From Spirochaetales bacterium (GTDB taxonomy: Bacteria > Spirochaetota > Spirochaetia > DSM-2461), in the NCBI GenBank assembly GCA_016936295.1, contig JAFGYD010000003.1, forward strand, positions 1 through 33,567: DNA of 33,567 bases, in the 5' to 3' direction. Each line of letters starts with the position of its first letter. Position 1 is the first letter of the stretch. The notes beneath the pieces were generated by a model. The model was given only the letters and a program-made list of their open reading frames with translations, did no database searches and was not told the origin of the DNA. Made by a program: the position numbers and the translations under genes. Below are positions 1-33,567 of the stretch, piece after piece.

Positions 1-1
1 A

Positions 2-961
2 GATTTAAGAGAAAAAATGGCAAAGCTACCATATAACTCTTTAATGGCTTCTATGAATCAGTTAGATAATCACGATCACTCCAGGTTTTTAACTAGAACA
101 AGTGGAATTGTTGATAGTGAAAGGAGTAATACCGATGTTTCCAACCCTGTTGATGCTGATAAAGACCACAATTTAGGGATATTGAAGGAAGCTGTTGTTT
201 TACAGATGACACTACCAGGATCTCCTACACTATATTATGGAAACGAAGCTGGAGTTGCTGGTTTTACAGATCCCGATTCCAGAAGAACATATCCATGGGG
301 TAATGAGAACCAGGAATTACTTAGCTTCTATAAGGATATTATATCAATTCATAAAGAGTATTCATCATTAATAAACGGTTCAATGCAATCCCTCTATTTT
401 AATGAAGCTGGAGTCTACGCATTTGGTCGATGGAATAATGAAAATAGAGTTATTTCAGTTGTAAATAACAATTCGGTTGAAAAAACAATTCAAATCCCTG
501 TAGATTTATTAGGTTCTTTAAATGGAGATAAGTACATAGAGATATATGAGTCTTCGGAAGCTTCTCATGGAAGAGTAAATAAAAGCCAGAAGGTTACAGG
601 AAATATTATAACTGTTACAATCCCTGCTTTTGGTAGTAAAATTCTTGTTTCAGACGAAGTTGTGTTTACAGACATTGAAACGACTACAACTTATTTAAGA
701 CCAGTTGTTACAAATATTACAAAGGTTGATGGGGGTACAGTTATAACATTTGACCAACCAATGATTCAAAGAGATATTGAAGATGTTATTACAGTGACTC
801 CTAAAATAGATCTTGAATATTCATGGAATGGAAATAGACTTTTTGTAACTGCACCAAATGGATGGGATAAAAATATTGAGTATTCCTTTACAATAGGTAA
901 GGGTATAAGAAGTGTTAGAGGTGAATTTACACTTGGGAAAAGTATTAATTTTACTTATTAG
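2..961 (+). CDS. GH13 alpha-amylase-family glycoside hydrolase, 3' part only
   Basis: The gene begins before the window: the reading frame is open from base 2, so the ATG at 17 is internal. The visible part starts near conserved GH13 region IV, LDNHDHSRFL, which holds the His-Asp pair (Asp at about base 74) that stabilises the transition state. Next comes GSPTLYYGNEAG..DPDSRRTYPW, typical of neopullulanase/cyclomaltodextrinase-like amylases. The nucleophile and acid/base residues lie in the missing part. After the barrel comes the usual C-terminal beta domain, then (about the last 85 residues) a bacterial Ig-like Big_5/SbsA domain with FDQPM, ITVTP and YSFTIGKGIRS. That tail suggests an exported enzyme, but the N terminus is not visible. 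It likely hydrolyses alpha-glucans or maltodextrins; exact specificity cannot be told. The family call is firm. Confidence 0.9.
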   Translation, partial: DLREKMAKLPYNSLMASMNQLDNHDHSRFLTRTSGIVDSERSNTDVSNPVDADKDHNLGILKEAVVLQMTLPGSPTLYYGNEAGVAGFTDPDSRRTYPWGNENQELLSFYKDIISIHKEYSSLINGSMQSLYFNEAGVYAFGRWNNENRVISVVNNNSVEKTIQIPVDLLGSLNGDKYIEIYESSEASHGRVNKSQKVTGNIITVTIPAFGSKILVSDEVVFTDIETTTTYLRPVVTNITKVDGGTVITFDQPMIQRDIEDVITVTPKIDLEYSWNGNRLFVTAPNGWDKNIEYSFTIGKGIRSVRGEFTLGKSINFTY

Positions 962-965
962 TTAT

Positions 966-988
966 AGAGGGGGGCTTTACCCCCTTCT
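966..988 (+). terminator. Hairpin after the GH13 gene
   Basis: A 9-bp stem (966-974 with 980-988, one G-U pair) closes a 5-base loop CTTTA five bases after the stop codon. It is GC-rich in an AT-rich context. No solid T-run follows directly (T-rich only further on), so termination may be weak or the hairpin may mainly protect the mRNA end. Confidence 0.55.
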
Positions 989-1051
989 ACTCAATCTTTA
1001 GAATCTAAATTTTTAGCTACATTTTTTTTAATTTTCGTGAGATTATTAAAT

Positions 1052-1957
1052 ATGAATTCAAATTTGAATCAACTAGACTATATTCTTAATATTGATAAAT
1101 TTCAAAAAATCCAGGATGACATAGCCAAGGCTACAGGAATGGCTGTTATCGCCATTGATTACACAGGAAAACCAATCACAAAACATAGTTATTGTAGTTC
1201 CTTTTGTACAATGGTTAGGCTTAATCCTGAACTTAGAAAACTCTGTGAGAAGTGTGATTCCAGGGGTGGTCTTGAAGCTGCCAGGGATCAAGGGGCATAT
1301 ATATATTTATGTCACTTTGGAATTGTTGATATTGCAATCCCAATAGTTGTAGATGGCCAATATTTAGGTGCAATTATGGCTGGTCAAGTATTAGAAGAAG
1401 ATAGTGAAAATAGTGAGCTGGAGAGGATAGTAAGTAAAAAATATCAGCTATCTTTAGAAAATTATCCAGAACTAAAAAATGAATATCAAAAGTTGAATTC
1501 CATGTCTATAGATAAAATTAATGCAATTGCTAATATGATTAACAGGTTAATAAACTACATTGTAGGTGAGGCTCAGTTAAAGACAACTCTTTACGATTCT
1601 AATCCCGATTTAAAAAATGGACATAAAGCTACTCTATTAAAACCTGCATTAAAGTATATAGATGAGCATTATAAAGAGAAGCTTTATATGGATAATATGG
1701 CCTATTTATGTAATATTAGCTCAGGTTATTTTAGTAAAATTTTTAAAATTGAAACTGGAGAAAATTTCTCAAACTATGTAAATATAGTTAAACTTAATAA
1801 AGCAATGGAAATCTTAGAAACATCGGATGAACCAATTGCAAACATAGCTCTTGATCTAGGTTTTGAAGATTGTGGATATTTTATTAAGGTCTTTAAGAAA
1901 CATGTAGGTGATACTCCTGCTAACTATAGAAATAGTAAAATTATGAATAAAAATTAG
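1052..1957 (+). CDS. PocR-domain AraC-family transcriptional regulator
   Basis: Two-domain regulator of about 301 residues. Roughly residues 8-170 form a PocR sensory domain, with FQKIQDDIAKATGMAVI, a Cys-rich segment (CSSFC...LCEKC), YLCHFGIVDIAIPI and GAIMAGQV. The last 100 residues are an AraC double helix-turn-helix (YLCNISSGYFSKIFK, IALDLGFEDCGYFIKVFKK). PocR domains are associated with sensing small hydrocarbon derivatives such as 1,3-propanediol. The gene lies 108 bases upstream of gldA-dhaK-dhaL on the same strand, so it is likely the local activator of glycerol/dihydroxyacetone use; this is inferred from position. I chose the ATG at 1052; an in-frame GTG at 1037 would add five residues. 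Neither start has a good Shine-Dalgarno sequence. Confidence 0.88.
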   Translation: MNSNLNQLDYILNIDKFQKIQDDIAKATGMAVIAIDYTGKPITKHSYCSSFCTMVRLNPELRKLCEKCDSRGGLEAARDQGAYIYLCHFGIVDIAIPIVVDGQYLGAIMAGQVLEEDSENSELERIVSKKYQLSLENYPELKNEYQKLNSMSIDKINAIANMINRLINYIVGEAQLKTTLYDSNPDLKNGHKATLLKPALKYIDEHYKEKLYMDNMAYLCNISSGYFSKIFKIETGENFSNYVNIVKLNKAMEILETSDEPIANIALDLGFEDCGYFIKVFKKHVGDTPANYRNSKIMNKN

Positions 1958-1999
1958 ATAAAATAGCATAATATTACCACTCTTTTATTCAATTACTGA

Positions 2000-2041
2000 G
2001 CCAAAAAGTTCAATGTCAGGCAAAAAATACCGTGGGATAAT
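2000..2041 (+). promoter_or_regulatory. Possible dha operon promoter with direct-repeat activator site
   Basis: A GATAAT -10-like hexamer lies at 2036-2041 with no recognisable -35 at 16-18 bp. In its place is a direct repeat of (G/C)CAAAAA at 2001-2007 and 2020-2026, 19 bp apart, as expected where an AraC-type activator binds tandem half-sites next to the polymerase. An AGGAGA ribosome site (2053-2058) then precedes the gldA ATG. The activator reading is inference. Confidence 0.35.
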
Positions 2042-2065
2042 TCTTTATAGATAGGAGATTTATTT

Positions 2066-3148
2066 ATGAAGAAGATTTTAATTTCACCATCAAAGTATGT
2101 TCAGGATAATGGGGCTTTAAGTAACCTTGGTGAATATGTTTTAGCTTTTGGTAAAAAAGCACTTTTAGTAGCATCAAAAGAGGATCAATCTAGGGTTCAA
2201 GAGTATCTTGACCAAGCTATAGCTAAAAACAGCTTTGAATTAGTATATGCCGGTTTTAATCTTGAATGTACCAGCGAAGAAGTAAATAGAATAATTGAAT
2301 TAAATAAAAATCATAATTGCGATGTTATTATTGGTTTAGGTGGTGGTAAGGCTTTAGATACAGCCAAGGCTGTTTCACACTCTAAAGAACTTCCTGTAAT
2401 TACAATTCCAACAATTGCCTCTACCGATGCTCCATGTAGCTCCCTCTCGGTTGTATATAACGAAAAAGGTGAATTTCAAGAGTACCGTTTTTATAGAAGT
2501 AACCCAAATCTCGTACTTGTTGATACCGGTATAATTGCAAAAGCTCCAACAAGATTTTTAATTGCCGGTATGGGAGATGCTCTTTCTACATACTTTGAAG
2601 CCAGAGCTTGCGAAAGAGCTTTTGCAGATAATATACCTGGCGGAAAAAGTACAAAGTTAGCTGTTGCTGCTGCAAAACTTTGTTATGAGACACTTTTAGA
2701 GGACTCTTTAAAAGCAATTGCCGCATCGGAAAGTAATTCTGTAACCCAGGCTTTAGAAAATATAATTGAAGCAAACACTCTTTTAAGTGGAATGGGTTTT
2801 GAATCATCGGGATTAGCTGCTGCCCATGCAATTCACAATGGTTTAACTGCACTTGAAGAGACTCATAGATATTTTCATGGAGAGAAGGTCTCTTTTGGAA
2901 CAATAGTGCACTTAGTTTTAGAAAATGCTCCAAAGGCTGAGTTAGATGAAGTTTTATCCTACTGTAAATCTGTAGGTCTTCCTACATGCTTAAGGGATTT
3001 AGGTGTAAAAGAGATAACCGATGAAAAAGTTAGGGCGGTGGCTGAACTTTCCTGTGCTCCAAACGAAACAATTCATAATATGCCATTTAAGGTAACTGCA
3101 GACGATGTATTTGCAGCAATTTATGCAGCTGATAAGTTAGGGAGATAA
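2066..3148 (+). CDS. gldA: Glycerol dehydrogenase (NAD+, iron-containing ADH family)
   Basis: A 360-residue protein, the usual length for GldA, which oxidises glycerol to dihydroxyacetone with NAD+. The Rossmann part shows the dinucleotide-binding GLGGGKALDTAKAV and PTIASTDAPCSSLSVVY. The C-terminal helical domain carries the metal-site regions GMGDALSTYFEAR, AAHAIHNGL and FHGEKVSFG, which supply one Asp and two His ligands for Zn/Fe. The start is supported by AGGAGA eight bases upstream. It is the first gene of a tight gldA-dhaK-dhaL set (one-base gap to dhaK), so its product feeds the kinase next door. It acts in the cytoplasm. Confidence 0.95.
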   Translation: MKKILISPSKYVQDNGALSNLGEYVLAFGKKALLVASKEDQSRVQEYLDQAIAKNSFELVYAGFNLECTSEEVNRIIELNKNHNCDVIIGLGGGKALDTAKAVSHSKELPVITIPTIASTDAPCSSLSVVYNEKGEFQEYRFYRSNPNLVLVDTGIIAKAPTRFLIAGMGDALSTYFEARACERAFADNIPGGKSTKLAVAAAKLCYETLLEDSLKAIAASESNSVTQALENIIEANTLLSGMGFESSGLAAAHAIHNGLTALEETHRYFHGEKVSFGTIVHLVLENAPKAELDEVLSYCKSVGLPTCLRDLGVKEITDEKVRAVAELSCAPNETIHNMPFKVTADDVFAAIYAADKLGR

Positions 3149-3149
3149 A

Positions 3150-4139
3150 ATGAAGAAGATTATAAATAAACCAGAAGATTTAGTTTTAGAAATGTGCGAA
3201 GGAATGGTTGCTGCCCATCCAAATATGCTTACATTTAATAAAAGAAATAAATTGTTATGCAGAAAAGAGTTAAACGAGAATAAGGTTACTTTGATTAGTG
3301 GTGGAGGTTCCGGGCATGAACCAGCCCATGCTGGCTATGTGGGTGATGGGATGTTAGATGTAGCTGTTTGTGGTGATGTGTTTGCATCTCCATCTACTAT
3401 TCAGGTGTATAACGCTATTATAAGTTCTGAATCAAAAAAGGGTACTTTATTAATTATAAAAAATTACTCTGGAGATATTATGAATTTTGAAGCTGCTGCT
3501 GAAATGGCAGATGAAGATGATAATATTAAAGTAGAAAAAGTATATGTAAACGACGATGTAGCTGTAAAAGATAGCTTATACACAGTTGGTAGACGCGGTG
3601 TTGCAGGTTCCATTTTTGTACATAAAATTGCCGGGGCAGCTGCAGAAGCGGGCTTAGACCTAAAAGAAGTTAAAGTTGTGGCAGAAAAAGTTATTAAAAA
3701 TGTTAAATCTATTGGATTTGCCCTTACATCTTGTACGGTTCCTGCTAAAGGAACACCAACATTTCAATTAGGAGATAATGAAATAGAGTTTGGGGTCGGA
3801 ATTCATGGGGAACCTGGTGTAGCTAGAGAGAAAATGAAAACTGCTCATGAACTTGCAACTGATTGTGTCGAAAAAGTACTTTTAGAACTACCAAATAGCC
3901 AAGAAGTTGTTGTAATGGTTAATGGTTTTGGAGCAACACCTCTTCAGGAACTATATGTTTTTAATAACTCAGTATCAAAAATTTTAAAAGATAGGGGAAT
4001 TACTGTTTACGATACCCTAGTCGGAAATTATATGACAGCATTGGACATGGCTGGTGCTTCTTTAACTATTTTAAAATTAGACCAAGAGTTAAAGGATTTT
4101 TATAATGCTAGGGCTAATACTATTGCCTTTAAGAAATAG
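3150..4139 (+). CDS. dhaK: Dihydroxyacetone kinase substrate-binding subunit DhaK
   Basis: A 329-residue DhaK, which binds dihydroxyacetone covalently through a histidine and passes it to the DhaL nucleotide subunit. The active-site residues of the E. coli protein are recognisable: His56 in GGGSGHEPAHAGYVG, Asp109 in KNYSGDIMNFE, and the hemiaminal-forming His219 in GVGIHGEPG (His218 in E. coli). The start codon lies one base after the gldA stop, with AGGGAG in the gldA 3' end as ribosome site, so the two are translationally linked. dhaL follows after eight bases. Whether the phosphoryl donor is ATP or PTS-derived cannot be told from this gene. Confidence 0.95.
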   Translation: MKKIINKPEDLVLEMCEGMVAAHPNMLTFNKRNKLLCRKELNENKVTLISGGGSGHEPAHAGYVGDGMLDVAVCGDVFASPSTIQVYNAIISSESKKGTLLIIKNYSGDIMNFEAAAEMADEDDNIKVEKVYVNDDVAVKDSLYTVGRRGVAGSIFVHKIAGAAAEAGLDLKEVKVVAEKVIKNVKSIGFALTSCTVPAKGTPTFQLGDNEIEFGVGIHGEPGVAREKMKTAHELATDCVEKVLLELPNSQEVVVMVNGFGATPLQELYVFNNSVSKILKDRGITVYDTLVGNYMTALDMAGASLTILKLDQELKDFYNARANTIAFKK

Positions 4140-4147
4140 GAGTTTAT

Positions 4148-4777
4148 ATGAATATATTAACAACAGATAATATTGTGAATGTTATAGATAAAATGGCGGA
4201 TGTCATTATTGCAAACGAAGTTTATTTTTGTGAATTAGACTCTGTTGCAGGTGACGGTGATTTTGGAATGTCAGTAGCAAAAGGGTTTAAACAGTTAAAG
4301 TTGGAATGGGATAGTCTTTCAAAAGATGATATAGGAAGTTTTTTAAAAGAGTGTGGTATGATAATTACCGAATATTGTGGAGGAGCTTCTGGACCAATTT
4401 GGGGTTCTGCCTTTAGAGGTGCAGCAAAAGCATCTAAGGGAAAGGTGGAAGTTTCACTTTCAGAATTTTCTGATTTAATGGAATCTGCTGTTGAAGGAAT
4501 TCAGAAAAGGGGTAATGCTCAACTTGGTGATAAAACACTCTTAGATGCCCTCATCCCCACAACGGTATCTTTAAGAAATAGTGCAGATAACGGGGAAGAT
4601 TTTGTGTTAGCATTTAATAAAGGTGCAAAAGCTGCCCGGGATGGAGCAGAAAAGACAAAAACAATGACTGCAAACAAGGGTCGGGCTAGCTATGTTGGTG
4701 AGAGAAGTTTAGATCACCCAGATGCCGGAGCAATGGCTCTAGGTGTTATTTTTACAGAGTTAGTAGACGCAATCTAG
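4148..4777 (+). CDS. dhaL: Dihydroxyacetone kinase nucleotide-binding subunit DhaL
   Basis: A 209-residue DhaL, the ADP/ATP-holding subunit that phosphorylates the dihydroxyacetone bound to DhaK. The metal-binding aspartates are present as Asp31, Asp36 and Asp38 in ELDSVAGDGDFG. The nucleotide-lid elements GGASGPIWGSAFRGAA, GDKTLLDAL and KGRASYVGERSLDHPDAGA are also clear. The residue after the third Asp is Phe39, where E. coli DhaL has His (GDADHG). The gene starts eight bases after dhaK with a GGAG ribosome site and ends the operon. No dhaM (PTS phosphoryl donor) lies in the window, so either dhaM is elsewhere or the subunit works with ATP. Confidence 0.94.
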   Translation: MNILTTDNIVNVIDKMADVIIANEVYFCELDSVAGDGDFGMSVAKGFKQLKLEWDSLSKDDIGSFLKECGMIITEYCGGASGPIWGSAFRGAAKASKGKVEVSLSEFSDLMESAVEGIQKRGNAQLGDKTLLDALIPTTVSLRNSADNGEDFVLAFNKGAKAARDGAEKTKTMTANKGRASYVGERSLDHPDAGAMALGVIFTELVDAI

Positions 4778-4783
4778 TTTATA

Positions 4784-4822
4784 TATCTGATAATAAGCTT
4801 TAGGCTAGTTCATTATCAGATA
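4784..4822. terminator. Inverted repeat between convergent dhaL and sulP
   Basis: A perfect 11-bp inverted repeat, TATCTGATAAT (4784-4794) and ATTATCAGATA (4812-4822), with a 17-base loop. It sits seven bases after the dhaL stop, and its right arm encodes the last residues of the SulP gene. It could serve as a shared bidirectional terminator. No strong T-run follows on either side. Confidence 0.5.
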
Positions 4823-6302
4823 CTTTATAATTGGGATCTTCTGATAAATTTACTTCAATTAGGTCCCCTGCATCTTTTAATAGTTGTCTACAGTCTGAGC
4901 TTAGATGCAATAAATGAAGTTTTTTACCATTATTTTTATACTCTTTGGTTAGTTTGTTTATTGCTTCAATTCCTGAATGGTCATGAACCCTTGCATCTTT
5001 AAAATCAATGTAAACCTCTAATGGATCACTATTTATTAAAAATATACTTTTGAATTGAGTAGTTGAAGCAAAGAAAATTGCTCCATGGAGATCGTATACA
5101 GCAGCACCATCTTTTCTAATAAATCTTTTTGCAGAGATTTTTTTTGCACTTTCCCATGCAAATACAAGGGCTGAAATAATAATTCCTACAAATACAGCAA
5201 CTGCTAAGTCGGTTAAAATTGTTACAATTGTAACAGTAAAAATTACTAAGGAATCGGATTTAGGGATTTTTTTTATTACATTAAATGTTTCCCACTCAAA
5301 AGTACCAATAACAACCATAAACATAACTCCTACAAGAGCACTAACAGGTATTAACTCAATTACTGATGATCCGAAAAGAACAAAAAAAAGTAAAAAAAGA
5401 GCAGCTGAAATTGAAGATACTTTTTTCCTACCACCAGATTTGATATTAATCATACTTTGACCAATCATGGCACATCCACCCATTCCACCAAAAAGACCTG
5501 TTAGAACATTTGCTAAACCCTGGGCAATAGACTCTTTATTTGCTCTACCTCGAGTTTTTGTTATTTCATCGATAAGTGTTAGTGTCATAAGGGATTCAAT
5601 TAATCCAACTGCAGCCATAATTAATGCTGTTTTGGTTATTAACTTCCATATACTAAAACTATTTGGTATTTGAGGTATTATTAAATTGGGTAATCCACCT
5701 TTAATTGAAGCTATTTCTCCTACAGTTGGTACATCAAGCTTAAAAATAAATACTGCTAGAGAGCTTAATACTATAGCTGCTAGAGCAGGGGGAATTGCTT
5801 TTGTTATTTTGGGAATAAATAGAATTATACCCATAACACAAATAATAATTATTGACATAACTACTATTTGCCTTGTATCTAGACCTTTAAATGATTCAAA
5901 TTGAGCTTTGAAAATTAAAATGGCAAGACCATTTACAAATCCATACATTACTGGTTCTGGTACTAGTCTAATAAGTTTTCCCAGTTTTAAAACACCAAAT
6001 AAGATTTGAAATAAACCTGCCAGTATAACTATAGTGAAAAGATATTTTCTAGTTTCAGGGTGGTTTACAAATAACTCGCCTAGTACTATAGCTATTGCTC
6101 CGGTTGCACCTGATATCATTCCTGGTCTACCACCAAAAATACCTGTGATTAAACCAATAATTATGGCTGCATAAAGTCCAATTAATGGTTCTACTTTTGC
6201 AATAAATGAAAAAGCTATGGCCTCAGGGATTAGGGCTAAAGCAACAGTAAGACCAGATAGGATTTCTGTCCTAAAGTCCTTAACTAATGAGTTATTAAAC
6301 AT
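4800..6302 (-). CDS. SulP-family inorganic anion transporter with STAS domain
   Basis: A 500-residue inner-membrane transporter. The N terminus has the SulP signature GLTVALALIPEAIAFSFIAKVEPLIGLYAA, split here as GLTVALALIPEAI and EPLIGLYAA. About 10-12 hydrophobic spans follow, then a cytoplasmic STAS domain from about residue 385 (DLHGAIFFAS, DFKDARVHDHSGIEAI). SulP members move sulfate, bicarbonate or other anions, some with Na+ or H+. The substrate cannot be read from sequence, and no carbonic anhydrase or sulfate-assimilation gene is nearby. A GGAGAG ribosome site precedes the ATG. It stands alone on the minus strand, convergent with dhaL. Confidence 0.9.
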   Translation of the reverse strand: MFNNSLVKDFRTEILSGLTVALALIPEAIAFSFIAKVEPLIGLYAAIIIGLITGIFGGRPGMISGATGAIAIVLGELFVNHPETRKYLFTIVILAGLFQILFGVLKLGKLIRLVPEPVMYGFVNGLAILIFKAQFESFKGLDTRQIVVMSIIIICVMGIILFIPKITKAIPPALAAIVLSSLAVFIFKLDVPTVGEIASIKGGLPNLIIPQIPNSFSIWKLITKTALIMAAVGLIESLMTLTLIDEITKTRGRANKESIAQGLANVLTGLFGGMGGCAMIGQSMINIKSGGRKKVSSISAALFLLFFVLFGSSVIELIPVSALVGVMFMVVIGTFEWETFNVIKKIPKSDSLVIFTVTIVTILTDLAVAVFVGIIISALVFAWESAKKISAKRFIRKDGAAVYDLHGAIFFASTTQFKSIFLINSDPLEVYIDFKDARVHDHSGIEAINKLTKEYKNNGKKLHLLHLSSDCRQLLKDAGDLIEVNLSEDPNYKVSDNELA

Positions 6303-6317
6303 TTTCTCTCCGGAAAA

Positions 6318-6358
6318 GCTCTAAGTGGTATAGAGCATATGATTTTTAGTTATCATAT
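6318..6358 (-). other. Two small inverted repeats in the SulP leader
   Basis: ATATGAT/ATCATAT (6337-6343 with 6352-6358) and GCTCTA/TAGAGC (6318-6323 with 6331-6336) lie back to back in the 5' leader of the SulP gene. The second is followed by TTTT and then the GGAGAG ribosome site on the minus strand. They could be a weak attenuator or protein-binding sites; the stems are only 6-7 bp. Confidence 0.3.
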
Positions 6359-6376
6359 AGGTTTAATAAGTATTTG

Positions 6377-6412
6377 AAAATATGGGGAGTAGATAATTCC
6401 CCATATTTTTTT
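6377..6412 (-). terminator. Terminator hairpin of the CBM48-barrel operon
   Basis: A perfect 12-bp stem (6377-6388 with 6398-6409) with a 9-base loop, 15 bases past the stop of the last lipoprotein gene. The stem core is TATGGGGA/TCCCCATA. On the minus strand the T-run is inside the stem (TTTT). On the plus strand seven Ts follow, so it could also block transcription entering from the other side. Confidence 0.7.
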
Positions 6413-6424
6413 AGTTTAATAAAA

Positions 6425-7654
6425 TTAGTTTGCTGTAACAGTTAATTTAGGTTTTCCTGATGTTGCATAATCTGTTGTAGAATAATCCATTTTTATTGTA
6501 TAGGAAGTTCCAGATACAGCTGTAAATAGGAAATTACCACTATCATCAGAAATTGTAACAGGAGAAGCTGAAATATCAGCATTTCCATAACCAATTAAAC
6601 CATCCCATTTAGAGTCTGCTTTAACTGCCCATTTAAATTTTTGTGCAACAGATGCTGTAGCTGTATAAGTATAAGTTGCTACTTTATCTGTTAATGAAAT
6701 TTCAGCTCGACCTGTATCTGCTTCAGACCAATTAGTCCAACCAGTTGTACTTAATTCACCTAATAAATAAACTTTAGCTGGTGCTTCAAATGCCCAATCA
6801 GTAGTTCCAACTGTTTTTAATGTAACAACCATTGAGTATTTACCCTCTGCTACAGTTTTTGTAGGGTCAATAGTTACTACTAATGTGTAAACAGAATCGG
6901 ATTTTGGAGGATTGTTTATTAATATATTTCCAGATGCTGTAGTTGTTAAAGTAACTGCTGTTGCTGAACTTCCAGCTGTTGTTGGAGAGTCTATTGCATC
7001 ACATTTTAAAAATCCATCTAAAGAACTAAAACCAAAAGTTCCTGTTTTTGATGCCATTGTAACATCAAATGATACTGTTTTTGCAGTTTCATCCGCAGTT
7101 CCTGCAGTTTCTGTCCAACCAATAGTAAATGCATCACCCTTTACAAGTAGTTTACTTGCTAATAAGGCAAAGTCTGGAGCAGAAGCGTCTGTAGCTCCTG
7201 GTATTATTGTTACAGATGGAGCTGTTGGTGTACTAATATCTACTCGAACAGTATAACTTGTTTTTGCTGCTTTAAAAGTTGCATTTGTTTGATCATCAGC
7301 TACATCTGTAAAAACAACCGCAGTCTCTGATACTGTAGCAGAAGTTTTTGGAGCTTTCCACTCTTTATCATCACCATCTACTAAAACAAATTCATAATCC
7401 AAGATTAGTAAATCTTCAATCTCAAATGTTAATATATTACTATCTAGTTCATCTACTGTAAAATAGTGTCTTGTTCCATCATCTACAGAAGCTGCCCAAT
7501 TGTCAAAGCTTCCTTTAATCCACCATTGTGATTTCAATGCTGTGTTGTCTCTGTCATCTGTATCATCGGTAGAACTGTCTCCACCAAGTACATCACAAGA
7601 TACAAATGCTACAAGAAGTAGTAACATTCCCAGTAATTTGAATAAATTCTTCAT
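6425..7654 (-). CDS. Multi-domain glycan-binding-like lipoprotein (SusE/F-like layout)
   Basis: A 409-residue lipoprotein: signal MKNLFKLLGMLLLLVAFVSC with the lipid-bearing Cys at about 20, then an acidic linker. The mature part seems to be three tandem beta-sandwich modules of about 110-130 residues. They begin near WWIKGSFDNW, KLLVKGDAFTIGW and VYLLGELSTTGWTNW. The first and third end with TSYTVRVDIST and TSYTIKMDYST. Patterns such as GSFDNW resemble the starch-binding modules of Bacteroidetes SusE/SusF and CBM48-type E-set domains, so glycan binding is inferred. It is the last gene of the barrel operon, 45 bases after the second barrel, with GGAG before the ATG. Being a lipoprotein of a diderm, it could be periplasmic or surface-exposed. 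Confidence 0.75.
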   Translation of the reverse strand: MKNLFKLLGMLLLLVAFVSCDVLGGDSSTDDTDDRDNTALKSQWWIKGSFDNWAASVDDGTRHYFTVDELDSNILTFEIEDLLILDYEFVLVDGDDKEWKAPKTSATVSETAVVFTDVADDQTNATFKAAKTSYTVRVDISTPTAPSVTIIPGATDASAPDFALLASKLLVKGDAFTIGWTETAGTADETAKTVSFDVTMASKTGTFGFSSLDGFLKCDAIDSPTTAGSSATAVTLTTTASGNILINNPPKSDSVYTLVVTIDPTKTVAEGKYSMVVTLKTVGTTDWAFEAPAKVYLLGELSTTGWTNWSEADTGRAEISLTDKVATYTYTATASVAQKFKWAVKADSKWDGLIGYGNADISASPVTISDDSGNFLFTAVSGTSYTIKMDYSTTDYATSGKPKLTVTAN

Positions 7655-7674
7655 TTTTTTCTCCTTATATCCTA

Positions 7675-7691
7675 TGCCGGTTTCCCGGTCA
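7675..7691 (-). other. GC hairpin between second barrel and its lipoprotein gene
   Basis: On the minus strand CCGG-GAAA-CCGG forms a short stem with a GNRA-type loop, extended by TG/CA around a one-base bulge. It is the only GC-rich patch in the 45-base gap. It may be an mRNA-stabilising or processing hairpin that sets different levels for barrel and lipoprotein. It lacks a T-run, so a terminator is unlikely. Confidence 0.4.
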
Positions 7692-7699
7692 TATACAAA

Positions 7700-9589
7700 T
7701 TAATAATCCCAAACAATACCAAATCTGAACGCTGCTTCGCCTTCTGAATTGTTGCTGAGTCTATAGTCAGATAAGTCAGCACTATCTGTTCCTGTTAGGT
7801 AAGGGTCTATGTTGTAAACATAGTTTGCGTATAAATGTGGTTTTTGTGATTTGGCAGATGGTATCTCCCATTTGGTACCAATAGAGAAACCAAATGGATA
7901 GTCAATATCTGACCCTGATCTAATCCCAATTCCAACTTCGGTTGTTAAATTCTGTGGTAATTTAACTTCCAGAAGTAGTGTATTAAACATAATGTCAGAA
8001 TTGCTTCGGTCTAAACCATAATTTAGGGTGTAGTCTCCGGAATTGAATTTTGCACCAACTAAAATAACAGGGGTTTCATCTTCTTCAGGTTTACTATTTA
8101 TTGAGATATCTGCATAAATATCACCGTCGATTGTTAATCCTGCAATTTGTGGAAGTATAAATTTTGCGCCTGGAACAAAATTCATTTTTATATTTGAATC
8201 TGCAGGATTTTCATCGGCCATTTCAAAGCTCATATTTAACTTTGGAGTAATGCTTTCATTTATTGTGTAAGAGGAGTTTAAATAAACAGTTTGTGTGTCT
8301 TGTAAACCTAAAATGTCGTCGGTGTTTGCATATAAAAACTGTGCAGCATAACCTCTTAATTTATATCCTAGAACAAAACTATATAAATCATCTTCACTAT
8401 ATTCAACACTTCCTTCAACCCCCAATCTATCCTCAAAAGGTCTATCCATTAAAGGACTTGTTTCAAGAAAGGTTGATGATAATGTTTGAACTTTTATCAT
8501 TAAGCTATTTAGTTTATACCCAACTCCCAGGATTAAATCCTGTCTTGTTATATCTGTAAAAACATCTTGAAATGAATCTGTTGTACTAGATTTCATTTCA
8601 TACTCTATGTCAGCTTCTAATGAACCTATGCTTGCATTAAGATATGAAAATAGACTATAAAAATCTGATAATGATTTATTAGGAATAATACCTGCATTAA
8701 TATCTAAGCCTATAGATTCTATGGATTGAGATGTTGAGAATTTACTATATCCATCATCAGCTATAGTTTCATCCTCTTTAATGCTTTCCCAAATTATTGA
8801 ACTGTATTTTGGAATTGTACTGTTACCATAACCTGACTCATAGGCGATATACTTTGTGTCAAAACCAAAAGTAAATTTATCAAGCGCAGGACGTTTACTA
8901 TCTCCTAAATAGTAGACAGGATTAAATATAAACCCTGAAGCAAGTGTTTCCAGTCCATCAGTAATTTCTAAATCGTTAGCATCATTCCATATAGATGCAG
9001 AACCATCAAAAAAAGTTAACTCCATGTAAGCAGGCATGTTAGCCACAATATCACCCTTGAATTTCCATATTGATTTTGCGTTAATGGAAGAATCAACTGC
9101 ATCATGTTTACTATCAACTGTTGTAAAAGATGTATCACTTTCAATATACGTTGTTGTACTGAAAGTTGATTTTTCTCTTGTTTTTACTACTGGTGCAGTT
9201 GTTACATCAGTACTAAGAGGTGTCGCAGCTAATAAATCGGCAACAATTATAAGACCATTCATTCCTGCATAACCATCATCTTTTTGTGCTGGTGCTTGTG
9301 GATCTGAAATATAGTTTCCATCTATATAAAATTTGTAAACAATTTCATCATCGGGAAAAGTTAATAATTTATACTCCCAAATACCGTCACTATTTTTTGT
9401 CATTGGTAGACCTGGTGCGCTCCAATCACAAAATGATCCAATTACATTCATTTCGGGGGATTCTGAATCTTCATATAAAAAAGTTATTTCAGCTTGCCCA
9501 TCATTTAGTGCTTTTACTTTTATTTCAGAAAAAGCAGGTAGACTGAGAATAGATAGGATTCCCAGTAACAAAAATATTTTTTTTAACAT
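7700..9589 (-). CDS. CBM48-type domain fused to outer-membrane beta-barrel (copy 2)
   Basis: A 629-residue exported protein. The signal peptide (MLKKIFLLLGILSILSLPAFSE) leads into an E-set/AMPK-glycogen-binding (CBM48-like) domain at about residues 24-115: VIGSFCDWSAPGLPM, YKFYIDGNYISDP and QKDDGYAGMNG. Then come about 500 residues of alternating polar/aromatic strands. The chain ends in AAFRFGIVWDY with a terminal aromatic residue, the usual recognition signal of outer-membrane barrels. It is a clear paralogue of the barrel ending at 10096, with the same domain order and similar ends (YVYNIDPY versus FVYNMDPY). A glycan-binding porin for oligosaccharide uptake is inferred, not shown. It lies 12 bases after the small lipoprotein gene. 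GGAG is in the leader. Confidence 0.8.
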   Translation of the reverse strand: MLKKIFLLLGILSILSLPAFSEIKVKALNDGQAEITFLYEDSESPEMNVIGSFCDWSAPGLPMTKNSDGIWEYKLLTFPDDEIVYKFYIDGNYISDPQAPAQKDDGYAGMNGLIIVADLLAATPLSTDVTTAPVVKTREKSTFSTTTYIESDTSFTTVDSKHDAVDSSINAKSIWKFKGDIVANMPAYMELTFFDGSASIWNDANDLEITDGLETLASGFIFNPVYYLGDSKRPALDKFTFGFDTKYIAYESGYGNSTIPKYSSIIWESIKEDETIADDGYSKFSTSQSIESIGLDINAGIIPNKSLSDFYSLFSYLNASIGSLEADIEYEMKSSTTDSFQDVFTDITRQDLILGVGYKLNSLMIKVQTLSSTFLETSPLMDRPFEDRLGVEGSVEYSEDDLYSFVLGYKLRGYAAQFLYANTDDILGLQDTQTVYLNSSYTINESITPKLNMSFEMADENPADSNIKMNFVPGAKFILPQIAGLTIDGDIYADISINSKPEEDETPVILVGAKFNSGDYTLNYGLDRSNSDIMFNTLLLEVKLPQNLTTEVGIGIRSGSDIDYPFGFSIGTKWEIPSAKSQKPHLYANYVYNIDPYLTGTDSADLSDYRLSNNSEGEAAFRFGIVWDY

Positions 9590-9601
9590 TAATTACTCCT
9601 A

Positions 9602-10075
9602 TTAATCCTTGTAGCCCCAAGTAACACTGTCACCATCTACTACACCTTCTACCACTACTGGATTTAAACTACCTGTCCATAAATTCTCAAGCTCAATATC
9701 TCCACCACTTAACCCGCTATGTTTTGTATCAATTTTTAAAGAATCCCAGGTTTTATCAGGGTCTATTAGTAAAAAACTGAATTCTGGTGTTGTGATTTCC
9801 AGTGCAGGACTAAAATTGTATGTTAAAGTTCCCTCGGCTGTTACAGTTCCAATAAATGTACTATCTGTAAATCTGTCACCATCGTGACCCCAAACTGTCC
9901 CATCATAATGGGAGAGTACCATTTGTTGCCCTTCGGGATAGGTTGAAGATGGTAACCCTGTAACAGTTACCTGAGAAACTACCATCTCAGTTCCATTATG
10001 AAGTTCATTACTGCAACTACTTAAACCTAGTAAAGTAATAATCAAAATAGTTAAAATTGCTTTTTTATTTATCAT
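9602..10075 (-). CDS. Small lipoprotein of unknown function in barrel operon
   Basis: A 157-residue lipoprotein with signal MINKKAILTILIITLLGLSSC and lipobox LSSC. The mature part is short and beta-rich (VSQVTVTGLP, YPEGQQMVLSHYDG, FSFLLIDPDKTWDSL); I recognise no named family. I placed the start at the ATG at 10075, because the signal peptide begins there and AAGGA/AGAGGA stands just upstream. An in-frame ATG at 10108 would add 11 polar residues and overlap the preceding gene. It sits between the two CBM48 barrels, 20 bases after the first and 12 before the second. An accessory subunit of barrel 1 is a reasonable guess, mirroring the lipoprotein after barrel 2. Confidence 0.72.
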   Translation of the reverse strand: MINKKAILTILIITLLGLSSCSNELHNGTEMVVSQVTVTGLPSSTYPEGQQMVLSHYDGTVWGHDGDRFTDSTFIGTVTAEGTLTYNFSPALEITTPEFSFLLIDPDKTWDSLKIDTKHSGLSGGDIELENLWTGSLNPVVVEGVVDGDSVTWGYKD

Positions 10076-10095
10076 TCCTCTTTCCTTCAATTCCA

Positions 10096-12072
10096 TTAGA
10101 AATCCCATTTAAGCATTACTCTTAATTGAGCATCTCCATCACCCTTTGATGCGCCATCGGTTGTAACAAAATCACTAAATGCTAAGTTGTTTGTACCATC
10201 ATCGTATGGATCCATGTTGTAAACAAATGCTCCATATAGTAGGGGCGTTTTAATTTTTCTAACTGGAACTTTCCATGATCCACCAACCGAGAAACCAAAA
10301 ATATTATTAGTATCTGTTTCAGCTTGTGTAGCCCCGCTTCTTAAAGTTCTTAGACCAAACCCTATTTCAGCTTTTAAATCATTAGGAAATGAAAAAGATG
10401 AAATTAAAGTATTAAATATTTTATCTTCATCGTTGTTGTTAAATCCGTAGACAATATCCATATTAGCTATTGAGGGTAGTGGGTTTGATATATTTAATTT
10501 TGCCCCAATTTCAGAAAGCAGAAATCTTGAATCAGATGCAACATATAGATAGTTTTCTTCAATTATGTAATTTAATTTAGTGTAAAAGTTAAACCATCCA
10601 TTTATTCCAGAGATTTGTGATAGATCCAAATCTGCATAAGGTTTTAAATAGATATCATCTGCACTATCGTTTGCTGATTCCTCTCTTAAACGAAGTTCTG
10701 TATATCCCCCAACTTTAAGTAGTGCTGCAGGTTTTCCATAGATATCAAATGCAATCGTTTGCACTCCAGTAGACCCAAGGGCATCATCATTATTTCCAAA
10801 TAGTAGGGAAGCATCTTCACCTGTTAATCTATATTTTCCTGTAATCCCAAAGCTATCACTACTATTGTTCCATTTAACTTTAGCTTCACCGGATATATGT
10901 TTCTGCGCATCGAAATCATCTTCGCTATAGAGATTTATAAGTGATTGAGCAGTTACATCCACTCTCCCTATGGTTGTAGTTCCACCAATAATAAAATCCT
11001 GGTGATATAACTTGTCAAATATTGTTGAAAGATCCGAAGATGCCGCAGATTTCATATCATATTGGAAATCAACTTTTGCTTTATTGAAATTCGCTGATAC
11101 CCAACCCATTAAACCATAATTTCCAGTAATCATATTAGGTATAATAGATGCTTCAATATTTGCAGTACCTACTTTTTGCAGATTTGAACCAAGGTCAAAC
11201 CGCATATAACCATTGTTTGCATCTTTTGCTTCAAGTGTTTCCCAAAGTAAAGAAGTTCGTCCTTGGGCTTTTGCGTAACCATATCCAGTTTCCCAATTAA
11301 CATAATTGGAACTAATACCATATTTTACAGAGTTTAATACTGGATTTCCATTTCCTATATAGTTAACTGGATTTACCAGCATTCCTGCTAAAAGATTGGA
11401 TAGACCAGCATCTGCTTCTGTTGTATGTATACCCCTTGAATCCTGCTCCCAAAATGCCTGGTATGCATCAAAAGCCTTAATTTCAAACCACATATTAACA
11501 TCCGGGACAATAGTTCCACCCATTTTTAAGTATGATTTACCATATAATCCTGTAGTGTCAGCTTCCAGGCCTTTATCTGTTTTGTCTACTACACCCTGGG
11601 TTGAAAATGTAGAACGTGAACCCAGAATTGTATACATTCCAAAGTTTAGTTTACTTTTATATACTGTTTCTACCGGTACTTCTGAACCAGATACAGGCGC
11701 AGCAGGTTGGGATAATAGATCGGAAACAACTATTAATCCATTTAAACCGGCATAACCATCATCTTTTGTTGCAGGTGCATTGGGATCTGATATCCATGAG
11801 TCGTTATAATAAAATTTATATAGAATCTCATCATCAATTAATGCTTCCATTCTATATTCCCAGCTTCCATTCTCAAGTTTCGTCATTGGAGTACCTGGAG
11901 CAGTCCAGTTATTAAATGAACCCACTACATTAACTTCATTTGTTGAATCATCTACATGTGTGAAAATAATTTCAACTTTTGTACCATCAATATTTTTTAC
12001 TACAACATCTGCATATGAGTATATTGCAATAGAAAACATTAAGACCATTGTTGACAATAGTCGTTTTGTCAC
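10096..12072 (-). CDS. CBM48-type domain fused to outer-membrane beta-barrel (copy 1)
   Basis: A 658-residue protein starting with GTG at 12072. That start gives a proper signal peptide (VTKRLLSTMVLMFSIAIYSYA) and has AGGAGG five bases ahead. The longer frame from an ATG at 12177 would put 35 extra residues over the operators and is unlikely. A CBM48-like domain follows (VVGSFNNWTAPGTPM, YKFYYNDSWISDP, TKDDGYAGLNG), then about 550 residues of predicted barrel ending in RVMLKWDF with a C-terminal Phe. It is paralogous to the barrel at 7700-9589. The likely role is an outer-membrane channel with an attached glycan-binding domain; whether that domain faces the periplasm or surface is unknown. 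It is first in a four-gene operon under three LacI-type operator-like sites. Confidence 0.82.
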   Translation of the reverse strand: MTKRLLSTMVLMFSIAIYSYADVVVKNIDGTKVEIIFTHVDDSTNEVNVVGSFNNWTAPGTPMTKLENGSWEYRMEALIDDEILYKFYYNDSWISDPNAPATKDDGYAGLNGLIVVSDLLSQPAAPVSGSEVPVETVYKSKLNFGMYTILGSRSTFSTQGVVDKTDKGLEADTTGLYGKSYLKMGGTIVPDVNMWFEIKAFDAYQAFWEQDSRGIHTTEADAGLSNLLAGMLVNPVNYIGNGNPVLNSVKYGISSNYVNWETGYGYAKAQGRTSLLWETLEAKDANNGYMRFDLGSNLQKVGTANIEASIIPNMITGNYGLMGWVSANFNKAKVDFQYDMKSAASSDLSTIFDKLYHQDFIIGGTTTIGRVDVTAQSLINLYSEDDFDAQKHISGEAKVKWNNSSDSFGITGKYRLTGEDASLLFGNNDDALGSTGVQTIAFDIYGKPAALLKVGGYTELRLREESANDSADDIYLKPYADLDLSQISGINGWFNFYTKLNYIIEENYLYVASDSRFLLSEIGAKLNISNPLPSIANMDIVYGFNNNDEDKIFNTLISSFSFPNDLKAEIGFGLRTLRSGATQAETDTNNIFGFSVGGSWKVPVRKIKTPLLYGAFVYNMDPYDDGTNNLAFSDFVTTDGASKGDGDAQLRVMLKWDF

Positions 12073-12096
12073 ATTCTCCTCCTGTGTTTTTATACA

Positions 12097-12110
12097 TGTT
12101 AACGTTTGTA
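12097..12110. promoter_or_regulatory. LacI/GalR-type operator-like site O3
   Basis: TGTTAACGTTTGTA, CG-centred, matches the LacI-family consensus TGnAAnCGnTTnCA except at two positions. It lies 33 bp from O2, in the leader of the barrel operon, 24 bp from the GTG start. Confidence 0.45.
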
Positions 12111-12129
12111 CCGAAATAAGATGATTAAT

Positions 12130-12143
12130 TGCAATCGGTTGTA
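12130..12143. promoter_or_regulatory. LacI/GalR-type operator-like site O2
   Basis: TGCAATCGGTTGTA, CG-centred, has one mismatch to TGnAAnCGnTTnCA. Its centre is 33 bp from the centres of both O1 and O3, so all three lie on roughly the same face of the DNA. Confidence 0.6.
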
Positions 12144-12154
12144 ATTCGGTATAA

Positions 12155-12187
12155 ATCATTATTGCAACCGCTTGCATTTTCTGTCAA
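12155..12187 (-). promoter_or_regulatory. Promoter of the CBM48-barrel operon with operator O1
   Basis: On the minus strand TTGACA (12182-12187) is followed after 18 bp by AATAAT (12158-12163). The spacer holds O1, TGCAACCGCTTGCA as read on the plus strand (12163-12176), a perfect palindromic match to the LacI-family consensus TGnAAnCGnTTnCA. A repressor there would block polymerase. The -35 sits just after the T-run of the GH3 terminator. No LacI-type gene is in the window. Confidence 0.6.
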
Positions 12188-12216
12188 CAAAAAAATGATG
12201 AAATAATCATCATTTT
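12188..12216 (-). terminator. Terminator of the GH3 gene, overlapping its stop codon
   Basis: A 10-bp stem AAAATGATGA/TCATCATTTT (12192-12201 with 12207-12216) with a 5-base loop, followed on the minus strand by a run of seven Ts. The hairpin includes the TGA stop of the GH3 gene (12210-12212). It separates GH3 from the barrel operon, which has its own promoter. Confidence 0.75.
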
Positions 12217-14624
12217 AAAATGTTGTAAATTCCCTTAAAGATATTTTTATTCATAAATGCAATAAGTCCTGCTACTTTTGTCCTGCTAAGTTTCCCTCCG
12301 CTAAATAGCATTGCACTTCTTATTGGTAAATCCTCTATCATTGCTTTCATCATTCTCTCCATTCTAGGGTCAATTACTACAGAATCAGTAGCTGGAGGAA
12401 GAAATGCCTTGTAGGCAGAGTTATACATTTTTTTCCCAATGAATGTTTTTTTTACATCACCTAGAGTTGAATTAATTGTGAACTTTTCACCTTTTTTCCG
12501 GAATCTTTTGGGAATAGGTCTACATAGAATTGTTTCAAATGTTCTATCGCTAATATTCCCGCTTGAAATGTTATAGTATTCAGGTGTTAGTTCTCTTAAA
12601 TCGGGAACTATTACATCTGGTTTTGTGGATGCTACATTTATCTCCGATTTTAGGCGAATATCTCTACTTGAGGATCCAACAAGAATTGAGAAAACTCCAG
12701 ACTCTACATGCCAATCTTTAATATCAATGTTATAGTATGCAAAAGATCTTTTATTTAGTGTAAATGTAATTGTTTTTGATTCATTTGGCTCCAGATAAAC
12801 TTTTTTAAACCCTTTTAGCTCCTTTTCCGGTCTAAAAAGAGTGGTAATATTATCTTTTACATATAGTTGGACAATTTCTGCACCAGGAATTTTCCCAATA
12901 TTTTTTATAGTGACTGTGACATCGACCTCTTCATTATCTGTTATACTCTGTTGACCCAGGATTATATCGCTATATTCAAAAGATGTATAACTTAAGCCGT
13001 GACCAAATGGGAATAAAACATCTTTTTTTGCACTATCATAATATCTGTATCCAACATATACAGATTCTCTGTATTCCACACTATTTGGACCCATTCCAAA
13101 CCATTCCGATGCTAAATCATCCCTTAAGTCCAGTGGGAAAGTTTCGGCAAGTTTACCCGATGGGTTTACATCTCCAAATATAATGTCAGCAATTGCAGCA
13201 CCTCCAGCTTGACCTCCCAGGTAACTCTCTAAAACCCCACTAACACCATCTATCCATGGCATAATCACAGGAGCTCCATTTTGTAGTACTACAATTATAT
13301 TTTTATGAACTGCAGAGATTGCTTTAATTAGTTTTGTATGGCTTTTAGGTAATCCTAAATGTGTTCTGTCAAATCCTTCAGATTCGTAATCATCGGTAAG
13401 ACCCGCAAAAATTATTACAACAGAACTCTCTTTTGCCTTTTGAACAGCCTCTTTTATCAAATCCTCTTTTGGTTCGTCTGTATCTATTGAGTAGCCTTTA
13501 CAGTAATTATGTTCAATTTTTTGATTGTTTAGTTCATCTAAAAAACTTGTAACTTTTATTGGATTTATTAATGAACTTCCTGCTCCCTGGTATCTCGGTT
13601 TATCTGCAAATTCGCCAATAACCAGTGGTACCGAATTTTTTAATATAGGTAGCGTATTGTTTAAATTTTTTAATAATACTGCCGAATTTGAAGCAGCTTC
13701 TCTAGCTAGTTTGTTGTGTTCTTCAGTATTGAATTTTTTACCTTTGGGTGTATTAATACTTTTTTGAATTAATTCTAAAATTCTTATAACAACTTTATCT
13801 AAATATTTTTCATCAAGTGTACCGTTATTTACAGCTTCTACAATAAGCTTATCGTTAATTCCACCACTAGAAGGCATTTCAAGTTCTAAACCTGCTTTAA
13901 CCCCCAGTACTCTATCATTACATGCACCCCAATCAGTTACAACAAGGCCAGTATGTCCCCATTCCTCTTTTAGTATATCTGTTAATAATTTTTTATTATC
14001 ACTACAGTAAAATCCATCCACCATATTATATGCGCACATTACAGTCCATGGTTGAGCTGTTTTTACAATCTCTTCAAAGCCAGGCAGGTATATCTCTCTT
14101 TGAGTTCTTTCGTCAACAACAGATTCAGTTACCATTCTTCTATATTCCTGGTTATTAAATGCAAAATGTTTTAGCGAAGTTCCAATACCCTTACTTTGAA
14201 CACCTTTAACTAATGCACTTCCAATTTTTCCTGTTAAGTAGGGATCTTCAGATATATATTCAAAATTTCTACCACAAAGTGGAGACCTTTTTATATTTGC
14301 TCCAGGACCTAAAATAACAGAAACATCTTCCTGTATACACTCTTCCCCTAAAGCTTCTCCAATTTTGAAAAGTAATTCAGGATCCCAGGAGCTGGCAGTT
14401 GCAGATGCTGTTGGAAAGCAGGTCGATTTTATACTCTCACCCAAACCTACATGATCACCTTCCTGTGGTTGTTTACGCAAACCATGAGGTCCATCAGCTA
14501 CCATAATAGATGGGATATTAAGTCTTTCTATGCTTTTTAAATGCCAAAAATCTTCACCTGAACAAAGAGATGCCTTTTCCTCTAAAGTCATTGAAGCAAG
14601 TAATATATTAATATCATCTATCAT
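12210..14624 (-). CDS. Glycoside hydrolase family 3 beta-glycosidase (beta-glucosidase-like)
   Basis: An 804-residue GH3 enzyme that removes beta-linked sugars from non-reducing ends. The TIM-barrel part shows MVADGPHGLR, GRNFEYISEDPYL, SLKHFAFNNQE and the nucleophile Asp231 in LVVTDWGACNDR. The alpha/beta sandwich (QGAGSSLINP, AGLTDDYESEGFDR) and a C-terminal fibronectin III-like domain (VTIKNIGKIPGAEIVQLYV) follow. A further tail of about 130 residues resembles the one seen in some clostridial GH3 enzymes. There is no signal peptide, so it is cytoplasmic and would act on imported oligosaccharides or glycosides. The specificity (glucosidase or xylosidase) is unresolved. AGGAG precedes the ATG. 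It lies directly upstream of the CBM48-barrel operon but is separated from it by a terminator. Confidence 0.93.
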   Translation of the reverse strand: MIDDINILLASMTLEEKASLCSGEDFWHLKSIERLNIPSIMVADGPHGLRKQPQEGDHVGLGESIKSTCFPTASATASSWDPELLFKIGEALGEECIQEDVSVILGPGANIKRSPLCGRNFEYISEDPYLTGKIGSALVKGVQSKGIGTSLKHFAFNNQEYRRMVTESVVDERTQREIYLPGFEEIVKTAQPWTVMCAYNMVDGFYCSDNKKLLTDILKEEWGHTGLVVTDWGACNDRVLGVKAGLELEMPSSGGINDKLIVEAVNNGTLDEKYLDKVVIRILELIQKSINTPKGKKFNTEEHNKLAREAASNSAVLLKNLNNTLPILKNSVPLVIGEFADKPRYQGAGSSLINPIKVTSFLDELNNQKIEHNYCKGYSIDTDEPKEDLIKEAVQKAKESSVVIIFAGLTDDYESEGFDRTHLGLPKSHTKLIKAISAVHKNIIVVLQNGAPVIMPWIDGVSGVLESYLGGQAGGAAIADIIFGDVNPSGKLAETFPLDLRDDLASEWFGMGPNSVEYRESVYVGYRYYDSAKKDVLFPFGHGLSYTSFEYSDIILGQQSITDNEEVDVTVTIKNIGKIPGAEIVQLYVKDNITTLFRPEKELKGFKKVYLEPNESKTITFTLNKRSFAYYNIDIKDWHVESGVFSILVGSSSRDIRLKSEINVASTKPDVIVPDLRELTPEYYNISSGNISDRTFETILCRPIPKRFRKKGEKFTINSTLGDVKKTFIGKKMYNSAYKAFLPPATDSVVIDPRMERMMKAMIEDLPIRSAMLFSGGKLSRTKVAGLIAFMNKNIFKGIYNILK

Positions 14625-14646
14625 TTTGTATCTCCTAAGAATTGAA

Positions 14647-14675
14647 ATTTTATATCAGTTGCCAAATTTGTCAAC
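14647..14675 (-). promoter_or_regulatory. GH3 promoter overlapping a palindromic operator
   Basis: On the minus strand TTGACA (14669-14674), a 16-bp spacer and TAAAAT (14647-14652) form a near-consensus promoter, with the AGGAG of GH3 downstream. An 18-bp palindrome with one mismatched pair (14658-14675, core CAAATTTG) covers this -35 and also the -35 of the divergent aldo/keto reductase promoter. It has an AT centre, unlike the CG-centred sites at 12097-12176. Confidence 0.6.
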
Positions 14676-14687
14676 CAAATGTAGAAT
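14659..14687 (+). promoter_or_regulatory. Promoter of the aldo/keto reductase gene, placed for a leaderless mRNA
   Basis: TTGCCA (14659-14664), 17-bp spacer, TAGAAT (14682-14687). Only five bases separate the -10 from the ATG at 14693, so transcription should begin at the start codon. No Shine-Dalgarno sequence is present. Confidence 0.5.
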
Positions 14688-14692
14688 AAAAT

Positions 14693-15907
14693 ATGCAATA
14701 TAGAACAATGCCAGGATCAAATGATAAATTATCAGTATTAGGTTATGGTTGTATGAGGCTTCCAACAACAGTTGGAGGAGCTGCATCTTCTTTGATAAAT
14801 AAAGAAAAAGCCTTGGATCAAATCAGATATGCTATTGATAACGGAGTCAACTATTTAGACACTGCCTACCCATATCATCTAGGTGCATCGGAATCCTTTT
14901 TAGGGGAATACGTATTAAAAGATGGGTATAGAGAAAAAGTAAAAATAGCAACAAAACTTCCCTGTATGACAATCTTTAAAAAAGAGCAGATAGAGGAAAT
15001 TTTTAATAAGCAGCTAAGTAAATTGCAAGTGGAATATATTGATTATTATATGCTTCATTCTATGAATGGACCAAGTTGGGAGAGAATGCTTTCCTTGGGT
15101 ATTATCGACTTTATGGATAATATTCGAAAAGAAGGTAGAGTAAAAAATATGGGTTTCTCCTTTCATGGGAAGAAAGAAGATTTTATAAAAATATGCGATG
15201 GTTATAATTTTGATTTTGCACAAGTTCAATATAATATTGTAGATATTCACTTCCAGGCAGGAATTGAGGGGATAGAATATGCCCATAACAAAGGTATGGG
15301 GATTATTGTTATGGAACCTTTAAGGGGTGGTTCCTTAGTTACAAAAATGCCAAAAAGTGTGGAAAAAATCTATAAACATGCTGAGATAAAAAGAACACCA
15401 GCAGATTGGGCGTTAAGGTTTGTTTTAAATAACCCTGCAGTAACCCTCGTTCTTTCCGGTATGAATAATATGGAGCATATTAAAGAAAATATTCAGGTAT
15501 GTTCTGACTCATTACCAAATGGAATGAGCAGTGCAGAGGTTGAAATATTAACCAGTGTTAAAAATGAGTTTGACTCCCTATTACAAGTTAATTGTACTGG
15601 TTGCTCTTATTGCTTACCGTGTCCTGCAGGTATTGATATTCCCGCTGCATTTAAGAATTTAAACAATTTCCATATGTTTTCAAAGGCAAATGCTACCGCT
15701 TATCACGCACTTTATCTTGGAATCCAATCTAAAGATGGAAAAGCACACTGGACAAGTAGTTGTGTTAATTGTGGTAAATGCGAGGCTAAGTGTCCTCAAT
15801 TTATTCCGGTAAGAGAGAAGTTTAAACAGGTACAGAAGGAGTTGGAAACCCCTTTAACAAAGGGAATGGCAGCTGTAGGTCGACTTTTTATTGGTAATAA
15901 AAATTAA
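14693..15907 (+). CDS. Aldo/keto reductase with C-terminal 4Fe-4S domain
   Basis: A 404-residue oxidoreductase. The AKR barrel has its catalytic tetrad at Asp56 and Tyr61 (LDTAYPYHLG), Lys88 (KIATKLP) and His122 (DYYMLHSMN). Residues about 300-390 form a ferredoxin-like tail with two Cys clusters, CTGCSYCLPCPAGIDIP and CVNCGKCEAKCPQFIPV, indicating one or two 4Fe-4S centres. Such AKR-ferredoxin fusions are common in anaerobes; the substrate is unknown. The start MQYRTMPGS matches family starts, although no Shine-Dalgarno sequence precedes it. It is divergent from GH3 with a shared promoter region, so a role in sugar or aldehyde reduction is possible. Its stop overlaps that of the convergent kinase gene. 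Confidence 0.92.
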   Translation: MQYRTMPGSNDKLSVLGYGCMRLPTTVGGAASSLINKEKALDQIRYAIDNGVNYLDTAYPYHLGASESFLGEYVLKDGYREKVKIATKLPCMTIFKKEQIEEIFNKQLSKLQVEYIDYYMLHSMNGPSWERMLSLGIIDFMDNIRKEGRVKNMGFSFHGKKEDFIKICDGYNFDFAQVQYNIVDIHFQAGIEGIEYAHNKGMGIIVMEPLRGGSLVTKMPKSVEKIYKHAEIKRTPADWALRFVLNNPAVTLVLSGMNNMEHIKENIQVCSDSLPNGMSSAEVEILTSVKNEFDSLLQVNCTGCSYCLPCPAGIDIPAAFKNLNNFHMFSKANATAYHALYLGIQSKDGKAHWTSSCVNCGKCEAKCPQFIPVREKFKQVQKELETPLTKGMAAVGRLFIGNKN

Positions 15908-17832
15908 CTATATACAACAGATGGTTCTAAAGGAAAATCTATTATAAAAGTAGTTCCCACATTGGTTTGTGAACTACACTTTACAGAACCGTTTAAAGTC
16001 CCGTGAATAATATTGTAAACAATGTGCAGCCCTAATCCTGTTCCACCTTTATTTCTTTTAGTTGTAAAAAAAGGATCAAATATTTTATCCTGTATTTCTG
16101 GAGGAATCCCACAACCATTGTCAAAATAAGATATATATAATCTTCCATCAACAACCTCAATTGAAATCTCAATTATACCATGATGTGTATCTTCAAAACC
16201 ATGAAGCAGAGAGTTGAAAATTAGATTGGTTAATATTTGTGATATAGCTCCAGGGTGACTATGAATACCTAACTCTTTATCGCAATTAATAATTATTTTA
16301 ATATCCTTATGCTTTAACTCGTGTTTTAAAGTAATAATTAATTCATTTATATAATTACTAATATTAAAGTGCCTTGTTTCTTCTACTGACTGATCAACAG
16401 AGAGTTGTTTAAAACTTTGAATTAAATTAGCCGCTCTATTCATGTTAGCTAAAATAATATGAGATTCTATTTCTACATTTTCTAAAAATGAAATCAATTC
16501 ACTCTTCTTTACACCTTTACTGTTAAAAATCTCTAAAAAATTTCTGGTATTATCCTCAAGTAGTGATGCGGTTGTTACTCCTATCCCAATAGGTGTATTA
16601 ATTTCATGGGCTATACCTGCTACTAACTGACCCAAAGATGCCATTTTTTCAGACTCTATTAAATGTTCTTGAGTATTATTTAATTTATCTATTGTTTTTT
16701 GTAGCTCTTGAGTTCTACTTTCAACCTGGTTTTCTAGTTTAGTTATACTCTCTTTTACCCAATCCCTCATATAACTGAAATTCTTACTTAAAATTTCCAA
16801 CTCTTGTGTTTCATAATGTATAAGTTCAGTATCCAAATTACCATTAGTAATGCTTAAAGTTAATTCTGAAAGATGGGAAATAGGTGTAGAAATTTTACCA
16901 GCTTCTTTAAATATAACAATTAAAGTGATTATAAAGATTATTAATGATATCAAGATTACAACATTTAAATATTTATATAAACTTTCAAAATATTCATTAA
17001 TATATCCCGAAGAGCAGATTATTAAATCTGAATTTTTGTCATAACTGAAAAATACCATTTTTTTCTCAACTTTATTGTTGGCATTAAGCCATTTATAAGA
17101 AAAATTACCATTACGCTTTGCTAAAATATATTTTATGAAAAAGTTACCATCTATATCCGCTAAATTTGAAATATCAGAATTTATATATTCAGGGTTAGGG
17201 TGACTAATACATATTCCCGTTGTGTTAATTATGAATGGATAACCAGATTTTCCAACTTTTAAGTTGTTAACATATTTATTGAGTTCTATATAATCTATTA
17301 AACTACCAAAATCACTAATATATGATGTAGATAGAACATATTGTTGTGTTTTTTCGTTAAAAGACTTATATACAATTTTATCCTCATCATTGTACTTGTA
17401 TTTGTAAAAATCAGATTTTTTTATATCACTATTTATAAGCCAATCTTTTAAAACAGATTCAGTACCAATTTTATCACTTTCGGGGTGTGTTGTAATAGTT
17501 CCTTGCGTATCTACCAGATATGTATAACCATTATTTAAAAATCTTTTTGTATTTAAAAAGGAAAAAATTTCTACTTTGCCCCTTTTCTTTTCTAAAAGGT
17601 AATCGATTGTGTTAGTAGTCCCACTGTTTTCTGCAATAATAAAGGATTTTGCGCTATTTTGTATTAATAAAGCTATATTATTTACTAAAATTTTATTTTG
17701 TTCTGAAATTGAAGATTCAAAATCAATTTGACTTTTATGGGATGAAATTATCCCTACAATAAGAATTATAGAAAAAAGTGAAATGGAAAATGGTATAACA
17801 ATATTGATTAAAATTTTACTCTTAAAAGTCAC
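15904..17832 (-). CDS. Membrane sensor histidine kinase with double Cache domain
   Basis: A 642-residue kinase. TM1 is at about residues 8-30. The extracytoplasmic double Cache-type domain spans about 35-285, with repeated GYTYLVDTQGTITTHPE and GYPFIINTTGICISHPN. TM2 is at about 288-308, then HAMP and a coiled coil. The dimerisation helix has phospho-acceptor His409 in GQLVAGIAHEINTPIG. The HATPase part has NSLLHGF, DNGCGIP, FDPFFTTK and GTGLGLHIVYNII. Cache domains usually sense small metabolites such as organic or amino acids. No response regulator is adjacent, so its partner is elsewhere. The start is GTG with GGAG ten bases upstream. The stop codon overlaps that of the convergent aldo/keto reductase gene. 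Confidence 0.92.
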   Translation of the reverse strand: MTFKSKILINIVIPFSISLFSIILIVGIISSHKSQIDFESSISEQNKILVNNIALLIQNSAKSFIIAENSGTTNTIDYLLEKKRGKVEIFSFLNTKRFLNNGYTYLVDTQGTITTHPESDKIGTESVLKDWLINSDIKKSDFYKYKYNDEDKIVYKSFNEKTQQYVLSTSYISDFGSLIDYIELNKYVNNLKVGKSGYPFIINTTGICISHPNPEYINSDISNLADIDGNFFIKYILAKRNGNFSYKWLNANNKVEKKMVFFSYDKNSDLIICSSGYINEYFESLYKYLNVVILISLIIFIITLIVIFKEAGKISTPISHLSELTLSITNGNLDTELIHYETQELEILSKNFSYMRDWVKESITKLENQVESRTQELQKTIDKLNNTQEHLIESEKMASLGQLVAGIAHEINTPIGIGVTTASLLEDNTRNFLEIFNSKGVKKSELISFLENVEIESHIILANMNRAANLIQSFKQLSVDQSVEETRHFNISNYINELIITLKHELKHKDIKIIINCDKELGIHSHPGAISQILTNLIFNSLLHGFEDTHHGIIEISIEVVDGRLYISYFDNGCGIPPEIQDKIFDPFFTTKRNKGGTGLGLHIVYNIIHGTLNGSVKCSSQTNVGTTFIIDFPLEPSVVYS

Positions 17833-17852
17833 AAATTTAAAACTCCATTATA

Positions 17853-17881
17853 TTTATACCATTACTTAAGGAATTTGACAA
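17853..17881 (-). promoter_or_regulatory. Promoter of the Cache histidine kinase gene
   Basis: Minus strand TTGTCA (17876-17881), 17-bp spacer, TATAAA (17853-17858), about 20 bases ahead of the GTG start. The -35 begins at the end of the T-run of the upstream terminator, showing how tightly the two units abut. Confidence 0.55.
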
Positions 17882-17908
17882 AAAAAAAGTCTCCGAAGAG
17901 ACTTTTTT
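17880..17908 (-). terminator. Strong terminator with cUUCGg loop after the acetate transporter gene
   Basis: An 11-bp stem (17883-17893 with 17898-17908). On the minus strand it reads AAAAAAGTCTC-TTCG-GAGACTTTTTT, closing an extra-stable C(UUCG)G tetraloop, with nine Ts at the 3' side. The hairpin starts inside the stop codon of the upstream gene. Confidence 0.85.
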
Positions 17909-18500
17909 ATACTACACCAATTGGCATAACTTCTTTTTTGTATACTTCGTTTAAAACCTGAGCTATTGCAGCATAAAGTGCAGAAAATCCGCAAAAAATC
18001 CCTTCGAATCCAGCAATTCTTTTAATTAAGTGGCTTCCAGAAAAATCCCCAATTGCTAATAATAGGAATAGAACTGTTAAAGATAAGAATACAACTTGTA
18101 AAGCTCTATTTATTTTTAATGTTCCAATGAACATACCAAATGTAAAAATGCCCCATAATAATAAGTAGAATCCCATTGCAAAGGCAGATGAAGAATCAGC
18201 TACACCTAATGCTGGAAAAGTCCAAGTAATTACAAGACTAATCCAAAAGAAACCGTATAAAGTAAATGCAGTTGTACCAAAAGTATTATTCTTTTTAGAC
18301 TCTAAAATACCAGCAATTACTTGCGCTATACCACCTACAGCAATACCCATACCCATAATCATGGAATTAAGTGGGTAAAAACCTGCGTTATGAATATTTA
18401 ATAAAATAGTAGTCATACCAAAACCTACTAATCCTAAAGGTGCAGGATTTGCACTCTTGTCAACAATTTCCATTCTGGAAACAACTGTATTATCTGCCAT
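17907..18500 (-). CDS. satP: Acetate/succinate uptake transporter (GPR1/FUN34/YaaH family)
   Basis: A 197-residue inner-membrane protein with six hydrophobic spans, the family's usual size. The signature NPAPLGLVGFGMTTILLN is at about residues 17-34, and FWISLVITW fits the conserved central spans. Family members, such as E. coli SatP, import acetate or succinate with protons. Cation or other monocarboxylate specificity cannot be excluded. TAGGAG precedes the ATG. It is a single-gene unit with its own promoter and a strong terminator. Confidence 0.9.
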   Translation of the reverse strand: MADNTVVSRMEIVDKSANPAPLGLVGFGMTTILLNIHNAGFYPLNSMIMGMGIAVGGIAQVIAGILESKKNNTFGTTAFTLYGFFWISLVITWTFPALGVADSSSAFAMGFYLLLWGIFTFGMFIGTLKINRALQVVFLSLTVLFLLLAIGDFSGSHLIKRIAGFEGIFCGFSALYAAIAQVLNEVYKKEVMPIGVV

Positions 18501-18534
18501 AAAAAACTCCTAAACTAGATAAAAGCGAAATATC

Positions 18535-18563
18535 ATGTTAAATAGTTGTTATATGTTAGTCAA
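18535..18563 (-). promoter_or_regulatory. Promoter of the acetate transporter gene
   Basis: Minus strand TTGACT (18558-18563), 17-bp spacer, TAACAT (18535-18540), about 35 bases upstream of the ATG. It lies within the 87-base gap after the Mrp-type ATPase gene. Confidence 0.5.
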
Positions 18564-18587
18564 CTACTATTTTTATACGATTTTCGA

Positions 18588-19865
18588 TTATTTTAGTGAG
18601 CTATATGGGTATATACTAGATGTATGACCGTCACTCCATTTTATAGAGACAGCATAATTCCCTAAGTGAAAGGATTCTAATCCATGAATGTCCTTTGGTA
18701 TATCTTCTTTTTTAAGGGTTTTCTCTCCAGTATATTCGTCTACACAAAGTGCACATTTACAACTATCTCTTAGGTCGAGATTAGTAAATTCTTTTATATT
18801 TCCATCTGACCATGTAACAGTTACACCAATTGGGGTAAGTGTAATTTCAGGAGCAACAACTAACTCCGATCTTATTTTTCCCAACTGTCTAATAAGGGCA
18901 TCTCCTAAATTACTATTTAATTCGTTTGATTTATAGTTGTTAAATGGTTTAGTTCTAGTAGATTCAATAGGTATTTGAGCTAATGTTTCAATACCAAATC
19001 TATTCGATAAGTCACCCCGGTCTTCACCAAAAATATGATGCTCTTTATTACAACTATCGCAAATAAAGTGTGACATATTCTCCACAACACCTAAGATAGG
19101 AATTTCTACCTTTTCAAACATTAATATACCTTTAACAACATCTACCAGTGATAGAGATGACCTTGTTGTTACAATTACAGCACCATCAAGTTTTATTGTC
19201 TGTGATATTGTTAATTGAATATCTCCAGTTCCTGGTGGCATATCTATAAATAGATAATCCAACTCTCCCCAATCCGTAGCTGTTAAAATTTGCTGGATAT
19301 AACCTGAAACCATAGGCCCTCTCATTATTGCAGGAGAGTCTCCCATTAAATATCCAAATGACATTAATTTAATACCATTGAACTCCGCGGGGATAAACAT
19401 ATTGTTTTTCTGATAAATTTTTGCATCAAAGTGGTTAAACAGGGTAGGTAGAGATGGACCAAATAGGTCTGTGTCTAATAGACCAACTTTATACCCTTTT
19501 GCTGCAAATTCACAAGCAAGAGTTGCACTAACTGTTGATTTACCAACACCACCTTTTGCAGAAGCAACAGCAATAATATTTTTTACATTTTTTAAACTTT
19601 CAGTTGTATTACTACTTCTTCTATCTCTTGAAGTCATAACAATATGTACTTTCTCTACACCCTCAAGACTTAAAACAAGTTTTTCAGCCTCGGATTTAAA
19701 CATATTTTTTAGTGGGCAGCCTGCAATTGTTAACTCAATTGAGAAACTAACTGTAGATCCATCTATAATTAACTCTTTTATAAAACCCAGAGTTACAATA
19801 TCCTTATGTAAATCAGGATCTTCAATTTGACTAAGAACCCTTAATATATCTTCTTTTTGAACCAT
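18588..19865 (-). CDS. Mrp/NBP35-type Fe-S carrier ATPase, DUF59-Mrp-DUF971 (HCF101-like)
   Basis: A 425-residue cytoplasmic P-loop protein of the Fe-S cluster carrier family. Residues 1-80 are a MIP18/DUF59 domain with Cys50 (ELTIAGCPLKN). Residues about 95-330 are the Mrp ATPase, with the deviant Walker A SAKGGVGKST (102-111), DTDLFGPSLP, FIDMPPGTGD and the cluster-binding CxxC in FICDSCNKEHHIFGEDRG. The last 90 residues are a DUF971 domain (GVTVTWSDGN, LRDSCKCALCVDEYTG, VSIKWSDGHTS). This three-part order is that of plant HCF101, which assembles 4Fe-4S clusters for chloroplast proteins. A comparable role for Fe-S enzymes such as the nearby 4Fe-4S reductase is inferred. TAGGAG precedes the ATG. 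Confidence 0.92.
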   Translation of the reverse strand: MVQKEDILRVLSQIEDPDLHKDIVTLGFIKELIIDGSTVSFSIELTIAGCPLKNMFKSEAEKLVLSLEGVEKVHIVMTSRDRRSSNTTESLKNVKNIIAVASAKGGVGKSTVSATLACEFAAKGYKVGLLDTDLFGPSLPTLFNHFDAKIYQKNNMFIPAEFNGIKLMSFGYLMGDSPAIMRGPMVSGYIQQILTATDWGELDYLFIDMPPGTGDIQLTISQTIKLDGAVIVTTRSSLSLVDVVKGILMFEKVEIPILGVVENMSHFICDSCNKEHHIFGEDRGDLSNRFGIETLAQIPIESTRTKPFNNYKSNELNSNLGDALIRQLGKIRSELVVAPEITLTPIGVTVTWSDGNIKEFTNLDLRDSCKCALCVDEYTGEKTLKKEDIPKDIHGLESFHLGNYAVSIKWSDGHTSSIYPYSSLK

Positions 19866-19883
19866 TTTAATCTCCTAAATTAA

Positions 19884-19912
19884 ATAGTACTTATTCTCAT
19901 TAATAGAATCAA
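19884..19912 (-). promoter_or_regulatory. Promoter of the Mrp-type ATPase gene
   Basis: Minus strand TTGATT (19907-19912), 17-bp spacer, TACTAT (19884-19889), about 18 bases upstream of the ATG. It is divergent from the rhodanese gene promoter. Confidence 0.45.
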
Positions 19913-19936
19913 TAGTATATTTATATTAAGAAGAAT

Positions 19937-19965
19937 TTGCCATTGTAAAAACTATATATTATATT
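19937..19965 (+). promoter_or_regulatory. Promoter of the rhodanese gene, placed for a leaderless mRNA
   Basis: TTGCCA (19937-19942), 17-bp spacer, TATATT (19960-19965). Six bases separate the -10 from the ATG at 19972, which puts the expected transcription start at the start codon. No Shine-Dalgarno sequence is seen. Confidence 0.5.
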
Positions 19966-19971
19966 TTGAAT

Positions 19972-20622
19972 ATGAAGAATTTTAATTTTATTATTTTATT
20001 ATTGATAGTTACTTTTTACTCATGTTCTGCAGAGAGTAAAAAAGGGGAGATTTCCGGATCTCTTGTAGATGGATTAAGGATTGTAAATATAGACAATTCC
20101 TTAGAAATAAATGTATACAGAGGGGATTATGTAGTTTATGAATCCTCTAAAGCTGGGAAATTACAAATACCTGAACTTAATATAGACATATCACTACCTT
20201 TAACAGAGGATCAGCCATATGTAAAAATGAAAACATCTGGTAGTTATAAGTTTACATTTGGTAAAAGTACAGGAATAATTAATGTTCTTGATTTACAAAA
20301 TTCAAGATATAAAGAGGTTACAGCAAAGGATGCTAAAAGCCTTATAGATAATATTTCACCAATTATTTTAGATGTGCGTACAGAAGGTGAATTTAATTCA
20401 GGACATATCTCTAATGCTATATTGATTCCTGTGCAAAATATTAAATCACAACTTTCTAAAATTGAAAAATATAAGGATGAACCTGTTTTTATCTATTGTC
20501 ATTCTGGAAATAGAAGTACTGTAGCAGCAAAAATATTAATTGATGCAGGCTTTAAAGAAGTTTATAATTTACGTAATGGAGTTGTTGATTGGGCTAATCA
20601 GGGCTATGAATTAACAAAGTAA
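19972..20622 (+). CDS. Rhodanese-domain lipoprotein
   Basis: A 216-residue lipoprotein: signal ending in FYSC puts the lipid-bearing Cys at about 18. Residues 25-105 are a beta-rich region I do not recognise. Residues about 112-216 form a single rhodanese domain with ILDVRTEGEFNSGHISNAI and the active-site loop FIYCHSGNRST, whose Cys would carry persulfide or reduce other substrates. The catalytic CHSGNRS loop is six residues plus Cys, typical of sulfurtransferases. Location outside the cytoplasmic membrane suggests a role in periplasmic sulfur or thiol chemistry; the partner is unknown. I use the ATG at 19972; an in-frame TTG two codons earlier is less likely. Confidence 0.85.
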   Translation: MKNFNFIILLLIVTFYSCSAESKKGEISGSLVDGLRIVNIDNSLEINVYRGDYVVYESSKAGKLQIPELNIDISLPLTEDQPYVKMKTSGSYKFTFGKSTGIINVLDLQNSRYKEVTAKDAKSLIDNISPIILDVRTEGEFNSGHISNAILIPVQNIKSQLSKIEKYKDEPVFIYCHSGNRSTVAAKILIDAGFKEVYNLRNGVVDWANQGYELTK

Positions 20623-20626
20623 AAAT

Positions 20627-20634
20627 GCTATAAT
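20627..20634 (+). promoter_or_regulatory. Extended -10 promoter of the amino acid ABC transporter operon
   Basis: TGCTATAAT (last eight bases given here) is a perfect extended -10 element, 25 bases before the ATG of the binding protein. No good -35 is present, which extended -10 promoters do not need. It begins only a few bases after the rhodanese stop, so read-through from that gene is also possible. Confidence 0.6.
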
Positions 20635-20659
20635 CCTTTGATAAAACAGAGGAGTTATA

Positions 20660-21388
20660 ATGAAAAAAATTATATTTATACTATTTACTATCACACTATT
20701 TGTATCATGTAGTAAATCGGATAATTCAAATAAAATTGTAATGGGAACAAATGCTGCATTTCCTCCATTTGAATATATTGGAGGAAATAATGGCGATGAT
20801 GTAATTGGGTTCGATGTAGAGATTGCTAAGGAAATTGCTAAAGATTTGGGTAAAAAATTAGAAATAGCAGATATGGAATTCGATACACTTTTAACAGCTT
20901 TAAATGCAAAAAAAGTAGATTTTGTAATTGCTGGAATGACAATAAACGAAAAAAGAAAAGAGAGTGTTAACTTTTCAGACCCATACTACGAAGCAACTCA
21001 AGCTGTTATCGTTAAAGCAGATAGTCTACTTATAACTAATAAGAATGATATTAAAGATAAAAAAATAGCTGTTCAGTTAGGTACAACAGGAAATAGTGTT
21101 GCAGAGGATTTTACAACTAATGTAACAGCCTTTCAAACTGGATTTGAAGCAATACTCGAGTTAAAAAATGGAAAAGTTGATGCAGTTATAATCGACGAAC
21201 AACCTGCAATAGCGTTTCTTAAAAAAAATCCGGATTTAAAAATTATTGAGATGAACTTTGACCCGGAATTTTATGGTATTGCAGCTACAAAGGATAATAT
21301 AGAATTAATTAAATCTATTAATAAAACTTTAGAAAGATTAAAATCAGACGGTACATATGACAGATTAATGTCCGAGTATATGAAATAA
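20660..21388 (+). CDS. Polar amino acid ABC transporter, substrate-binding lipoprotein
   Basis: A 242-residue family-3 solute-binding protein anchored by lipid (FVSC, Cys at about 17). It shows GTNAAFPPFEYIG, VIGFDVEIAKEIAKDLGK, FDTLLTALNAKKVDFVIAGM and FSDPYYEATQAVIV, the standard features of His/Arg/Gln/Cys-type binding proteins. AGGAG precedes the ATG. It delivers the amino acid to the permease encoded directly downstream. Which amino acid is bound cannot be settled; basic, glutamine and sulfur amino acids are all possible, and the adjacent methionine sulfoxide reductase makes the last worth testing. Confidence 0.93.
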   Translation: MKKIIFILFTITLFVSCSKSDNSNKIVMGTNAAFPPFEYIGGNNGDDVIGFDVEIAKEIAKDLGKKLEIADMEFDTLLTALNAKKVDFVIAGMTINEKRKESVNFSDPYYEATQAVIVKADSLLITNKNDIKDKKIAVQLGTTGNSVAEDFTTNVTAFQTGFEAILELKNGKVDAVIIDEQPAIAFLKKNPDLKIIEMNFDPEFYGIAATKDNIELIKSINKTLERLKSDGTYDRLMSEYMK

Positions 21389-21389
21389 T

Positions 21390-22076
21390 ATGGAGTTTTT
21401 AAATAGTATTCATTTAGCCTTAGGTTCCCCATTGTGGGAAGATGGTCCAAACGGATTGTTGTTATTATTAAATGGATTAAAGGTAACAGTTGTAGTTGCC
21501 TTTTTTTCCGTAATTTTAGGCCTTGTTTTAGGAACATTAACTGCATTATTACGAATGTCTCAATCTAAAATATTAAATATCCCGGGAAAGATCTATATAG
21601 AAATTGTACGAGGAACCCCGGTAATGGTTCAGCTCCTAATAATATATTTTATTATTTTTAGATCTTATAATCTTAATCAAACTACAGCAGGTATTATTGC
21701 ATTTGGAATAAATAGTGGTGCTTATATTGCAGAGATTATAAGAGCAGGAATACAGGCTGTTGATAAAGGTCAAATGGAAGCAGCAAGAAGTTTAGGTATG
21801 CCACTCAGTCTTTCTATGAGGGAGATAATACTGCCTCAAGCAGTTAAAAAGATTCTTCCTGCCCTTGGTAATGAATTTGTTGTTTTATTAAAAGAAACTG
21901 CAATTCTTGGTTTTATTGGTGGAAATGATCTAATGAGAGCAGGTAATAAAATTAGAAGTGTAACCTACGAAGCAACTATACCATTATTTGCTGTTGCCAT
22001 AATTTATTTTATTTTAACCTATTTTATTTCCTTGGGTATTTCAAGGTTTGAAAGGAGACTAAGTAGTAGTGATTAA
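21390..22076 (+). CDS. Polar amino acid ABC transporter permease (HisM/GlnP family)
   Basis: A 228-residue inner-membrane permease. It has the family start [20 protein letters not shown], the segment [19 protein letters not shown] and the ATPase-coupling loop [22 protein letters not shown]. About five membrane spans are seen. It probably acts as a homodimer, since only one permease gene is present. It starts one base after the binding-protein stop and overlaps the ATPase gene by eight bases, so the three are translated together. Confidence 0.94.
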
Positions 22077-22791
22077 AGTAGTAGATTTACATAAATACTT
22101 TGGAGAATTAGAAGTATTAAAAGGCATTAATGAACATATAGTTTCTGGGGAAGTTGTTAGTGTTATTGGACCAAGTGGAAGTGGTAAAAGTACATTTTTA
22201 CGTTGTCTTAATAGGCTTGAAGAACCAACTAAAGGACATGTATTTATCGAGGGTGAAGAAATTACAGGTAACTCCTCTGTTGATAAATTAAGAAGAAAAG
22301 TAGGAATGGTATTTCAGCAATTCAATCTATTTCCACATAAAACTGTTTTAGAAAATATTACACTAGCTCCAATAAAATTAAAGGTAATGAGTCAAGAAGA
22401 GGCAGAAATAACTGCATATAAGCTTCTCGATAAAGTTGGTTTAAGAGAGAAAGCTCATGTATATCCATCAAATCTTTCAGGTGGTCAAAAACAGAGGGTT
22501 GCAATTGCCAGAGCTTTGGCAATGAATCCGGATATTATGTTATTCGATGAACCTACATCTGCACTTGACCCGGAAATGGTTGGGGATGTTTTAGATGTAA
22601 TAAAAGATTTAGCTAAAGATGGAATGACCATGGTTGTTGTAACCCACGAAATGGGTTTTGCACGTGAAGTATCAGATAGAGTATTATTTATGGATGGTGG
22701 ATATATAATTGAAAATAGTCCCCCGGAAAAGTTATTTAATAATCCATTGGAATTAAGAACAAAAGAGTTTTTAAGTAAGGTGTTACATTAA
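22069..22791 (+). CDS. Polar amino acid ABC transporter ATPase (GlnQ/HisP family)
   Basis: A 240-residue ATPase with Walker [11 protein letters not shown]-loop [19 protein letters not shown], signature LSGGQKQR, Walker [15 protein letters not shown] and switch His in [10 protein letters not shown]. The start is GTG inside the end of the permease gene, with GGAGA about ten bases upstream. The eight-base overlap supports coupled translation. It powers the transporter formed with the two preceding gene products. Confidence 0.95.
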
Positions 22792-22802
22792 AAGAGGATA
22801 TT

Positions 22803-23645
22803 ATGGCAGATAAAAAATTTAATTCTTTAACCCCCCAGGAAGAAAAAATTATTATATATAAAGGTACAGAACCACCATTTAGTGGAGAGTATGACAATTT
22901 TTTTGTAGAAGGTTACTATCATTGCAGACAGTGTGAAGCACCCTTATATAGTTCCAAAGACAAATTTAAATCAGGGTGTGGATGGCCTAGTTTCGACGAT
23001 GAACTCCCTGGTAGTGTAATAAAACAAACAGATGCAGATGGAAGAAGAATTGAAATACTATGTGCAAATTGCAATGGTCATTTAGGCCATCTTTTCCATG
23101 GTGAAAATTTAACCGAAAAAAATAAAAGATACTGTGTAAACTCTCTTTCAATAAAATTTTATGAAACAAAAAATGCGTATTTTGCAGGAGGTTGTTTCTG
23201 GGGTGTAGAACATCTTCTTCAAAAGCAGGAAGGTGTTTATAGTGTTGAATCAGGATATATGGGTGGAAATCTCAAAAATCCTACATATGAACAGGTTTGT
23301 ACTGGTAAAACTGGTCATTTAGAAGTTGTGAAGGTAGTTTACAATCCTAAAATTATCAGTTATTCAGACTTGACTAAAAAGTTCTTTGAAATACACGATT
23401 CAACCCAAAAGGATGGACAGGGACCTGATATTGGAGAACAGTATAAATCAGCTATATTCTATAGTAATGAGAGTGAAAAAGAGGATATTCTAGAAATTTT
23501 ACAAATACTTAAAAGGAAAGGATTCGACGTAGTAACTGAATTATTTCCCTGTGCAGACTTCTGGAAAGCAGAGGATTATCACCAGGACTACTATGTAAAA
23601 CATGGGAAAGAACCTTACTGTCACACATACAAAAAAATATTTTAG
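22803..23645 (+). CDS. msrBA: Fused peptide-methionine sulfoxide reductase MsrB-MsrA
   Basis: A 280-residue two-domain enzyme repairing both diastereomers of methionine sulfoxide. MsrB comes first (about residues 8-118), with zinc ligands Cys41, Cys44, Cys87 and Cys90 (CRQC, CANC) and catalytic Cys111 in RYCVNSLSIKF. MsrA follows (about 125-275), with catalytic Cys131 in GGCFWG, GYMGGN, GHLEVVKV and a likely recycling Cys273. The order is B-A; many other fusions are A-B. There is no signal peptide, so it is cytoplasmic. AGAGGA precedes the ATG, 11 bases after the ABC ATPase gene, so it is probably co-transcribed with the transporter. Confidence 0.95.
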   Translation: MADKKFNSLTPQEEKIIIYKGTEPPFSGEYDNFFVEGYYHCRQCEAPLYSSKDKFKSGCGWPSFDDELPGSVIKQTDADGRRIEILCANCNGHLGHLFHGENLTEKNKRYCVNSLSIKFYETKNAYFAGGCFWGVEHLLQKQEGVYSVESGYMGGNLKNPTYEQVCTGKTGHLEVVKVVYNPKIISYSDLTKKFFEIHDSTQKDGQGPDIGEQYKSAIFYSNESEKEDILEILQILKRKGFDVVTELFPCADFWKAEDYHQDYYVKHGKEPYCHTYKKIF

Positions 23646-23657
23646 GAAAATTATTAA

Positions 23658-24563
23658 ATGAAAAATAAAACAATACAGTCAGATCTGTTTTTACTTCTAA
23701 CCTCTGCAATATGGGGTTTAGCTTTTGTTGCTCAACTTAAGGGTATGGAGTTTATAGGACCATATCTATATAACGGAATCAGGTTTTTATTAGGGGCTAT
23801 CTCATTATTTCCCTTAATTCTGTTTATTAAGAAGAAAAGAAATAAAGCTGGTTATAAAATGGCTGCTATAAGTAAAAAAAAGATATTCTTATCAAGTTCC
23901 CTTGCTGGAGTTGTTCTTTTTACAGGAGCTTCTTTACAACAAGTTGGTTTGCAATACACAACTGCAGGTAAAGCAGGTTTTATCACAGGTCTTTACGTCG
24001 TTTTAGTTCCTCTTCTAGGGATTCTCTTAAAACATAGAACTAGCTTTTTTACATGGCTGGGAGCTTTATCCGCAGTTGTCGGTCTTTATTTAATAAGCGT
24101 AAAAAAAGGAGAGGGAATTGGGTATGGAGACTTACTCGTATTAATTAGTTCTCTTTTCTTTGCTTTTCATGTTTTAACAATTGATTACTTTTCCAAACGA
24201 ATAGAACCTGTTTTATTAGCATCACTTCAATTTATATGGTGTGGAGTTTTAAGTTTAATAGTTGCAATAAATATGGAAGTTATTGCACTGGATTCCATAA
24301 TTAAAGCAACAATACCCATTTTATACGGTGGTTTGGGTTCTGTTGGTATAGCATACACTCTACAGGTTATAGCACAGAAGAATGCCCCACCTGCCCATGC
24401 TTCTATAATTATGAGTTTTGAAAGTGTTTTTGCCGTAATTGGTGGAGCTATATTCCTCTCTGAGGGTATGACCCCTCGAGGAATAGTCGGATGCGTATTT
24501 ATGTTTTTAGGTATGATTCTAAGTCAGTGGGATCTACTATTCAATAAAAATATTACCAGATGA
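23658..24563 (+). CDS. EamA/DMT-family transporter (first of two in the window)
   Basis: A 301-residue inner-membrane protein with ten hydrophobic spans in two EamA repeats. SAIWGLAFVAQ at the start and APPAHASIIMSFESVFAVIGG in the second half are typical. Members export amino acids or other metabolites; the substrate is unknown. It starts 12 bases after msrBA with a weak AGGA site, ending a likely rhodanese/ABC/msrBA/EamA run. Its last 27 bases overlap the end of the convergent DUF4097 gene, with no terminator between. Confidence 0.88.
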   Translation: MKNKTIQSDLFLLLTSAIWGLAFVAQLKGMEFIGPYLYNGIRFLLGAISLFPLILFIKKKRNKAGYKMAAISKKKIFLSSSLAGVVLFTGASLQQVGLQYTTAGKAGFITGLYVVLVPLLGILLKHRTSFFTWLGALSAVVGLYLISVKKGEGIGYGDLLVLISSLFFAFHVLTIDYFSKRIEPVLLASLQFIWCGVLSLIVAINMEVIALDSIIKATIPILYGGLGSVGIAYTLQVIAQKNAPPAHASIIMSFESVFAVIGGAIFLSEGMTPRGIVGCVFMFLGMILSQWDLLFNKNITR

Positions 24564-25367
24564 TGATTTAACACTAATAAGAGTTTTTCCACTTCCTGTA
24601 TAACCATATAATTTATTGTTATTATTATCTTCTATGGTTACAGGATATTTTACTTTAATACTTCCAGAGCTTGTTTTTAATTCAAATTTTGCATCTAAAT
24701 TTTTATCTACAATAAATAGATTAAAATCTCCACTGGATATTTTAAAATCAATATCACCCTTAATTTTATCAGTGTATAGATCCACATCTCCAGAACTTAA
24801 TCTTCCTGTTAAATTTCCGGTAAATCCATTAACAAATAGTGATCCGGAAGATATTCCAACCTTTGTATTATTTGTAAATAGATTAGTTATATCCATAGAG
24901 CCAGAAGATGCGTTAAAGTCTGCATTTTTAGTTATAATATTATCAAGGAAAAGTGAACCAGAACTTAATGATATATTAAAATCCTCAATAACCAAATTTT
25001 TAGCCGAAATATCACCAGATGATAAATTCAACTCAAGACCCTGAGTATATTTTTTAGGGAGAACTACCATAAGTTTGACATCACCATTATAAAAAGAGAA
25101 TAGTTTAAAAGTTGATCTTCTTATATCTATTTTAGTCTTATTCCCCTTATCTATAAATATCATAGGACCATTTTTAAATGTTTTTAAATAAAGATATATA
25201 TCTTCCCTATCTTCGGTTACAATTTCTAAGTTACCAGAACTCATTGAAATATTTAATTGGCCTATTCCACTATAATTTAAATTTTCACGGTACTCTTCGC
25301 TATTACTATTGGAATATAAGATAAATGATAAACAAGAATATATAGTAAACAGAACTATTTTTTTCAT
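24537..25367 (-). CDS. Exported DUF4097-type beta-repeat protein
   Basis: A 276-residue protein with an N-terminal signal (about residues 1-20, no clear lipobox). The body is a series of short beta repeats of about 18-22 residues, each beginning with SSG: MSSGNLEI, LSSGDISA, LSSGSLFL, ASSGSMDI, ISSGSLFV, LSSGDVDL, ISSGDFNL, TSSGSIKV and SSSGNIFI. This is the DUF4097 (adhesin-like) pattern, expected to form an elongated beta-solenoid. No enzymatic motif is seen. A location in the periplasm or on the surface is inferred. GGGAGG precedes the ATG. Its 3' end overlaps the convergent EamA gene. Confidence 0.82.
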   Translation of the reverse strand: MKKIVLFTIYSCLSFILYSNSNSEEYRENLNYSGIGQLNISMSSGNLEIVTEDREDIYLYLKTFKNGPMIFIDKGNKTKIDIRRSTFKLFSFYNGDVKLMVVLPKKYTQGLELNLSSGDISAKNLVIEDFNISLSSGSLFLDNIITKNADFNASSGSMDITNLFTNNTKVGISSGSLFVNGFTGNLTGRLSSGDVDLYTDKIKGDIDFKISSGDFNLFIVDKNLDAKFELKTSSGSIKVKYPVTIEDNNNNKLYGYTGSGKTLISVKSSSGNIFIE

Positions 25368-25426
25368 AATTTTCCTCCCTGTTTTAATTTAAACATTTTA
25401 AGTATGATTTTATGTTACTTTTTGAT

Positions 25427-25455
25427 AAAAAAAAAGGATCTGTTACCCCAGATCC
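25427..25455 (-). terminator. Rho-independent terminator of the ModF-like/EamA unit
   Basis: A 7-bp stem GGATCTG/CAGATCC (25436-25442 with 25449-25455) with a 6-base loop, followed on the minus strand by nine Ts. It lies about 120 bases past the EamA stop and ahead of the DUF4097 gene. The AT-rich stretch 25456-25573 between it and EamA holds nothing else I can identify. Confidence 0.8.
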
Positions 25456-25573
25456 GTTTCCTAATAATAAATACCATACTTTTTTTAATGTATTTTAAAC
25501 TATATTATATTTTTTATTTTTACATGTTTAGAATATATCATGGCTTTATTATGGGGTATATAAGTATTAATAA

Positions 25574-26452
25574 TCATTTTATATAGGAAAATTTCCTTAC
25601 AATACTGGGTAAAGATACACCAGCTATTATTAGAAACATCCCTAATAATTTATATAGTGTAAACTCTTCCTTCAGTATTAAATTTGAAACGATGGTGGTT
25701 ATTAATGGAGCTAAATAAATATACTTACTAGTGTTAATTGCTCCAATCCCATTAATACTAAAACCCCAAAGCAAAATACATAAACTAGAAGCAATTACCC
25801 CTAAAAAAAGGACATTTAAAATTATTTTACTTTGAAAAAATTCCATGGGGAGTGTTTTTTCGGGAATGAATAGAAATAGTACAGTAATAAATATAAGGCC
25901 ATAAAAATTTACCTTTCTTGCCTGTTCAACGGGATCCATTGTTTTATCAACTCTTCTAAGAAAGATATTATAAAATCCAAAAACAAAAGATGCAAGAAGA
26001 GCAAGAATATTTCCTGTTAATGCACCACTATTAATATTGGATCCTTCAAAAATAATTAAACCAACACCAGTAAAGGATAGAGCAAATGTAGCTACATGGC
26101 TAAAAGTAAATTTCTCATCTTTATTAATAAAATGGGCAAGAATAGATGTAATTAAAGGTATAGACGATACAATAATAGAAACATAGGAAGCCTGGGTTAA
26201 TCTAGTAGCAGAATTTTCCAATATATAATAGAGGAATATTCCAGTAAATGCCGAAAGAATTATATTTATATCCATTTTAAAATTTAATCTAAATGTTTTA
26301 GGAGGCCTTAATGCAAAAAGACATATATATCCAATAATAAAACGGATTAATGTTAGCTGCATTGGCGAAAGAACTTCTAATACAATTTTAGATGAAATAT
26401 ATGTAATACTCCAAATAAATACTGTTAATAGCGCCGATAAATGGTATTTCAT
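25574..26452 (-). CDS. EamA/DMT-family transporter (second)
   Basis: A 292-residue inner-membrane protein with ten hydrophobic spans (LLTVFIWSITYISSKIVLE at the start, LGVIASSLCILLWGFSI and YIYLAPLITTIVS in the second half). It is a drug/metabolite-family exporter of unknown substrate. It is only distantly similar to the transporter at 23658. Its ATG overlaps the stop of the preceding twin-ATPase gene (ATGA), so its translation is coupled to that protein. Confidence 0.88.
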   Translation of the reverse strand: MKYHLSALLTVFIWSITYISSKIVLEVLSPMQLTLIRFIIGYICLFALRPPKTFRLNFKMDINIILSAFTGIFLYYILENSATRLTQASYVSIIVSSIPLITSILAHFINKDEKFTFSHVATFALSFTGVGLIIFEGSNINSGALTGNILALLASFVFGFYNIFLRRVDKTMDPVEQARKVNFYGLIFITVLFLFIPEKTLPMEFFQSKIILNVLFLGVIASSLCILLWGFSINGIGAINTSKYIYLAPLITTIVSNLILKEEFTLYKLLGMFLIIAGVSLPSIVRKFSYIK

Positions 26453-27828
26453 ACAGTCTCCTTTATTTGACCAATGCTTCCGTTTTCTGTAGGTATCAGA
26501 TGTAACTCTTTTTTTATTGATGGTATATAATCTTCAACTCTGTGGCTTACATACAAAAGGGTTGTTTCACCGTTTTTTCCTATGTAATCCAATAGTAGAA
26601 GTACAAATTCTCTATTTACCTGATCTAATCCAAGACAGGGTTCATCAACAATAAGAACGTCTGGATGTTTTACCATCGCCCTAATAATTAAAATAATTCT
26701 CTGCTCCCCAAATGATAGCTCTTTAAATGGACTGTTTTCCCTATCTTCAAGACCAACAAGTTTAATCCAATCTTTTGCAATATTTATCTCAATTTCAGAT
26801 GGTTTATTATAAAGGCCTATAGAATCATAAAAACCGGAAATAATAACACTTAGTACAGAATTAGAAACTCTGTAATCATTCTGTAAAGATGAAGAGACTA
26901 ACCCTACATATTTTTTTATATCCCATATCGATTCCCCAGAACCTCTTTTCATACCAAACAGTGAGATATCCTGTCCATATGCTTGATGATTATCGGCACT
27001 TACAATTTTTAAAAGTGTAGATTTACCAGATCCATTCGGTCCCGTTATTTTGTAATGCTCCTTTCTTTCTACATTCCAGTTAATATTATGGAGAACTTTT
27101 TTATCTCCAAATGCAATAGATACATTGATAAAACAGATTAAAGAATTCACATTAGAATTTATTTTTTTTACACCTGGGAGTTGTTGGGGAATTATCCCAG
27201 AAAAATGTCTGATTTTACTAAAGGATTCACTACTTAATATTTCATCCTTTAACCCTGTTAAGGTAACTCTGTTTTCGTGAATAAAAGCTACATGTGAAAT
27301 CTTGTTATGTATGTCTCTCTCTCTGTTTAATATTAAAATTAAAGTTATTTCAGAATCGCATAATTGTGAAATTAAAGTTTCAAGAATTAATTGAGATTCT
27401 ATATCAAGTCCATCATAAGGCTCGTCTAAAATTAAATATTTAGGTTTTTTTTCAAGCTCTTTTAAAATTATCACCTTAACAAGTTCGCCAGTAGAAAGAT
27501 ATCGAAGTCCTCTATCTTTTATTTCATTGATGTTAAAAATTGTATTATGATTAGTTAAATAGGTAGAAACCAGTGTTCCTGGGTCTTCCATATCTATAAA
27601 GTCTGTATCATCCTTCAATCTCTCTTCTTCCAAAAGATTTTCTGCTTTTTCAAATGATACATATCCTGTTACTGTAGAACAGTCATACTTTTCTAAAATT
27701 TGACCTAAAAGTGTTTTTCCAGATCCATTATTTCCAAGAACTGCCCAATTTTCACCATTATTAATTTCCCAATTAGGTATATAAATTTTTTTATTATTAA
27801 TCTCGGTTGTATAGTTTTTAAAAATCAT
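26449..27828 (-). CDS. Twin ABC ATPase, ModF-like
   Basis: A 459-residue soluble protein with two ABC domains and no membrane spans. Domain 1 has GNNGSGKT, a variant signature LSTGE and Walker B YLILDEPYDGLD. Domain 2 has GPNGSGKST, LSFGEQR and VLIVDEPCLGLD. The LSTGE, DEPYDGLD and LILNR elements closely recall E. coli ModF (490 residues), associated with molybdate genes but of unclear function. No modABC gene is in the window. The gene has no Shine-Dalgarno sequence; a TATACT lies six bases before the ATG, so a leaderless mRNA is possible. It is coupled by ATGA to an EamA transporter. Confidence 0.86.
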   Translation of the reverse strand: MIFKNYTTEINNKKIYIPNWEINNGENWAVLGNNGSGKTLLGQILEKYDCSTVTGYVSFEKAENLLEEERLKDDTDFIDMEDPGTLVSTYLTNHNTIFNINEIKDRGLRYLSTGELVKVIILKELEKKPKYLILDEPYDGLDIESQLILETLISQLCDSEITLILILNRERDIHNKISHVAFIHENRVTLTGLKDEILSSESFSKIRHFSGIIPQQLPGVKKINSNVNSLICFINVSIAFGDKKVLHNINWNVERKEHYKITGPNGSGKSTLLKIVSADNHQAYGQDISLFGMKRGSGESIWDIKKYVGLVSSSLQNDYRVSNSVLSVIISGFYDSIGLYNKPSEIEINIAKDWIKLVGLEDRENSPFKELSFGEQRIILIIRAMVKHPDVLIVDEPCLGLDQVNREFVLLLLDYIGKNGETTLLYVSHRVEDYIPSIKKELHLIPTENGSIGQIKETV

Positions 27829-27841
27829 TTCTGAAGTATAT

Positions 27842-27870
27842 TTGATTTTTCCATTATATGGAATTATTAT
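27842..27870 (+). promoter_or_regulatory. Promoter of the unknown membrane protein gene, placed for a leaderless mRNA
   Basis: TTGATT (27842-27847), 17-bp spacer, TATTAT (27865-27870), then six bases to the ATG at 27877. It lies in a 48-base gap between divergent start codons, with no Shine-Dalgarno sequence on either side. Confidence 0.5.
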
Positions 27871-27876
27871 ATTTTT

Positions 27877-28809
27877 ATGAGAAAAAAATTAATAATATCA
27901 ATTGTTACATCCATATTCCTTTTATTTTTAATCTATCTGTTAGATTCTAATTTAGCAAAATTCCCACATTTAGAAGATCAGGGAGCAGCTTGGTACTTTT
28001 GGAAACTACCTAAAGCAACTTTATTAGGTACAATTACATCATGGGGAGGATATTTAATCCATCAAATTATTGTTTTTGCATATATTATAAATAGAAAAAA
28101 ATATAAAGATTCATCTAAATATACAAATAGATTTTTACTCCTAAATTTGTTTTTTGTAGTTCTTCATATTATTCAGACCCATCTTTTTTACGATGGTTTA
28201 GCCCAATATGTACCAGTATGGAGTTCCCAGTACTCGGTTATAATAATGTTATCAATTTCATTAATTCTCTTACAGCCAAGAAGGGGATTTATATTAGCCA
28301 GATGGAGAACTATTCCTAAAACAACAACTGCTTTTTTTAGTAAATATCATGGACTTTATATATCCTGGGCACTCATTTATACATTTTGGTTTCATCCTAC
28401 AGAGGGGGATATTGCTATATTAATAGGATTTGCCTATATGTTTCTGCTTTTTGTACATATGAGTATGCTTAAAACTAAATTACATACAAATATTAAGTGG
28501 ATTACAGTTTTAGAAACATTTGTTGTAATACATGGGGTAGGAATAGCCCTTATGAATAAACAGGAAATTTGGCCTATGTTTTTAACGGGTTTTCTTTTTA
28601 TGTTTGTTTTTACCTATATGTATGGTTTGGGTCTAAATAAAATAATTAGGATAATAATTTATATCCTTTACTTTAGTTTAATTCTCTATCTCTACTATTT
28701 TAGAGGTTATAGTAAAATATACGAAGTTCTATTTATTCCTGTTACACTTTATGGGGTATCCCTATTATTATTAGGAATGACAAAGGTTTTTATTTCTTTT
28801 AAAAAATGA
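27877..28809 (+). CDS. Unknown multi-spanning membrane protein
   Basis: A 310-residue protein with about eight or nine hydrophobic spans. I do not recognise the family. Visible traits are a cluster of His/Trp/Tyr near spans (GGYLIHQIIVFAYI, THLFYDGLAQYVPVW, KYHGLYISWALIYTFWFHP) and a PRRG loop. The conserved-looking membrane His residues could bind a cofactor or metal, but no known heme or metal motif is complete. The previous gene is divergent. pflA begins 12 bases after its stop without a Shine-Dalgarno sequence, so pflA may depend on coupled translation. No function is proposed. Confidence 0.8.
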   Translation: MRKKLIISIVTSIFLLFLIYLLDSNLAKFPHLEDQGAAWYFWKLPKATLLGTITSWGGYLIHQIIVFAYIINRKKYKDSSKYTNRFLLLNLFFVVLHIIQTHLFYDGLAQYVPVWSSQYSVIIMLSISLILLQPRRGFILARWRTIPKTTTAFFSKYHGLYISWALIYTFWFHPTEGDIAILIGFAYMFLLFVHMSMLKTKLHTNIKWITVLETFVVIHGVGIALMNKQEIWPMFLTGFLFMFVFTYMYGLGLNKIIRIIIYILYFSLILYLYYFRGYSKIYEVLFIPVTLYGVSLLLLGMTKVFISFKK

Positions 28810-28821
28810 TAAGATATATAT

Positions 28822-29553
28822 ATGAAAGGAAGAATACATTCGTGCGAAACAATGGGAAGTGTAGACGGACCTGGAATTAGATATGTAATTTTTTTCCAAG
28901 GATGCAATATGAAGTGTCTTTATTGTCATAATAGGGATACTTGGAATAAGAATGATGGGAATTTAAAGGATTTAGATCAACTAGTTCAGGATATAGAATC
29001 TTTGCAGGGATTCTACTCCAGAGACAGCGGAGGTGTTACTGTTTCTGGTGGTGAACCTCTACTTCAAAGTGAATTTATTTCAGGTTTATTTGATAAAATA
29101 CACCTTTTAGGGTTAACAACTGCCGTAGATACATCTGGGCATGTAGCATTAACACCTGAAGTAAAATTGGTGCTGTCTAAAACAGATTATATACTTCTAG
29201 ATGTAAAGTCCCTGGACCCAGTAAAACATAGAGAAATTACTGGAGTAAATCAGGTATATGTAAATCAATTTTTTTCTTATGTAAAAAACCTGAATACAAA
29301 AATATGGCTTAGGTATGTACTTGTTCCGGGGTATACCGATTCAGATCAAGACCTTATTAAACTTATTGATTTTATTAATGAATATAATAATATTGAAAGA
29401 GTTGATATTCTCCCATATCATGTATATGGAAAGGAGAAATGGACAAATCTTGGAATAAAATATCCATTAGAAGGTTTATCCCCACCCAAAAAAGAAAACA
29501 TAGAACATTTTAGGAATAGTATTAAAGATAGTTGCAGGGTTATTGTAAAATAG
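28822..29553 (+). CDS. pflA: Pyruvate formate-lyase activating enzyme (radical SAM)
   Basis: A 243-residue radical SAM activase that installs a glycyl radical on pyruvate formate-lyase under anaerobic conditions. The cluster motif is CNMKCLYCHN (C-x3-C-x2-C), preceded by ETMGSVDGPGIRYVIFFQGC. GGVTVSGGEPLLQ, LLDVKSLDPVKH and LRYVLVPGYTD complete the standard PflA signature. The length is typical (E. coli 246). The target enzyme gene (pflB) is not in the window. It follows the unknown membrane protein gene by 12 bases, with no Shine-Dalgarno sequence. It supports a fermentative, anaerobic lifestyle. Confidence 0.93.
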   Translation: MKGRIHSCETMGSVDGPGIRYVIFFQGCNMKCLYCHNRDTWNKNDGNLKDLDQLVQDIESLQGFYSRDSGGVTVSGGEPLLQSEFISGLFDKIHLLGLTTAVDTSGHVALTPEVKLVLSKTDYILLDVKSLDPVKHREITGVNQVYVNQFFSYVKNLNTKIWLRYVLVPGYTDSDQDLIKLIDFINEYNNIERVDILPYHVYGKEKWTNLGIKYPLEGLSPPKKENIEHFRNSIKDSCRVIVK

Positions 29554-29563
29554 CTTTTTAATG

Positions 29564-29569
29564 TATAAT
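29564..29569 (+). promoter_or_regulatory. -10 element ahead of the PUR-SMC operon
   Basis: A perfect TATAAT 31 bases before the ATG of the PUR-domain gene. A TTGTAA at 29543-29548 could be a -35, but the spacing (15 bp) is short. Confidence 0.5.
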
Positions 29570-29600
29570 ATAACGAACATTTTTATAAGAAGGTATAGTG

Positions 29601-30053
29601 ATGGGTAGACGTGGAGAGTTATTTTCTACAAGACAATTTACAGAAGACGGGAAAAAAACATATTTTTTTAATGTTAAAGAGAATAGATATGGAGATCTGT
29701 ATATTAATCTGGCCGAAAGCGTAAAAAAAGATAATGGATTTCAAAGATTTTCTGTTATGGTTTTTAACGAGGATTTGGACCTTTTCAAAATTGAGTTTAA
29801 TAAAATCTCAGATATAGCACTTCACGACGGTAGAGAAAGTAACGAGATTTCACCAGGTTCGGGAAAACGAAAGTATAAGTTTATTGTAAAAGATGGATAT
29901 AAAAATGCTACAGAGTTGGTTATTATAGAATCTCTTACAAAAGATGATGGATATACAAATCAGTCCATAAGAGTAAAAAAAGAGGATCTGCACAGTTTCA
30001 TTTCAGGTGTTGATAATGTAATTAAATTTATAGAAGCGAGATCAAAAAAGTAA
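29601..30053 (+). CDS. PUR-domain nucleic-acid-binding protein (BpuR/DUF3276-like)
   Basis: A 150-residue cytoplasmic protein of the bacterial PUR-alpha family. It contains RGELFSTRQF, KTYFFNVKENRYGDLYINLAES, RFSVMVF and a second repeat KYKFIVKDGYKNATELVIIES, then a short helix. The single-stranded DNA/RNA-binding Borrelia protein BpuR is the best-known spirochaetal member; a role as nucleoid or RNA regulator is inferred from it. AAGG seven bases upstream supports the ATG at 29601 rather than the GTG at 29598. Its stop overlaps the SMC start (TAATG), so the two are made together. Confidence 0.88.
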   Translation: MGRRGELFSTRQFTEDGKKTYFFNVKENRYGDLYINLAESVKKDNGFQRFSVMVFNEDLDLFKIEFNKISDIALHDGRESNEISPGSGKRKYKFIVKDGYKNATELVIIESLTKDDGYTNQSIRVKKEDLHSFISGVDNVIKFIEARSKK

Positions 30054-32731
30054 TGTTTCTTAAAAGCATGGAGATAATGGGGTTCAAATCATTTGCTGAT
30101 AGAACCCATATCGATTTTTCTCCAGGTATATCTGCACTTTTAGGACCAAATGGATGCGGTAAAAGTAATATCGTAGATGCTGTTAAGTGGGTTTTAGGAG
30201 AGCAATCTACAAAAAATATGCGTGCCATGAAAATGGAAGATGTTATTTTTAATGGTACTGTTAAACGTAAAGCATTAAATGTTGCAGAAGTAACACTTAC
30301 AATAAGTAACGAAACAAATATCCTTGATTTAGATGCGCCAGAGATTGAGATAAAAAGAAGACTCTATCGAGATGGTGATAGTGAATATTTTATAAATAAC
30401 ACATCAGTTAGGTTAAAAGAACTTAGAGAACTCTTTTTTGATACAGGAATTGGAAAAACTGCCTATTCAATTTTGGAACAGGGTAAAATTGATCAGATAT
30501 TATCAAATAAGCCCGAGGAGAGACGATATCTTTTCGAAGAGGCCGCCGGTATAACAAAGCATAAACAAAAGGGTTTTGAAGCAGAAAAAAAACTTGAAAA
30601 AACCAGGGATAATATTAAACAGATAGAAAATATATTATCCGAAGTTAGTAAGAACTACTTCACATTAAAAGAACAAGCCGAAAAAACAGAAGAGTATAGA
30701 TCTATAAAGGATAAGTTGTTTGAGGTAGATGTAAATTTACAACTTCTTAAAATCCAAAAGTTAAAAGAACTCCACGAAAGGCGGGGAGAAGAGCATCAAA
30801 AGCGTGAAAAAACTCTCCATGATCTGCAAAAAGAGATCGATGAACTAGATAGTAATCTAAATGAAAGTCACAAAAAACAGAGTAAACTAAACCACGATCT
30901 ATCCGAAAACCAAAAAGAACTATACGGTATAGAGTTGGAAAAAGAGACTTTAAAAAATAATTTAGACTCAAATAAAAATAGGGAAAAAGAGTATAATCTT
31001 CAGTTAGAATCTTTAACAGAAAGAGAGAGTAAATATACACAAAGAAGTTTAAGCTTAAAAAATGACATTAATTTAAGAACAACTGAAAAAAATAAGCTTA
31101 AAGAAGATTTTACTTTAGCCGAGAGTAATTTAACAAAAAACTTACAAGAAGTTGATAGTAGAAACAGTCTTGTTCAGGATATTAGTTCAAAAATAGAAGT
31201 GTTAAAAAATAATTTAATTAACTTTGAACTATCTAAGGATGATACAGTATCCAAGATACAGGAATTAGCTACTAGTATTACAAATAAAATAGAAAAATCA
31301 TTAAATAATTTCTCTTTAGAAGAGTATAATACCTATATCGATCTATTTAGATCTAGGTTAAAATTAGCGAAAACAAATCCATCAATATTGGTTAATTTAG
31401 AGAATGAATTCGATGAAATACTAAAAATAATACCTATTGATATAATAAATTTAATCTCACAAGATAAAGATCTTGAAGCAAAAAGAGATCTTGATAGCAA
31501 AATTGAAGAAATAAATAAATCTACAGATAAATGTAAAAAGGATATTTCCAAGTTAGATGCTGAGAAAAGCTTAAATTTACATAATATTGAAATTACTAAT
31601 GAAATAATCTCAAAAAATAAGGTTGAAATTGCAGAACTTAAAATAAAAATCTCAGGAATTGATGAAAACATATCCTTAATTAATAAAAACCTTCAAGAAG
31701 AGGAATCTCTACTAACTGAAATAAAAAAAGAACGTATACAACTAATTGAAAAAATTAAACAGCTTAAGTTGGATAAAGAAAAAATCGAAGATACAAAGAA
31801 AAAGTATCTATCAAACGAAGAAAATATAAAGAAGAAAATAAAAGCTATAGAAGATGAAATATTATCTCTTAAACAGAATAATTCCCATAAAGAGAAAACT
31901 TTAACTATACAAAAAGAGTCACTCTCAAAACTAACTTTACAAATTGAAAGGTTTAATTTCGAAGCTGAGCATTTAGAAAATAAAGTTGAAGAGTTATATA
32001 CAGAATTTCAGGATAGGTATTCGGTAGAGTTAACAGAAGTTAGTAAAAATGTAAATTTATATTCTCAAAACGAAGATGAGTTAAAAGCAACAATTCAAGA
32101 CCTTAAAGTTAAGCAAAAAATGGTTGGACAGATAAATTTAATGGCACCGGAAGAGTTTAAAGAGGTTTCTAAGCGGTATCTTTTCTTAAAAGGTCAAATA
32201 GATGACTTAAAAAAATCCGATGAAAATCTACTGGAAATAACTCAAAAAATTAAAATAGAATCTACAAAACTCTTTAAAGAGACTTTTGAAAGTATACAAC
32301 AGAGCTTTTCAGAAATGTATAAAAAATTGTTCGGTGGTGGAGAGGCGGAGTTAAAACTAACCGATCCTAAGAATATTTTAGAAAGTGGGATTGAAATATA
32401 TGCAAGACCTCCGGGAAAGAGTTTAGAAAATATTTCACTTTTATCAGGAGGGGAGAGGAGTTTAACAGCTGTAGCACTTCTTTTTGCAACCTATATTATA
32501 AAGCCATCACCCTTCTGTATATTAGACGAGATAGATGCAGCTTTAGACGAAAGAAATATTTCAAGGTTTGTAAATACTCTAACAGAATTTGCTAAAGAAT
32601 CACAATTTATTGTAATAACACATAATAAAAAAACTGTTACTGGCTCAGGAGCCCTTTTAGGTGTTACAATGGAGGAATCAGGAGTTTCTAAACTAATAAC
32701 AATGAGGTTGGATCATGGCGAAGAAGCGTAG
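30053..32731 (+). CDS. smc: SMC chromosome-segregation ATPase, short form
   Basis: An 892-residue SMC, which organises and segregates the chromosome. The ATPase head is complete: Walker A GPNGCGKSN (31-39) with VKWVLGEQS, Q-loop/GIGKTAYSILEQGKIDQIL, signature LSGGERS (797-803) and Walker B FCILDEIDAALDERN (Asp825, Glu826). Long coiled coils span about 165-360 and 480-730. The middle (about 385-470, SLEEYNTYIDLF, PSILVNLENEFDEIL) lacks the Gly-rich motifs of a normal SMC hinge, and the protein is about 300 residues shorter than typical bacterial SMC. Short SMCs occur in Borrelia. No scpA or scpB is in the window. It overlaps the PUR gene by one base and the next gene by 17. Confidence 0.92.
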   Translation: MFLKSMEIMGFKSFADRTHIDFSPGISALLGPNGCGKSNIVDAVKWVLGEQSTKNMRAMKMEDVIFNGTVKRKALNVAEVTLTISNETNILDLDAPEIEIKRRLYRDGDSEYFINNTSVRLKELRELFFDTGIGKTAYSILEQGKIDQILSNKPEERRYLFEEAAGITKHKQKGFEAEKKLEKTRDNIKQIENILSEVSKNYFTLKEQAEKTEEYRSIKDKLFEVDVNLQLLKIQKLKELHERRGEEHQKREKTLHDLQKEIDELDSNLNESHKKQSKLNHDLSENQKELYGIELEKETLKNNLDSNKNREKEYNLQLESLTERESKYTQRSLSLKNDINLRTTEKNKLKEDFTLAESNLTKNLQEVDSRNSLVQDISSKIEVLKNNLINFELSKDDTVSKIQELATSITNKIEKSLNNFSLEEYNTYIDLFRSRLKLAKTNPSILVNLENEFDEILKIIPIDIINLISQDKDLEAKRDLDSKIEEINKSTDKCKKDISKLDAEKSLNLHNIEITNEIISKNKVEIAELKIKISGIDENISLINKNLQEEESLLTEIKKERIQLIEKIKQLKLDKEKIEDTKKKYLSNEENIKKKIKAIEDEILSLKQNNSHKEKTLTIQKESLSKLTLQIERFNFEAEHLENKVEELYTEFQDRYSVELTEVSKNVNLYSQNEDELKATIQDLKVKQKMVGQINLMAPEEFKEVSKRYLFLKGQIDDLKKSDENLLEITQKIKIESTKLFKETFESIQQSFSEMYKKLFGGGEAELKLTDPKNILESGIEIYARPPGKSLENISLLSGGERSLTAVALLFATYIIKPSPFCILDEIDAALDERNISRFVNTLTEFAKESQFIVITHNKKTVTGSGALLGVTMEESGVSKLITMRLDHGEEA

Positions 32732-33218
32732 GAAAACAGCTAAGGAATTTTTAGCCGATGCATGGCTGGATTTGAAGTTTAAATTAATTATTTTGGGTTC
32801 TGTATTTATTGCGTTTATGATAGTTCTATTACTAATAGTAAATGATATACAATCTGATAAAGAGAAATTAGCAAATAAAGCTAATAAATATGAGACATAT
32901 ATAGACCAATTACTTCTTAAAAAATATAGTATTGAAGAGTTAAAGAAGATGAGTACCGACGAACTTAAATTAGCGGTAGATGTTGTTATTGACGAAGAAA
33001 ATAGCAGGGTAGTTAACTCTCCAAAATTAAATGATTTTATTATTCCAGTTCAGGATGAGACATATTCAACACAATTTAAGCTATCACGTGAACCTAAAAC
33101 TCAGTGGACACAGGAAGATATTGATCAGTTTTGGATCAATTTAGATACATTGGATTTAAATAAACTGGATGAGAAAAATTTTGAGTACCTTAAAGCAAGA
33201 CTTAAAGATATACGTTAG
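32715..33218 (+). CDS. Single-span membrane protein of unknown function
   Basis: A 167-residue protein starting with a very basic cytoplasmic segment (MAKKRRKTAKEFLADAW). One membrane span follows (about 25-46, LIILGSVFIAFMIVLLLIV), then a charged, helical extracytoplasmic part (SIEELKKMSTDELKLAVDVV, QEDIDQFWINLDTLD). I recognise no family. It starts 17 bases inside the end of smc with GAGG nine bases ahead, so it is translated with smc. Its 3' end overlaps the next gene by 50 bases. It may be a spirochaete-specific envelope protein; that is only inference from context. Confidence 0.75.
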   Translation: MAKKRRKTAKEFLADAWLDLKFKLIILGSVFIAFMIVLLLIVNDIQSDKEKLANKANKYETYIDQLLLKKYSIEELKKMSTDELKLAVDVVIDEENSRVVNSPKLNDFIIPVQDETYSTQFKLSREPKTQWTQEDIDQFWINLDTLDLNKLDEKNFEYLKARLKDIR

Positions 33219-33567
33219 TATATTTTTAGTTCTATTTGCATTAAGTTGTAGAACTATGAATGAGTCAGAAATAGTTGCAGATCCTATAAATGATAAAGTG
33301 GATGTTTTACTTTACTCTGAAGAAAGAAATATAGTCCCCATTTTTAATGAAGAATTATTTGAACTGACACCCCTAAGTATTGAAAAAGCTATTGTAAAAG
33401 AGTATTCATGGAATCGATTAGCATTTGCATCAAATAATAATGAAGAAAAATTACCTATTTTAGATGTTAATAAACGTCATGAACCTATTTATAGTAGCGA
33501 ATCATTAACTATCTCTAAAATAGAGTTTACTCTACCTTCTTTGGATATTATCAAGTCAACTCCAGTA
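33169..33567 (+). CDS. Lipoprotein, cut by the window end
   Basis: A frame open from the ATG at 33169 to the last base (133 codons visible). The start MRKILSTLKQDLKIYVSIF continues through a hydrophobic stretch LVLFALSC, a clear lipoprotein signal with lipid-bearing Cys at about 27. It then runs NESEIVADPINDKVDVLLYSEE and LTISKIEFTLPSL. I recognise no family in what is visible. The gene overlaps the preceding one by 50 bases in another frame. A TTG four codons later is an alternative start. No strong Shine-Dalgarno sequence is present, so it may depend on coupled translation. Confidence 0.7.
   Translation, partial: MRKILSTLKQDLKIYVSIFLVLFALSCRTMNESEIVADPINDKVDVLLYSEERNIVPIFNEELFELTPLSIEKAIVKEYSWNRLAFASNNNEEKLPILDVNKRHEPIYSSESLTISKIEFTLPSLDIIKSTPV

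Follow-up and report, generated by a model that had tools for sequence, protein, structure and literature searches.

The window analysed here, a stretch of 33,567 nucleotides from a Spirochaetales bacterium, carries an operon in which two genes for large exported proteins are each followed by a lipoprotein gene, raising the question of what this operon does at the outer membrane and for which glycan. How glycans pass the outer membrane of the polysaccharide-using spirochaetes of gut, rumen, termites and sediment is largely undescribed. Our literature search, with most subscription papers outside its reach, found no earlier description of the barrel system, and the accessible part of a termite study (PMC7264248) describes ABC transporters and enzyme clusters and reports no spirochaete outer-membrane route. 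Our answer draws on the gene order, the duplication, the folds, the invariant glucan-binding residues, the shared operator and the genomic linkage, all computed here. We consider it highly probable that the operon is the outer-membrane import part of a spirochaete system for the utilisation of alpha-glucan (starch, glycogen, maltodextrin), and with the same confidence we see in it a functional equivalent of Sus or maltoporin that uses another kind of channel.

The four genes run on the minus strand, from 12072 to 6425, in the order barrel 1, lipoprotein 1, barrel 2 and lipoprotein 2 (Table 1), as a preliminary description had claimed. The likeliest start codon of barrel 1 is the GTG at 12072, preceded by AGGAGG, and not the ATG of the open reading frame at 12177. 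Barrel 2 aligns with barrel 1 over the full length (E 1.7e-89, 32% identity), and the two are paralogues from one tandem duplication. The operon promoter is the top-scoring of 29 promoter-like sites between 6300 and 12400; since this total equals the shuffle mean, the weight of the call comes from the position of the site and its overlap with an operator. The preliminary description had also pointed to a GH3 enzyme upstream and a GH13 enzyme nearby. The GH3 gene is where it was said to be, but the operon's own promoter separates the two. We dropped GH3 as evidence for the substrate because it belongs to a transcription unit of its own, the NCBIfam models that fit it best are of arabinopyranosidase/beta-glucosidase types (with scores below the NCBIfam cut-offs), and it is missing beside the homologous operon of genome G015. 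The GH13 enzyme, the sole alpha-glucan enzyme within the window, is present only as a C-terminal fragment. A viral-contig scan found nothing, as expected.

Table 1. Positions of the operon features and neighbouring genes in the window.
Feature	Position	Strand	Basis or remark
GH13 enzyme, C-terminal fragment (neighbour)	17..961	+	cut by contig edge
Terminator-like hairpin closing the operon	6376..6410		15 pairs; found on + strand, hairpin palindromic
Lipoprotein 2, about three SusF/starch-binding-like beta modules	6425..7654	-	AlphaFold2 and fold search
Barrel 2, paralogue of barrel 1 (CBM48 domain and barrel)	7700..9589	-	sequence homology to barrel 1
Lipoprotein 1, one short module, LHNG motif right behind the lipobox Cys	9602..10075	-	ORF listed to 10108
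Barrel 1 (signal peptide, CBM48/glycogen-binding domain, beta-barrel of about 24 strands)	10096..12072	-	GTG start behind AGGAGG
Barrel domain of barrel 1	10099..11658	-	AlphaFold2 strands 120-636
CBM48/AMPK-type glycogen-binding domain of barrel 1	11724..12009	-	mature residues 1-95, approximate
Second operator TGCAATCGGTTGTA	12130..12143		one mismatch; 33 bp from first operator
Promoter TTGACA-18-AATAAT, TG preceding the -10 element	12158..12187	-	11/12 matches
LacI-family-type operator TGCAACCGCTTGCA	12163..12176		inside the -35/-10 spacer; exact palindrome match
GH3 enzyme (neighbour, outside the operon)	12210..14624	-	separate transcription unit

The AlphaFold2 model of barrel 1 (pLDDT 89.2, pTM 0.74) shows a large barrel of about 24 transmembrane strands and, in residues 103-117, a disordered linker; barrel 2 is predicted to share this membrane barrel fold by homology to the modelled chain. 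Over 45 homologues the alternating amphipathic pattern of the strands lay above all shuffles (0/2000). Amphipathic strands, a signal peptide and a C-terminal aromatic residue (F and Y in the two chains), the last already seen in the preliminary description, are the marks of an outer-membrane beta-barrel, and a channel role is predicted. No Pfam family covered the barrel domain in any of 33 homologues. Neither the PF07715 plug nor the PF00593 barrel family (Pfam) matched barrel 1 or barrel 2, and SusD (PF07980) was found in 0/11 barrel-bearing genomes, with a positive Bacteroides control; identity with SusC/SusD was rejected, there being no plug match in the barrels and no SusD match. LamB (PF02264) matched neither barrel, nor anything in the 11 barrel-bearing genomes, and a maltoporin identity was rejected likewise. 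The absence of a TonB-dependent receptor, as previously claimed, holds within the window; the whole genome has one PF07715 TonB plug protein, on another contig, and no PF00593, SusD or LamB protein.

The N-terminal domain of barrel 1 passed the curated Pfam cut-offs of both AMPK1_CBM (PF16561; E 3.7e-6, 27.5 bits, cut-off 26.8) and CBM_48 (PF02922; E 5.1e-5, 23.9 bits, cut-off 22.4), and matched AMPK beta glycogen-binding domain structures in the PDB (E about 3e-4 with the single sequence, 7.7e-6 with a profile). Barrel 2 fell slightly short of the curated cut-offs for both families, its AMPK1_CBM match (E 1.1e-4) lying just under. Four residues that align with the AMPK glycogen contacts, which we take to be two aromatics, a Lys and an Asn, are invariant: W35 (40/40), K65 (41/41), W/Y72 (41/41) and N90 (42/42), counting only alignment rows that carry the CBM48 domain. 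The CBM48-like domains of the preliminary description are thus borne out, with intact binding residues, and are predicted alpha-glucan binders. Because the strand count and the loop lengths put the N-terminus in the periplasm, the modelled CBM48 probably faces the periplasm or lies within the pore, rather than at the cell surface. The earlier idea of binding domain and channel in one chain, as an alternative to Sus, is supported, but with the domain so placed the barrel is no fused SusD/E/F.

Both lipoproteins carry a lipobox Cys. The preliminary description had seen three SusE/SusF-like modules in the last one, and the AlphaFold2 model of lipoprotein 2 (pLDDT 81.6) agrees: its top PDB match by Foldseek is SusF (4fe9; E 1.5e-7, probability 1.00, overall TM-score only 0.23), followed by the R. 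bromii Sca5 X25-2 domain (E 1.9e-5). A lipidated protein with several starch-binding-like beta modules is the SusE/SusF-type architecture. The likeness to SusF is one of fold only, since a sequence profile of lipoprotein 2 gave no significant match in the PDB; a Pfam/NCBIfam search gave no SusE/F family match and only Wzt_C at 0.065. Lipoprotein 1 matched lipoprotein 2 in hhalign (90%), partly through the signal peptide, and we treat this match as weak. Each lipoprotein would pair with a barrel.

Relatives of the barrels are spread across Spirochaetota, mostly adjoining GH13, pullulanase or GH57 genes, with MalE/F/G-like transporters, identified by reading, often near. Alpha-glucan genes were linked to the barrels in 17 of 20 genomes, where 1.5 were expected, and the same four-gene order recurs in G015, G014, L015, L016, L017 and L019. 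Within the same family, only 3/26 genomes carry the system. Gracilinema caldarium-type loci and G207 have no alpha-glucan neighbour; the former, flanked by housekeeping genes and a GH2-like gene, give no support to the linkage. Seven homologous barrels, which together make up a single clade, have no CBM48 and are encoded next to GH53 galactanase genes. As a single evolutionary event underlies it, the link between CBM48 loss and galactan is suggestive, not a repeated correlation. Because these homologues sit in GH53 loci, the barrel is probably a general glycan channel and CBM48 its alpha-glucan module. On the three points on which the preliminary description had hung its reading, a barrel was predicted, the CBM48 fold was found and the co-occurrence with carbohydrate genes was strong.

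These data bear on whether the proteins are instead surface adhesins or glycan anchors, with the CBM48 threaded through the pore and displayed so as to fix cells to starch granules, and with no sugar transported. We think this unlikely. A chain that begins with a separate domain and continues as a barrel does look superficially like an autotransporter, and lipoprotein 2 is a binding protein by its fold, but about 24 strands is far above the 12 of an autotransporter translocator, and the long strand connections lie opposite the N-terminus (mean 14.3 vs 4.3 residues), which places the N-terminus on the periplasmic side. Moreover, the barrels are linked to MalEFG-like importers, and barrels without any binding domain persist in the galactan loci; therefore the barrel itself is what selection keeps.

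The operator pattern occurs at 14 genome sites, against 0 for a reversed control pattern, and is common to the operon promoter and to pullulanase, GH13 amylase, beta-phosphoglucomutase plus GH65, and LacI genes. Exact copies also lie upstream of the barrels in G015, G014 and G074, and the 33-bp spacing recurs at the G015 operon. A palindromic operator that the alpha-glucan genes and a LacI gene have in common is the pattern of a LacI/MalR-type maltose regulon, and this LacI protein would be the one that binds it. Alpha-glucan is very probably the substrate, given that the operator overlaps the promoter and that pullulanase, amylase and GH65 genes across the genome also carry it. The uptake context proposed earlier for an unnamed glycan thus gains a substrate for this operon, but not for the whole barrel family, given its CBM48-less members in galactan loci.

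The catabolic, LacI-type operator and the catabolic neighbours also weigh against the reading that the barrels export glycan or enzymes or act as assembly pores for them, which we hold to be very improbable. The best Foldseek matches of the barrel 1 model are 24-strand usher pores (PapC/FimD), porins and the alginate exporter AlgE, but the ushers reach a TM-score by query length of only about 0.4 and AlgE one of 0.24, weak values that reflect the number of strands, and chaperone, pilin and synthase genes are absent nearby. With the ushers the barrels share the 24 strands, but no detected sequence similarity and no pilus genes; an usher identity was rejected on the low fold scores and the catabolic context. 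Since the plug of ushers is likewise a beta-sandwich domain, a CBM48 seated in the pore is conceivable on steric grounds. It is just as improbable that the operon has no part in transport and serves to sense or bind alpha-glucan at the envelope, for instance signalling to the membrane LuxR-family regulator with an AMPK1_CBM domain that has the same operator in G015 and G000, since two large pores per operon make a costly sensor and most other genera have no such regulator in the stretches read.

In the import system that we favour, amylase and pullulanase surface lipoproteins would cleave the polymer, and lipoprotein 2 together with the small lipoprotein 1 would retain alpha-glucan at the outer membrane. 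Malto-oligosaccharides would then cross through one or both 24-strand barrels, presumably without energy coupling, and the N-terminal CBM48, facing the periplasm or tucked into the pore, would capture or gate the glucan chain. A MalE-type binding protein and then MalFG would take the malto-oligosaccharide onward, and a LacI/MalR-type regulator would repress transcription of the operon.

Like Sus of Bacteroides thetaiotaomicron (SusC/D/E/F/G), this system combines an outer-membrane barrel, binding lipoproteins, one with SusF as its best fold match, and GH13 enzymes in linked, substrate-regulated loci. Unlike Sus, it has no SusD wherever tested, its barrel has about 24 strands, is not TonB-dependent by Pfam and bears a CBM48 fused at the N-terminus, and its regulator is of LacI-like type. 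With LamB and the enterobacterial mal regulon it would share the passage of maltodextrin through the outer membrane to MalE/F/G, and coordinated catabolic regulation, but LamB, an 18-strand trimeric porin without a binding domain, is absent from the barrel-bearing genomes. The N-terminal domain has detectable homology to the AMPK beta-subunit glycogen-binding domain and CBM48, with the contact-aligned residues conserved, but its fusion partner is an outer-membrane barrel instead of a kinase subunit or a GH13 enzyme.

More tentatively, at somewhat less than even chances, a separate family of outer-membrane channels for glycans may have evolved in the spirochaetes, independently of TonB, SusC/D and LamB. 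In such a family the barrel would be generic, the partner lipoprotein would dock by an LH[D/N] motif just after the lipidated cysteine, the substrate would be set by an interchangeable N-terminal domain at the periplasmic or pore side, with CBM48 present for alpha-glucan and no such domain for beta-galactan, and the CBM48, as an affinity trap or gate, would stand in for energy coupling. As a route for glycans through the spirochaete outer membrane, the barrel family is a specific candidate for which a substrate and a regulon can be named, and relatives such as Treponema ruminis can be cultured. Barrels with and without CBM48 offer a natural comparison for the effect of a binding domain fused to the pore, and the system would be an independent solution, made of largely unrelated parts, to the problem solved by Sus.

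The preliminary description proposed that a barrel gene and a lipoprotein gene had been duplicated within one operon, and all four genes were indeed found in this order, the barrel 2 product aligning with that of barrel 1 over its full length (32% identity, E 1.7e-89). The source MAG, of which the window is contig C260, comprises 2.85 Mb in 284 contigs and is 81% complete. Barrel 1 probably starts at a GTG preceded by AGGAGG. In a tree of 45 homologues, barrels 1 and 2 each form one clade and the two are sister groups (support 100), so a single tandem duplication is older than the seven genomes in which this arrangement of four genes occurs. Elsewhere in the window, reading reveals a PocR-domain AraC-type regulator followed by genes for glycerol dehydrogenase, DhaK and DhaL (dihydroxyacetone kinase subunits), a putative glycerol/dihydroxyacetone operon.

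Features of the barrel operon, its neighbours and related loci
Feature	Location	Remark
Barrel 1, lipoprotein 1, barrel 2, lipoprotein 2	window, minus strand	gene order read in window
Barrel 1 start, GTG	12072	probable
Promoter TTGACA-18-AATAAT	12187-12158	best-scoring site in region
Operator, exact	12163-12176	in -35/-10 spacer
Operator, one mismatch	12130-12143	33 bp downstream of the first
Palindrome, third exact copy	10750-10763	inside barrel 1 coding sequence
Terminator-like hairpin	6376-6410	end of operon unit
Putative glycerol/dihydroxyacetone operon	1037-4777	by reading
TonB plug-domain protein, single, 814-aa frame	G000:C15:13856-14143	another contig of window's genome
Membrane LuxR-family regulator, AMPK1_CBM-like domain	L105:2672-4024 (G015); L098:1124-2506 (G000 C258)	
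CotH-like protein	L010:5780-7057 (G015)	by reading
CBM48-less homologues	stretches L117, L148-L153	GH53 loci

The predicted outer-membrane barrel (barrel 1) was well modelled by AlphaFold2 using 45 homologues (mean pLDDT 89.2, pTM 0.74), with 24 membrane strands between residues 120 and 636. Strand residues alternate between strongly hydrophobic outward and polar inward positions, and none of 2000 shuffles was as extreme. Connections average 14.3 residues after odd strands versus 4.3 after even strands, as is typical when the long ones are surface loops and the short ones turns in the periplasm. Since the strand number is even, this pattern places both chain ends, and hence the CBM48 domain, on the periplasmic side, unless the domain is folded back into the pore or threaded outward; the surface position implied previously is therefore not favoured. 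The folds that Foldseek matched to the barrel were those of porins and 24-strand ushers, with low TM-scores, and none of the 33 barrel domains searched matched a Pfam family.

That the N-terminal domain binds glycans, as initially suggested, gained support from Pfam AMPK1_CBM matches (barrel 1, E 3.7e-6; barrel 2, E 1.1e-4) and from its top PDB matches, the AMPK beta glycogen-binding domains. Four positions align with AMPK residues that we take to be glycogen contacts, and they are invariant in the domain-bearing sequences: W35 (40/40), K65 (41/41), W or Y72 (41/41) and N90 (42/42). Since these sequences are only ~30% identical, this invariance speaks for a domain that still binds alpha-glucan.

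No other single line of evidence speaks as strongly for an alpha-glucan substrate as a shared operator. The palindrome TGCAANCGNTTGCA, of LacI-family type, lies in the operon's promoter. Allowing one mismatch, it occurs 14 times in the window's genome and 12 times in the related genome G015, where the reversed pattern, used as control, occurs 0 times and once, respectively. All exact sites but one, which falls inside barrel 1, belong to the following genes: the barrel operon; the TIG and pullulanase genes, at their divergent promoters; in G015, a GH13 gene; a membrane regulator of the LuxR family that has an AMPK1_CBM domain; and two LacI genes, one of them divergent from a beta-phosphoglucomutase-like gene plus GH65. 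The G015 barrel operon has sites at -118 and -85, with the same 33-bp spacing, and a weaker one at -52; in G014 and in the complete 2.56-Mb genome G074, too, exact copies precede the barrels. The palindrome was not seen in exact form at the barrel promoters of most other genera, suggesting that the regulator there is different or has diverged. The copy inside barrel 1 may be a chance occurrence or an auxiliary regulatory site. The LuxR-family regulator, which in G015 and G000 (the window's genome) is under this same operator and adjoins a GH13 lipoprotein, is a candidate direct starch sensor.

Genomic context points the same way. A scan of a species-genome collection gave 19 loci, all in Spirochaetota; Treponema ruminis, Rectinema subterraneum and Gracilinema caldarium are among the carriers. 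The window's four genes recur in G015 and G014, where they adjoin GH13 amylases, pullulanases and a TIG-domain lipoprotein. Elsewhere the barrel is single-copy, has a lipoprotein gene behind it and mostly adjoins GH13, pullulanase or GH57 genes; several of these genomes also have MalE/F/G-like transporter genes nearby (recognised by reading). The proposed co-occurrence with carbohydrate genes was confirmed: an alpha-glucan enzyme lies within 10 kb of the barrel in 17 of the 20 genomes checked versus 1.5 expected, the nominal P of 2e-17 being too small because the genomes are related. In G015 the next gene after lipoprotein 2, on the same strand, is CotH-like and possibly part of that operon. 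In some Treponema-like genomes (L074 of G207; short CBM-only matches in G294, G178 and G182) CBM48 parts stand apart from the barrel or are stop-interrupted, which would fit decay or splitting of the system there. Other Spirochaetota classes (L111, L113, L114, L116) encode, among lipoproteins, CBM48 proteins of 870-965 residues with barrel-like ends, near separate small CBM48-like lipoproteins (~145 aa, FNGWD...DDGFGGFN), and L114 also has a pullulanase.

A barrel-only profile found the family in 30/395 genomes of the class, including seven barrels without CBM48 (G261, G341, G373, G375, G288, G299, G345); G288 and G299 carry both kinds. GH53 galactanase genes adjoin all seven (two loci Pfam-checked, the rest by reading), an association that counts as one unreplicated evolutionary event; in the tree these barrels are one clade nested among CBM48-bearing ones, next to G228. 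Four of the loci have a GH35-like gene (one Pfam-checked), one a GH2-like gene and several MalE/F-like transporter genes, and behind six of the barrels lies a lipoprotein whose lipidated Cys precedes LHNQ or LHDQ. These loci appear to be a galactan version of the system, so the barrel probably acts as a channel for glycans in general, with CBM48 as its alpha-glucan-specific part.

LH[D/N] or MH[D/N] stands a few residues from the lipidated Cys in 22 of 30 lipoproteins directly behind a barrel versus 1/59 other lipobox proteins, that one being the next gene of a barrel operon. It is kept where the rest of the lipoprotein is only 18-20% identical to the window copy, and we infer a putative docking role. 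Lipoprotein 1 is one short module. Lipoprotein 2 was modelled (pLDDT 81.6) with about three beta modules, in agreement with the three SusE/SusF-like modules first described; its best PDB fold match is SusF (E 1.5e-7, probability 1.00; the low overall TM-score, 0.23, is no surprise where modules are joined by flexible linkers). The X25-2 domain of Ruminococcus bromii Sca5 comes next and, lower and weaker, AmyP-SBD and a pullulanase.

The barrel system would work like Sus (PMC8211771) and like maltoporin, but by the tests made belongs to neither: SusD and LamB were absent from the 11 barrel-bearing genomes searched, and PF00593 had no match in the window's genome. Many barrel-bearing spirochaetes, like this one, have exactly one TonB plug-domain protein. 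The idea of a spirochaetal alternative to Sus thus stands overall, with its topology and context corrected. Outer-membrane glycan uptake as such is known; here it is putatively assigned to an undescribed barrel family.
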